From: Gemmatimonadota bacterium
Lineage (GTDB): Bacteria > JAAXHH01
NCBI GenBank assembly: GCA_026706345.1
Contig: JAPOYX010000148.1
Location: forward strand, 1-51,122
Direction: 5' to 3'
DNA: 51,122 nt
Below are positions 1 through 51,122 of the stretch, piece after piece (within the stretch, counting starts at the first letter, position 1; each line of letters begins with the position of its first letter). The translations under genes were made by a program, and so were the position numbers. The notes beneath the pieces were generated by a model. That model worked only from the letters and a program-made list of their open reading frames with translations. It did no database searches and was not told the origin of the DNA.

Positions 1-413
1 CCGGCGGCCTCGTGGCCTCCCGCATGACCGATGTGCCGGGCAGTTCCGACTACTTGTTGGAAGGGGTCGTATCTTATAGCAATGCCGCGAAAATGGCGCG
101 CTTGGAGGTTCCGGCGGGGACGATCGAACGTCACGGCGCGGTCAGCGCGGAAACGGCTGCCGCCATGGCCCGGGGCGTGCGGCGAACCAGCGGAGCCACC
201 TACGGCCTGTCCACGACCGGCGTCGCGGGGCCCGGCGGCGGAACCCCGGAAAAACCCGTCGGCCTGGTCTACCTGGGGCTGGCCGCCGAGGATGGCGTCG
301 AGACGCGGAAGCTCATGCTGGGTCCGGACCGGCACGTCAACAAGACGCGGTCCGCCCTGGCCGCCCTGAACCTGCTTCGGCTGGCGCTCGCCCGCGCCGC
401 CGGGGGGAACTGA
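1..413 (+). CDS. cinA: CinA C-terminal domain (NMN amidohydrolase), 5' truncated
   Basis: This is the last ~137 codons of a CinA-type protein; the frame is open through the left edge, so the start lies outside the window. The first residues (GGLVASRMTDVPGSSDY) match the beginning of the CinA C-terminal domain, and the stretch GLSTTGVAGPGGGTPEKPVG is the signature loop of that domain. The family deamidates nicotinamide mononucleotide in pyridine-nucleotide recycling; full-length CinA adds an N-terminal molybdopterin-binding-like domain, which cannot be seen here. It may be a stand-alone PncC-type domain instead. It is followed after 30 bp by thpR, the usual cinA-thpR order. Confidence 0.85.
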   Translation, partial: GGLVASRMTDVPGSSDYLLEGVVSYSNAAKMARLEVPAGTIERHGAVSAETAAAMARGVRRTSGATYGLSTTGVAGPGGGTPEKPVGLVYLGLAAEDGVETRKLMLGPDRHVNKTRSALAALNLLRLALARAAGGN

Positions 414-443
414 AGACCCGTTGGCACCGTAGAAAGGCTATCG

Positions 444-998
444 ATGCGCACGTTCATTGCCGTGGAAGTACCGGATACCATAAAAGACCAGATCGCGGAA
501 CTGGAAAATCGACTAAAGGGTACAGGGACCGATATCAAGTGGGTCGAACCGGGTAACATCCACATCACGCTGAAGTTCCTCGGCAATATCGAGACGGACC
601 AGCCGACGGCGATCCGCGGCGGCCTGAGCGAGGCGCTTGATTCGACGGGGCCCTTCGACTTGAAACTGGGGCGCGTCGGCGCTTTCCCGGATCTGAACCG
701 GCCGCGCGTCTTCTGGGTGTCGGTCGAAGAAGGCCGGGATGAACTGATCCTGATGCAGCAGCGCATCGAAACGGAACTGCACGCACGCGGCTTCGTTCGC
801 GAGGAAAGGCCCTTTTCGCCTCACCTGACCATCGGCAGGGTGCGATCGCCGCGGGGCCTGGCCAAGCTCACGGAACTGGTACAGACCGCGGCATTCGAGA
901 CCGATTCGTTTACGGTGAATCGCGTGGCGCTGGTGAAGAGTGACCTGAAGCCCGAGGGACCGGTCTACACGGTCGTCGATCACGTCGAACTGGTATGA
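444..998 (+). CDS. thpR: RNA 2',3'-cyclic phosphodiesterase (LigT/ThpR)
   Basis: The protein is 184 residues long and belongs to the 2H phosphoesterase superfamily. Both catalytic H-x-T/S motifs are visible: HITL at residue 40 and HLTI at residue 127, spaced as expected for the two-lobed fold. Family members hydrolyse 2',3'-cyclic phosphates on RNA ends and ligate tRNA halves in vitro. The ATG is preceded by AAAGG. The stop overlaps the recX start by four bases (ATGA), indicating translational coupling. In many bacteria recA sits between this gene and recX; it is absent here. Confidence 0.93.
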   Translation: MRTFIAVEVPDTIKDQIAELENRLKGTGTDIKWVEPGNIHITLKFLGNIETDQPTAIRGGLSEALDSTGPFDLKLGRVGAFPDLNRPRVFWVSVEEGRDELILMQQRIETELHARGFVREERPFSPHLTIGRVRSPRGLAKLTELVQTAAFETDSFTVNRVALVKSDLKPEGPVYTVVDHVELV

Positions 999-1651
999 CG
1001 ATGCCGATCATAACGGACATCAGCGCCCGGGGAAGCGAAGGGCGCCGGGAACGCAAGGTCACGATCGACGGCGAACGCACCCTGATGATCACGGAAGAGA
1101 CCTTCCTCCGGTTCGGATTGATCGACGGGCAGGCTTTGGACCCGGAAAGGTTGCGGGAAATGGAACTGGCCGACGGCGTTTCCCGGGCCATGACGGAAGC
1201 CCATCGGCTCGTCGACCATCGCATGCGCACCCGCCGTGAACTGGCGGTGAGGCTCAGGGCCCGGGGCCGGCCGGAAGACGTCATCACGGCGGTGCTGGAC
1301 CGCCTCGAGAATGTGGGATTGATTGACGACGGCCGCTTCGCCCGGCTGTGGATCGACGAACGGCTTCGTAAGAGGCCGGTCGGATTGTCCCTGCTACGGC
1401 GGGAGTTGAGGCAGAAGGGGATCGACGCCGAAGTCATCGAGTCCGCCCTCGAGGAAAGTGCATCCGGCGAAGGGGAAGCAGGGCGGGCCTACGAGGCGCT
1501 TCGCCGACAGACCTATCGATACGCCCGCCTCGACCGCGACGCGGCACATCGCCGCATGGTCGCCTTCCTGGGCCGGCGGGGGTTCGGACAGGATGTCGTT
1601 TACAAAGTCGTCCATCGCGTGCTGGACGAAATGGAGGAGTCCGGAAGTTGA
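995..1651 (+). CDS. recX: RecX family regulatory protein
   Basis: The product is 218 residues long, typical for RecX, a small all-helical protein that binds RecA filaments and limits recombinase activity. The three-helix repeats characteristic of the family are visible, including the HRMRTRRELAVRLRARG and DVITAVLDRLENVGLIDDGRF stretches (residues ~70-110) and a matching repeat near VVYKVVHRV at the C-terminus. The ATG overlaps the thpR stop, and its own stop overlaps the TTG of alaS. recA is not adjacent, which is unusual because recX usually follows it directly. Confidence 0.88.
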   Translation: MTMPIITDISARGSEGRRERKVTIDGERTLMITEETFLRFGLIDGQALDPERLREMELADGVSRAMTEAHRLVDHRMRTRRELAVRLRARGRPEDVITAVLDRLENVGLIDDGRFARLWIDERLRKRPVGLSLLRRELRQKGIDAEVIESALEESASGEGEAGRAYEALRRQTYRYARLDRDAAHRRMVAFLGRRGFGQDVVYKVVHRVLDEMEESGS

Positions 1652-4272
1652 CCGGAGCCGAACTGCGCAGATCGTTTACGGGCTTTTTCGCCGACCGTGA
1701 CCACACCGTCGTGCCGAGCGCCAGCGTCGTGCCCTGGGACGATCCCACCCTGCTTTTCACGAACGCGGGGATGAACCAGTTCAAGGACATTTTCCTGGGA
1801 CGGAGCACCCGCGACTTCGTGCGCGCGGTGGATTACCAGAAGTGCATCCGGGCCGGCGGAAAGCACAACGACCTGGAGGACGTGGGCAGATCGCCCATTC
1901 ACCAGACTTTCTTCGAAATGCTGGGGAACTGGTCCTTCGGCGACTACTACAAGGAAGACGCCATAACCTGGGCCTGGGAGCTGCTGACCGAAGAATGGAG
2001 CCTTACCGCGGACCGGCTCTGGGCAACCGTATTCCGGGAGGACGACGAAGCCGAACTGCTCTGGCAGCGGCACACCGGCGTGCCCGCCGACCGCATACTC
2101 CGTTTCGACGAAAAGGACAACTTCTGGGAAATGGGGGAGACCGGTCCCTGCGGCCCCAACTCGGAAATCCACTACGACCTGGGGCCGGGAAGGTGCGATT
2201 GGGAATGCGATCCGGACCATGTCTGCGGGGTCAACGGAGACTGCACCCGGTACGTGGAGATCTGGAATCTGGTGTTCATCCAGTACGACCGGGGAACCGA
2301 CGGTGCGTTGACGCCCCTGCCGTCTCGCCACGTGGACACGGGCATGGGCTTCGAGCGCATGCTCAGCATACTGCAGGGCGTGGATTCGAACTACGAGACC
2401 GACGTGTTCCAGCCGCTGATGAATCACATCGGCGAACTGTCGGAACAGCCTTACGCGGAGGGAGATACGGCCGTGGCCTACCGCGTGCTCGCCGATCACG
2501 TCCGGGCCCTTGCTTTCGCCATTGCCGACGGCGCCCTGCCCTCCAATGAAGGGCGCGGCTACGTCCTGCGCCGGATCCTGCGCCGCGCGGCGCGGTATGG
2601 CCGTACGCTCGGCCTGTCCGATCCCTTCCTCTACCAGCTCGTGCCGACGCTCACCGAAGAGATGGGCGAGGCCTACCCGGAACTCCGCACCGCGCAGGAA
2701 AAGGTGGAGAAGGTGGTCAGGTCCGAGGAGGAGGCCTTCGGCCGCACGCTCGACCACGGGCTTGAACTCTTCGCGGGCATGGTGGACCAGGCTGAGACGG
2801 AGGGACGGCGGGAGATCCGGGGCGAAGAGGCCTTCAAATTGTACGATACCTACGGCTTTCCCCTGGACCTGACGCAACTTATGGCTGAAGAGAAGGGCAT
2901 GGCCGTGGCCCTGGCCGGGTTCGAGGCGGAAATGGCGGAGCAGCGGGAGAGGTCGAGGGTTTCAATAAGAGCTGTAGCCGGCAAACCGCGGGCCAGGATT
3001 AATCTCAGCGCTGGTACAAAGTTCCTCGGCTACGATACACTAACAGTGGATCGCACATCCATCGTTTCTTTTGCAGACGGGACTGTCGAACTTTCGAAAA
3101 CGCCATTCTACGGCGAAGCGGGTGGACAGATTGGCGATACCGGCTGGCTGGAACTGGAGTCGGGAGACCGGATCGCCGTGCTAAATACCACCAGGGAAGG
3201 AAACAGCATCATCCACCACTGCGATCCAGACCGCGGTTCCGACCTGGCAGGAGGCATGACTGTTACCGCGCATGTCGACGCAGCGCGCAGGCAGTCCATC
3301 ATGCGGAACCACACGGCGACCCACCTCCTGCACGCCGTGTTGCGGGAGACCCTGGGCGCACACGTGGAACAGCGGGGCTCCGTCGTAGGCCCCGACCGCC
3401 TGCGATTCGACTTCTCCCATTTCAGCGCCGTCACGCCCGACGAACTGAACGCCATCGAACGCAAGGTCAACGAACTCATCTGGGAGAATATCGGCGTCGA
3501 ACCGTTCGAAACCGACCTGGAAGACGCCAGGAGCCAGGGCGCCATGGCGCTGTTTACGGAGAAATACGAGGACAGGGTGCGCGTGGTTCGCATCGGCGAC
3601 GTGAGCCTGGAGCTGTGCGGCGGCACCCACCTCGGCGCCACCGGAGAGATCGGGTTGTTCCGGCTGGTCCGGGAGTCGGGCATCGCGACCGGCGTGCGGC
3701 GGGTGGAGGCCCTGACCGGCGCCGGCGCCTACGAAGCCGTCAAGCGAGACGAAGTACTCGTAGCGCGGACCGCGGAAGCCCTCAAGAGCGAGCCGGAGGA
3801 CCTGTTGAAAAGGGCCGGCGACCTGACCGCGCGGATTCGCGACTTGGAACGGCACATCCGCGATCTGAGTACGGATTCCGCGCGGAATTGGATCGACGAC
3901 CTGGTAAACGGGGCCGTGGATGCAGGCGGCGTCTCCGTGGCGGCGGGCCGCGTGGACAGTCCGGACATGGACACGCTGCGCGCCATGGGAGACACCTTGC
4001 GCGAACGCCTTTCCGGGGCCGCGGTGGGCGTACTCTTCGCCAGCTTCGATGACCGGCCCGTCTGCATTGTCGTGGTCACAGACGAAGCGATCTCGGGCAA
4101 CAACCTCCACGCGGGCAAGCTTGCGCGGGACGTGGCCGCGGTCATTGGCGGCGGCGGAGGCGGGAAGGCCCACATGGCGCAGGCGGGTGGGAAGGACGCG
4201 TCCCGGATCGACGAGGCCGTGGCGCAGGCGCCCGGGATCATCGGGAAGCACCTGCAGGACGCCGGGCAATGA
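1648..4272 (+). CDS. alaS: Alanyl-tRNA synthetase
   Basis: A class II synthetase of 874 residues, the normal bacterial length, which charges tRNA-Ala. The N-terminal catalytic domain begins with the motif 1 region (LFTNAGMNQFKD). The editing domain carries the zinc/catalytic set HTATH (residues 555-559) and CGGTH (657-661), and the C-Ala domain ends with GGGGGGKAHMAQAGG. The start is TTG, chosen because it overlaps the recX stop by four bases and the N-terminus aligns with the family start. A stretch around 2950-3260 encoding the segment before the editing domain is AT-richer than the flanks. recX-alaS adjacency is common in bacteria. Confidence 0.97.
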   Translation: MTGAELRRSFTGFFADRDHTVVPSASVVPWDDPTLLFTNAGMNQFKDIFLGRSTRDFVRAVDYQKCIRAGGKHNDLEDVGRSPIHQTFFEMLGNWSFGDYYKEDAITWAWELLTEEWSLTADRLWATVFREDDEAELLWQRHTGVPADRILRFDEKDNFWEMGETGPCGPNSEIHYDLGPGRCDWECDPDHVCGVNGDCTRYVEIWNLVFIQYDRGTDGALTPLPSRHVDTGMGFERMLSILQGVDSNYETDVFQPLMNHIGELSEQPYAEGDTAVAYRVLADHVRALAFAIADGALPSNEGRGYVLRRILRRAARYGRTLGLSDPFLYQLVPTLTEEMGEAYPELRTAQEKVEKVVRSEEEAFGRTLDHGLELFAGMVDQAETEGRREIRGEEAFKLYDTYGFPLDLTQLMAEEKGMAVALAGFEAEMAEQRERSRVSIRAVAGKPRARINLSAGTKFLGYDTLTVDRTSIVSFADGTVELSKTPFYGEAGGQIGDTGWLELESGDRIAVLNTTREGNSIIHHCDPDRGSDLAGGMTVTAHVDAARRQSIMRNHTATHLLHAVLRETLGAHVEQRGSVVGPDRLRFDFSHFSAVTPDELNAIERKVNELIWENIGVEPFETDLEDARSQGAMALFTEKYEDRVRVVRIGDVSLELCGGTHLGATGEIGLFRLVRESGIATGVRRVEALTGAGAYEAVKRDEVLVARTAEALKSEPEDLLKRAGDLTARIRDLERHIRDLSTDSARNWIDDLVNGAVDAGGVSVAAGRVDSPDMDTLRAMGDTLRERLSGAAVGVLFASFDDRPVCIVVVTDEAISGNNLHAGKLARDVAAVIGGGGGGKAHMAQAGGKDASRIDEAVAQAPGIIGKHLQDAGQ

Positions 4273-4285
4273 TCGGCAAGGATTC

Positions 4286-5185
4286 ATGCGCATTCTCATA
4301 ACCGGGGTCCGCGGACAACTGGGTACGGATTTGCAACGTTCCCTTCCAGGACATGAACTCGTTCCCTGTACCCGCGACGAACTCGACGTCACCGAAAAAC
4401 ACCGGGTATACGGCCTGTTGAAGGACTGCCGACCCGACGCGGTGATCAATACCGCCGCGTACCACAGGGTTGACGAGTGCGAGTCCCATCCCGACGAGAC
4501 CTTTGCCGTCAATGCCATCGGACCCTGGCACCTGGCCATGGCCTGCCGCATGTACGATGCGAAACTGGTGCATATCAGCACGAATTTCGTCTTCGACGGC
4601 AAGGCGGTTCGGCCGTACACGGAAGATGACCTGCCCCTGCCCTTGAACGTTTACGGCACGGCCAAACTGTCCGGCGAACACCTGGTGCGGTCGACTTGGG
4701 ACCGCCATTTCATCATCCGGACCACGGGGCTGTTCGGCCGTTCCGGCGGGGGTGGAAAAGGGTACAATTTCGTCGAGGCCATGATCCGGGCGGGCATGGA
4801 ACGGCGGGAGGTGGCCGTGGTAAGCGACCAGGTGATGGCGCCCACGGCGACGGCGGACCTGGCCCGGGTCCTGGCGGAACTCGTTACAACCGATGCCTAC
4901 GGCACGTACCATGTAACCAGCAGCGGCGCGTGCTCCTACTTCGAGTTTGCCCGGACCATCTACCGGAAGACGGGGATCGACGCGGCGGTGAAACCCACGT
5001 CCACCGAGGCGTACGGCGCACCGGCTTCCCGGCCCCTGTACACGGTGCTCGACAACGGCCGGATCCGGTCCCTGGGCATCGCGGAGATGCCCGCCTGGGA
5101 GGACGCCCTGGACGGCTACCTGGCGCAACGGGCCGGCGGCGGTCCGGCAAGCGGCGCCGGCGGAACGGCTGGCATGAACCCATGA
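4286..5185 (+). CDS. NAD(P)-dependent sugar reductase, RmlD-like SDR
   Basis: The 299-residue product is an extended short-chain dehydrogenase of the dTDP-4-dehydrorhamnose reductase group. The nucleotide-binding loop ITGVRGQLG is at the N-terminus, with the active-site STNFVFDG and the catalytic YxxxK (Y123, K127 in YGTAKLSGE). ATG 4286 is chosen because it begins at the Rossmann strand 14 bp after alaS. Its stop overlaps the kinase start by four bases (ATGA), and the next two genes are heptose-pathway enzymes, so a reductase for a nucleotide sugar or modified heptose is more likely than rhamnose synthesis, since rmlABC are absent. The exact substrate cannot be assigned. Confidence 0.8.
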   Translation: MRILITGVRGQLGTDLQRSLPGHELVPCTRDELDVTEKHRVYGLLKDCRPDAVINTAAYHRVDECESHPDETFAVNAIGPWHLAMACRMYDAKLVHISTNFVFDGKAVRPYTEDDLPLPLNVYGTAKLSGEHLVRSTWDRHFIIRTTGLFGRSGGGGKGYNFVEAMIRAGMERREVAVVSDQVMAPTATADLARVLAELVTTDAYGTYHVTSSGACSYFEFARTIYRKTGIDAAVKPTSTEAYGAPASRPLYTVLDNGRIRSLGIAEMPAWEDALDGYLAQRAGGGPASGAGGTAGMNP

Positions 5186-6156
5186 TCATAACCCAGACTC
5201 CTTTGCGTATCAGTTTTGCCGGCGGGCTCACGGATTTCGCCGATTTCTACGACCGGGAAGACGGCCTGGTCGTCAGCGCGGCCATCGACAAGTACATCTT
5301 CGTCATCATAAACGAACGATTCGACGACCGGATCTACATCAACTATTCGAAGCGGGAGGCCGTCGATCATCCCGACGAGATCGAACACGATCTGATCCGG
5401 GAGGCCCTGCGGCTCACCGGCGTGACCAGGGGCGTGGAGATCACCACGCTGACGGACATCCCCTCCGAGGGATCGGGCCTGGGGTCCTCGAGCAGCATTA
5501 CGGTGGGCCTGCTGAACGCCCTGCATACCTACTGCGGCAATCCGCAGCCCCCGGAGAAACTGGCGCGGGACGCCTGCGAGATCGAGATTGACCGATGCGG
5601 CCGGCCCATCGGGAGACAGGACCAGTACATCGCGGCATACGGCGGCCTGCGCGGGTTCACTTTCAGACCCGGCGGCGTGGAGGTGGAACGCCTCGGTCTC
5701 GCGGACGGCCACACGGAACGGCTGAGTGACAGCCTGATGCTGTTCTACACCAACAAGACGCGCAAGGCGGAAACGGTACTGCGCGAGCAGAAGGCGAACA
5801 TGACCACCAAGTTCGCGCTGCTGAAAGAGATCAAGTCCGTGGCGCAAAGCGCGCGGGAAGCCCTCACCGCCGGCCGTATCGACCGCATGGGCGAGCTGCT
5901 GGACCAGGGGTGGACTTGGAAGAACCGGATGTCGGGACTCGTGAGCAACGCCGAGATCGACGCCATGTACCGGAAGGCCAGGGACGCCGGCGCCGCGGGC
6001 GGCAAGGTATGCGGCGCGGGCGGCGGCGGCTTCCTGCTCCTGTTCTGCCCTCCGCCGTCCCGGTCCCGGGTCCGCGAAGCGCTTTCCGATTACAGGGAAC
6101 TGCCATTCAACCTGGAGCGGGACGGCACCAGGGTAATCTTCAACATGCGGAGGTAG
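5182..6156 (+). CDS. hddA: GHMP kinase, D-glycero-D-manno-heptose 7-phosphate kinase-like
   Basis: A 324-residue GHMP-superfamily sugar kinase. It opens with RTPLRISFAGG-like TPLRISFAGGLTDF, the substrate-binding motif typical of HddA/fucokinase-type enzymes, has the glycine/serine ATP loop EGSGLGSSSS at ~residues 96-105, and the C-terminal GHMP motif GGKVCGAGGGGFLLLF. Known HddA enzymes phosphorylate D-glycero-D-manno-heptose 7-phosphate at C1 on the route to GDP-heptose. The SIS isomerase gene immediately downstream, which makes the heptose 7-phosphate, supports the assignment. The ATG overlaps the upstream stop. A related L-fucose or other sugar kinase cannot be excluded. Confidence 0.82.
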   Translation: MIITQTPLRISFAGGLTDFADFYDREDGLVVSAAIDKYIFVIINERFDDRIYINYSKREAVDHPDEIEHDLIREALRLTGVTRGVEITTLTDIPSEGSGLGSSSSITVGLLNALHTYCGNPQPPEKLARDACEIEIDRCGRPIGRQDQYIAAYGGLRGFTFRPGGVEVERLGLADGHTERLSDSLMLFYTNKTRKAETVLREQKANMTTKFALLKEIKSVAQSAREALTAGRIDRMGELLDQGWTWKNRMSGLVSNAEIDAMYRKARDAGAAGGKVCGAGGGGFLLLFCPPPSRSRVREALSDYRELPFNLERDGTRVIFNMRR

Positions 6157-6163
6157 GCATCGA

Positions 6164-6202
6164 ATGATCCGCGAATACCTCGACTGGACGCGGGAGGTCT
6201 GA
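6164..6202 (+). other. 12-codon mini-ORF created by duplication of the gmhA 5' end
   Basis: The first copy of a 38-bp tandem duplication starts with ATG and reads 12 codons (MIREYLDWTREV) before a TGA that overlaps the ATG of gmhA as TGATG. A good ribosome-binding site, GGAGG at 6149-6153, sits ten bases before this first ATG, so it was probably the ancestral gmhA start. The duplicated copy now acts as a leader cistron, and its internal GGGAGG (6192-6197) can serve gmhA by reinitiation or directly. Confidence 0.55.
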
Positions 6203-6239
6203 TGATCCGCGAATACCTCGACTGGACGCGGGAGGTCTG
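6164..6239 (+). repeat. Perfect 2 x 38 bp tandem duplication at the gmhA start
   Basis: Copy 1 is 6164-6201 and copy 2 is 6202-6239, with no mismatch. The unit starts at the ATG of gmhA and covers its first 12 codons plus two bases. Because 38 is not a multiple of three, the upstream copy terminates exactly where the downstream copy starts. Confidence 0.97.
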
Positions 6240-6768
6240 CGGTCTTATCGAACCCCGCGAAGTGCAGGAACTCATCGACCTCCTGATGGACGCGCGGAAG
6301 AACGGGCGGGGGATCTTCGTCTTCGGAAACGGCGGCAGCGCGGCGACGGCCTCCCACTTCGCCGTAGACCTGGGCAAGGGCACGCTGCGCGGCACGAAGG
6401 ACCAGCCCCGGTTCCGGGTCAACAGCCTGACGGACAACCTGCCCTACGTCACGGCGTGGGCCAACGACTTCGACTTCGACCTGGTCTTCGAGCAGCAACT
6501 GCGCAATCTCGGCGCACCCGGCGACGTGGTCATCGGCATCAGCGCGTCGGGAAACAGCCCCAACGTGGTTCAAGCCTTCAAATACGCCCGTTCGGCCGGG
6601 ATGGTCACGGCCGCGATGACGGGATTCTCCGGCGGGAAGCTCAAGGACATGGCCGATCATTCGGTCCACGTCCCCGTGGACGACTACGGCATGGCGGAAA
6701 ACATGCACATGATCATCGTCCACATCATCATCACGCAGACCACGGCCCGCGTAGCGAACGGCGAATGA
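6202..6768 (+). CDS. gmhA: SIS-domain phosphoheptose isomerase
   Basis: A 188-residue single SIS domain protein of the GmhA/DiaA type. The phosphosugar-binding loops GNGGSAATASHFAVDLGKG and ISASGNSPNVVQAF are intact, and the C-terminal HMIIVHIIITQ resembles the E/H active-site helix of sedoheptulose 7-phosphate isomerase. The reaction is sedoheptulose 7-phosphate to D-glycero-D-manno-heptose 7-phosphate, the substrate of the kinase encoded upstream. The start is ATG 6202 in the second copy of the 38-bp duplication; the first-copy ATG is closed by TGA. The stop overlaps the ispE ATG. Confidence 0.88.
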   Translation: MIREYLDWTREVCGLIEPREVQELIDLLMDARKNGRGIFVFGNGGSAATASHFAVDLGKGTLRGTKDQPRFRVNSLTDNLPYVTAWANDFDFDLVFEQQLRNLGAPGDVVIGISASGNSPNVVQAFKYARSAGMVTAAMTGFSGGKLKDMADHSVHVPVDDYGMAENMHMIIVHIIITQTTARVANGE

Positions 6769-7640
6769 TCCTTCGTTCCTTTGCCAAGATCAACCTGAGT
6801 ATCCACCTGCTCGGCAAGCGGCCCGACGGCTACCACGAGATCGTCACGCTGATGGAGACCGTGGACCTGGCCGATGACGTGGAGGTAACCGGGCAGGAAA
6901 CCGGGACAGCCATCACGTGCTCCGACCCGGCCGTGCCGACGGACGGACGCAACCTGGCGCACAGGGCGGCCGATCTCGTGCGGGACCGGTACGGACTCGG
7001 TGACCGGGGGGTGCGCATTCACATCGAGAAGCGCATCCCGGTGGCGGCCGGTCTCGCCGGCGGAAGCGGCAATGCGGCCATGACGCTGCACGGGCTCAAC
7101 GCGCTCTGGTCGCTGGATTTGCGGGAAGAAGAGTTGATGGACCTCGCCGCGGAGCTGGGATCCGATGTGCCGTTCTGTCTCTACGGCGGCATGGCGGTGG
7201 CGTCCGGGCGGGGGGAAAAGGTCGACTGGTTGGATGCGGCCGGATCGCGCCACTACGTACTGGTCTGCCCGCCCCTCGAGGTCACCGCCGGATGGGCCTA
7301 TGGCCGTTCGAAATTGGAATTGACAAAAGACGGGTCCTGTATTAATTTAGTTTCTTCTGTCGTGCGGGCCGGGGATGTGGACAGACTGGCGCCCTGCCTG
7401 CATAACGACCTGGAACCGGCGGTCCGGGCGGCCTTCCCCGAAATCAACGGGGCAAGGGGCCTGCTGGCGGATGCCGGACTGAAGGGAATCTTGATGTCCG
7501 GCAGCGGCCCGGCGGTCTTCGGACTGACCCCCGGCCGGGCAGTGGCGGAACGGATAGCGGACGATCTGCGGGAACGGGTCGAACCGTCCTGGCGGGTCTT
7601 CGCGGTCTCCTCGAAATCCCGGCGGGAAGCCGGGGTCTGA
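6765..7640 (+). CDS. ispE: 4-diphosphocytidyl-2-C-methyl-D-erythritol kinase
   Basis: A 291-residue GHMP kinase of the non-mevalonate isoprenoid pathway; it phosphorylates CDP-methylerythritol. The N-terminal AKINLSIHLLGKRPDGYHEI is diagnostic of IspE, followed by the ATP loop PVAAGLAGGSGNAA (from ~residue 91) and the C-terminal MSGSGPAVFGL. The ATG overlaps the gmhA stop (ATGA). It is followed 26 bp later by prs, the common ispE-prs arrangement. Confidence 0.95.
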   Translation: MILRSFAKINLSIHLLGKRPDGYHEIVTLMETVDLADDVEVTGQETGTAITCSDPAVPTDGRNLAHRAADLVRDRYGLGDRGVRIHIEKRIPVAAGLAGGSGNAAMTLHGLNALWSLDLREEELMDLAAELGSDVPFCLYGGMAVASGRGEKVDWLDAAGSRHYVLVCPPLEVTAGWAYGRSKLELTKDGSCINLVSSVVRAGDVDRLAPCLHNDLEPAVRAAFPEINGARGLLADAGLKGILMSGSGPAVFGLTPGRAVAERIADDLRERVEPSWRVFAVSSKSRREAGV

Positions 7641-7666
7641 TCGAGCGGCAGGAGGGAGGACGGCGC

Positions 7667-8620
7667 ATGGCGGTCGGTTTGAAGATTCTGAGTGGAAATT
7701 CAAACGCACCGCTTGCACAAGACATCTGCGAATATCTCGGCGTATCCCTGGGCAAGGCCGCCGTTTCGCGTTTCAGCGACGAAGAGATCCGGATACACAT
7801 CAACGAGGACATCCGCGGGACCGACGTGTTCGTGGTCCAGTCGACCAATTCGCCGGCGGAGAACCTCCTCGAGTTGCTGTTGCTCCTGGACGCGGCAAAA
7901 CGGGCTTCGGCGCGCAGGGCCACCGCGGTGATCCCTTATTACGGCTATGCCCGCCAGGACCGCAAGGCGGGCCCCCGGGTGCCCATTTCAGCCAAGGTCG
8001 TCGCGAACCTGATCGCCGCGGCCGGGGCGGACCGCGTACTGACGATGGACCTGCACGCGCCCCAGATCCAGGGATTCTTCGACATCCCCCTGGACCATCT
8101 GTATTCCGCGCCCGTGTTCACGCGCCGGCTCAGGGAACTCGGGACGTCGGAAGATCTGGTGATCGCTTCCCCGGACGCGGGGGGCATGGCCATGGCCCGG
8201 TCCTACGGCCGGCGGCTGAACTGCCCGCTGGCCCTGGTGGACAAGCGGCGGCCGAGGCCCAACGTGTCCGAGGTCGTCAACGTGATCGGCGAGGTGGAAG
8301 GCAAGAACGTGATCATCCGCGACGACATGATCGACACCGGGGGGAGCCTGACCGGAGCGGCGGAGGCCTTGAAAAAGAACGGCGCCGAGACGATTTACGC
8401 GGCGTGCACCCACGCGTTGCTTTCCGGGGACGCCGTGCAGAAGGTGGAGGATTCCGTGCTGGACTGCCTGATCGTCTCGGACACGATACGCCTGAGCGAG
8501 GACAGGCAGAGCGACAAACTGGAACAGCTTTCTGTCGCCTCCCTGTTCGGCGAGGCGATCAAGCGTATACACGAAGAGAAATCCGTCAGTTCGCTCTTCG
8601 AATCGTCGGATCAGACCTGA
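7667..8620 (+). CDS. prs: Ribose-phosphate pyrophosphokinase
   Basis: PRPP synthetase of 317 residues, the normal class I length. It converts ribose 5-phosphate and ATP to PRPP, which feeds the pyrimidine genes found elsewhere in this window. Family landmarks are FSDEEIRIHINEDIRG, the flexible-loop region YYGYARQDRKAGPR (from ~residue 88), the DLHAPQIQGFFD metal/ATP site, and the PRPP-binding loop DDMIDTGGS (~residues 219-227). A strong GGAGGGAGG lies before the ATG. Confidence 0.97.
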   Translation: MAVGLKILSGNSNAPLAQDICEYLGVSLGKAAVSRFSDEEIRIHINEDIRGTDVFVVQSTNSPAENLLELLLLLDAAKRASARRATAVIPYYGYARQDRKAGPRVPISAKVVANLIAAAGADRVLTMDLHAPQIQGFFDIPLDHLYSAPVFTRRLRELGTSEDLVIASPDAGGMAMARSYGRRLNCPLALVDKRRPRPNVSEVVNVIGEVEGKNVIIRDDMIDTGGSLTGAAEALKKNGAETIYAACTHALLSGDAVQKVEDSVLDCLIVSDTIRLSEDRQSDKLEQLSVASLFGEAIKRIHEEKSVSSLFESSDQT

Positions 8621-8713
8621 AACGGATCATCGGGCATTATTCCAACACGCGGGAACGGAACGAAACCGGCGCCGGACAGCCACTGAACACCGGGAATCGC
8701 ACAGGAGAAGGTA

Positions 8714-9385
8714 ATGAATCAAGTATCATTAAAGGCCCGTCAACGGACGGATACCGGAAAGCAGGTCGCCAAGACGCTTCGGCGCGACGGCAGTCTGCCC
8801 GCCGTGGTCTACGGCAGCGGAGAAGCTTCGACGCCGCTGGTCCTCGACTACCGCGAGTTCGAGGGATTCCTGAGGAAAACCAGGGGTGAAAGCGTCGTCA
8901 TCAACCTGGAAATCGAGGGCATGGAGGACAAGAAGGCCCTCTTGCGGGATATACAGCGGGACTACCTCAGAAACCAGTTGCTGCACGCCGATTTCCAGCA
9001 GATCAGGATGAGCGACCGGATCACCACGGAGGTTTCGCTCGTGATGATCGGCGAACCGGTCGGCGTGACGCGGGACGGCGGGGTACTGGATCAGTCCCTG
9101 CGGGTGATCGAAATCAGTTGCGTCGCTTCCGAGATTCCCGAACACCTGGAAGTGGACATCGCCAACCTGAGCATGGGCGAAACGATCCACGTCAGCGATC
9201 TTTCCTTCGAAAATGTCGAAATCGAGACCGATGGAGAGGTCGCCGTGGTGTCCGTGCTCACGCCGATGGCCGAGGAGCCGGAGGAAGAGGAAGTCGACTT
9301 GGAGCAGGAGGAGCCGGAAATCATCGGCCAGGCCCGGGAAGACGGCGAGGAAGAGGACGGGAGCGAAGACGGGGCCGAAGACTAA
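8714..9385 (+). CDS. rplY: 50S ribosomal protein L25 (Ctc/TL5 form)
   Basis: The 223-residue protein is the long two-domain L25. The N-terminal 5S rRNA-binding domain contains LRRDGSLPAVVYGSGEAS, the middle is the CTC beta-domain, and the last ~35 residues are almost entirely acidic (E/D-rich, ending in SEDGAED), a common tail in this family. AGGAGAAGG precedes the ATG. It sits between prs and pth, the canonical prs-rplY-pth order. The 93-bp gap after prs shows no clear promoter. Confidence 0.96.
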   Translation: MNQVSLKARQRTDTGKQVAKTLRRDGSLPAVVYGSGEASTPLVLDYREFEGFLRKTRGESVVINLEIEGMEDKKALLRDIQRDYLRNQLLHADFQQIRMSDRITTEVSLVMIGEPVGVTRDGGVLDQSLRVIEISCVASEIPEHLEVDIANLSMGETIHVSDLSFENVEIETDGEVAVVSVLTPMAEEPEEEEVDLEQEEPEIIGQAREDGEEEDGSEDGAED

Positions 9386-9457
9386 GGCAGCCTGGATATG
9401 TGTCTGCATGCCGATGCCGGTCCCTTGCCGCCTGAAGAGCGGCCTGAAGGTTCATCC

Positions 9458-10033
9458 ATGCATGCCTTCATCGGGCTCGGCAACCCGGGCGTGCGGTACG
9501 CGGGCACACGCCACAACACCGGTTTCGACGTGATCGACACCTGGCTGCGGCGTCTCGACCTCGAGCTTGCCCCGGCAGGCGAAGGGTTCCACGGCGCCGT
9601 CGCAACGGTCTCCGGCCTGCCCGTGGCACTGGTAAAGCCGGTGACCTTCATGAACCGCAGCGGTTACGCGGTCCGGGAGGCGGTGGGACATTACGAACTC
9701 GACGTCGATCGCGTCGTGGTCGTCTGCGATGACGTCAACCTGCCCTTCGGTACGCTGCGTCTCAGGGCGAAGGGCAGTCATGGCGGCCACCGGGGACTGG
9801 AATCCATCATCGACGCGCTGGGAACGGAGGGATTCGCCCGTCAGCGCATCGGAGTCGACCTCCCCCGGGACGCGGATACGCTCGTCGATTACGTGCTGGA
9901 GGAGTTCACCGAAGAAGAGACAACGGATCTGCCTATCGTCCTCGACCGGGCCTGCGACCAGCTGGAGTTGTTCGTAAGCGACGGCTGCGATGAGGCCGCG
10001 AGCAGGTATAACGGTCCGTCGTTCACGGAATGA
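9458..10033 (+). CDS. pth: Peptidyl-tRNA hydrolase
   Basis: A 191-residue Pth that releases peptides from stalled peptidyl-tRNA. The N-terminal FIGLGNPGVRYAGTRHNTGF carries the conserved Asn9 and catalytic His19, with CDDVNLPFGTLRLRAKGS and HGGHRGLESI following. ATG 9458 is chosen because it starts directly at the first beta-strand; an in-frame ATG 60 bases upstream would add 20 residues unlike the family. Confidence 0.95.
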   Translation: MHAFIGLGNPGVRYAGTRHNTGFDVIDTWLRRLDLELAPAGEGFHGAVATVSGLPVALVKPVTFMNRSGYAVREAVGHYELDVDRVVVVCDDVNLPFGTLRLRAKGSHGGHRGLESIIDALGTEGFARQRIGVDLPRDADTLVDYVLEEFTEEETTDLPIVLDRACDQLELFVSDGCDEAASRYNGPSFTE

Positions 10034-10073
10034 AGGCAGTCCGGCCGAAAGTATCCGTATACAACCAGGAGGA

Positions 10074-10427
10074 ATGCACGTGCGGTCCTATGAAACAGTA
10101 GTGATTCTCAATTCCAAGCTCGAAGAAGCGCCGCTCGAAGAGGAGATCTCCGCTATCGAGGGGCTCATTACGTCGAACCAGGGGGAGGTCGTCGACACGG
10201 AACGCTGGGGAAGCCGTAAACTCAGCTACGAGATCAACGATGCCCACCAGGGATTCTACACGTTGATCCGTTTCGACGGCGAACCGGACCTGGTCGACGT
10301 GCTGGACCGGTCGTTCAAGTTGAACGAACGCGTACTCCGCCACATGACGAAACGGGTCAAGAAGCATCCGGCCCACGTATACGAAAAGGCGGAACAGGCC
10401 GAAAAGGACACAGGAGCGGAAGCATGA
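10074..10427 (+). CDS. rpsF: 30S ribosomal protein S6
   Basis: A 117-residue S6, with the family start ([15 protein letters not shown]) and the conserved [18 protein letters not shown] and [12 protein letters not shown] stretches. S6 binds S18 and the central domain of 16S rRNA. ATG 10074 is selected over upstream in-frame codons by an excellent CAGGAGGA site 4-5 bases before it. The last bases overlap the rpsR ATG. No ssb gene lies between rpsF and rpsR, unlike in many bacteria. Confidence 0.96.
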
Positions 10428-10657
10428 ATCAATCGAGAATGACCAGGGGGAGAAAGCAGAAGCGCATACCGGGCCGTATCAAGAACATCGACTACAAGGA
10501 CCCGAAGCAGCTCCGGCGTTTCGTCACCGAACGGGGCAAGATCGTGCCCAGCCGCATCTCCGGGGCCAGCGCGTTATGCCAGCGGCGCCTGGCAAAGGCC
10601 GTCAAGCGGGCCCGCCATGTCGGCCTGCTGCCCTTCATCGAAGAAACCTACAAGTAG
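10424..10657 (+). CDS. rpsR: 30S ribosomal protein S18
   Basis: A 77-residue, highly basic S18. The conserved [19 protein letters not shown] and [23 protein letters not shown] segments and the LPF ending are present. Only one Cys is seen, so it is a zinc-free type. The ATG overlaps the rpsF stop by four bases. Confidence 0.96.
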
Positions 10658-10671
10658 CCGAGGAGTCGGAC

Positions 10672-11115
10672 GTGAAGCTCATATTGACCGAATCTGTGCA
10701 GAACCTCGGAAACATCGGTGAAATCGTCGACGTTTCCAACGGGTACGGCAGAAACTACCTGATGCTGACGAAAAAGGCCGTTCCGGCGACGCCCGGAAAC
10801 CTGAAAATGCTTCAGGGCAAATTGAAGCAGCAACTGGCTCTGGAAGCCAAGACGATGGAACAGGCGTCCGAGCTCGCCAAGCTGCTTGAGGAAGTCTCCC
10901 TGACCGCCGTCGTGCAGGTCGGGGAAGAAGACCGCATGTTCGGCTCCGTCACCCAGCAGCATATCGCCGACCTGCTGAAGGAAAAAGGCTACGACATCGA
11001 CCGGCGCAAGATCCACCTCGACGAGCCCATCAAGGCGCTGGGCATATACACCGTTCCCATTGCGCTGCATGCCCGGGTCGAGGCCGCCGTGAAGCTCTGG
11101 GTGGTCAAGGAATAG
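10672..11115 (+). CDS. rplI: 50S ribosomal protein L9
   Basis: A 147-residue L9: N-terminal domain KLILTESVQNLGNIGEIVDV and SNGYGRNYLMLTKKAVPAT, a central connecting helix (residues ~43-75), and a C-terminal domain with MFGSVTQQHIADLLKEKG and KALGIYTV. The start is GTG 10672, preceded by GAGGAGTCGG; it begins at the family N-terminus, whereas upstream in-frame codons would overlap rpsR. It ends the rpsF-rpsR-rplI operon. Confidence 0.96.
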   Translation: MKLILTESVQNLGNIGEIVDVSNGYGRNYLMLTKKAVPATPGNLKMLQGKLKQQLALEAKTMEQASELAKLLEEVSLTAVVQVGEEDRMFGSVTQQHIADLLKEKGYDIDRRKIHLDEPIKALGIYTVPIALHARVEAAVKLWVVKE

Positions 11116-11154
11116 GGACGGACAGCACCCTGGATAGGCCTTGACGCGAAAGGC

Positions 11155-11183
11155 TTGACGCCAGCCGCCGGAATTCGTATATT
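11155..11183 (+). promoter_or_regulatory. Sigma-70-type promoter for the small membrane protein and perhaps the tRNAs
   Basis: TTGACG at 11155-11160 and TATATT at 11178-11183 are separated by exactly 17 bp. A second TTGACG lies 14 bp upstream at 11141. Transcription would begin near 11190, just before the small ORF at 11209, and could run into the tRNA cluster. Confidence 0.75.
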
Positions 11184-11208
11184 GGACGCCCGTGGAGGTG
11201 GATGACGA

Positions 11209-11499
11209 ATGGCGAAAAGAACGCAGTCGGAGCCCGGTTCATCCCGGTCGTCAGGACGGCGTCGCGCTACGGGAACCCAGACCCATGTTCCGCCGTTCAG
11301 GGGTTCCCATTATCGCCTCCTCGGTTTGGCACTCGGCGCAATCCTGCTGGGTTTTATCGCGCTGGCGTACGAATCGATCACACTGGCGCCGTTGTTGATG
11401 GTTTCCGGTTACTGTGTGGGCATACCCCTGGTGCTGACCTGGAGAGGCAGGACCGCAAGAACGGGTTCGGCCAACAGCCGGGAATCACGTCAACTGTAG
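11209..11499 (+). CDS. Small two-helix membrane protein of unknown function
   Basis: A 96-residue protein with a basic Ser/Arg-rich N-terminus (~30 residues), two closely spaced hydrophobic segments (about residues 35-57 and 60-77), and a short basic tail. The layout resembles the small DUF3098-like proteins found in several phyla, but the match is only by general shape. It follows a strong promoter and lies 15 bp upstream of the tRNA-Val gene. Function is unknown. Confidence 0.6.
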   Translation: MAKRTQSEPGSSRSSGRRRATGTQTHVPPFRGSHYRLLGLALGAILLGFIALAYESITLAPLLMVSGYCVGIPLVLTWRGRTARTGSANSRESRQL

Positions 11500-11514
11500 T
11501 GTGGACATACGTAC

Positions 11515-11589
11515 GGGCGATTAGCTCAGTTGGTTCAGAGCGCATGCCTTACAAGCATGAGGTCACTGGTTCGAATCCAGTATCGCCCA
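11515..11589 (+). tRNA. tRNA-Val (anticodon TAC)
   Basis: The cloverleaf is complete: acceptor GGGCGAT pairs with ATCGCCC, D stem GCTC/GAGC, anticodon stem CATGC/GCATG with loop CTTACAA (anticodon TAC), and T stem ACTGG/CCAGT with TTCGAAT. The discriminator is A and CCA is not encoded. Confidence 0.97.
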
Positions 11590-11600
11590 TGCAGTATATC

Positions 11601-11675
11601 GGGGGCGTAGTTCAATCTGGTTAGAGCACTGCCCTGTCACGGCAGAAGTTGCGGGTTCGAGTCCCGTCGTCCCCG
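11601..11675 (+). tRNA. tRNA-Asp (anticodon GTC)
   Basis: Acceptor GGGGGCG pairs with CGTCCCC (one G-U), D stem GTTC/GAGC, anticodon stem CTGCC/GGCAG with loop CTGTCAC (anticodon GTC), and T arm GCGGG-TTCGAGT-CCCGT. The discriminator is G, as required for tRNA-Asp identity, and CCA is not encoded. It lies 11 bp after tRNA-Val, so both are probably cut from one precursor. Confidence 0.97.
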
Positions 11676-11688
11676 TTCTAAATTGACC

Positions 11689-11726
11689 GATAGCCCGCCT
11701 GACGCGCATGGTTCCGGCGGGCTATC
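11689..11726 (+). terminator. Inverted repeat between tRNA-Asp and tRNA-Leu, possible terminator
   Basis: An 11-bp perfect stem (GATAGCCCGCC with GGCGGGCTATC) and a 16-base loop follow tRNA-Asp by 13 bp. Only TTGATTGT follows, a poor U-tract, so it may be an RNA-processing or attenuating hairpin rather than an efficient terminator. Confidence 0.5.
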
Positions 11727-11734
11727 TTGATTGT

Positions 11735-11818
11735 GCCGGAGTGGTGGAATTGGTAGACGCGAGGGACTCAAAATCCCTTGACCGCAAGGTCGTGTCGGTT
11801 CGAGTCCGACCTCCGGCA
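11735..11818 (+). tRNA. tRNA-Leu (anticodon CAA)
   Basis: A class II tRNA of 84 nt. Acceptor GCCGGAG pairs with CTCCGGC, anticodon stem AGGGA/TCCCT with loop CTCAAAA (anticodon CAA), a long variable arm with stem GACC/GGTC, and T arm GTCGG-TTCGAGT-CCGAC. The discriminator is A, the leucine identity base. It starts eight bases after the preceding hairpin; no separate promoter is obvious. Confidence 0.97.
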
Positions 11819-11849
11819 TCCTCCCAAAAAAAGAAAGCAGGTTGAAACG

Positions 11850-12965
11850 ATGTTCGATCCCGTCCAGGTAACCAGGGAACTGATCGCATTCAATTCGATC
11901 AGCGCCAACAGCAACGCCGCCGTTTCCGATTACCTTCAGGACCAACTCGACCGGTCGGGTTTCGAGGTCGAGCGCATCACGTACCAGGACGACAACGGCG
12001 TGGAGAAGGTCAACCTCGTCGGCCGCAAGGGCGAGGGGAAGGGCGGACTCGCGCTGCTGGGGCATTCGGATACCGTCCCGGTGGACGGTTGGGAAACGGA
12101 CCCTTTTGCGGCGGAGATCCGGGATAACCGGATTTATGGCCGCGGAAGCTGCGACATGAAGGGCGCCCTGTCCACCATGCTGGCGGCGGGGGCGGCCTTT
12201 GATGCGTCGGAACTCTCCGCCCCGATCTATCTCGTGTTCACCGCCGACGAGGAAGTCGGGTGCTGGGGCGCGGCCGAAGTCAGCGAACGATCCGAACTCC
12301 TGGCCGGCAGCGGGCTGCGCTACGGGATCATCTGTGAGCCGACACGCATGGAGGTCGTACGGGCACACAAGGGCGCGGTTTTCATGCGGGCCAAGACGAA
12401 GGGCCGGGCGGCCCACAGCAGCACCGGCAGAGGCGTCAACGCCCATCATGCCATGATCCCCTTTCTCGTGGAGATGAAGGCCATCCATGACGAACTTCGA
12501 TCGGATCCCAGGCATCTGAACGACGAGTTCGATCCGCCTTTCTCCGACTGGAACATCGGGGTCAACGACGGCGGCGTCGCCCTGAACATGACGGCGCCCA
12601 GCAGCGTATGCACGGTCTACTACCGGCCGATGCCCGGGCAGGACCAGGAAGCCCTCCTGGACCGCACTCGAAAAGCGGCCGAACGGAACGGCGTGGAATT
12701 GACGATCCAGAAGATCGGGGACCCCTTCAGCACGCCAGCGGACTCGGAGCTGGTCCGGACCGCGCTGCGGATCACCGGAACGGACAAGGCCCACACGGTT
12801 CCATACGGTACCGACGGACTGGTCTTCGGCAGGAAGATGGAACTGATCCTGCTCGGTCCCGGGGACATCCGCCAGGCCCACACGGTGGACGAATGGATGG
12901 ACCTGGACCAGTTCGACCTGGCGATCGACGCGTACAAGGCGATGATCCGCGCGTTTTGTGTGTGA
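11850..12965 (+). CDS. M20 family metallopeptidase (ArgE/DapE-like)
   Basis: A 371-residue zinc amidohydrolase of the ArgE/DapE/ACY1/CPG2 family. The metal and catalytic residues are in place: GHSDTVPVDGW (His, Asp) at ~residue 71, GRGSCDMKGALST with the bridging Asp, the ADEEVGCWG Glu-Glu pair at ~132, a CEPT acidic ligand, and a last His in QAHTVDEWMDL. The dimerisation domain lies between, around residues 180-290. Substrates could be N-acetylornithine, N-succinyl-diaminopimelate or another N-acyl amino acid; no arginine or lysine gene is adjacent to decide. ATG 11850 lies 31 bp after tRNA-Leu with a weak AGCAGG site. Confidence 0.88.
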   Translation: MFDPVQVTRELIAFNSISANSNAAVSDYLQDQLDRSGFEVERITYQDDNGVEKVNLVGRKGEGKGGLALLGHSDTVPVDGWETDPFAAEIRDNRIYGRGSCDMKGALSTMLAAGAAFDASELSAPIYLVFTADEEVGCWGAAEVSERSELLAGSGLRYGIICEPTRMEVVRAHKGAVFMRAKTKGRAAHSSTGRGVNAHHAMIPFLVEMKAIHDELRSDPRHLNDEFDPPFSDWNIGVNDGGVALNMTAPSSVCTVYYRPMPGQDQEALLDRTRKAAERNGVELTIQKIGDPFSTPADSELVRTALRITGTDKAHTVPYGTDGLVFGRKMELILLGPGDIRQAHTVDEWMDLDQFDLAIDAYKAMIRAFCV

Positions 12966-12980
12966 TGGGAGGACACCAAT

Positions 12981-14054
12981 TTGCAGATCGGCCTCGTCGG
13001 GCTGCCCGGTTCCGGGAAGACCACGTTGTTCAACGCGCTGGTCAGGGCCAATGCGGAGACCGGCGGTTACGCGGGGCAGAACACGGCAAACCGGGGGACG
13101 ATCCGGGTCCCAGACCCGCGTTTGGAACGCCTCTCTAACCTGTTCAATCCACGCAAGACCACTTTCGCCACCGTTGAATACCTCGATATAGGCGGCATTA
13201 CGGCCGGATCGGGACGGCAGGAGGAACAGCAAGGCGCCGGAGGACTCGCCGACCTGCGGACCATGGACGTGCTCGTGCACGTTCTGCGCTGTTTTCCGGA
13301 CCTGGCCGGTACCTCCGGTACACCGGGCAAGGATTTCGAGACGGTGGAACTGGAGCTCGCCATCGCCGATCTCGAGGTCATCGAACGCCGGCTGACCCGC
13401 CTTTCCAAGGAGGCCCGGTCCACGAAGCAACCCGACCTGGTGCGGGAATGGGAACTGCTCGAACAGTGCAGGGAGGAGATCGAGGGCGGCGGGGTCATCC
13501 GGAATCTCGAGTTTTCGCCTGAGGACGAGAAGAGATTGCGCGGCTACCGGTTCCTCTCGCAGAAGCCGGTGCTTCTCGTGCTGAATATCCCCGAGGAAGA
13601 AATCGGCTCGGAAGCGGGCAGACTGGAAGAGTTGGGGAAATTCGCAGAAGAGCTGGATACGCTGGCGCTTTGTGCGAAGGTCGAAATGGAAATCGCCCAG
13701 CTCGACGATGAGGACGCCCGCGGCTTCCTGGACGAACTGGACATCGAGGAATCGGCCCTGAGCCGCATGATCGCCGCCTCGTACCGGTTGCTTAACCTGA
13801 TCTCCTTCTTTACCGTGGGCCAAAACGAGGTGAAGGCCTGGACCGTCACACGGGGCGTTACGGCGCCCGTGGCGGCCGGGACGGTGCACTCCGACATGGA
13901 ACGGGGATTCATCCGGGCCGAGACGCTGGACTGGCAGGCGATGCTCGATCTCGGCGGATGGCAGGCCGCGAAAGAGCAAGGCGCGTTGCGCGTGGAAGGC
14001 AAGCAATACGTCGTCATGGACGGAGACGTGATCAACGTGCGCTTCAGCGTCTGA
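12981..14054 (+). CDS. ychF: Ribosome-binding ATPase YchF/OLA1
   Basis: A 357-residue TRAFAC GTPase-fold protein. The P-loop is GLPGSGKT (residues 7-14). The usual G4 NKxD is replaced by NIPE (from N202), the NxxE form that gives YchF its ATP preference. A coiled-coil insertion (~130-175) and the C-terminal TGS domain (LISFFTVGQNEVKAWTVTRG, GTVHSDMERGFIRAE) complete the family order. YchF associates with ribosomes and modulates leaderless or stress translation. The start is TTG 12981, preceded by GGGAGGA. Confidence 0.95.
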   Translation: MQIGLVGLPGSGKTTLFNALVRANAETGGYAGQNTANRGTIRVPDPRLERLSNLFNPRKTTFATVEYLDIGGITAGSGRQEEQQGAGGLADLRTMDVLVHVLRCFPDLAGTSGTPGKDFETVELELAIADLEVIERRLTRLSKEARSTKQPDLVREWELLEQCREEIEGGGVIRNLEFSPEDEKRLRGYRFLSQKPVLLVLNIPEEEIGSEAGRLEELGKFAEELDTLALCAKVEMEIAQLDDEDARGFLDELDIEESALSRMIAASYRLLNLISFFTVGQNEVKAWTVTRGVTAPVAAGTVHSDMERGFIRAETLDWQAMLDLGGWQAAKEQGALRVEGKQYVVMDGDVINVRFSV

Positions 14055-14134
14055 CCGCGCCATCCTGGTCTGACAGCGCGGACCTAAGCGCCGTCCAAGT
14101 TTTTCAAAGCTGTCCGAAAGGTTTACGATTTCAC

Positions 14135-14164
14135 TTGTCAATCCGTACGCAAGGTCGATATCAT
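14135..14164 (+). promoter_or_regulatory. Putative promoter for the thioredoxin-like selenoprotein gene
   Basis: TTGTCA at 14135-14140 and TATCAT at 14159-14164 are spaced 18 bp, placing a start about 55 bases before the ATG at 14227. With the terminator at 14862-14897 this makes the gene a single-gene transcription unit. Confidence 0.55.
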
Positions 14165-14226
14165 AGATAACCCGACCGGCCCGGGACGACCGGGGCTTTA
14201 GTCCACCACCTGAAAATGGATCGAAG

Positions 14227-14805
14227 ATGATGAAAACCCACAACCGCCTCATGACCGCGCTGATCCTGACCGGAGCCCTGTCGTGGGCTTCGCAGGCCGG
14301 CGCTCAGCTCAGCACCAACGCCGGCTTCAATCCGGAACCGCTCAGCCTCGTGGATTTCAAGAAGGCGTTCAACGGCGATACGGGAAAGGTCCGCCTCGTC
14401 GTGATGTTCTCTCCTACCTGAGGCCACTGCATAAGCGGCGCCGGGGCGGTGCAGCAAGAGATACTGAAGAAGTTTCCCTCCGATGACCTCCGGGTCTACG
14501 TGGTCTGGCAGCGGATACTCAGGAACGATGCGGTCAATGCGGCTCAGGCCGCGGCGGAGCAGGTGTTCAGCGACAAGCGGGTAAGCCAGATGTGGGACCC
14601 CGCGAACGCGCTGGGGTTCTGGTACAAGCAGTCGGGGGACCTGGAACACAAGGACCCCATGGTCTGGGACGCCTATTTCCTCTACGGCGCGGATGCCGAG
14701 TGGAAGGACGCGCCTACCGGGCTGATCGACGCCGGTTACACGGTGTGGAATATGAAAGACAGGCTCCTGAAGTCGGTGGCATCGACGATGGAGACCGTAG
14801 ACTGA
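14227..14805 (+). CDS. Secreted thioredoxin-like protein, predicted selenoprotein (UxxC, TGA at codon 65)
   Basis: One continuous reading frame of 193 codons is interrupted only by TGA at 14419-14421. Conceptual readthrough gives 192 residues: a signal peptide (MMKTHNRLMTALILTGALSW, cut near AQA/GAQ), a beta-strand VRLVVMFSPT, then U-G-H-C, which puts the TGA exactly at the first cysteine of a thioredoxin CxxC, followed by a helix and the strand DLRVYVVWQRIL. The protein continues normally to a TGA stop and a strong terminator. An ATAAG-containing hairpin just after the TGA is a candidate SECIS. Selenocysteine in UxxC thioredoxin-fold proteins is well known. The alternative is a pseudogene with Cys-to-stop change (TGC to TGA), but no other lesion is present. 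Selenocysteine machinery is not in this window. Confidence 0.75.
14422..14455 (+). promoter_or_regulatory. Candidate bacterial SECIS hairpin
   Basis: Four bases after the TGA, CACTGC (14425-14430) can pair with GCGGTG (14446-14451) through one G-U, leaving a 15-base GC-rich loop; an alternative CTGCA/TGCAG pairing spans 14427-14454. Loop distance from the UGA (~10-24 nt) overlaps the range known for bacterial SECIS elements. The element is coding sequence as well, and no folding energy was computed. Confidence 0.4.
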
Positions 14806-14861
14806 TCTCCCGGTAGCGGGAATCAGGGTACAACTACAGCACGAAGGAAGATCAATTTGAC

Positions 14862-14897
14862 GGGGCGGTTCGTCGGCATGGACCGCCCCTCTTTTTT
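14862..14897 (+). terminator. Rho-independent terminator
   Basis: GGGGCGGT (14862-14869) pairs perfectly with ACCGCCCC (14882-14889) around a 12-base loop and is followed by TCTTTTTT. It ends the thioredoxin-like transcript on the plus strand, facing the convergent aceF. Confidence 0.93.
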
Positions 14898-14967
14898 ATC
14901 AGGATGCGGTCCGCCAGCTGCTAGAACCGGCAGGTCCGAAAGCTGCGGTCCGGTCCAGAAGGCCCGA

Positions 14968-16365
14968 TCATCCCTCCAGGCTGAGGAGGAAGGGTTCCTC
15001 GAAGGCCTGTACCAGCCACTGCATGAAGCGGGCGCCGTCTGCGCCGTCAATGAGCCGGTGATCGTAGGAGATCATCAGCGGCAACATGAGACGCGGCTGG
15101 AACGTCCCGTCTACGTAAACCTGTTCCATGCGGCTGCGGGCGAGGCCCAGGATGGCCACGTCCGGCGCGTTCACGATCGGCGCGAAGAAGGTTCCGCCGA
15201 ACCCGCCCAGGTTCGAGATCGTGAAGGTACCCCCCTGCATATCGTCCGGTGAGAGCTTCCTGTCCCGCGCCTTTGCGGCGACCTCGGACAGTTCTATCGA
15301 AAGCTCGATCATGTTCTTCCGGTCCACGTCCCGGATGACCGGCACGACCAGGCCGCGGTCCGTATCCACCGCCACGCCCACGTGGTAGTACTTCTTGTGG
15401 ATGATCTCGTGCCGGGCCATGTCGACGCTGGCGTTGAACAGGGGAAAACGCTTGAGCGCAGCGGCCACGATCTTCAGGGCGATGGCCGTCATGGTCAGCT
15501 TGCCGCCGGCGGCTTCGGCCGCGGGACCGAACTGCTTGCGCAGGGCCTCCATGTCGGTGACGTCGGCCTTGTCGCCGTAAGTGACGTGGGGGATGTTCGT
15601 CCAGGCGGCGGACAGGTGCTCCGCGGCGGCCCGGCGCAGGCTACTCATCGGCTCGGTTTCCACCGGGCCCCATTTTGAGAAGTCCGGCAGCGAAGCCGGA
15701 GCGGATGGCCTGGGACCGGCAGCGGCGCCCTGGCCGGCGCTCAACTGCCTGGAATGGGCCTTGACATCTTCGACGGAAATCCGTCCTCCGAGACCTCTTC
15801 CGGGCACCTGGGCGATATCGAGCCCGATCTCCCGGGCGAAGCGGCGTACGGAAGGCGCGGCAGGCACGGGCGCCCCTGAAGTGGCCGCTGGAACGACCGG
15901 GGCAGTCGGCGGAGGCGGCGCAGCGGTTTCCTCCGCGGGACCAGTGGCCGCGGCAGGTGGCGCGCTCGTCGCAGGCGGCGCCTGTGGGGCTGAATCCGTG
16001 GCCCCGCCAGCGTCCGCCTCGGCGGCAGGCTTCTCGTCCTTCGACTCCGAAACTTCGGCAGGCGCCTCGGTCTCCGCCTCTCCGTCCGCTTCGGCAGGGG
16101 TCTCGCCGGCTTCCGCGCCCTCCCCCACCCCTTCTTCATACATCAGGACAGGAGCGCCTACCTCGGCCGTCGCACCGTTCTCCACGAGGATTTCCGTCAC
16201 CACCCCGCTGAATCCCGACGGCACCTCGAGGTTGGCCTTGTCGGTCTCGATCTCCAGGACGGGCTGGTTTTCTTCGACTTGATCCCCGACGGCCACCAGG
16301 ATACCCACCACGGTGCCCGCGTCGACGTTCTCACCCAGCGCCGGAAGATTGAAAGGCGTCGCCAT
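14968..16365 (-). CDS. aceF: Pyruvate dehydrogenase E2, dihydrolipoamide acetyltransferase
   Basis: A 465-residue E2 with one lipoyl domain (residues 1-80, lipoyl Lys43 in ETDKANLE), a long Ala/Pro/Glu-rich linker (~80-170), a peripheral-subunit-binding domain (SVRRFAREIGLDIAQVPG, ~172-207), and the catalytic acetyltransferase domain ending with the active-site HRLIDG (His436) and a final EEPFLLSLEG. It transfers acetyl from E1 to CoA. The pairing with a homodimeric AceE and absence of an E3 gene nearby imply that lipoamide dehydrogenase is encoded elsewhere. A good GGGAGACG lies before the ATG. Confidence 0.95.
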   Translation of the reverse strand: MATPFNLPALGENVDAGTVVGILVAVGDQVEENQPVLEIETDKANLEVPSGFSGVVTEILVENGATAEVGAPVLMYEEGVGEGAEAGETPAEADGEAETEAPAEVSESKDEKPAAEADAGGATDSAPQAPPATSAPPAAATGPAEETAAPPPPTAPVVPAATSGAPVPAAPSVRRFAREIGLDIAQVPGRGLGGRISVEDVKAHSRQLSAGQGAAAGPRPSAPASLPDFSKWGPVETEPMSSLRRAAAEHLSAAWTNIPHVTYGDKADVTDMEALRKQFGPAAEAAGGKLTMTAIALKIVAAALKRFPLFNASVDMARHEIIHKKYYHVGVAVDTDRGLVVPVIRDVDRKNMIELSIELSEVAAKARDRKLSPDDMQGGTFTISNLGGFGGTFFAPIVNAPDVAILGLARSRMEQVYVDGTFQPRLMLPLMISYDHRLIDGADGARFMQWLVQAFEEPFLLSLEG

Positions 16366-16388
16366 AGGTCTTGCGTCTCCCTGTCATT

Positions 16389-16582
16389 AGCATGAGCGGA
16401 TTCGGCTTGTCGGCGTCGATTTCCAGTTCGTCCATCGCCTGCTTCAGCGTGTCACAGCATGAGCGGATTCGGCTTGTCGGCGTCGATTTCCAGTTCGTCC
16501 ATCGCCTGCTTCAGCGTGTCACAGCATGAGCGGATTCGGCTTGTCGGCGTCGATTTCCAGTTCGTCCATCGCCTGCTTCAGC
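16389..16582 (-). repeat. Tandem repeat, 67-bp period, copying the aceE 3' end (2.9 copies)
   Basis: Copies at 16389-16455 and 16456-16522 are identical over 67 bp; the third, 16523-16582, matches for 60 bp and is the genuine aceE C-terminal coding sequence. The two extra copies lie after the aceE stop, in the aceE-aceF gap. Each carries an ATG-initiated 16-codon reading frame that repeats the AceE C-terminus (MDELEIDADKPNPLML); the period is 22 codons plus one base, so copies are not in frame with each other. Confidence 0.96.
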
Positions 16583-19191
16583 CTTGCGGCGGGTAGTTTG
16601 CCGTCCCGCATCAGGCCGTAGAGCGCGGACAGCGCGATGTAACGGGCATCCACTTCGAAGAAATCCCGCAGAGCGGCACGGCCGTCGCTGCGTCCGAATC
16701 CATCGGCGCCCAGGGTGATCAAATGACCCGGGAACCAGGCGGATACCGTGTCCGGCAGCGCTTTCACGTAGTCGCAGGCCGCCACGTAAGGACCCGGAAT
16801 ATCGGCCACGCACGAAGTCACATAAGGTACGCGGGGCGTTTCTTCGGGATGCAGTATGTTCCACCGCTCCACGTCCACCGCCTCGTTGTGCAGCGCCTTG
16901 TAGCTGGTGATGCTCCAGACGTCCGCGGTGACACCGTACTGTTCTTCCAGGATCCGGCCGGCTTTGAGCACCTCGTTCAGGATGGCGCCGCTGCCGAAGA
17001 GCTGGACCCGGAGCTCGCCGTTTTTCTTCTCCGATTCGCGGAACCGGTACATCCCCTTGAGGATGCCCTCCCGGGTTGCCTCTGGATCGCCGGGCATGGG
17101 GGGCATGGCGTAGTTCTCGTTGTGCACGGTCAGGTAGTAGAACACGTCTTCCTGTTCTTCGTACATGCGCCGGATGCCTTCTTCGATGATCACCGCCAGT
17201 TCGTATCCGTAGGCGGGGTCGTAGGCCAGCAGGTTCGGCACCGGGTAGGCCAGCAGGTGGCTGTTGCCGTCCTGGTGCTGGAGTCCTTCGCCCGCCAGCG
17301 TGGTGCGTCCCGACGTGGCGCCGACGAGGAAGCCCTTGCAGCGCATGTCGCCCGCGGACCAGACCAGGTCGCCGACGCGCTGCAGGCCGAACATGGAGTA
17401 GTAGATGAAGAAGGGGATGGTGTTGATGTCGTAGGTGGCGTAGGCCGTGCCGGCGGCGATAAAGGACGACATGGCGCCCGCTTCCGAAATGCCTTCTTCC
17501 AGCAACTGGCCGTCTTTCGACTCGCGGTAGTACAGGAGCGTTTCGCTGTCCACCGGGTCGTAGAGCTGCCCCACCGGGGAATAGATGCCGGACTGCCGGA
17601 ACAGGGCCTCCATGCCGAAGGTCCGGGCCTCGTCGGGCACGATGGGAACGACGAGGTTGCCGATCTCCTTGTCCCGCATCAGGTCCGACAGGATGTTGAC
17701 GAAGGCCATGGTCGTCGACACCTGCCTGTCCGTCCCTTCGTAGTACTTGCTGTACTTGTCCTGCTTCGGCGCGTGCAGCGGCGTGAAGGTCGTCCGCCGG
17801 GAGGGCACGTAGCCTCCCAATGCCCTGCGCCGCTCGTGGAGGTACTGGATCTCCTCGCTGTCCTCGGGCGGCTTGTAGAAGGGTACTTCGGCCACGTCTT
17901 CATCGGAAATCGGGATCCGGAAGCGGTCCCGGAAGGCCAGCAGGTCGCTGTCCTCCATCTTCTTGATCTGGTGGGTGCTGTTGGCGCCCTGCCCGCTGTC
18001 GCCCAGTCCGTAACCCTTGATCGTCTTCATCAGGATGACCGTCGGCGAACCCTCGTTCTCCACGGCCGCCTTGTAGGCATGGTAGACCTTGAGCGGATCG
18101 TGTCCGCCCCGCCGCAGGTGCTGCAGCTGGGAATCGGACAGGTGTTCCACCATCTTCTTCAGATCGGGATGTACGCCGAAGAACCTGTCCCGGATGTATT
18201 CGCCAGTTGCCATGCTGTACTTCTGGTACTGGCCGTCCACCGTCTCGTGCATGCGGTTCACGAGGAGTCCGTCGCCGTCCTTCTCCAGCAGGGGGTCCCA
18301 GTCACTGCCCCAGATGCACTTGATCACGTTCCATCCCGCGCCCCGGAAGATGGCTTCCAGTTCCTGGATGATCTTGTGGTTGCCCCGGACCGGGCCGTCG
18401 AGGCGCTGCAGGTTGCAGTTGACCACGAAGATGAGGTTGTCGAGCATCTCCACGACCGGCACCGTGATGGCACCGAGGGACTCGGGTTCGTCCATCTCTC
18501 CGTCGCCCATCATGACCCATACCTTGGAATCGCTCGGTTTCTTGATCCCCCGGTTCTCCAGGTATTTCATGAAACGAGCCTGGTAGATGCCGGTGATGGC
18601 GCCGAGCCCCATCGATACCGTGGGGAATTCCCAGAAATCCGGCATGAGCCAGGGGTGGGGATAGGACGGGAGCCCGGGCGGATTCACCTCGTGGCGGAAG
18701 TTCTTCAGCTGCTCTTCGGAGATGCGGCCTTCCAGGTAGGCCCGCGCGTAGATGCCGGGCGCGGCGTGTCCCTGGACGAAGAGGAGGTCGCCCTCGTGGC
18801 TTCCGTTGCGGTTGCGGAAGAAGTGGTTGAAGCCCACCTCGTAGAGCGTCGCGGACGACGCGTAGGTGGATATGTGCCCGCCTATGGAGGCGTCGGCCCG
18901 GTTGGCGCGGACCACCATGGCGAGCGCATTCCAGCGCACGATGTTCTTGATGCGTCGTTCCAGGTCCCGGTCGCCGGGATAGGGTTCCTGCAGTTCTACG
19001 GGTATGGTGTTGACGTAGGGCGTGTTGGCGGAGAAGGGCAGGCGTACGCCGGACTCGGCGGCGCGGGACTCCAGCGCCGCGAGAATGCGGCGGGTCCGCT
19101 CGGGGTCGCCCTGCGAGATGACGTACTCAATCGATTCGAGCCATTCGTGAAGTTCCAGCGATGCTACATCGGGTTCCACGTCCGTTGTCAT
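16519..19191 (-). CDS. aceE: Pyruvate dehydrogenase E1, homodimeric type
   Basis: An 890-residue E1 from ATG 19191, close to the 887 of the Escherichia coli enzyme; it decarboxylates pyruvate with thiamine diphosphate and acetylates E2. Landmarks are SIGGHISTYASSATLYEVGFNHF-like (IGGHISTYASSATLYEVGF), the thiamine diphosphate motif GDGEMDEPESLGAI (~residue 228), and a transketolase-like central domain with GRTTLAGEGLQHQDG. An in-frame ATG 33 bases upstream (19224) is possible, but the family N-terminus aligns with 19191, which has GGGGA before it. The aceE-aceF operon is on the minus strand behind a strong promoter. Confidence 0.96.
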   Translation of the reverse strand: MTTDVEPDVASLELHEWLESIEYVISQGDPERTRRILAALESRAAESGVRLPFSANTPYVNTIPVELQEPYPGDRDLERRIKNIVRWNALAMVVRANRADASIGGHISTYASSATLYEVGFNHFFRNRNGSHEGDLLFVQGHAAPGIYARAYLEGRISEEQLKNFRHEVNPPGLPSYPHPWLMPDFWEFPTVSMGLGAITGIYQARFMKYLENRGIKKPSDSKVWVMMGDGEMDEPESLGAITVPVVEMLDNLIFVVNCNLQRLDGPVRGNHKIIQELEAIFRGAGWNVIKCIWGSDWDPLLEKDGDGLLVNRMHETVDGQYQKYSMATGEYIRDRFFGVHPDLKKMVEHLSDSQLQHLRRGGHDPLKVYHAYKAAVENEGSPTVILMKTIKGYGLGDSGQGANSTHQIKKMEDSDLLAFRDRFRIPISDEDVAEVPFYKPPEDSEEIQYLHERRRALGGYVPSRRTTFTPLHAPKQDKYSKYYEGTDRQVSTTMAFVNILSDLMRDKEIGNLVVPIVPDEARTFGMEALFRQSGIYSPVGQLYDPVDSETLLYYRESKDGQLLEEGISEAGAMSSFIAAGTAYATYDINTIPFFIYYSMFGLQRVGDLVWSAGDMRCKGFLVGATSGRTTLAGEGLQHQDGNSHLLAYPVPNLLAYDPAYGYELAVIIEEGIRRMYEEQEDVFYYLTVHNENYAMPPMPGDPEATREGILKGMYRFRESEKKNGELRVQLFGSGAILNEVLKAGRILEEQYGVTADVWSITSYKALHNEAVDVERWNILHPEETPRVPYVTSCVADIPGPYVAACDYVKALPDTVSAWFPGHLITLGADGFGRSDGRAALRDFFEVDARYIALSALYGLMRDGKLPAARLKQAMDELEIDADKPNPLML

Positions 19192-19256
19192 CAAGCTTCC
19201 CCGGGGTGTGCTGCGCGTCGGCATTCAGCCCTTGATCCATTCGAAAACATCGACAC

Positions 19257-19286
19257 AAAATAGGGACGTGGCACCCCTTCTGTCAA
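19257..19286 (-). promoter_or_regulatory. Strong sigma-70-type promoter of aceE-aceF
   Basis: On the minus strand a perfect TTGACA (19286-19281) and TATTTT (19262-19257) are 18 bp apart. The predicted start is ~19250, about 60 nt before the aceE ATG. Confidence 0.75.
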
Positions 19287-19316
19287 TCATTATATTGATT
19301 TGCGAACGCGTCCCGG

Positions 19317-19432
19317 GCACCTTCAGGAAACGCGTCCGGGACACCCCTGGAGGGGCGCTCGGGACACCCCAGGAGCGACGCCCGGTGACGCCCCTGGAGG
19401 GGTCGCCCGGACCCCCTGGAGCAGTGCCCGGG
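19317..19432 (+). repeat. Degenerate GC-rich ~23-bp tandem array (five units)
   Basis: Five consecutive units of 21-25 bp share the pattern ACCCC-TGGAG-...-GCCCGG. Units 2 and 4 contain the small palindrome CCCCTGGAGGGG. The array fills the divergent gap between the aceE promoter and the DapA-like gene, ending ~50 bp before its ATG. No protein was recognised across it. Confidence 0.8.
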
Positions 19433-19484
19433 TAGTGATGCGCGACACACGGCGGAAACCGTATCTTCGATCAAGGAGGTTGGC

Positions 19485-20393
19485 ATGAAAAGCGACGGCC
19501 GGCATGGCTGGCACGGCATATTCACCATACCCCAGACGCCTTTTACCGACGACGGCGCGCTGGACGAGGAGGGGCTGCGCAGACAGATCGATTTCTGCGT
19601 GGACGTGGGCTCCCACGGCATCGTCTATCCCGTCATGGTCAGCGAGTTCTGGCTGCTCTCGGACGACGAGCGAAAACGGGTTGTGGCCGTGGCCGTGGAG
19701 CAGGCCGACGGTCGCATTCCGATGATTGCGGGGGTGGCGGGGGTGAGTACCGAGGTCGCCGTGATGTTCAGCCGCCATGCGCGCGAGGCCGGCGCCGACG
19801 GAGCGATCGCCCTGCCGCCCTACGTGCTCAAGCCCGGCCTGGGCGGCCTGGTGGACTACTACCGGCGGGTCGCCGAGGCCGTGGGGAACCCCGTGTTCAT
19901 CCAGAACTTCGATCCACCCCTCGGATCCAGCCTCTCACCGGGGTTCATCCGGGAGTTGCTGCTGGACATTCCGCACGTGAAGTACATCAAGGAGGAGATG
20001 ATGCCCTGCGGCCATTCGGTGACGGCCCTGATGGATACCTGCGGCGACGAGCTGCACGGCGTGTTCACCGGCTTCGGGGGGCGCTGGTTCATCGACGAAC
20101 TGAACCGGGGCGTGAGCGGAACCATGCCCGCTGCCGAGTTCACCGACGTGCTGGTCCGTCTCTACGAACGCTACCGGTCGGGTGACGTGGAAGGCGCGCG
20201 GGAGATCCACAACCGGCTGCTGCCCCTCATCAACATCGAAAGCCTCCACGGCGTGATCTTCTGCAAGGAGATCCTGAAGCGGCGCGGCCTGATCGGGTCG
20301 ACGTACACGCGGGCGCCGGGGAAGCTGGACCGGCACGACCTCGCCGAGATCGACCGCCTCATCCGCGACGTGGAAGAGTTGTATATACGGTGA
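19485..20393 (+). CDS. DapA/N-acetylneuraminate lyase family aldolase, substrate unknown
   Basis: A 302-residue TIM-barrel protein of the dihydrodipicolinate synthase family. It has the family start GIFTIPQTPFTDDGALDEEGLR, the Schiff-base lysine in HVKYIKEEM (Lys169), and the family ending. The normally conserved Tyr of the LYNxP motif is replaced: the strand reads VFIQNFDPPLG. The pyruvate-binding threonine motif is also not canonical (YPVMVSEFWLL). It is therefore probably not a lysine-pathway DapA but an aldolase or dehydratase acting on another 2-keto acid. AGGAGG is seven bases before the ATG. Its 3' end carries a 16-bp duplication over the stop. Confidence 0.82.
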   Translation: MKSDGRHGWHGIFTIPQTPFTDDGALDEEGLRRQIDFCVDVGSHGIVYPVMVSEFWLLSDDERKRVVAVAVEQADGRIPMIAGVAGVSTEVAVMFSRHAREAGADGAIALPPYVLKPGLGGLVDYYRRVAEAVGNPVFIQNFDPPLGSSLSPGFIRELLLDIPHVKYIKEEMMPCGHSVTALMDTCGDELHGVFTGFGGRWFIDELNRGVSGTMPAAEFTDVLVRLYERYRSGDVEGAREIHNRLLPLINIESLHGVIFCKEILKRRGLIGSTYTRAPGKLDRHDLAEIDRLIRDVEELYIR

Positions 20394-20410
20394 ATTGTAT
20401 ATACGGTGAA
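20379..20410 (+). repeat. 2 x 16 bp tandem duplication over the stop codon
   Basis: The unit TTGTATATACGGTGAA occurs at 20379-20394 and again at 20395-20410 without mismatch. The first copy holds the last codons and TGA of the DapA-like gene. The second lies between two convergent genes. Confidence 0.95.
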
Positions 20411-20425
20411 CGGTATCCCGTCGGT

Positions 20426-22414
20426 CTACGTCCATTCATGAAGGGAATGCCCCTGCCCCGGGAACCAGATCCAGTCCACGAGGAACCCGAGAAAAACCCC
20501 CGTACTGTATCCCACGAGCACGCCCCAGGCAAAGGGCTGGGCCCGGCGGTACACGGTCACCCCGCCGATCCGCATCAACAGCATCTTGATCAGCCAGGCC
20601 AGGAACAGCGAGAACATGAGCAGACGGGTCACGTCGGCGAAGGCCACGGTGAACCCCACCGGCGCCAGGGGCCAGCCGGGAAACCGGTAGGACAGGGCCG
20701 TCATGACGAGCATGGCGACGCCGCCCAGGGCCATGAAGAGGAACTCGGGCGGCTGCAGCTGGTCAGCATTCCGTATCCACCGTACGATGTCGTCGTAGTA
20801 CGACTCGTTGATTTTGCCGCCGAAGGCGTCGCGTTCGCCGAAGTTGTACGCGCCAACGGTCGTATTCCCGATGTAGATCGTGTACAGGACGGACGTCAGC
20901 ATGCTGATCACGAAGGTAACGGTCATGAGGGCGAGGATCCCCCGCTTGTCCTGCTGCAGGTCGGACATCACTTTGTCCGACTGGGCGATGGTGCCGATGC
21001 CGATGCCCCGCCAGTTCCGGGCGTAGGCGGACCCCAGGCCGAGGGTGGTCAGGCTCTGGGGGTCGATGTTCCCCGATCCCATGGTCAGGATGGTGAAGTG
21101 GTGGGCATTGACCGGCAGGTCTAGGAAGGCCAGGCCCGTCTGGGCGATGATCCGCGCGGTACCCAGGTACAGGACGAAGAGGAAGAACAGATATACGGGC
21201 ACCACTTGCCACGAAAGGCCCGAACCCACAAGCCAGGCCACCAGGTACACCACGCTGCCCGCCAGTCCGAGCACGGCCACGCGGTAGGACATGAGCTCCG
21301 TGGGCGGCTGCCCGCCGCCGCGCACGGCTCGCCGGAAGACATCGGCGATCTGCTCGCGGGCCGTCCACAGGTGCCAGATGACGAATACGATGAACCCGCC
21401 GAAGAACTGGGCTTTCACCACGGCGTTCACGCCCACCGGGCTGCCGGAATACTGGAGTCCGACGCGATCGAGCAGGCCGCCTTCCAATACGCCGCAAAGG
21501 GCGAAGAACCACAGGCTGAAGGTGATCTCCAGCGGTGCCAGGAAGGCGAAGCAAAGGGCATAGATATTCACACTGATCCTGATGGCAGTGAAGCCCTCCA
21601 GGAAGTTAAGGTTGGTGTGGTAGAGCGCCCCGATGGGTATGGGCGAAATGGCGCCCCAGAACGCGGCGATGTTCCAGATCATCAGGGCCAGCGTGACGCC
21701 GAAGCCCACCTGGAACATGCGGTCGTAGACAAAGCCGGGAAAGGTTCGTTCCGTCCGTTCGTCGTGGCGGATCAGGTCGACGGCCATCCGGACGAGCGGA
21801 AAGGTCAGTCTTTCGTGGGCAACCCAAGTCCTCCGCATGATAGTGGACATGCAGGCGCCCATGAAGAAGAGCATCACGAAGAAGGTCAGCCACCAGAAGA
21901 GGGGCGGGAGCCAGGGTCCCCAGATGACGTCGCCGGCCCCTTCAGGAATCCCTTCGTAGAACCACACCAGCGTGTTGCCCTGGCCGCTCACCAGCAGCCA
22001 GTCGGGCAGGTACTGGAAAAAGGTGGTGGCCCACTGGTTCTCCGGCCGGGCGAAGTAGTGTGGTGTCGCGATGACCCCCATGAGGTAGGCGACCATGACC
22101 TTGCCGGGCACGAGGGAGGAAACGAACATCATCACGAAGACCAGAGCCAGTTCATTTCCGTTCAGCACCCAGGACGGCCTCCAGGTTCGCAGGGCCGGGT
22201 TGACGATGAAGAGCAGGAAGAAGAAGGGAATCAGGACCGAGATCGGCAGGTGGCCCACCGTCATGCGGGAGGACTGCAGGATGAAGGAGCCGAAGGGCAC
22301 CCAGATGTTGATCAGGACGGCGAGCGCCAGGCCCAGGATGACGGCGCGGCGGGATATGCCGGTTGATCGCAGGATGCCGGGCCGTGGTATACCAATTCGT
22401 GGTTTGGTTGCCAT
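20426..22414 (-). CDS. Large polytopic membrane protein, DUF6785/6784-like (OPT-like)
   Basis: A 662-residue protein with about 13 hydrophobic helices spread along its length: an N-terminal helix (~residues 25-48), a pair near 55-105, further groups around 165-190, 230-255, 270-320, 335-440, 465-490, and a C-terminal set from ~560. Motifs such as VLNGNELALVFVMMFVSS and AHERLTFPLVRMAVDLI resemble the DUF6784/6785 family, distantly like oligopeptide transporters, which is common in Latescibacterota and planctomycete-like genomes. No substrate is known. It is convergent with the DapA-like gene, 32 bp apart. No Shine-Dalgarno is obvious before the ATG. Confidence 0.72.
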   Translation of the reverse strand: MATKPRIGIPRPGILRSTGISRRAVILGLALAVLINIWVPFGSFILQSSRMTVGHLPISVLIPFFFLLFIVNPALRTWRPSWVLNGNELALVFVMMFVSSLVPGKVMVAYLMGVIATPHYFARPENQWATTFFQYLPDWLLVSGQGNTLVWFYEGIPEGAGDVIWGPWLPPLFWWLTFFVMLFFMGACMSTIMRRTWVAHERLTFPLVRMAVDLIRHDERTERTFPGFVYDRMFQVGFGVTLALMIWNIAAFWGAISPIPIGALYHTNLNFLEGFTAIRISVNIYALCFAFLAPLEITFSLWFFALCGVLEGGLLDRVGLQYSGSPVGVNAVVKAQFFGGFIVFVIWHLWTAREQIADVFRRAVRGGGQPPTELMSYRVAVLGLAGSVVYLVAWLVGSGLSWQVVPVYLFFLFVLYLGTARIIAQTGLAFLDLPVNAHHFTILTMGSGNIDPQSLTTLGLGSAYARNWRGIGIGTIAQSDKVMSDLQQDKRGILALMTVTFVISMLTSVLYTIYIGNTTVGAYNFGERDAFGGKINESYYDDIVRWIRNADQLQPPEFLFMALGGVAMLVMTALSYRFPGWPLAPVGFTVAFADVTRLLMFSLFLAWLIKMLLMRIGGVTVYRRAQPFAWGVLVGYSTGVFLGFLVDWIWFPGQGHSLHEWT

Positions 22415-22566
22415 AGTCTGGTACGCCGAGGCGATAACGATTCCTTGAAAGTCGGGTCTTCATTCAGGAATCAGACTGAAACAAAGATCATCCCAAGCAC
22501 AAAGTCTGTAATCGTAACATCAGGTGGGAGGGAAGAGCAAATAACGAGGCAGTTCGCTACGGGGGT

Positions 22567-23142
22567 TCACTGTTTGAAGTTGGACTTCTTACCTTTTGAG
22601 AACTGCCGTTCCACCCCTGTCATCCGCATTCGGTAATCCAGCATTTGACGGCTTACTCCATAGTCTGTGCATGCCAATTCCTTAGAATAGCGTCTCTTCC
22701 GTATTGATACCAAGGCATCCCTAGGCAGCAACAAAGCACCGGCCAGCCAATTAGCTTCGTCTTCAGCTTCCTTGTTATACCCGCGCAAGGCCAAGTCTTC
22801 CTGACCAGCAAAAAACAGGGTGCTTGATTCATGGCCCAGTAGCAGATGTGCCAGTTCGTGCATCACGTCGCTCGAATAACGCCCTCCATGATGGTTTGGA
22901 TTAACTATGATGGCATCCTTGCCAGCCGACGATACGGTTATTGCGGACCATGACTCTGGATCATGATGCAATAACTGTCTGGTGTCATCAGGTGAAAGAC
23001 CGAGTTCCGTTACCTGTAAAACACGCACCTCCAAAAAGGATGCGAGTTCTTCAGCTGGCAGAGGTGCACTGGAAGCAATGCCCAGTTCAATACGCAAGGA
23101 ACGAGACATTTCCTCACATCGTGCCTTAAAACCCCTCTCCAT
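22567..23142 (-). CDS. ImmA/IrrE-family metallopeptidase, CapP-like CBASS regulator
   Basis: A 191-residue protein with the zinc motif HELAHLLLGH (HExxH in VMHELAH) and the downstream glutamate region EAEDEANWLAGALLLPRDAL, both typical of ImmA/IrrE peptidases. The gene follows the XRE repressor with a 17-bp overlap; GAGGGAATCGG precedes the ATG. ImmA-type proteases cleave their partner repressor. In characterised CBASS systems an HTH repressor (CapH) and such a protease (CapP) switch the operon on after DNA damage. The divergent position next to a CBASS operon supports a CapP role, although that is inference; mobile-element ImmA is the alternative. Base composition is AT-richer than the flanks. 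Confidence 0.85.
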   Translation of the reverse strand: MERGFKARCEEMSRSLRIELGIASSAPLPAEELASFLEVRVLQVTELGLSPDDTRQLLHHDPESWSAITVSSAGKDAIIVNPNHHGGRYSSDVMHELAHLLLGHESSTLFFAGQEDLALRGYNKEAEDEANWLAGALLLPRDALVSIRKRRYSKELACTDYGVSRQMLDYRMRMTGVERQFSKGKKSNFKQ

Positions 23143-23500
23143 CCGATTCCCTCACCTCTTCTGGGGCGTCATGCAAGATCATCTGTGCCTTCAATATTGC
23201 ATTTGCCAAGGCCTTCGCAGTCTGTGGATCAATCTCCCGGTGGGCTTTCAGGTGGGCAACCGCTACATGGGTAGGCCCTGATTCTAACTGTTTGGGTCTT
23301 ACATCCAGCAGATTGGCCGGATCTAGACCGAGCCATCGACACAACTTACCGAACGTTTGCAGATCGGGCATTTTACCTGACTCGATGCGAGAAAGCGTTG
23401 GCGCACTGGTTCCGATCTCGCTCGCCACGGTTCGAAGCCCTCGAGAACCTCGCTTTTCACGGACTATGGTTCCCAAGTTCTTTAGCGTTACCTTTGCCAA
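23126..23500 (-). CDS. XRE-family HTH transcriptional repressor, CapH-like
   Basis: A 124-residue protein with an N-terminal helix-turn-helix (LGTIVREKRG...SAPTLSRIESGKMPDLQTFGKLCRWLG, residues ~8-58) and a C-terminal helical extension. The start is taken as TTG 23500 because a perfect AGGAGG lies five bases before it (23506-23511); two in-frame ATGs seven codons upstream lie above that site and have no site of their own. It overlaps the protease gene, forming a repressor-protease pair. It is divergent from the CBASS operon, with operator-like palindrome in the shared promoter region, so autoregulation and CBASS control are likely. Confidence 0.85.
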   Translation of the reverse strand: MAKVTLKNLGTIVREKRGSRGLRTVASEIGTSAPTLSRIESGKMPDLQTFGKLCRWLGLDPANLLDVRPKQLESGPTHVAVAHLKAHREIDPQTAKALANAILKAQMILHDAPEEVRESDGEGF

Positions 23501-23533
23501 AACAGCCTCCTGTTTCATCATTGAAACATTATC

Positions 23534-23578
23534 TTGACAATGTAACAGAGGATGTATTATATAGTCTATAGGTTGTCA
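23534..23578. promoter_or_regulatory. Overlapping divergent promoters and candidate CapH operator
   Basis: On the plus strand TTGACA (23534-23539) and TATATA (23558-23563) are 18 bp apart. On the minus strand a perfect TATAAT occupies 23561-23556, with a weak TCGACT -35 18 bp further. An 11-bp perfect palindrome TATAGTCTATA (23560-23570) lies across the -10 elements, and TGACAA/TTGTCA form a wider inverted pair (23535-23540, 23573-23578). One bound repressor could close both promoters. Confidence 0.65.
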
Positions 23579-23680
23579 TAGTCGACCTGTCAGGTTTGGG
23601 AACAGTCAAATGATAATAAATCTCAATCCCGGGGTCAATTGCGGTTTCTCAAAAGTCAATCATGTTGTTTGGTGACAAAG

Positions 23681-24619
23681 ATGGATAATCCAACAAGCAA
23701 AGCCGACGTCTTCAGTATTCTGAGTGTTGATGGAGGCGGGACCAGGGGAGTGTACGCCGCTCAAATACTCGCCAGAGTTGAAGATTCTCTTGAGTCAGAG
23801 ATCAGAGATTGCTTCGACCTGCTCGCTGGTACAAGCACAGGATCCATCATCACAGGGGCTGCAGCCGCCGGAATACCGATGAAGCAGGTGGTTAGTTTAT
23901 TTGAGGAGGAATCTCCATTAATCTTTGGGAAAGCAAAGTTTCCTTCTCGCGTGTCATTTTATTGGCGTAGCAGGTATTCAAGTGAATCCCTCGAAAAATC
24001 GCTGGCGAAACACATTCCGGATATTGTCCTCCGAGATGTAAATACTCCTTTGATAATTACCAGTGCTGATATTGCCACTGGTGGGGTACACGTGTTTAAG
24101 TCCAGGTATTTGATGGACCTCGGTGAGCCATACGAGAGGGACGGGAACGTGCCGCTCAGGGATGCGATTCTTGCCTCCTGCGCTGCACCAACGTATTTCG
24201 ACCCCAGATTGATGGGTCCGTATATCCTGGCGGACGGCGGACTTTGGGCCAACAATCCGTCGATTATCGCTTTGTCTGAGGCCCTGTCTAAGTTCAACAA
24301 GGGGGTGGAAAATGTATATACGCTTTCTTTAGGAACCGGCTACACAGCAGAAATCTATGCCAGTCAGAAATCTTGGGGACTTCTAACTGGTTGGGGAGCT
24401 TCCAAGTTAGTGTCCTACATTCTGTCGCTACAGTCCCAGGCTTCCACCAATATAGCGAAACTGATCTTGAATGAAAGGTACTTGCGGCTAGACACGGAAA
24501 TCGACACTTGGGAGTTGGACGACACCGTACATCTTGCAAACTTGAAGGCCCTTGCCGATAGGGATTTCACATACCAATCTAAAGCGATTTTGAAACACAT
24601 AAGGAGAGGCATAAAATGA
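23681..24619 (+). CDS. capV: Patatin-like phospholipase, CBASS effector (CapV-like)
   Basis: A 312-residue patatin-fold hydrolase. The oxyanion loop is DGGGTRG (~residues 16-22), the nucleophile is Ser52 in GTSTGS, and the dyad Asp185 is in LADGGLWANNP. No signal peptide is present, as expected for a cytoplasmic effector that degrades membrane phospholipids when a cyclic nucleotide binds. It is the first gene of a three-gene coupled operon, and its stop overlaps the CD-NTase ATG, the CapV-cyclase arrangement of CBASS. ATG 23681 is preferred over a TTG 42 bases upstream because the family fold begins here; the ribosome site is weak in both cases. Confidence 0.9.
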   Translation: MDNPTSKADVFSILSVDGGGTRGVYAAQILARVEDSLESEIRDCFDLLAGTSTGSIITGAAAAGIPMKQVVSLFEEESPLIFGKAKFPSRVSFYWRSRYSSESLEKSLAKHIPDIVLRDVNTPLIITSADIATGGVHVFKSRYLMDLGEPYERDGNVPLRDAILASCAAPTYFDPRLMGPYILADGGLWANNPSIIALSEALSKFNKGVENVYTLSLGTGYTAEIYASQKSWGLLTGWGASKLVSYILSLQSQASTNIAKLILNERYLRLDTEIDTWELDDTVHLANLKALADRDFTYQSKAILKHIRRGIK

Positions 24620-25575
24620 AACTGGTAGATGAATTCAACGAGTTCCTTTCCAACCACGTGAACATCAATCAGTCTCGGTTGGACGACTTGAATGACCACG
24701 TGTCGGCAGTGACAACGCATTTGAGCCGGCACCTAGATCTCTTCGAGAAGGTCGAAAGCCAAGGTTCCTACGCTTTGAGAACTATAATCAAGCCGATAGG
24801 AATTAGGGAATACGACGCAGATATCCTGCTCTTTATGAAGTACCAGCCGGACATGAAGCCGCCCGACTACATTGACGGTGTTTACAAATGTCTCCAGCAG
24901 CATGGGTTGTACAGAGACATGGTGAAAAGAAAAACTCGGTGTGTAATGGTCGACTATGCCGGGGACTTCCACTTAGACATAGTTCCGTGCATCGAATACA
25001 ACGGCCAACGCTATATATGCAACAACAAAACCAACCAGTTCGAAGTTACGGACGGAACCGGCTATCGGGACTGGTTCAACGAGAAGACTCAAATCACTAA
25101 TGGCCATCTCAAGAGGGTCACCAGGTTACTGAAATATATGAGGGACCACAAAGGCAACTTCACGGCCCCGTCGATCCTACTTACTACACTCATCGGGATA
25201 TCCGTACAGGACAACGAGGGCAGCGACAGTTTCAAGACCGTCCCAGACACTTTGATGATAGTCTGCAACCGCATAAGTGCTTTCTTGCAGGCCAACCCTT
25301 CCATGCCGGAGATTCGCAACCCGGTACTGCCCCATGAGACCTTCACACGTCACTGGAACCAGAGCAAGTACCAGAACTTCAGGGAAAAGTTCATGATTTA
25401 CACCCTACAGGTAAACGACGCATTCGAAGAGAAGGATTTGTGGAAAAGCATAAAAAAGTGGCAAAAGCTGTTTGGTGAAGAATTCGGTAAGTCCAAGACT
25501 CCTAACACAATCGTTTCCTCCAAACCTGCAATGACTGCAGCAGTCGTAACACCGAGGAAGCCATATTCGAGATGA
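24616..25575 (+). CDS. CD-NTase, CBASS cyclic-oligonucleotide synthase
   Basis: A 319-residue cGAS/DncV-like nucleotidyltransferase. The catalytic G-S is at residues 50-51 (QGSYALRT), the metal-binding D-x-D is Asp67/Asp69 (EYDADILLF), and the third acidic residue is Asp121 (FHLDIVP). The C-terminal helical half contains the conserved TGGHLKR-like segment (ITNGHLKRVTRLLKYMRDHKG). The product should be a cyclic di- or trinucleotide that activates the patatin; the base specificity cannot be read from sequence alone. Both ends overlap neighbouring genes by four bases. The C-terminus (RKPYSR) is the expected conjugation target of the downstream E2-like protein in type II systems. Confidence 0.92.
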   Translation: MKLVDEFNEFLSNHVNINQSRLDDLNDHVSAVTTHLSRHLDLFEKVESQGSYALRTIIKPIGIREYDADILLFMKYQPDMKPPDYIDGVYKCLQQHGLYRDMVKRKTRCVMVDYAGDFHLDIVPCIEYNGQRYICNNKTNQFEVTDGTGYRDWFNEKTQITNGHLKRVTRLLKYMRDHKGNFTAPSILLTTLIGISVQDNEGSDSFKTVPDTLMIVCNRISAFLQANPSMPEIRNPVLPHETFTRHWNQSKYQNFREKFMIYTLQVNDAFEEKDLWKSIKKWQKLFGEEFGKSKTPNTIVSSKPAMTAAVVTPRKPYSR

Positions 25576-26207
25576 TCCTACGAGACACCGATATAAAATG
25601 GATGGCGTCTAACTTCCCCGAACTTTCTTACCTGCCCGCAGACCGGTGTATAGTCGGCAGTCTTCACTTTTGCGCTGCATTTGACAGGGAGACCGGCGAG
25701 TTGAAGTTGGGGGATACCGAGGATCATCGGGCAATCAGCACGTTCCTTTGCGACAAGTTCGAGGTCCGTTACAACCTGGATTGTGCCCAACGAAATGGAT
25801 GGCCTAAGGTCTATGAGATCGGTGGACGGCGAGTCGATATTGCGGAGCAGAACCATTGCAATTTGATCGACCTGCATTTCTTTGCAGATGGAGCTTGCTG
25901 CCTGAGCCTCAGATTTTCGGGTGAGAGGAATCTGACCCTGAAACGGTTTACAAACGAACTGGTGGTACCTTTCTTCTACCGATTGGCTTACACTGATCGT
26001 TATGGATTGACCGCAGCAAGAAACAACTTATGGGGAGAGTACTCCCATGGAGACGCAGGTATTCGTGAGTACGTAGAAGAACTACGAAGTATAGCAAGCA
26101 AAGAACCTCATAGGAACGACCCCTGCCCATGCGGGAGTGGATCAAAATACAAACAATGTCATCTTGACGAGGTGGAGGAACTAAAAAGGAACTATACGGA
26201 TAACTAA
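25572..26207 (+). CDS. CBASS E2-like protein with C-terminal SEC-C zinc motif
   Basis: A 211-residue protein. Residues ~60-165 have the bacterial E2 (UBC-like) pattern seen in short type II CBASS: WPKVYEIGGRR, a hydrophobic strand LHFFADGACCLSL with candidate catalytic Cys109/Cys110, and the tail pattern NELVVPFFYRL followed by WGEYSHGDAGIREYVEEL. Residues 185-197 carry CPCGSG-x5-CH, a SEC-C zinc-binding motif, an unusual addition. Short type II systems use such E2 proteins to conjugate the CD-NTase C-terminus. The four-base overlap with the CD-NTase gene supports co-function. E1 and JAB genes are absent. The E2 assignment is from pattern memory and should be tested by structure prediction. 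Confidence 0.72.
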   Translation: MILRDTDIKWMASNFPELSYLPADRCIVGSLHFCAAFDRETGELKLGDTEDHRAISTFLCDKFEVRYNLDCAQRNGWPKVYEIGGRRVDIAEQNHCNLIDLHFFADGACCLSLRFSGERNLTLKRFTNELVVPFFYRLAYTDRYGLTAARNNLWGEYSHGDAGIREYVEELRSIASKEPHRNDPCPCGSGSKYKQCHLDEVEELKRNYTDN

Positions 26208-26745
26208 CAACCCCTAATGACACAATACGGGCTTAGTAGTTTTGGATCCTCCACACCGCGATGGCCCGCTGTGTCTGTTTATTTCGCGCTGAATGTGCGC
26301 GAACTCGCGAGCAAGTATCCATCCACATCTCGCTCCCACTTCAATCCTCCAGTTTGTCCTCTAACTCCCTGAGCTTAGTGTTCTGAAAGGTGATCCATCA
26401 CGGCGACCAGGGATCGCAGTGAACCTAGATGGCATTTAGCAAGCGATGCAATCTGGCTAGAGTACAACTACCAGTGGGTTCGGTCGATGACTGCTAAGAA
26501 ACCGTCCTGTTCGAGAGCTTTTATAAACCATTCTGGAATGCAAACTGTTTGATCGAAGGTGTTTTGCCACGAAGGTCGAGGCTCTCCCTGTTCTAACACA
26601 TCGCGGGTTTCGGCGATATCCAGCGGTGTCACTCTTCCCTCGGACACCTCTCAACCATAAACTACGACAATAGTTAAAGAGCAGTCTGAATCAGAAACTG
26701 TCCACAAAGCGGGTAATATCAATCATTAGCAGGTGTTTTTTTATG
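26208..26745. other. Non-coding AT-richer spacer between CBASS and restriction-modification genes
   Basis: Nothing gene-like was recognised. Short frames exist but none has a ribosome-binding site or recognisable product, and no terminator, tRNA or recombination site was seen. It is part of the AT-richer island and may contain gene remains too degraded to identify. Confidence 0.5.
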
Positions 26746-26783
26746 CTATGATTTCGCTTGTTTTTAGTCAGTTATAATCATAG
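26746..26783 (+). promoter_or_regulatory. Promoter with flanking 8-bp inverted repeat before the methyltransferase
   Basis: TATAAT at 26773-26778 is a consensus -10 box. CTATGATT (26746-26753) and AATCATAG (26776-26783) are perfect inverted copies, with a 22-bp spacer that contains the -35 position. Such an arrangement is typical of operators that control restriction-modification genes. Confidence 0.55.
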
Positions 26784-26822
26784 TATTTTGATTGGTAATC
26801 CAAACGTTTAGGAGGAGTTGAA

Positions 26823-27962
26823 GTGCACGAATTTAATGAGGAACAACCACTCAGAGTCGCTACCGTGCGTGATCTGGTCGCAAGGTGGGTCAAATCACGT
26901 TCAGTTGCGGTAAATTTAGGATTGCCGGAATGGGATGACCGCCTAAACCGATGGCGTGTCCCGTTGGTCTCGGAACAAAGTGGATCCGAACCCATTGGTG
27001 AGGTGCAAGTCAGTTCTAGCGGGGATATCGCAGGAAGTACCGATCTTAATCTTTGTTTGCAGAGAGAGCGTCTATCTACATCAACAAAGCCCCAGACATA
27101 TTCGAGATACAAGGGTGTATCGTTCACACCGGTTCCTTCAAAGATTGTATTGGGCGACGCTCGTACAGTCTTAGTTGATTTTCCGCCAAACACCGCACAA
27201 CTGGTGTTTACTTCGCCTCCCTACTTTAATGCAAAACCTGAATCACACGAAAGTTTAAACTACGAACATTACCTTGATTTTCTCAGAGATGTCTTTAAAA
27301 AATGCCACGCCATCTTGTCTGAAGGAAGGTTCTTGGTCGTAAACACCAGTCCCGTGCTTATGAGACGAACGTCAAGGGCGTCTTCAAGCAAACGGCTTCC
27401 AATCCCTTATGATCTCCATCCAATCTTAAAAAAAATCGGTTTTGATTTTATCGATGATATTATCTGGGAGAAACCTGAAGGGGCAGGTTGGAACTTGGGA
27501 CGGGGGCGTCGATTTGCAGCAGACAGACAACCTCTTCAATATAAGGCAGTTAGTGTTACGGAAAACGTAATGGTCTACAGGAAGAAGACAGACAAGCTGA
27601 TTGACTGGAACATAAGAAACCACCCGTTTCCAGAGGCCGTAAAATCTTCAAGGATTGAGGATGGATATGAACGGACAAATGTTTGGAAATTGCATCCCGC
27701 GTCTCATAAACAACATCCTGCCGTGTTTCCAGATGCACTGGCGGAACGAGTTATACGGTATTATTCTTTCAAAGGAGATTTGATCTTGGATCCCTTTGCT
27801 GGAACAGGTACAACGGGGCGCGTTGCTGGAGAATTAGGGCGCCGTTTCCTGATGATCGAAAACTCGTCTAAGTATTTTGAAATTCAGGCCAGTGATTCCA
27901 CTCTGATGCGATTTAAGCCTGATGTATATGACTTTCAATATGACGGTGTGTCGCCTGAATGA
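26823..27962 (+). CDS. Type II DNA methyltransferase, beta class (N4-cytosine or N6-adenine)
   Basis: A 379-residue methyltransferase. Motif IV TSPPYF (Thr130-Phe135) precedes the AdoMet-binding motif I DPFAGTGTTG (from Asp323), the circular order of the beta class; the TSPPY form is usual for N4-cytosine enzymes. The central region (~195-250) is the recognition domain. The first ~95 residues form an extra N-terminal domain with WRVPLVSEQSGSEPIGEVQV, which is not part of the catalytic fold. The start is GTG 26823 with AGGAGGAG eight bases before it. Its stop overlaps the endonuclease start (ATGA). It protects host DNA from the partner enzyme. Confidence 0.88.
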   Translation: MHEFNEEQPLRVATVRDLVARWVKSRSVAVNLGLPEWDDRLNRWRVPLVSEQSGSEPIGEVQVSSSGDIAGSTDLNLCLQRERLSTSTKPQTYSRYKGVSFTPVPSKIVLGDARTVLVDFPPNTAQLVFTSPPYFNAKPESHESLNYEHYLDFLRDVFKKCHAILSEGRFLVVNTSPVLMRRTSRASSSKRLPIPYDLHPILKKIGFDFIDDIIWEKPEGAGWNLGRGRRFAADRQPLQYKAVSVTENVMVYRKKTDKLIDWNIRNHPFPEAVKSSRIEDGYERTNVWKLHPASHKQHPAVFPDALAERVIRYYSFKGDLILDPFAGTGTTGRVAGELGRRFLMIENSSKYFEIQASDSTLMRFKPDVYDFQYDGVSPE

Positions 27963-28861
27963 ATAACAAACTCCCGGCCAATCAAATCCAGATATTCGAC
28001 CCATTTGCGCCAGAAGGTATCAGGGAAGCAGTCGCAAGGATTCTTGAGGGTCATAACTATCGGTTGTTTTTTGAGGATGTTACTAAGCGTCGTCTGATAG
28101 CCGCATATCGAGAGTTAGCTAAGTTTAAAATGGACGACCAGAATGATGATGAAAAATGGAAGGAAGCTATAATCGAAGAGATTACACGCGGGGATGACAA
28201 AAACTCGGACAAAAATCTGAAATTCTGGTTATTGGGGTTGACAAAAAAAACTGCTCAGAATCTTGGTGTGAAAAAAGCGGAATATCCACAGTTATTCGAT
28301 AGAATGATTCATGAAATCCAGTCTCAAAGCTCATATTTGGGAGTCAGAGACAGCGCCTTGCTAGTCTGGGCGGGAGCTGCTACCCTGACAGTGCGGGGTT
28401 CACAGAAGGCGAGAGTGGGAAAACTACTAGAAAAAGGTGTCGTTAGAGCAGCCTTGACCATAGTTGGACTAAGCGAGTCCAACGGGGATTTTGTTTTAAA
28501 CATAATGCCTGACCAAGAAGTAGACAGAGAAACCGATGCGGAGGTAAGGACTAGACGAGGTACCGTTCGAATTGACGTTGCGATGATTGGCGAGGGAAAT
28601 CCCGAAGTTATCGATGATAAGATATCCAGAGTTGGCCGAAACGGTGTTGTTCTTTTTGACAAACTTTCTCCGAATAGCAACGCTTGGGCAAACGGAGAAC
28701 GGCAGAATGTTAAGATGATTCAAATGCGCAATTCAGATCCAGTTGAAGAACTTCGATCTCATTTAGGCAAGCTTGGTGTCGGAGTAGTGCCAGATGAGAT
28801 ACCTATAAACGATATAGCTAATAAGGTTTTGGCAATAGATCCCAGTCAGTTCGACTTTTAG
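27959..28861 (+). CDS. CfrBI-family type II restriction endonuclease
   Basis: A 300-residue protein overlapping the methyltransferase gene by four bases. The C-terminal half contains a PD-(D/E)xK-like core: RIDVAMIGEGNPEVIDDKIS, with Asp206, then Asp219-x-Lys221 after a strand. The segment DREVDAE-like (DRETDAEVRTRRGTVRIDV) and VGRNGVVLFDKLSP resemble CfrBI-type enzymes, which recognise CCWWGG and are paired with N4-cytosine methyltransferases. The specificity of this enzyme is not proven. Low-GC codon use agrees with acquisition together with the methyltransferase. Confidence 0.68.
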   Translation: MNNKLPANQIQIFDPFAPEGIREAVARILEGHNYRLFFEDVTKRRLIAAYRELAKFKMDDQNDDEKWKEAIIEEITRGDDKNSDKNLKFWLLGLTKKTAQNLGVKKAEYPQLFDRMIHEIQSQSSYLGVRDSALLVWAGAATLTVRGSQKARVGKLLEKGVVRAALTIVGLSESNGDFVLNIMPDQEVDRETDAEVRTRRGTVRIDVAMIGEGNPEVIDDKISRVGRNGVVLFDKLSPNSNAWANGERQNVKMIQMRNSDPVEELRSHLGKLGVGVVPDEIPINDIANKVLAIDPSQFDF

Positions 28862-28987
28862 TAATCCGCTAGATACGTACTATTGATATGCATGGACATC
28901 ATCCTCGATATCATAGGTCCGAACCCTCCTGATATTTCACCCCTCTTGTCCCCTATCCTCTGTGTATTACCATGTCCTATCGCCTAG

Positions 28988-29023
28988 GCCGGTTTTTGCT
29001 TGAACCGGCTTTTCAACTTTTTT
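28988..29023 (+). terminator. Rho-independent terminator at the right edge of the island
   Basis: GCCGGTT (28988-28994) pairs with AACCGGC (29003-29009) around an eight-base loop; TTTT and then TTTTTT follow. It lies ~127 bp after the endonuclease stop and overlaps the promoter-like TTGAAC of the next gene. Confidence 0.8.
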
Positions 29024-29028
29024 ATATT
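29000..29028 (+). promoter_or_regulatory. Promoter for the peptidase-FtsX fusion gene
   Basis: TTGAAC (29000-29005) and TATATT (29023-29028) are 17 bp apart, giving a ~205-nt leader to the ATG at 29242. The -35 lies inside the terminator hairpin. No further regulatory element was recognised in 29030-29241. Confidence 0.55.
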
Positions 29029-29241
29029 GCTATGTTCAAGTATGCTACAACTCACTACGCTCGGAATGAATGCGAAATCGACGGCCTCGCGGCGGTTCTG
29101 GGCATTCCCATGTTCCCCAGCAAAGACTGACGCGGAGGCGGCGGTTCCGCGCTACTTCCAGCGTACGAAACCGCCGGTTCCGGAATCGGACAGGTGCAGA
29201 GGCGGCGGAGTTACGCGACCTCTTATCAGGGATAGACGCTT

Positions 29242-32200
29242 ATGTGGTCGAAGATAAAAACGGGAATCGGGATCGCCATCGCGGTGTTGATGCTGTCCTC
29301 GGTCACCATCTTCCATCCCAGGGATATTACCGAGAATATCCTGATGAAGCTGATCTCCCTGCCGGAACCCCAGGAGATTCAGCCCTTCCTGGGCCATGAC
29401 CGCGACCTCGAGGAGGCCCTGGAGTCGGTCAGCGCGGAGTCGGTCGCGCAGACGGTGCGGACTCTCTCTTCCTATCCTTCCCGGGTGGTGGGCTACGCCG
29501 GCGCCGATTCGGCCTACGAATACATCAGGGATCAGTTCGAAGAGATCGGCCTGCAGGACATCCGCACCGAGACCTTCCCCGTCACGGTACCCATCGACAA
29601 GGGATCGAAGCTTACGGTTCTGGAAACGGGCGAAGAGATCCCGCTGCACGCCCTCTGGCCCAATCTCGTACGCACGCCCACCACGCCCCGCGAAGGACTT
29701 TCCGGTCCGATCGTCTACGGCGGCAAAGGGGAATTCGGCGACTTCAACGGGTACGACATGCAGGGCAGCATCGTACTCATGGACTTCGATTCGCAGGACC
29801 GTTTCGTCAACGCCCGGATGCTCGGCGCCGACGCCATCATCTTCTTCGACAACGGACGGGTGACCCGGAGCGAGGCGGAGCTCAAATTCATGGGTCTTCC
29901 GCTCAACGTGCCCCGCTACTGGGTCGATAAGGATCACGTGCCCGGCCTCCTGGCCCTGGCTGAATCCGGGACGAGCCGGGTGAACGTTCAGGCCCGGATG
30001 GAATGGGAGGTCGTGGAAGGGAAGAACATCTTCGGATGGATACCCGGCCTCGACGAGGAAATGCCGAATGTCAGAGACGAGACCCGCACGAAGTGGAAGG
30101 ACTACACGATCGTCATCGAGTCCTTCTACGACGCCATGTCGGTGGTCCCGGGCCTGGCGCCGGGCGCCGAAAGCGCCACGGGGGTCGCCGCGCTGCTCGA
30201 GGTCGCCCGGGCGGTCAAGCGTTACAACCCGAAGTACTCCGTGGTCATCCTGGCCACTTCCGCCCACTTCATGGGACTGGAAGGCGCGCACAACTGGCTG
30301 TACCGGCACGGCAGGGCCAGCGGCCACTTCATGTCGAAGATCCCCGAGGAGGATAAGATCGATTTCGACATGTTCTTCGGCCTCGATCTCTCCAGTCACG
30401 AATCACGCGTGGGCAGTTTCGCCTTCGGCACCTTCGACAACGCCGCCTGGGCGACCAACCATTACATCAAGAACATCTTCGCGCCCTATTCCAGGAAGTT
30501 CGCGGGCTACATCCAGGAAGCCTTCGGGGCCGGCGCCGATTCGGCCCGGTACGTCAACGCCATCGTGCCGCCGCAGCGGACCTGGAAGGACTTCATGCCC
30601 GTCAAGCTGGGCCTGGACAGCGAAGCCGTCACCTACTTCGGCAAGAAGGGCATGTCCTTCGTTACGCCCAACGGGACGCGGGGACTGGTGGACACGCCCA
30701 ACGACGTGTTCGAATCGGTCGACATCGCCAATATCACCGAGCAGGCGCGGTCGCTCGCGGTCATGCTGGCCCGGGCCACCACGGACGGCGAACTCTTCGA
30801 AGAGACCAAGCTCAAGATTCAGGACACGGCCCATGACATGACGGGAACGGTCTACGAATTCGACCGGGACGTCAACTTCTTCGTGCCCAAGAAGCCCATC
30901 CCCGGCGCGCTGGTCACCTATTACAAGAGCTTGACCAACACGGGCGTGCGCGGCATCCTGATCAACAAGGCCGATTCCCTCGGACGCTTCGCCTTCCGTC
31001 CGCTGAAACAGCAGAAAGGGCCGATAAAGCTGCGGTCGTACGCCCTGGACGAGGACGGTGAAATCATCTACGCGCCGGACCTGGGACAGGAGGGGGACAA
31101 GACCTTCCCCCTGGACGCGGCCAGCGGTGCAAACGAAAACACCACGCTGCAGATCGTGTTCCGGGCCCGGGCCCTCGACGTGTACGAGATCATCGACTCC
31201 CGGTACCTCACCGCGCTGGATAAGCTGACTGTCCTGGCGCAGAATGACGCCGAACCCCAGTGGTACGGCCACAGCTACGTCGAGAAGCAAAGCGGTGCGG
31301 AAGGCCGCACCGTACCCGCGGCCGTCGTCTTCGCCAAGCCGGGCCAGCGCCTCAAGCTGCTCATGAGCACCAGCCTCTTCGGCGTCAAATACCTGCTGAC
31401 CAACGCGCCGGACACCTTCCTGAAAAACCCCGTCGAGCCGGGCGAAGTGACCCTGGAACTCCTGGAGGAGGCCCAGGGCCAGGGGTACCTGGTCGACCAG
31501 GGGCTCATCGTCAATCCGTCCTACCAAGGTACCCGGGACATGTGGGTCGTCGACGACGTCCGGCTCAAGCAGCTCGCGCGCTTCGGCGTGGAGAACCAGC
31601 GCATCGAGCAACTCCACGAACAGGCGCGCGTCACCCTCCTCGAGGCGGAAGAGCACCTGGCGAACCGGGAATACGACGCCTTCATCTCCAAGTCGCGGGA
31701 GGCCTGGGGCCTGGAAGCGCGGGGTTACCCGGAAGTCAAGTCCACGGCGGACGACACCGTCAAGGGCGTGATCTTCTACTTCATCCTGCTCATCCCCTTC
31801 TCCTTCTTCATGGAACGACTGGTCTTCGGGTTTCCGACGATCAACAAGCGGATCTTCGGATTCGCCGCTTTCTTCATCGCGATTTTCCTCGTGCTGCAGC
31901 AGGTCCACCCCGCCTTCAAGCTCAGCACGTCGCCCTACGTCATCTTCCTGGCCTTCGTCATCTTCGCGCTGGGGACGACCGTGCTCATCATCGTCCTGTC
32001 CAAGTTCAACCAGGAAGTGCAGAAGATCAAGCGGGCGCAGACCGGCATGCACGAGGCCGACATCGGCCGGCTGAGCGCCACGGCCGTCGCCCTGTCGCTG
32101 GGCGTTTCCAACCTGCGCAAGCGGAAGATCCGCACGGCCCTCACGGCGGCGACCATCACGCTGCTGACCTTTACCGTGCTGTCCTTTACGTCCATCACGA

Positions 32201-33870
32201 CGTCGCTCCGGTACTACAAGCTGGAGCGGTACAACGAACCAACCTACGAAGGGACGCTGGTCCGCGATCGCAACTGGAAAGGACTGCAGCCCTCCGTCTA
32301 CGACTATCTCAAGAGCACCTTCCAGGACAAGGCCACGCTGATTCCCCGGGCCTGGTACATGTCCCAGGTCAAGGGCGAAAAGGGGTTCTTCTCCTTCTCG
32401 TCGCCCCGGTCGTCCCATGAAAGCTACGTGAACAGCATCCTGGGCCTGACGCCGGACGAGCCCAGGGCGACGCGCCTCGATGAATATCTCCTGGGCGGGA
32501 GATGGTTCCTGCCCGGCGAAAGGAACGCGGCCATACTGCCCGACGACGTAGCCGCGGTGGTGGGCATCAAACCGGAAGACGCCGGTTCCGCCTACATCAA
32601 CATGTTCGGCATGAAGCTGCAGGTCGTGGGCGTGGTCGATTCCCGCCGGTTCAACCAGCTCAAGGACCTGGACGACGAGAAGCTCACACCGGTCGACCTG
32701 GTCCAGGAAAAGGGCAAGATCGCGCAGCGTATCGGCGAGGACCCGCGCCTGCAGGCCGAATCGCCGCCCGAAGCCTTCATACACCTCGAATCCAATAATG
32801 TCATGATCCTGCCGTTCGAGACGGTCATGGACCTCGACGGGAAGATGTATTCGGTCGCCATCACGGACTTCGTGGACGGGGCCGGGCAGCCGAACCCCGA
32901 CTTCGACCGCGATATCGAGGACTTCCTGTCGCGGGTCGCCATGACCATGTTCGTGGGGAAAGACGGTACCGTCAACGTCTACAGTTCCATCGGTTCCACC
33001 TCCATCGGCGGGATAGGCAACTTCCTCATCCCCATTCTCGTCGCCGCCATGATCGTGCTGAATACCATGATGGGAGCGGTGCACGAACGCTTCCGGGAGA
33101 TCGGCGTCTACAGTTCGGTCGGTCTGGCGCCGAGCCACATCGCGGCCTTGTTCCTGGCGGAATCTTCGGTCTTCGCCACCGTGGGCGCCGTGCTGGGTTA
33201 CCTGGGAGGGCAGACCATCACCCTGGTGCTTTCGAATTATGACGTGCTCGCGGGCCTGTCGCTGAACTATTCCTCCCTTTCGGCCGTCTGGTCGGTCGTC
33301 GTGGTCATGGCCACGGTGTTCCTTTCGACGGCCTATCCCGCCAAGAAGGCGGCGGACATGGCCGTGCCGGACGTGGGGCGGGAGTGGAAATTCCCCGAAC
33401 CCGACGGGGACGACTGGAGTTTCGACTTCCCCTTCACCATCGGCAGCGTCGAGGTGCTGGGCATGTATGCCTATCTCACCCGGGTCTTCGAATCCTACGA
33501 GGAGGGTTCCCTGGGCGCCTTCGTCACGGAGAACGTCCAGTTGTCCGCCCAGGAGACCCCGTCGGGCCATCCCATGTATCACATTTCGATGATGACCTGG
33601 CTCGCCCCGTACGACCTGGGCATCAGCCAACGGGTCTCCCTCAGCGCCGCGCCGGCCGAAAATGAAAGAGACCTCTACGCCGTGTGGGTGGACATCCACC
33701 GCGAGAGCGGCGACGTGGCGTCCTGGCAGCGCATCAACCGGCGGTTCCTGAGCGTGCTGCGCAAACGCTTCCTGGTCTGGCGCACCCTCCCGCAGGATCT
33801 CAAGAACGAATACGCCGCGACCGGCCGGGAAACGACGGAAAGGATGCAAGAAGCGGGACAACCCGTATGA
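29242..33870 (+). CDS. M28-like peptidase domain fused to an FtsX/MacB-type permease (1542 aa)
   Basis: N-terminal anchor (residues ~8-25), a PA-like insert (~150-265), and an M28-like aminopeptidase domain (~270-520). The usual zinc ligands are missing: the H-Y-D position reads SFYD (F295), the bridging Asp position reads PGAES (E310), and the Glu-Glu pair reads AHFMGLEG (A341-H342). Three membrane helices follow (~842-862, 871-890, 896-921), then a MacB/FtsX permease module with a helix at ~965-987, an extracytoplasmic domain (~990-1250), and three helices to ~1370, and a soluble C-terminal domain. No ABC ATPase gene is adjacent, though MacB-type permeases need one. The TGA overlaps the next ATG. 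The substrate is unknown. Confidence 0.75.
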   Translation: MWSKIKTGIGIAIAVLMLSSVTIFHPRDITENILMKLISLPEPQEIQPFLGHDRDLEEALESVSAESVAQTVRTLSSYPSRVVGYAGADSAYEYIRDQFEEIGLQDIRTETFPVTVPIDKGSKLTVLETGEEIPLHALWPNLVRTPTTPREGLSGPIVYGGKGEFGDFNGYDMQGSIVLMDFDSQDRFVNARMLGADAIIFFDNGRVTRSEAELKFMGLPLNVPRYWVDKDHVPGLLALAESGTSRVNVQARMEWEVVEGKNIFGWIPGLDEEMPNVRDETRTKWKDYTIVIESFYDAMSVVPGLAPGAESATGVAALLEVARAVKRYNPKYSVVILATSAHFMGLEGAHNWLYRHGRASGHFMSKIPEEDKIDFDMFFGLDLSSHESRVGSFAFGTFDNAAWATNHYIKNIFAPYSRKFAGYIQEAFGAGADSARYVNAIVPPQRTWKDFMPVKLGLDSEAVTYFGKKGMSFVTPNGTRGLVDTPNDVFESVDIANITEQARSLAVMLARATTDGELFEETKLKIQDTAHDMTGTVYEFDRDVNFFVPKKPIPGALVTYYKSLTNTGVRGILINKADSLGRFAFRPLKQQKGPIKLRSYALDEDGEIIYAPDLGQEGDKTFPLDAASGANENTTLQIVFRARALDVYEIIDSRYLTALDKLTVLAQNDAEPQWYGHSYVEKQSGAEGRTVPAAVVFAKPGQRLKLLMSTSLFGVKYLLTNAPDTFLKNPVEPGEVTLELLEEAQGQGYLVDQGLIVNPSYQGTRDMWVVDDVRLKQLARFGVENQRIEQLHEQARVTLLEAEEHLANREYDAFISKSREAWGLEARGYPEVKSTADDTVKGVIFYFILLIPFSFFMERLVFGFPTINKRIFGFAAFFIAIFLVLQQVHPAFKLSTSPYVIFLAFVIFALGTTVLIIVLSKFNQEVQKIKRAQTGMHEADIGRLSATAVALSLGVSNLRKRKIRTALTAATITLLTFTVLSFTSITTSLRYYKLERYNEPTYEGTLVRDRNWKGLQPSVYDYLKSTFQDKATLIPRAWYMSQVKGEKGFFSFSSPRSSHESYVNSILGLTPDEPRATRLDEYLLGGRWFLPGERNAAILPDDVAAVVGIKPEDAGSAYINMFGMKLQVVGVVDSRRFNQLKDLDDEKLTPVDLVQEKGKIAQRIGEDPRLQAESPPEAFIHLESNNVMILPFETVMDLDGKMYSVAITDFVDGAGQPNPDFDRDIEDFLSRVAMTMFVGKDGTVNVYSSIGSTSIGGIGNFLIPILVAAMIVLNTMMGAVHERFREIGVYSSVGLAPSHIAALFLAESSVFATVGAVLGYLGGQTITLVLSNYDVLAGLSLNYSSLSAVWSVVVVMATVFLSTAYPAKKAADMAVPDVGREWKFPEPDGDDWSFDFPFTIGSVEVLGMYAYLTRVFESYEEGSLGAFVTENVQLSAQETPSGHPMYHISMMTWLAPYDLGISQRVSLSAAPAENERDLYAVWVDIHRESGDVASWQRINRRFLSVLRKRFLVWRTLPQDLKNEYAATGRETTERMQEAGQPV

Positions 33871-34778
33871 AGTTCGCCTTCTGCAACGAGATGTTCCGGG
33901 ACGTGCCTCTCCGGCATATCTTTCGCACCGCCGCGGAAATCGGATACGACGGCGTGGAGATCGCCCCGTTTACGGTAGCGCGGTCGGTGAACGAGGTCGG
34001 TCCCGACGCCAGGAAGGCGATCCGCGACGACGCGGCGGAAGCCGGTATCGAAATCACCGGGCTGCACTGGCTCCTGCTCAGCCCGGAAGGTCTCTACCTG
34101 AACCACCCCGACGACGGCATCCGGTACTGCACCAGGCTCTATCTCTGCGACCTGATCAGATTCTGCGGCGACATCGGGGGCCGGTTCATGGTGGCCGGGT
34201 CTCCGAAGCAGCGCAACGTGCTGCCGGACCAGTCCTACGAGGCGACCTGGGACCGGACCCGCCAGGCATACGTGGATTGTCTGCCCGCGGCAGAGGAACA
34301 CGGCGTCACGATCTGCCTCGAGCCCCTGGACAGCGCCCAGACCAATTTCATCTTAACCCCCGCCGAAGCCGCGCGGATGGTCCGGGAGATCGATCATCCC
34401 AATTTTCGCCTGATCATCGACGTGCGGGCGACCCTCTGCCAGGGCCTGGACGTGGCGGAGGCCATCCACGCGCACAGGGATATTACGGCCTACATCCATT
34501 TCAACAACGCCGACGGCGACGGGCCTGGGTTCGGAGATACCGATTTCACGCCCATTCTGCGGGCGCTGCGGGATTCGGGATACGAAGGATACGGTTCGGT
34601 GGAGGTTTTCGACTATGCCGCAGGCGCGGAGCACATCGCCAGAAAGAGCCTGGAAACGCTCCGGACGGCCTGGGCGGCTGTGAGTGCGCCGGGCGGCGAG
34701 GCGGCGATGACAGGCGCGTCGGATGACGGTGCGGCCGGAGCGTCACGGGACAAGGCGAAAGAGGAGGCGGCCGGGTGA
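33867..34778 (+). CDS. TIM-barrel sugar phosphate isomerase/epimerase
   Basis: A 303-residue xylose-isomerase-like barrel protein. It begins with KFAFCNEMFRDVPLRHIF, and has the divalent metal ligands of the family in VEIAPF, ICLEPLD (Glu), FRLIIDV (Asp), YIHFNNAD (His) and YGSVEVFD (Glu). It isomerises or epimerises a sugar or inositol derivative, unknown which. The last ~35 residues are low-complexity (Ala/Gly/Lys/Glu). The ATG overlaps the preceding stop, and its own TGA overlaps the pyrR GTG. Confidence 0.82.
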   Translation: MKFAFCNEMFRDVPLRHIFRTAAEIGYDGVEIAPFTVARSVNEVGPDARKAIRDDAAEAGIEITGLHWLLLSPEGLYLNHPDDGIRYCTRLYLCDLIRFCGDIGGRFMVAGSPKQRNVLPDQSYEATWDRTRQAYVDCLPAAEEHGVTICLEPLDSAQTNFILTPAEAARMVREIDHPNFRLIIDVRATLCQGLDVAEAIHAHRDITAYIHFNNADGDGPGFGDTDFTPILRALRDSGYEGYGSVEVFDYAAGAEHIARKSLETLRTAWAAVSAPGGEAAMTGASDDGAAGASRDKAKEEAAG

Positions 34779-35308
34779 AGCAGCAGGTCCTCGACAGGGA
34801 AGGCATCGCCAGGGCGGTGTCCCGCATCGCCCACCAGATCCTGGAGCGCAACAAGGGCGCGTCCGGGATCGTCATCGTCGGCATCCAGCGGCGGGGCGAC
34901 TGGCTGGCGCGCCGGTTGGCCGAGGCCTTGCGGGAGGCGGAGGACACCGCCGTGCCCGTGGGCGTGCTGGACATCAACCTGTACCGCGACGACCTCCAGG
35001 GCCGCGCGGAGTACCCCGTCGTCCGTACCACCGACATACCCTTCGACATCGAGGGACGTACCGTCATCCTGGTCGACGACGTCCTGTACACGGGCCGCAC
35101 CATCCGGGCCGCGCTGGACGAGTTGAAGGATTTCGGCCGGGCCAGGCGGATCGAGCTCGCCGTGCTGATCAACCGGGAGGGACGGGAACTGCCGATCCAG
35201 GCGGATTATGTCGGGGAGCACATCGAAGTCGGCCCCGGCAGGACGGTGGTCGTCCACGTGCGTGAACTCGACCGGACGGATGACGTTTCGGTAGAGGAGG
35301 TGGTGTGA
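34775..35308 (+). CDS. pyrR: PyrR, pyrimidine operon regulator / uracil phosphoribosyltransferase
   Basis: A 177-residue type I phosphoribosyltransferase-fold protein. The PRPP loop [17 protein letters not shown] (~residues 90-106) and [13 protein letters not shown] are typical of PyrR, which binds UMP and pyr mRNA and can have UPRT activity. No classic anti-terminator leader is visible upstream, because the GTG start overlaps the preceding TGA. It is coupled to pyrB, so it may act mainly as an enzyme or bind a site not seen here. Confidence 0.93.
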
Positions 35309-36264
35309 TGGGTGAAGCCCGCCTCCACGCGCTGCGCCACCGGCACCTGATCGGTCTCGAGGACTTCTCGCGCGAGGAAATCCGACTGATCCTGGATACG
35401 GCGGACTCCTTCAAGGAAGTGATCCGGCGCCCCATACGGAAGGTCCCCGCATTACGTGGAAAGAATGTCGTCAACCTCTTCTTCGAATCGAGCACCCGCA
35501 CGCGGCTGTCCTTCGAACTGGCCGAGAAGCAGCTCTCCGCGGATACGCTGAATTTCGCATCCACCGGCAGCAGTGTGTCCAAGGGAGAGACCCTCGGCGA
35601 TACGGCCCGCAACATCGAGGCCATGCAGGTGGACTGCGTGGTGGTGCGTCATTCGGCGGCGGGCGTTCCCCTGTTCCTTTCCCAGTGCCTGTCGAATGCC
35701 GTCGTCATCAACGCCGGCGACGGCGCCCACGAACATCCGACCCAGGGCCTGCTCGACCTGCTGACCATGCGGGACGCGCTGGGCGATCTGGAGGGCCTTA
35801 AGGTCGCGCTCATCGGCGACATCGCCCACAGCCGGGTGGCGCGCTCCAACATATGGGGACTTCAGAAAATGGGCGCGAACGTGGCCGTCTGCGGCCCGCC
35901 CACGCTGATCCCCGTCTACGTCGAAGAGATGGGCGTGGAGGTCTGCTACCGGGTCGAGGACGCCCTCCGCGACGCCGACGTGGTCTACGCCCTGAGGATA
36001 CAGCTGGAAAGACAACGGGAAGCCTTCTTCCCTTCCCTGCGCGAATACACGCGGCTCTTCGGAATCGATCCGGAACGCCTCGAACTCGCCCGGCCCGGCG
36101 CCATCGTGATGCATCCCGGTCCCATCAACCGCGGCGTGGAACTCGACTCCCGCGTGGCGGACAGCGGACGGTCCGTCATTCTCGACCAGGTAACCAACGG
36201 GGTGGCCGTTCGCATGGCGGTCCTCTATCTCCTCAACGGCGGGGGTGAGCGCGATGCGGCCTGA
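35308..36264 (+). CDS. pyrB: Aspartate carbamoyltransferase catalytic subunit
   Basis: A 318-residue ATCase catalytic chain that makes carbamoyl aspartate. The carbamoyl phosphate site is [13 protein letters not shown] (Ser61, Thr63, Arg64, Thr65), followed by the [14 protein letters not shown] loop, [11 protein letters not shown] and the [13 protein letters not shown] region. ATG 35308 is chosen: it overlaps the pyrR stop and follows AGAGGAGG by seven bases; an alternative GTG is one codon upstream. No pyrI regulatory gene is adjacent. pyrC overlaps its 3' end. Confidence 0.97.
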
Positions 36265-37585
36265 CGGACGGGTTACATCGGGCGGCGCGACCGGAGGCGC
36301 CGGGCTCGTGGTGATCCGCAACGGACACATCGTCGATCCCGCCTCCGGCCGTGAAGAGACCGGCGATCTCTGGTTTCGTGACGGCAGGATCATCGATCGC
36401 CCCTCCGATGACGAGGCGAAAGGGGCCACCGTCATCGATGCGGCCGGTCTGTTTGTTCTGCCGGGCCTGGTCGATATGCACGCCCACCTCTGCGAGCCTG
36501 GCTACGAGTACAGGGAGACCCTGGAAAGCGGGGCGGCGGCGGCGGCGGCCGGCGGTGTCACCGGCGTGGCGTGCATGCCGGATACCGAACCGGACATGGA
36601 CGATGCCCCCACGGTGAGATTCGTACGGGCGCGGGCGGCGGATGCCCCGGTACATATCTACCCCATCGCCGCGGTCACGGCCGCTCGCGGGGGCGAGCGC
36701 CTGACCGAGATAGGCGAGCTTGCCGAGGCCGGCGCCGTCGCGCTTTCCGACGCCGACCGGACCATCAGGAATCCGGCCATCCTGCGGCGGGCCCTCGAAT
36801 ACAGCCGCATGTTCGACCTGCCCGTCATCGTGCACTGTGAAGATCCGTCGCTCTCCGCCGGCGGCCTCATGCACGAGGGGCGCCACGCGACCCGGTTGGG
36901 TCTGAAGGGCATCCCGTCCATCGCGGAGGAAACCATCGCCGCGCGGGACATCATGCTGGCGGAATGGACGGAGGGACGGTTGCATATTACCCACGTGAGC
37001 ACGGCCGTGTCTGTGGAACTCATCCGGGCGGCCAAGCAGCGGGGCGTCCGCGTGACCGCCGATGTCAGCCCCCCTCACCTGGCGCTGACCGCCGAAGCGC
37101 TCTCTTCGTACGATACCCATCTCAAACTCAATCCGCCCCTGAGAAGCCGGGCTGACGTGGAGGCGCTTCGGGAGGGCCTCGCGGACGGAACCATCGACGC
37201 CATCGCATCGGATCACACGCCGCGGTCCGTGGACGAGAAGAACACGGAGTTTCAGGAAGCGCTGCCCGGCGCCGCCGGTCTCGAGACCATGCTGTCCGTC
37301 GTGTACACCGAGTTGATCGCGCCGGGCCTGCTGACCCTGAGCGACGCGGTGCGGAACATGTCGACGGCCCCCGGCGGGATACTGGGCACGGAAGGCGGCA
37401 GCCTGGCGGCCGGCAGTCCGGCGGACCTTACCATCTTTGATCCGGATGGAACCTGGACCGTGGATCCCGCGTCCTTCAAGTCAAAGTCCGGTAACACGCC
37501 CTTCGCCGGCCGTGCGCTAAAGGGAAACGTAACCATGACCGTCGTTGGCGGCCGGATAGTCCACCAGCGCGACGCCGCCGAATGA
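36254..37585 (+). CDS. pyrC: Dihydroorotase
   Basis: A 443-residue class I-type dihydroorotase from ATG 36254 (GTG 36245 is the alternative; GGGGG lies 7 bases before the ATG). Metal-site residues are visible: H-A-H (His76, His78), the [11 protein letters not shown] histidine, HITHVST, and ASDHTPRS with its Asp. The signature HLREPG reads HLCEPG: Cys80 replaces the substrate-carboxylate arginine. The rest of the motif set suggests a genuine fold, so the change may be a variant or loss of activity. It overlaps pyrB by 11 bases and completes pyrR-pyrB-pyrC. Confidence 0.88.
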
Positions 37586-37587
37586 TC

Positions 37588-37616
37588 TTGACCCGGTGGG
37601 CCAAATCATGTATTTT
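37588..37616 (+). promoter_or_regulatory. Sigma-70-type promoter for the TPR gene
   Basis: TTGACC (37588-37593) and TATTTT (37611-37616) are 17 bp apart, with transcription expected near 37623, a 100-nt leader. Confidence 0.65.
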
Positions 37617-37722
37617 TCGAAGACTGTCTGTTCTGGATACACCGGACATTACCATTAGAAACGCATACCCGTGACGGGCCTTGACGATGTGCCGTCGGCG
37701 CATCTGTCGAAAGGAGTTTGTG

Positions 37723-38919
37723 ATGTTTTTAAGGAAGGTTTCCTTCTGCTTGTTGCTCGCCCTGGGCTTCGCCGTGCTGATACCCATCGCGGCCGACGCG
37801 CAGAAAATCGAGCTTCGTTCCGCGAAGATTTACATCCGGGAAACACCGCCGCAGTGGGACAAGGCCCTGGTTCTGCTCGAGACCGCCCTCGAAAAGGATC
37901 CGGGCAACAACGACGCCCACTATCTGCTCGGGCTCATTCATTACTACAAGGGTGATTTCGACCTGATGTTCAAGAACTGGGAATCTCTGACCATCGACGA
38001 TCTGGACAGGAAGGACAAGGACCAGTACCAAAAGACCCTGAACTCCATGATCCGCACGAACTACCAGGTGGGCCAGCAGAGCTATGAAAAAGGCGAATAC
38101 ACGGAAGCCGCCGATTTCTACAGCCGTTCGGTGAACGCAACCTCGATGTTGCAGGTTGCGTTGCGTTCCACGGGCAAGAAAAACGATGCCAAGACCGCCG
38201 ATGAACTGGAACCTGCCAAACAGCAGGGTTACCTTTACTGGGGTTATGCCCATCTGGGCGCCGAGGATTACGAAGGCGCGAGGGTCCCCCTGGAATCGCT
38301 CCTCGAAATCGATCCGGACAAGTTCGAAGCCTGGGACGGCCTGATCAGCGTGTACTATACCAGTGAAGACTGGGACAAACTGATCGCGGCCTGCAACAAG
38401 GTCATCGAATTGTCGGAAGAGGTCGATCTCAACACCTACCTCATTCTTCGCAATGCCTATTTCGGCATGGCCGACACGGTCAGTGTCATCGCGACATACG
38501 AGAGGGCGATGGAAGCGTATCCGGAAGAAAAGTCGCTGTACCGGGACGTAATGTCCATCCACGACGGCAAGGGGAACTACGACAAAGCGATCGACGTGCT
38601 CGAAAGAGGACACTCCGCGCTTCCCGAAGATATCGACCTGCTGCGGTATCTTGGAACCACTTACTACAACAAGGGGTTGTCCCATCGGGACGCCGAGGAA
38701 GTCGAAGCCGCCTCGACGGCGTTTCAAGGTGCCGTGGACAGCATGAACAAGCTGCTGGCGCTGCAACCGAACAGTATCGATGGCCACGACATACTCAGCG
38801 ACGCCTATTTCGGACTGGACAGCATCGAAACGGACGAGGCCAAGAAGGCAGAATACGCCGCCAAAGGGCAGGAACACCAGCGGAAGAAACTGGACCTGAT
38901 CATGGGAGCAGGAATGTAA
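37723..38919 (+). CDS. Secreted TPR-repeat protein
   Basis: A 398-residue protein with a clear signal peptide (FLRKVSFCLLLALGFAVLIP, cut after ADA) and at least five TPR-like pairs of helices: residues ~38-75 (ALVLLETALEKDPGNNDAHY), ~120-160, ~185-215 (ARVPLESLLEIDPDKFEAW), ~220-285 and ~300-375. The repeats would form a periplasmic or lipid-free scaffold for protein-protein contacts. ATG 37723 is preferred over an upstream ATG because AAAGGAG lies before it and the signal peptide starts there. It is a single transcription unit with its own promoter and terminator. No partner is encoded next to it. Confidence 0.85.
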   Translation: MFLRKVSFCLLLALGFAVLIPIAADAQKIELRSAKIYIRETPPQWDKALVLLETALEKDPGNNDAHYLLGLIHYYKGDFDLMFKNWESLTIDDLDRKDKDQYQKTLNSMIRTNYQVGQQSYEKGEYTEAADFYSRSVNATSMLQVALRSTGKKNDAKTADELEPAKQQGYLYWGYAHLGAEDYEGARVPLESLLEIDPDKFEAWDGLISVYYTSEDWDKLIAACNKVIELSEEVDLNTYLILRNAYFGMADTVSVIATYERAMEAYPEEKSLYRDVMSIHDGKGNYDKAIDVLERGHSALPEDIDLLRYLGTTYYNKGLSHRDAEEVEAASTAFQGAVDSMNKLLALQPNSIDGHDILSDAYFGLDSIETDEAKKAEYAAKGQEHQRKKLDLIMGAGM

Positions 38920-38969
38920 TTCCGGCGTTGGCCGCCGGTAGTGATAAAGCCGGTTGAACACCGGGTTTT

Positions 38970-39008
38970 AAGAGGATTCCGCGCTTACCGGGGATCCTCT
39001 TTTGCTTT
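38970..39008 (+). terminator. Rho-independent terminator after the TPR gene
   Basis: AAGAGGAT (38970-38977) pairs with ATCCTCTT (38994-39001), extended inside by CC/GG, and followed by TTTGCTTT. Located 51 bp after the stop. Confidence 0.85.
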
Positions 39009-39019
39009 GTCCTAATTGA

Positions 39020-39048
39020 TTGACACCCCAGGGGCTACCTTCTATACT
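39020..39048 (+). promoter_or_regulatory. Near-consensus promoter with long leader for the class V aminotransferase
   Basis: A perfect TTGACA (39020-39025) and TATACT (39043-39048) are 17 bp apart. Transcription from ~39055 leaves about 208 nt before ATG 39263. Two 6-bp inverted repeats lie in this leader (AGAGCA/TGCTCT near 39158-39190 and GGATTC/GAATCC near 39199-39230). No known riboswitch was recognised. Confidence 0.8.
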
Positions 39049-39262
39049 ACCGTTGCCTTTTTGCACCTGTCCTTTATCTAATAGCCCACCGGATCTTCAT
39101 GCAATTCACCTTTCGAGTACGGGTGCCTGTCATGCGGTCCAATTCGCTGGCTTTATTAGAGCAATTCCAAGCCGCGATGTCGATGCTCTGCCAGGGATTC
39201 AGGCCCTATGGCGGACGACGGACAGAATCCGAGGAGGCTACGCACCGAAGGGAACTCCCCCA

Positions 39263-40453
39263 ATGACCGCATCTCCCGGTTCATTCTCGCCCCTTGACCC
39301 GGGTCGGCGCATCCTTATGGGACCCGGCCCGAGCGATATGCACCCGAGGGTCTACCAGGCCATGGGCGCTCCGCTTACGGGGCACCTCGATCCCTATTTC
39401 ATCGGGGTCATGGATGATACCAAGGCCCTGCTTCGATACGTATTCCAGACTGAAAACGATCTGACGCTGGCGATCTCCGCCACCGGTTCCGCCGGCATGG
39501 AGACCTGTATCTGCAATCTCGTCGAGCCGGGTGACGAAGTGCTCGTATGCGTGGGCGGGGTATTCGGGGACCGCATGGCCCAGATGGTCGAACGGCACGG
39601 CGGCAGGCTGATCCGCCTGGAGGGCAATCCGGGAAGGCCCTTCACGCCGGATCAGGTACGGCAGGCACTGACCGGTTGCCGACCCAAGCTCGTGGGCCTG
39701 GTACACGCCGAGACGTCCACGGGCGTGCTGCAACCCCTCGAGGAGATCATCCGGGTCGTCCATGAACACGAGACCCTCGTCCTGGTCGACACCGTGGCGT
39801 CCCTGGGTGGAACGCCCGTCAAAGTCGACGAATGGGGCATCGACGTCTGCTATACCGGCAGCCAGAAATGCCTGAGCGCCCCGCCGGGCCTGGCGCCCGT
39901 CACGCTGAACGAACGGGCGTGCGCGGCCATTTCCGCGCGTAAGACGCCGGTTGACAGCTGGTACCTCGACCTTGCCCTGATCAACGCGTACTGGGATGGG
40001 GACCGGGTCTATCACCATACCGCGCCTGTGAGCCTGATCTATGCGTTGCGGGAAGCGCTCGTCCTCATTCACGAGGAGGGCCTCGCGGACGGCCACGCGC
40101 GGCACGCTCTCAACTACGAGGCGTTCAGGGCCGGCATCGACGCCATGGGGCTCGGGTTCTTCGTCGACGCGCCGCACCGCGCCCCGACCATCAACCCCGT
40201 CCTGGCCCCGGAGGGTGTCGACGAAGCCGGCGTACGCCGGCGCCTCCTCGAAGACTACGGAATCGAACTCGGAGGCGGTCTCGGCCCATTGAAAGGCAAA
40301 GCCTGGCGCGTGGGTCTCATGGGACAGTCCTCGCAGAAAGATCATGTCATCTTATGCCTGGGCGCCCTTGAACAGACGCTGCGGGCGGAAGGACACGAAG
40401 TCGCGCAAAGCGGCGTGGCGGCGGCGAGTGCCGTATACGCCGGTTCGTCATAG
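39263..40453 (+). CDS. Class V aminotransferase (serine/alanine-glyoxylate type)
   Basis: A 396-residue PLP enzyme, fold type I. The N-terminal LMGPGPSDMHPRV is the class V glyoxylate-aminotransferase signature, SATGSAGMETCI is the phosphate loop, VDTVASLGG holds the cofactor Asp, and the Schiff-base Lys202 is in GSQKCLSAPPG. Likely reaction: transfer of an amino group from serine or alanine to glyoxylate or pyruvate. The frame is open back to 39020, but the family start is at 39263. The stop lies in a 20-bp near-duplication. Following genes (cupin, creatininase, ABC transporter) suggest a role in amino acid or amine use. Confidence 0.9.
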   Translation: MTASPGSFSPLDPGRRILMGPGPSDMHPRVYQAMGAPLTGHLDPYFIGVMDDTKALLRYVFQTENDLTLAISATGSAGMETCICNLVEPGDEVLVCVGGVFGDRMAQMVERHGGRLIRLEGNPGRPFTPDQVRQALTGCRPKLVGLVHAETSTGVLQPLEEIIRVVHEHETLVLVDTVASLGGTPVKVDEWGIDVCYTGSQKCLSAPPGLAPVTLNERACAAISARKTPVDSWYLDLALINAYWDGDRVYHHTAPVSLIYALREALVLIHEEGLADGHARHALNYEAFRAGIDAMGLGFFVDAPHRAPTINPVLAPEGVDEAGVRRRLLEDYGIELGGGLGPLKGKAWRVGLMGQSSQKDHVILCLGALEQTLRAEGHEVAQSGVAAASAVYAGSS

Positions 40454-40483
40454 GGCGGATCGCTTCGTCATAGCGCGCATCGC
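40444..40483 (+). repeat. 20-bp near-perfect tandem duplication over the aminotransferase stop
   Basis: The unit at 40444-40463 begins TTCGTCATAG and includes the TAG stop; it is followed by a copy at 40464-40483 with two mismatches. The second copy is non-coding. Confidence 0.85.
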
Positions 40484-40535
40484 GTGGCAGCAATTCATCA
40501 TCACCGGGCATCCTGCCGCATAGCTGGAGGAGCAT

Positions 40536-40859
40536 ATGTATTTCGTCGAAGAAGACAACATGTCGAGAAAATCGATCGCACCCGGCGTAAGCATCGCCGT
40601 GGCGGGGGGCGACCGGGCCCAGATGTCTTTCGTGACGCTCACGCCGGGATCGCAGGTGCCCATGCACGACCATCCCCACGAACAGATGGGTGTCGTCCTG
40701 GAAGGTGAATTCGTCATGGTCATCGGGGAAGAGAGCAGGACCATTAAAACGGGCGACAAGTACGTTATTCCCGGCGGGGTTCGACACGGCGTGACCGAGG
40801 TCATGGTCAAGTCCGTCGCCCTGGACATATTCAGTCCGCCCCGCGAGGATTACGCTTAA
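40536..40859 (+). CDS. Single-domain cupin protein
   Basis: A 107-residue cupin. Motif 1 is HDHPHEQMGVVLEGEF (His44, His46 and Gln50 region; the usual Glu follows), and motif 2 is PGGVRHGV with the last His. It binds a metal and may act as an isomerase or a ligand sensor. An excellent GGAGGAG precedes the ATG by five bases. It lies between the aminotransferase and the creatininase. Specific function is unknown. Confidence 0.85.
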   Translation: MYFVEEDNMSRKSIAPGVSIAVAGGDRAQMSFVTLTPGSQVPMHDHPHEQMGVVLEGEFVMVIGEESRTIKTGDKYVIPGGVRHGVTEVMVKSVALDIFSPPREDYA

Positions 40860-40935
40860 ACGGGAAAGACCGCATCCGCGCCGATCGACCAGCGAGACCC
40901 GGCGCGGTCGACAGCCAACCAGTCAGGAGTGATTC

Positions 40936-41685
40936 ATGTCCGATGCCCTACCCCACGATCGTCCCGTACAGCTCTGGAAAATGACCCGCAGGCAGTTCCG
41001 CGAGGGGATCTACGCCGGCAACCTCAAGGGCGCGATCATCCCCACGGGCAGTACGGAACAGCATAACGAGCACCTGGAGATGTCCCACGACACCGCCAGC
41101 GCCGTGCACGTGTCCGAACGCGCCGCGCAGGCGCTCTATCCCGAGGTCGTGGTCACCACGCCGCTGGCCATCGGCGTGTCGGAGCACTGGATGGACCACA
41201 GAGGGACGCTGACGACCCGGCCCGAGATCTTCACGGAGCTTCTCTACGACGTGGCCGACAGCATGAAAAGGGGCGGGATCAACCATATCCTGGCCGTCAA
41301 CGGCCATGCCGGGAACGCCGGTCCCGTCAACGCCGTGCTGGAGGATATCCAGTCCCGCCTGGGCGTCGATTTCGCCTTCTGCAGCTACTGGGAAGCGTAT
41401 ACTCCGGAAGTCGTGCGGAAATATATGGAATCGAATAACTGCCCCGGCCACGCCAGCGAGTTCGAGACGTCTTTCGCCTACGCGGCCTTCCCCGGGCACG
41501 TCCACTGGGAAGGCGTCGACTATGATTCGGCGAGGCTGACCATATCCGAGGCCGACCGGGCCGCCCAGGACCGGGAATTCCACCACGAGGCCAAACTCGC
41601 CGACGCCGTGAAGGGGCAGGGCATGATCGAGGTGGCGGTCGACTGGGTCGCGGCCAGGATGAAGGCGATGATCGAGGGCACCTGA
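40936..41685 (+). CDS. Creatininase-family amidohydrolase
   Basis: A 249-residue creatinine amidohydrolase-like protein (family that also includes mycofactocin protein MftE and FAPy deformylase). Metal ligands are visible: Glu in PTGSTEQHNEHL, the His and Asp of MSHDT, GHAGNAG, and the Glu in GHASEFETS. The usual substrate range is cyclic or linear amides; the exact one is unknown. AGGAGTG precedes the ATG. It is three bases before the transporter ATPase gene, so it probably processes what the transporter imports. Confidence 0.87.
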   Translation: MSDALPHDRPVQLWKMTRRQFREGIYAGNLKGAIIPTGSTEQHNEHLEMSHDTASAVHVSERAAQALYPEVVVTTPLAIGVSEHWMDHRGTLTTRPEIFTELLYDVADSMKRGGINHILAVNGHAGNAGPVNAVLEDIQSRLGVDFAFCSYWEAYTPEVVRKYMESNNCPGHASEFETSFAYAAFPGHVHWEGVDYDSARLTISEADRAAQDREFHHEAKLADAVKGQGMIEVAVDWVAARMKAMIEGT

Positions 41686-41688
41686 TCC

Positions 41689-42450
41689 GTGTCTGGCGAT
41701 ACCCAATCCATTATCGCGTTTGAAAACGTAAGCAAGTGGTTCGGTACGTTCCAGGTGCTGAGAGCGGTCGATCTGAGCATCCGGGAAGGCGAGTGCATCG
41801 TAATCTGCGGTCCGTCCGGATCGGGCAAGTCCACGCTGATACGCTGCATCAACCGGCTGGAAACCCACGACCAGGGCGCGGTTCGGGTCCACGGTGTCTC
41901 GCTGGGACCGGGCGAGCGGCTCCCCCGCGAACTGCGCGGCAGGATCGGCATGGTCTTCCAGAGCTTCAACCTGTTCCCCCACATGACGGTCCTGCGCAAC
42001 CTCGCCCTCGCCCCCATGCGCAATCTCGGGATGGATAAGGAAAAGGCGGAAGAAACCGCCCTCGCCTATCTCGAGCGCGTGCACATCGGGGACCAGGCCG
42101 AAAAGTACCCCGACCAGCTCTCCGGCGGCCAGCAGCAGCGCGTGGCGATCGCCCGGGCGCTGTGCATGCAGCCGGATATCCTGCTCTTCGACGAGCCCAC
42201 GTCCTCCCTCGACCCGGAGATGATCCGGGAGGTCCTCGACGTGATCTACGAGCTCACGGACGACGGCATCACCATGGTCTGCGTGACCCACGAAATGGGT
42301 TTCGCCCGCAAGGTATCCGACCGGGTCGTCTTCATGGATCACGGCGAGATCGTCGAAAGCGCCGCGCCGGACGCGTTCTTCGACGCGCCACGGGAAGAGC
42401 GAACGCGGGCCTTCCTCAACCAGATCCTCCACTACGAGGCTTCGGCGTGA
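41689..42450 (+). CDS. Polar amino acid ABC transporter, ATP-binding protein
   Basis: A 253-residue GlnQ/HisP-type ATPase. Walker A is GPSGSGKS (residues 41-48), Q-loop FQSFNLFPH, signature LSGGQQQRVAIARAL, Walker B ILLFDEPTSSLDPE and the switch H in VTHEMG. The start is GTG 41689, three bases after the creatininase stop. The stop overlaps the first permease start. The family imports amino acids or opines; the solute is not known because no periplasmic binding protein is encoded in this operon. Confidence 0.95.
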   Translation: MSGDTQSIIAFENVSKWFGTFQVLRAVDLSIREGECIVICGPSGSGKSTLIRCINRLETHDQGAVRVHGVSLGPGERLPRELRGRIGMVFQSFNLFPHMTVLRNLALAPMRNLGMDKEKAEETALAYLERVHIGDQAEKYPDQLSGGQQQRVAIARALCMQPDILLFDEPTSSLDPEMIREVLDVIYELTDDGITMVCVTHEMGFARKVSDRVVFMDHGEIVESAAPDAFFDAPREERTRAFLNQILHYEASA

Positions 42451-43244
42451 TCAGCCTATTCCGCAGGCCGTGGGTCAGGCGTGTCCTGTCGAACTGGATC
42501 CAGCCGGCGGCCATTGCCGGCATCCTCGTCTTCGCGGTCATGCGCGGCGCCGAAAACATCAACTACCGGTGGCAGTGGTACCGCGTGGACGACTTCCTGT
42601 TCACGACCGAAAACGGCGCCTGGTCCGCAGGGCCCCTGGTCCAGGGCCTCTTCGTCACCCTCGAAATATCCGCCCTGAGCCTCTTCCTGACCCTCGTCAT
42701 CGGACTCTCGACCGCGCTCCTGCGGCTTTCTTCTTCCGTGATCGGACGCGGACTCGCCCGCGGGTACCTGGAGCTGATTCGCAACACCCCCCTGTTGATC
42801 CAGCTCTACGTGATGTACTTCGTCCTCGGTCCCATTCTCGGCTGGGGACAGACCACGACGGCGATCGCGTGCCTGGCCGTGTTCCAGGGCGCCTACACGT
42901 CGGAGATCTTCCGGGCCGGCCTTGCCGCCATCCCCCGGGGGCAGGTCGAAGCGGGCGAGAGCCTGGGATTGTCGCGCGTCGACAACTACCGGTACGTCAT
43001 CCTGCCCCAGGTGCTCCGCAACATGCTGCCGCCGCTAACCAACGAGGCGGTATCGCTCGTGAAGAACTCCTCCATCGTCAGCGTCATCGCCATCTTCGAC
43101 TTGACCACGCAGGGCCGGAACCTCATCGCGGACACCTTTCTGACTTTCGAGATCTGGCTCACCGTGGCCGCGGTCTATCTGGCCGTGACCCTGGTCCTTT
43201 CCACCGCCGCGGCCATGGCCGAACGGAGCAGGGCGGGCACGTAA
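42447..43244 (+). CDS. Amino acid ABC transporter permease 1
   Basis: A 265-residue HisM/GlnP-type permease. An N-terminal helix (~16-33) and further helices (~65-95, 110-135, 185-205, 240-260) surround the EAA-loop EAGESLGLSRVDNYRYVILPQVLRN segment (here EAGESLG...ILPQ). The start is GTG 42447, overlapping the ATPase stop. Its stop and the next ATG overlap as TAATG. Confidence 0.92.
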   Translation: MISLFRRPWVRRVLSNWIQPAAIAGILVFAVMRGAENINYRWQWYRVDDFLFTTENGAWSAGPLVQGLFVTLEISALSLFLTLVIGLSTALLRLSSSVIGRGLARGYLELIRNTPLLIQLYVMYFVLGPILGWGQTTTAIACLAVFQGAYTSEIFRAGLAAIPRGQVEAGESLGLSRVDNYRYVILPQVLRNMLPPLTNEAVSLVKNSSIVSVIAIFDLTTQGRNLIADTFLTFEIWLTVAAVYLAVTLVLSTAAAMAERSRAGT

Positions 43245-44143
43245 TGTCAATACCCGATCGCGGGAAGAGAAGATTCCGGCCGACCCGGCTGGACGGGATA
43301 CTGCTGGTTGGATTGGTTCTGGCGGCCGGCTGGCTGTGGTACCGCTCGGCCATTGGCGTGGCGTACCGCTGGGACTGGCCCCAGGCGCTTTCGACCGTAT
43401 TCGCGTCCGGGGAAGCCGGCGAGACGCCCTTTTTCCTGACGGGGATATACGCGACCCTGCGGCTGAGCGCCTGGGGAGCGGTGCTGGCTACCATCCTGGG
43501 CGTCTTGATCGGCGTGGGAAGATACTCCGGCGTGCGCACCCTGCGGATGTTCTGCGGGACCTACATCCAGATCCTCCGCAACATCCCGCCCCTGGTGTTC
43601 ATCTTCATCTTCTACTTCTTCATCAGCAGCCAGCTTATGCCCCTGCTCGGACTGGACGCCCTGTTCAACCGGCCCGCGGAAGAAGCGTCGGGATGGCAGC
43701 GTTTCCTCTTCGGTCCGCCGGCGCTCTGGGAGAATCTGATCTCCGGCGTGCTGTGCATATCCTTCATCAGCGCGGCGTACATCGCGGAAGTCGTCCGAGC
43801 CGGCCTGGCCGCCATCCCCCGGGGACAGTGGGAAGCCGGGGAAAGCCTGGGCATACCGGTCCTGGACCGTTACCGCTACGTCATCTTTCCCCAGGCGCTG
43901 GCGCGCATCGCCTCGCCACTGGCGGGCCAGTACATTTCCCTGGTGAAGGACTCTTCCATCGTCTCGCTCATCTCCGTCCAGGAACTGACCTTCGTCGGCT
44001 CGGAGATCGCCAATTCGAGCGGGCTGCTTTTCGAGGTGTGGCTGCTGGTGGCCTTCGTGTACTTCCTCCTCTGCCTGTCCCTGTCCGTCCTGCTGAGGCG
44101 GGTGGAACGGCGCGTGACCCGGCACTTTCACCAGTTTGCGTAG
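43244..44143 (+). CDS. Amino acid ABC transporter permease 2
   Basis: A 299-residue permease paralogous to the preceding one, with the same loop EAGESLGIPVLDRYRYVIFP and IRN-like TYIQILRNIPPLVFIF. The larger loop between helices (residues ~130-165) distinguishes it. Together with the ATPase and permease 1 it forms a heteromeric importer of the polar amino acid uptake (PAAT) family. It ends six bases from the convergent FAD oxidase gene. Confidence 0.92.
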   Translation: MSIPDRGKRRFRPTRLDGILLVGLVLAAGWLWYRSAIGVAYRWDWPQALSTVFASGEAGETPFFLTGIYATLRLSAWGAVLATILGVLIGVGRYSGVRTLRMFCGTYIQILRNIPPLVFIFIFYFFISSQLMPLLGLDALFNRPAEEASGWQRFLFGPPALWENLISGVLCISFISAAYIAEVVRAGLAAIPRGQWEAGESLGIPVLDRYRYVIFPQALARIASPLAGQYISLVKDSSIVSLISVQELTFVGSEIANSSGLLFEVWLLVAFVYFLLCLSLSVLLRRVERRVTRHFHQFA

Positions 44144-44149
44144 GATGGC

Positions 44150-45538
44150 TCAGCGGCGCCGGTTCTCCGCGTCGATTCCGCCGCGGAGCGGGTCGAAGAC
44201 CTTCTTCACCGTTTCAAACTGGTGCTCCACGCTTGAAGGCCTTCCCAGCAACCGGTCGCTGACTATACGCGCCGCCACCGTGGCGTAAGCATTGCCCCGG
44301 CCCGTGAAACCGGCGACGATGTGGACGCCGGGCGTTTCCGTCTCGCCGACGAAGGGGCTGCTGTCGTAGGAGAATCCCATGACGCCGCCCCAGCGGTGGG
44401 TGCGGCCGAGACCGGCAAGGTAGGGGAAGATGCCGTTGAACGCCCGGTCGTTCGACCTCTGGACCGCCCGCGTAGGCTGTTCCTTGTATCCCCTGTACGT
44501 CCTGATCGGCCGGCCCCTGCGCCGGATAAAGTGAAACCCCCTTTCGGCGCGGACGTGGTGATTCCGCCCGCCGCCGAAGAGCAGCCGGCCGCCTTCGCCG
44601 GGTCCGTCGTGCAACTGCCGCCAGAAATCCCAGCCATCGTTGGCGTAGAAGACCCCGTTGAACAGGCGCTCTGTGGCGGGCTCCGTCGTGAAAACCTGTC
44701 CCCGGTGGGGGATGATGCGTCTTTCATATCGGGCATCGAGCTGGGGCGTGTAGGCGTTCATGCCCAGCAGCACGTGCTGCGTCCTGATCCGTCCGCCTGG
44801 GGTGTGGACCAGGAGACCTCCGGGCTTTGAAACCACCGCGCCGCGGCCATTCCGGATCGATCCACCACCGAACCGCTCGACTCCGTTAACCGGCGTATAC
44901 TCGAAGAACCGGACGCCCAGTCCGCTTGCGGCGCTGGCGAGACCGCGCACGTACTTGACCGGGTGGAGTTCCCCGTCGAACCGGTTCCACAGGGCGCCGG
45001 CGAGCAGGGGGCTGCGCTTGAGGTCGTAGAGTCTGTCCTCGTCCAGATACTCCACCTCGAAACCATCCTCCCGGAGGAGGTTGTACGATTGGATGATCCG
45101 TTCCAGGGGGTCCGCGTGAGAACCGCGGTCCGGCCGCTTCATCGCCACCACGTAGCTGCCGTGCCGGTAGTAGTCGCACTGTATGTCGTACTTCTTCATG
45201 AGACCGGCCATGAGATCATGGTTCTCAAGGGCGATCGTCCACGCCTCCCGCGCCATGTCCCTGCCGTCCGTTCCGTACAGATCCGTCAATTCCTCCACGG
45301 CCTCGACATAGTACTCGTGGGTCCCCGCCAGCATGAACCCCCCGTTGCGGCCCGTCGCGCCCGAAGCGATCTCGCGGCGTTCAAGCACCGCCACGCGCGC
45401 GCCGCCTTCGGCCAGGAACAGGGCGCCGGTCACCCCCGTCACGCCGCCGCCGATAACGACGACGTCCACGTCCAGGTCCCCGGACAGGGGATCCGAGGGC
45501 GTGTAGGGCATGTCCAGCCAGTAGGAATCACGGATCAT
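44150..45538 (-). CDS. FAD-dependent amine/amino acid oxidoreductase (DAO family)
   Basis: A 462-residue flavoprotein of the DadA/glycine-oxidase fold. The dinucleotide motif is IGGGVTGVTGALFLAEGG (GxGxxG at residues 30-35) with the acidic residue at ~52 (VAVLERREIASGATGRNGG), and the C-terminal ATG-like motif GFTGRGNAYATVAARIVSD. The pattern LPY... and GATGRNGGFMLAG resembles gamma-glutamylputrescine oxidase-like (PuuB) proteins. Probably it oxidises a secondary amine or amino acid brought in by the neighbouring transporter. It is convergent with the transporter operon. Confidence 0.88.
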   Translation of the reverse strand: MIRDSYWLDMPYTPSDPLSGDLDVDVVVIGGGVTGVTGALFLAEGGARVAVLERREIASGATGRNGGFMLAGTHEYYVEAVEELTDLYGTDGRDMAREAWTIALENHDLMAGLMKKYDIQCDYYRHGSYVVAMKRPDRGSHADPLERIIQSYNLLREDGFEVEYLDEDRLYDLKRSPLLAGALWNRFDGELHPVKYVRGLASAASGLGVRFFEYTPVNGVERFGGGSIRNGRGAVVSKPGGLLVHTPGGRIRTQHVLLGMNAYTPQLDARYERRIIPHRGQVFTTEPATERLFNGVFYANDGWDFWRQLHDGPGEGGRLLFGGGRNHHVRAERGFHFIRRRGRPIRTYRGYKEQPTRAVQRSNDRAFNGIFPYLAGLGRTHRWGGVMGFSYDSSPFVGETETPGVHIVAGFTGRGNAYATVAARIVSDRLLGRPSSVEHQFETVKKVFDPLRGGIDAENRRR

Positions 45539-45747
45539 GGGCTGCTTTCTGAGTCACGAATATCGCTTCAGCGAATGATCATTGTAGGATAAACCAGACA
45601 GATTATTGACGAGGTTTTCAGAGCGTTCTCCGACTGTTAAAGGATACGAATGCGAAGTCCTCTGCGTCAAGGAACACGTACACTCCCGGCCAATTCATTC
45701 TGACAGGATCGGCATTGACATAGTACATCTAACCCAACTACGTTCTG

Positions 45748-46025
45748 GTGATTCGATCTTTTCGGCACCGTGGTCTCAAACGGATATATGATTCTGGACT
45801 TGCAAGAGGAGTCCGTGCTGACTTTGTGAGAAAGATTACACTTATCCTGTCGGACCTAGATGCTGCCATTAAACCGTCCGATCTCGATCTACCAGGGTAT
45901 CGACTTCATCCACTGAAGGCAGTTTGAGGGAGTTCTGGAGCGTATCTGTTTCTGCAAACTGGAGGATCATTTTTCGATTTGAAAAGGAAAACGTCCATGA
46001 TGTCGATCTGGTCGACTACCACTAG
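45748..46025 (+). pseudogene. higB: higB toxin pseudogene (one frameshift)
   Basis: Reading from GTG 45748 gives a RelE/HigB-type toxin (IRSFRHRGLKRIYDSGLARG, then DLDLPGYRLHPLK) which hits TGA near 45933. Joining the next frame from ~45921 restores FWSVSVSANWRIIFRF and VDLVDYH with a stop at 46023. The fit indicates loss of one G (AAGGC where AAGGGC is expected). HigB cleaves ribosome-bound mRNA; here the gene is broken unless a sequencing error is responsible. Confidence 0.8.
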
Positions 46026-46040
46026 AAAGGGGCAGATGAT

Positions 46041-46327
46041 ATGGCCATGAACAATCCGTCGCATCCCGGTCACAGCATAAGCCAGAACTGCCTGAACCCA
46101 TTTGGCCTGAACGTCACCGAGGCGGCACGGATTCTTGATGTCTCTCGTCACACGCTTTCACGTCTGCTGAATGGCCTTCAGCTGTCTCAGCCGAAATGGC
46201 GATTCGGCTGGAGAAGGCAGGATGGTCCAATGCCGAATTCTGGCTTCGTCGCCAGGCCAACTTTAATCTGGCACAGGCACGCAGGAACGAAGACCAGATC
46301 AGGGTCGAACGTTATATGCCCGGATAG
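46041..46327 (+). pseudogene. higA: higA antitoxin pseudogene (one frameshift)
   Basis: ATG 46041 opens a HigA-type XRE antitoxin (HPGHSISQNCLNPFGLNVTE, then AARILDVSRHTLSRLLNG). The frame is lost near 46171-46180; the other frame then reads SAEMAIRLEKAGWSNAEFW and LRRQANFNLAQARRNEDQIR to TAG 46325. The gene sits 15 bp after higB, the standard toxin-first order. Both genes carry a single indel, so the module is inactive or the data contain indel errors. Confidence 0.8.
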
Positions 46328-46473
46328 GACTTCTCTCAATTCACGACTAAGCAACCGATTGTTGTGGACGAACTAATCGCCGTAGTCTGAGACGCTCTCT
46401 CGCGTTCCGAAGAAGACAAGACTTCCAATCTGTCCGGATGGTTAGAAGTTGACACAACCAAGGAGTCGCTCAA

Positions 46474-46701
46474 ATGACCAGGAGCGCGAAGTACATCAAA
46501 ATCGTCGAGTGGTCGGATGAAGACGGATGCTTCATCGGCTACTGTCCAGGTATCATTGGACCGTGTTGTCACGGTGACGAAGAAACCGAAGTTTACCGCG
46601 AGCTTTGCCAGATTGTCGACGAGTGGCTTGAGATCGCACAGAAAGAAAACAAGGAATTGCCTCCCCCGACTACAGGGCGAGATCTGATCCGTACTGGTTG
46701 A
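46474..46701 (+). CDS. HicB-like protein without partner toxin, possibly truncated
   Basis: A 75-residue protein with the HicB fold (YIKIVEWSDEDGCFIGYCPG, then CHGDEETEVYRELCQIVDEW), which resembles a degenerate RNase H-like domain. The usual C-terminal ribbon-helix-helix or HTH DNA-binding segment is missing; the protein stops after GRDLIRTG. No HicA-like double-stranded RNA-binding toxin was seen in the 100 bp on either side. GGAGTCGCTCAA precedes the ATG. It may be an orphan antitoxin or a remnant. Confidence 0.65.
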   Translation: MTRSAKYIKIVEWSDEDGCFIGYCPGIIGPCCHGDEETEVYRELCQIVDEWLEIAQKENKELPPPTTGRDLIRTG

Positions 46702-46725
46702 CCGGGGAAAGGCGTCAATCCTGTA

Positions 46726-47625
46726 TCACACCTCCAGGACGGCCGCCAGGGTTTCCCCTTCGTGCACGCGGTTGAAGGTCCGCAGGACCAGCACGTGGCC
46801 GGACTGCGTGGACACGATTTCCTCTCTGCGCTCGCCCAGCAGGTCGGTAACCACCCCGAAGACTTCTCCCGGCTCGATGCGGTCCATCAGTTCCACCCAG
46901 GGCTCGAAGAACCCGGAAAACGGTGAAGGGTAGTTCAACTGGATATGGCCGGCGCCCTCCCGGTCGTCCTCCACCGTATGCCGGATCCGCGACGGCGGCT
47001 GGGCGCGCTCGATCATGCCCAGCACGCCCAGGACGTTCAGGCAGCCTTCGTAGTACTGATCTACACCTTCGGGATCGCAGTCTCCGGCTCCCATCCATTC
47101 CGAGTAGATCGCGGGGATGCGGGCGTCGCGGGCTATGGACAGCGTGCGACCGTCGTGACCCGCGTACGTACCCCAGACGACCGGCATGTTGAAGGCCCGC
47201 GCCATCTCCCGCTGTTTCTCCAGCACCCCGGTTTCGGGATGCAGCATGTATCCCACGGTCGGGTAGAACCGGGAAACCAGGCCCCCGCTGTGCAGGTCGA
47301 TCAGGTAGTCGGCCTCCCGGATAAGGGCGCTTGCCGCGAATGCGACGCGCTCGGTGACGGTGCCGTCTTCCCTCCCCGGACAGGTCCGCGCGAGGTCCAG
47401 GCCGTCCTCCGCGGTCCGCTGGCCGCGCCAGTACGCCGCCTCGTTCACGACGGGCACCAGGGTGACGCTTCCCGACAGATCATCGGAATCCAGGGCCTCC
47501 TTCAGGCGCCGGATAGCCCACATGGATTCGAATTCGTCCCCGTGTATCCCTCCGAGTATGAGCAGGTTCGGGCCGGGCGCTTTCCCTTTTATTGTTACGG
47601 ACTTCAGCGTGACGGGGCCTGACAT
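46726..47625 (-). CDS. Succinylglutamate desuccinylase/aspartoacylase-family protein
   Basis: A 299-residue M14-like zinc deacylase. The zinc ligands are in GGIHGDEFES (His28, Glu31) and DLHSGG (His), followed by YSEWMGAG and the family beta-domain at the C-terminus (GHVLVLRTFNRVHEGETL). Substrates are N-acyl amino acids; the exact one is unknown. ATG 47625 is decided by AAGGAG seven bases before it; the frame is open 147 bases further upstream. It is divergent from the lyase gene. Confidence 0.87.
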   Translation of the reverse strand: MSGPVTLKSVTIKGKAPGPNLLILGGIHGDEFESMWAIRRLKEALDSDDLSGSVTLVPVVNEAAYWRGQRTAEDGLDLARTCPGREDGTVTERVAFAASALIREADYLIDLHSGGLVSRFYPTVGYMLHPETGVLEKQREMARAFNMPVVWGTYAGHDGRTLSIARDARIPAIYSEWMGAGDCDPEGVDQYYEGCLNVLGVLGMIERAQPPSRIRHTVEDDREGAGHIQLNYPSPFSGFFEPWVELMDRIEPGEVFGVVTDLLGERREEIVSTQSGHVLVLRTFNRVHEGETLAAVLEV

Positions 47626-47851
47626 GGGATTCTCCTTGACGTATATTCCCTGATAGCCGGTTTCCTGCCGACAACAGCGTTCCCGGAGCGGTCTGTAGCA
47701 GGACCGATGAATAGCAGACCGATGAAGATCCGAACTCGGCGCCATGGGCATTGGGTGGAAACTCGCCCGCAACTGCGCGCAGGAATATACCGGCTCGGTT
47801 GGTTCGGATCAAGCAATGCAAACCGTACGAAGCAGATGAAAGAAAGATGTC

Positions 47852-50497
47852 ATGATCTCGATACCCGTCGAGTTTGTTCATGATGCCTCGCGGAGACCGA
47901 TGCGATGGCCCGTGACCCGGGGCGTCCCCATACCCGAAGGCCTGCTTCTCGCCACGGATGGGCTTGGCATCGTGCGTCCCGACGGCGCCCGTATTCCCAC
48001 CCAGTGCCGGGTTCTCGGTCGCTGGCCGGACGGATCGGTGAAGTGGGCGCTCGTGGATTTCCAGGCGGATCCCGTTTCGTCGGGCAGGGCGGTCTATACC
48101 CTTACGGGTAAAACGACCGGGGAGGCGAGCAACCTTCCAGCGCCGCCGCCCGTCAGGACCGTTCGTATCGAAGAAACGGACCAGGACCTTCACGTGGACA
48201 CGGGTGCCCTGTGTTTCAGGATAAGCCGCCGCCGGTACGGACTCTTCCATTCCGTGTCGCTCGTCCACGCGACGCATGGAACGACCGCCCGGGCGCATCC
48301 GTCTCCCGGCCAGGACGGCGATGCCTGGGCACGGATAAGGGAGGGCGCTTCCGACGGGGAGCTGAAACGCCGGTTGTACGGTCCGGGCGGCATGTGCCGG
48401 GCATCGCTGGCCGAAGACTCCTATACCGTGACTGTCGAAGAGCAGGGCCCGTTGCGCGTCGTCATCCGGATGGAGAGCGCCCTGGAAGCCGACATTCCCA
48501 TGCACCATTACGCCGGGTACAGGCCCGTGCGTTGCATCACGCGGATCCACGCCTACGCCGGCCACGCCTTTGTCCGGATTCTGCAGACCCACGTTTTTAC
48601 CTGCAATCCGCGGGAAGCGGAAATCGAAGACCTTGCCCTGAACGTCCCTGCCATTTGCGTTGCTCCCGAAGCTGGCTCCGGATCCGGCCTTGGCTACGCC
48701 TTCGGACTGAATGGAGTCGAGGCCGGAACGCTCGAAGTGGATGAGCTGCTGAAAATCGCCCAGAAGAGAGACAACGCGGTGCAGATATCCCGCGTTGGGC
48801 CGGGGGTTGAAACAGGGGTCGCGGCGGGCGAAGCCTGCGAAGGGTGGGCGACACTCGAGGATGGGATATCCGGGGTAGGCGTCGCCTGCCGGAACATGGC
48901 CGAGGAGCACCCACGGGCCATCGAAGTTGCCGGTGACGGCCGGATAACGGTGTACGCGCGGCACGACCCGGACGGCAGCCGCCTTTCCCTGGCACGGTAC
49001 GCCGAAGAGGTCGCCTGGCACGAGGGTGAAGGGGCGTATGCCGACGGGACGGGCATCGCGAAGACCACCGAGTTCTTCGTGCATTACTTCGAGGGAGAGC
49101 AGCGCGACAATGCGATTGAATCGCTCCGATGCGCCCTGTCCCAACCCCATCTATCGGTTTCACCCGAGTGGATGGCCCGATGCGAGGTCGCGGGGGGATT
49201 CGCGGTCCCGACCTGCCTGGAAGCTGGCGATCAGGATGGTCCAGCGGCCGCGGACGCAGGCGGCCAGGCGGACACGGTAACCGAAAAGAACCAGGAAGTG
49301 GCGGCTTCTCTGGAGATCCTGCCGGCCGCGGACCGCATGCTGACGGGATTCGCGGACTGGATCGCACGCAACATCCGGATCGGACGCTGGTACGGGTTCC
49401 TGGACTACGGCGACGTCCTCGTAGACTGGGACGACGAGGAGAACGACTGGAAACACCGCGGGCGGTGGGGCTGGTGCAACAGCGAATGGGATCCCCGCCA
49501 CGCCGTCTGGATACAGTACCTGCGCACGGGCGATCCGCGGTACTACGTGCTGGCCGAGGCCATGACCCGGCACTCCATGGACGTGGACACGTGCCACTGG
49601 CATCCCTTCCGGCCCTACATGGCCGGCGGCTGCTACCGCCACGGAGTCGACCATTTCAGCGACGAGCCCTGTGCTTCCCATACCTTCATCGACAACTGGA
49701 TGGACTACTATTACCTGACCGGTGACGGCAGGGCCCTGGAAGTCCTGCGCGAAGCGGGCGCGTTCTTCCTGAGGTACAGGTGGACCGAAGACCCGGCATT
49801 CAGCTTCAGCCTGCGATCCATCGCCAATGTGTTGCGCGGACTGCTCTACGTCTACGAGGCCACCGGCGAGGACCGCTTCCTGCGTCGCGCGGAGGAGGTA
49901 TACACCGTTGTCGCCCGGGGCCAGAACGAGGACGGGAGCTGGCACAAGCGGTTCCAGGTCTCGACACCGGACAGGCTTCCGGAGCAGCTTCCATACGGCA
50001 TGGCGACGGAAGGCACTACGCTGGCGGTCGAAACGGGAACGGCCGCGCCGTTCACCGACGACGAGTTCAATACGCTCGGCGGATCTTTTTCAAGGATGAT
50101 CCGCGACCTGCCGTACGAGGAGCAGAAGGGCTACCAGACTCACTACCTGATGATCGGACTGGAATTGATGCACCGGATGACCGGCCGGAGCGACGTGGCC
50201 GAGACTTACCGCCGGGGCGTGGACTGGTTCTGCGGCTTTCCGGACACCTTTTCGTCCGACCGTCCTCTGCAGGAGCACTACGGCGGCATCCTCTGCCGGC
50301 ACCTGGGCTACGCGCACCGCCTGACCGGCGACGACTGCTACATTAAAACGGGCCTGAAGATCCTGGAACTGCTCATCGACTCGCAGGACTGGAGCGACGA
50401 TCCCCGGAAGCGCGGCTCCATCGGCATGAGCCCCATGCACCTGAGCCTGTTGCTCTTCGGAGTGCCGAGCTTCCTTGCGGTGCTGCGGACCGATTAA
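47852..50497 (+). CDS. PcRGLX/YetA-like family protein (PL26-like exo-rhamnogalacturonan lyase)
   Basis: An 881-residue protein without signal peptide. The N-terminal ~120 residues have the RIFT-barrel start typical of PcRGLX/YetA proteins (RWPVTRGVPIPEGLLLATDG, CRVLGRWPDGSVKWALVDF); a beta-sandwich follows to ~430, then an alpha/alpha-toroid domain (~500-870) with WCNSEWDPRHAVWIQYLRTG, YLTGDGRALEVLREAG and HYGGILCRHLGYAHRLTGDD. PL26 enzymes cleave rhamnogalacturonan from the non-reducing end. The absence of a secretion signal suggests cytoplasmic action on imported oligosaccharides. The activity is inferred only from overall resemblance. Confidence 0.72.
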   Translation: MISIPVEFVHDASRRPMRWPVTRGVPIPEGLLLATDGLGIVRPDGARIPTQCRVLGRWPDGSVKWALVDFQADPVSSGRAVYTLTGKTTGEASNLPAPPPVRTVRIEETDQDLHVDTGALCFRISRRRYGLFHSVSLVHATHGTTARAHPSPGQDGDAWARIREGASDGELKRRLYGPGGMCRASLAEDSYTVTVEEQGPLRVVIRMESALEADIPMHHYAGYRPVRCITRIHAYAGHAFVRILQTHVFTCNPREAEIEDLALNVPAICVAPEAGSGSGLGYAFGLNGVEAGTLEVDELLKIAQKRDNAVQISRVGPGVETGVAAGEACEGWATLEDGISGVGVACRNMAEEHPRAIEVAGDGRITVYARHDPDGSRLSLARYAEEVAWHEGEGAYADGTGIAKTTEFFVHYFEGEQRDNAIESLRCALSQPHLSVSPEWMARCEVAGGFAVPTCLEAGDQDGPAAADAGGQADTVTEKNQEVAASLEILPAADRMLTGFADWIARNIRIGRWYGFLDYGDVLVDWDDEENDWKHRGRWGWCNSEWDPRHAVWIQYLRTGDPRYYVLAEAMTRHSMDVDTCHWHPFRPYMAGGCYRHGVDHFSDEPCASHTFIDNWMDYYYLTGDGRALEVLREAGAFFLRYRWTEDPAFSFSLRSIANVLRGLLYVYEATGEDRFLRRAEEVYTVVARGQNEDGSWHKRFQVSTPDRLPEQLPYGMATEGTTLAVETGTAAPFTDDEFNTLGGSFSRMIRDLPYEEQKGYQTHYLMIGLELMHRMTGRSDVAETYRRGVDWFCGFPDTFSSDRPLQEHYGGILCRHLGYAHRLTGDDCYIKTGLKILELLIDSQDWSDDPRKRGSIGMSPMHLSLLLFGVPSFLAVLRTD

Positions 50498-50625
50498 AGG
50501 CGCTGGCGTCATTATGGGCCGAATGGACTCGCATTGCCGGTACTCTCCTTGACGCCTGCGATTCAACGGCACTTCTTGGGTAAAGCCCCGTCCTGCCCGG
50601 TATACATTTATACCCTGTATTTCGA

Positions 50626-51122
50626 TTGTCGATCATCCGGCCGATCTTATTCAGAGATCATATCTCGGGATGGCATTGGTTGAAATCGCTTATCTACCGA
50701 TACCTGATACTGAGTACGCTGATCATGTTGTTGTGCCTGCACATCGGCATGGTTACCTGGTCGACGATTCGACTGGCCAAGATCGACCGCTGGTCGTCCG
50801 GCATCCAGCTTCGGGGGAGTGAGACGATATCTACGGGAGGATCGTCGAAAGGTGCGGTCAGCCGTCTTCACGAAGGCACCTGGTTACAACTCTTTTTTAT
50901 ACAGTGGGCAGGAGGTTTTATCGTCGAACGCGTCACGCCCGACAGCCCCGCCGATCAAGCGGGTCTGCGGGCAGGCGACAAACTCTTATCTATCAACGGC
51001 ATGGATCTGGAATTGAATCCTTCCTCCTACTTTCAGGCGCACTCGGAGAACAGACCCCGGGCCCGCCTCCACCGCACACGCACTCGGGAGGGCCGGCTAC
51101 CCCCCAGCATCCACACGCTCGC
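50626..51122 (+). CDS. Membrane-anchored PDZ-domain protein, 3' truncated
   Basis: Frame 1 is open from a TAA at 50581 to the right edge. The first usable codon is TTG 50626. The protein has a hydrophobic anchor (YLILSTLIMLLCLHIGMVTW, residues ~26-45), then a PDZ-like domain (GGFIVERVTPDSPADQAGLR followed by AGDKLLSINGMDL, residues ~95-130). The start is uncertain because no good ribosome-binding site is visible. The remainder of the protein is outside the window, so it could be a protease or a signalling protein. Confidence 0.65.
   Translation, partial: MSIIRPILFRDHISGWHWLKSLIYRYLILSTLIMLLCLHIGMVTWSTIRLAKIDRWSSGIQLRGSETISTGGSSKGAVSRLHEGTWLQLFFIQWAGGFIVERVTPDSPADQAGLRAGDKLLSINGMDLELNPSSYFQAHSENRPRARLHRTRTREGRLPPSIHTL

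Follow-up and report, generated by a model that had tools for sequence, protein, structure and literature searches.

At 14227 to 14805 of the window (the whole 51,122-nucleotide stretch of DNA analyzed here), a reading frame is interrupted by one TGA, and the question that this locus raises is whether that codon is a lesion, a genuine end of translation or a site of selenocysteine (Sec) insertion. The best explanation overall, to which we assign a probability of roughly 0.9, is an exported selenoprotein of thioredoxin fold that would carry out UxxC redox chemistry in the cell envelope; its export, fold, catalytic chemistry and substrate we infer. The features to which the following sections refer are these:

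12981..14054, + strand: ychF-like GTPase gene, conserved upstream neighbor (synteny; identity from translation)
14135..14164, + strand: sigma-70-like promoter match, TTGTCA-18-TATCAT (10/12 matches, weak evidence)
14227..14805, + strand: putative selenoprotein gene, 192 amino acids with Sec at residue 65, and a TGA stop
14227..14304, + strand: signal-peptide-like segment MMKTHNRLMTALILTGALSWASQAGA (cleavage site by eye)
14419..14421, + strand: in-frame UGA, predicted to be read as selenocysteine, first residue of U-G-H-C (conserved TGA)
14428..14430, + strand: Cys68, UxxC partner of Sec65, invariant in alignment A4 and the sole Cys of the protein
14435..14455, + strand: predicted bSECIS hairpin (folding from behind the TGA, and conservation)
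14862..14889, + strand: strong intrinsic terminator 3' of the selenoprotein gene, 12 pairs then TCTTTTTT
14968..16365, - strand: aceF-like (dihydrolipoamide acyltransferase) gene, convergent downstream neighbor (synteny; identity from translation)

A single frame with a conserved TGA

The original prediction described a single frame of 193 codons whose sole interruption, a TGA, takes the first position of a U-G-H-C motif, with coding sense kept beyond it, and this description was borne out. The only internal stop of the frame is the TGA at codon 65, the terminal codon is also TGA, and the 193 codons correspond to 192 residues plus the stop. The motif around the internal TGA reads SPT-U-GHC, and homologs with Cys align at the same column. 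The gene signals had also been called intact: the strong terminator and the signal-like segment stand, the latter being a hydrophobic N terminus that closes with AGA-Q in the style of a signal peptide (by eye) and stays hydrophobic in relatives, while the promoter match is weak and the start lies at either 14227 or 14230, the second Met being the first residue in most relatives.

A scan of genome contigs yielded eight relatives with 79-92% identity, all eight of which carry the TGA at the same codon. When 16 genomes of the phylum were compared, the gene was found with one TGA in each of the 12 genomes of the same genus, and G013, which represents another genus of the same family, contained a homolog at about 44% identity, again with a TGA, in the motif U-G-R-C. 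Since the TGA has been kept in 12/12 genus genomes and in G013, its presence is not a matter of chance. The gene was absent from G014 and G015, and G001, a third genus, retains a C-terminal remnant only, located after ychF, with unrelated open sequence in place of the N-terminal half.

That the frame contains a stop codon, and that G001 proves decay to be possible, would both fit a pseudogene created by a nonsense mutation. However, the TGA is shared by all intact genus copies, by G013 and by members from four additional lineages, and no stop besides it was found in the 13 copies from the genus and G013. The dN/dS ratio was ~0.16 upstream of the TGA (mature part) versus ~0.19 downstream of it, which indicates purifying selection on both halves, and a search of homologs for decay with further lesions found a decayed homolog in one genome only (G001). 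We regard a pseudogene as highly improbable. On the sequence evidence as a whole, the window gene is almost certainly a genuine selenoprotein gene.

Predicted recoding hairpin and selenium machinery

A bacterial SECIS element (bSECIS) is a hairpin placed right after the UGA, with a G among the first bases of its apical loop. Folding from behind the TGA, where the original prediction had suggested looking, identified a conserved hairpin of this bacterial type. GC at 14435-14436 pairs with 14454-14455, and GCGCCG at 14438-14443 pairs with CGGUGC at 14447-14452, around an apical loop of GGG at 14444-14446; the predicted fold, GC.GCGCCG[GGG]CGGUGC.GC, places this loop 25 nt from the U of the UGA. 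At the hairpin, Rfam gave nothing beyond chance matches. A fold of 14410-14470, which starts before the TGA, produced a different structure with a stability no better than that of shuffles and was set aside.

The 25-nt core behind the TGA, AAGCGGCGCCGGGGCGGTGCAGCAA, is the same in G013 and in every genus member except G012, despite the diverged protein. Between the window gene and G013, codons +5 to +12 are identical in 8/8 cases, compared with 24/63 of the same-amino-acid codons elsewhere (Fisher p = 0.001). Within the genus, the synonymous difference per pair was 0.013 over a 13-codon stretch that begins with the TGA, while in the non-overlapping 13-codon windows used for comparison the lowest value was about 0.08 and most fell at 0.1-0.2. 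In G012, the protein changes from A-V to V-A with the pairs retained (G-C to G-U, and G-U to G-C), and a G-U pair of the hairpin is replaced by A-U between G088 and G358.

A common gapless register holds for seven sequences from four lineages, and in it 95% of cells were paired, versus 26-55% in slid versions; the shuffle control for covariation gave 51/500, with few rows (seven sequences). In all nine TGA copies that were folded, the apical loop begins 20-25 nt from the U of the UGA and has a G within its first two bases, and the same folding placed a hairpin correctly in neither of two Cys copies. The stability of the hairpins in G172 and G340 was not above that of synonymous recodings.

In the window genome, selB scored above cut-off, tRNA-Sec(UCA) lies ~130 bases behind it, and selA is present; selD is fused to the C-terminal side of an NADH-dehydrogenase-like flavoprotein, which was recognized by eye. 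All four components, selA, selB, selD and tRNA-Sec(UCA), were thus found, and the absence of machinery that would speak against Sec insertion was not seen. Across the phylum, selB exceeded its cut-off in 14 of the 16 genomes, as did tRNA-Sec. We propose that SelB and tRNA-Sec, acting with the hairpin immediately downstream, would insert Sec at the UGA at 14419-14421.

Three further loci were recorded alongside this machinery. The SelD fusion is encoded on the minus strand at L059 (G000:C171:1-3000), and its SelD part carries Cys (RCAGCGAKVG). At G000:C59:4436-7807, a selA-like gene (195 bits) and a selD-like gene (100 bits), both below cut-off, lie ~1.3 kb apart; these could either form a second pair linked to selenium or be enzymes of PLP and PurM type with no such connection. 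The G001 remnant is located at L036 / L063 (G001:C102), around 1367-1570, and selB and tRNA-Sec are nonetheless present in that genome.

Relatives, fold and known families

Searches for the family covered 384 genomes across the domain and 80 genomes of one phylum. These revealed six further members with TGA, in G358 and G088 (UGVC), G187 and G389 (UPGC), G172 (UPAC) and G340 (UPFC), together with two members that have Cys at this position, in G384 (L087, CGRC) and in a second gene of G187 (L090, C80, CPRC). Repeating the search with a broader profile gave no additional clear members, and no relative was found in viral contigs, plasmids or phages. Weak profile matches in G104, G244, G134 and others lack the WD motifs, resemble ordinary thioredoxins and were excluded. 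G187 carries both paralogs, at C145:9165-9680 (Sec, UPGC) and C80:5454-5918 (Cys, CPRC). Besides UxxC, the invariant positions include F21, R29, P36, W67, D74, R91, W96, D121, Y126 and W132 (mature numbering).

In the tree, which is rooted at the midpoint only, the two Cys copies group as a clade (100/99), separate from all Sec copies. Read from these sequences, Sec is the common form of the family in several lineages. With Cys carried by a separate clade, the family allows the cost of Sec to be weighed against its gain.

The Cys homologs also bear on two other ways of reading the locus. The mechanical open reading frames on either side of the TGA could represent two products made without readthrough, a 64-residue exported peptide and a 118-residue protein initiated at GTG 14449, yet in the uninterrupted Cys homologs one domain contains both the strand that precedes the TGA position and the helix that follows it, and two separate products would leave the SECIS hairpin unexplained; we consider this just as improbable as a pseudogene. 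Less probable still is a reassignment of TGA to Trp or another residue, for which no support was found: TGA terminates pth, an M20 peptidase gene, ychF, aceF, aceE, a dapA-like gene and the window gene itself, and homologs show Cys, not Trp, at the site.

The thioredoxin fold named in the original prediction is supported by the motif, by weak profile matches and by a low-confidence model. When profile A3 was compared with PDB sequences, the best matches were protein disulfide isomerase, thioredoxin and glutaredoxin, aligned at CxxC, with a best E value of 0.0017. Two AlphaFold models built on a shallow alignment reached a mean pLDDT of 43 and 49; the strand/helix order in these low-confidence models agrees with a thioredoxin fold (beta strand, then CxxC/UxxC, then helix), and their Foldseek matches were not significant. 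The alignment has no conserved Pro where the cis-Pro of thioredoxin is expected, and the Pro preceding the WDAY strand is not kept in L035 and others. Overall, an exported thioredoxin-like redox protein is very probable.

In profile searches, no member reached a Pfam or NCBIfam cut-off for the domain. Like the DsbG-like / Rcas_1661 (seleno)lipoprotein (NF041057) and Thioredoxin_4 (PF13462), the window family is thioredoxin-like with UxxC or CxxC, but it scores far under their cut-offs: the Cys member L090 gave weak matches (21.9 versus 190 bits for NF041057, 17.1 versus 23.2 for PF13462), and the Sec members matched neither. With thioredoxin and protein disulfide isomerase (PF00085, TIGR01126) it shares a CGHC-type motif after a hydrophobic strand and the weak profile matches there; in contrast to them it stays below every cut-off, adds a conserved W-D and W-D-x-Y, and, as judged from the alignment, has no conserved Pro at the cis-Pro site. 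SaoT (NF040730), HUIPC (NF047660), GOS_C (NF045500), TlpA-like (cd02966) and Redoxin (PF08534) are likewise thioredoxin-like with Sec first in UxxC (PMC13188914), but the NCBIfam and Pfam models among them give no match to the window family. A list from 2026 comprises 119 prokaryotic selenoprotein families (PMC13188914), and no entry on it whose searchable domain model could be compared matches the window family; nor was a description of this family found in the literature searched. As judged against Pfam, NCBIfam and the 119-family list, the family is new at the level of sequence, and unnamed NCBI nr entries may exist. The expectation of an unusual redox family is supported, and that family is broader than one lineage, with mercury-transport neighbors elsewhere.

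Mercury-linked relatives and proposed function

In one genus (G358 and G088), the family member closes a MerF-MerT-MerP-like cluster that contains two more TGA-containing genes. The order is ArsR (G358 scan only), a MerF-like gene (by eye), a small CxxC protein, a glutaredoxin-like gene with TGA, MerT, a MerP-like gene and the family member; the cluster lies at 3678-6118 of L094 (G358:C233:8500-20278), with its G088 counterpart at L083. The glutaredoxin-like genes read SSPGUSSC and SSPTUSSC around their TGA, and the MerP-like gene has two TGA codons in a UxxU motif (GMVUGAU), its matches to NF041115 and MerP falling below cut-off and that to the HMA domain above. The MerT match in G358 was below the Pfam cut-off. 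The G389 member is part of one open reading frame that also encodes MerT, an HMA domain and an unknown stretch, the family domain carrying an in-frame TGA. Family members in these three genomes adjoin or are fused to proteins resembling the UxxU protein NF041115, the MerT selenoprotein and the MerT/CopZ fusion NF045683, but the window domain is itself neither MerT nor MerP and is unnamed. The G389 fusion occupies L088 1489-2952 on the minus strand (G389:C33), and the adjoining redoxin/AhpC-like gene lies at L091 5661-6614.

The mer clusters and the fusion point to mercury or soft-metal handling in the lineages of G358, G088 and G389, where the Sec/Cys pair of relatives with MerT and MerP-like domains probably serves to handle periplasmic mercury or some other soft metal. 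By extension, the window protein might work less as a disulfide enzyme than as a soft-metal binder, with Hg(II) captured by Sec65 and Cys68 and then handed on. The relatives that end a mer-like cluster beside a TGA-containing glutaredoxin and a UxxU MerP-like gene, or that sit at the C terminus of a MerT-HMA fusion, favor such a role, but these contexts belong to other lineages, at 30-39% identity. The window gene, by contrast, is a solitary gene flanked by ychF and the convergent aceF, an arrangement found in all eight genome-contig loci compared for the genus, with an aceE-like gene (from translated sequence) beyond aceF, and no mer gene lies beside it at the locus. We consider metal binding as the main role possible but unlikely. 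For the window lineage, the sequence argues for a general redox role and nothing more specific.

In the redox protein that we favor, Sec65 would be the attacking nucleophile and Cys68 the resolving residue of the UxxC site, and the most likely activity of the exported protein would be disulfide exchange or reduction in the cell envelope via a Sec65-Cys68 selenenylsulfide (Se-S) bond. It is a tentative and rather doubtful suggestion that the ancestral job of the family was periplasmic mercury or soft-metal handling by the Sec/Cys pair and that the stand-alone copies of the window lineage keep this job.

Standard gene calling would stop the window protein at residue 64. The mer-linked cluster, with its three TGA-containing genes, makes the use of Sec for mercury binding in transport testable, and, if the ancestral role were as suggested, the ancestral family would have belonged to a mer-type system consisting mostly of selenoproteins.
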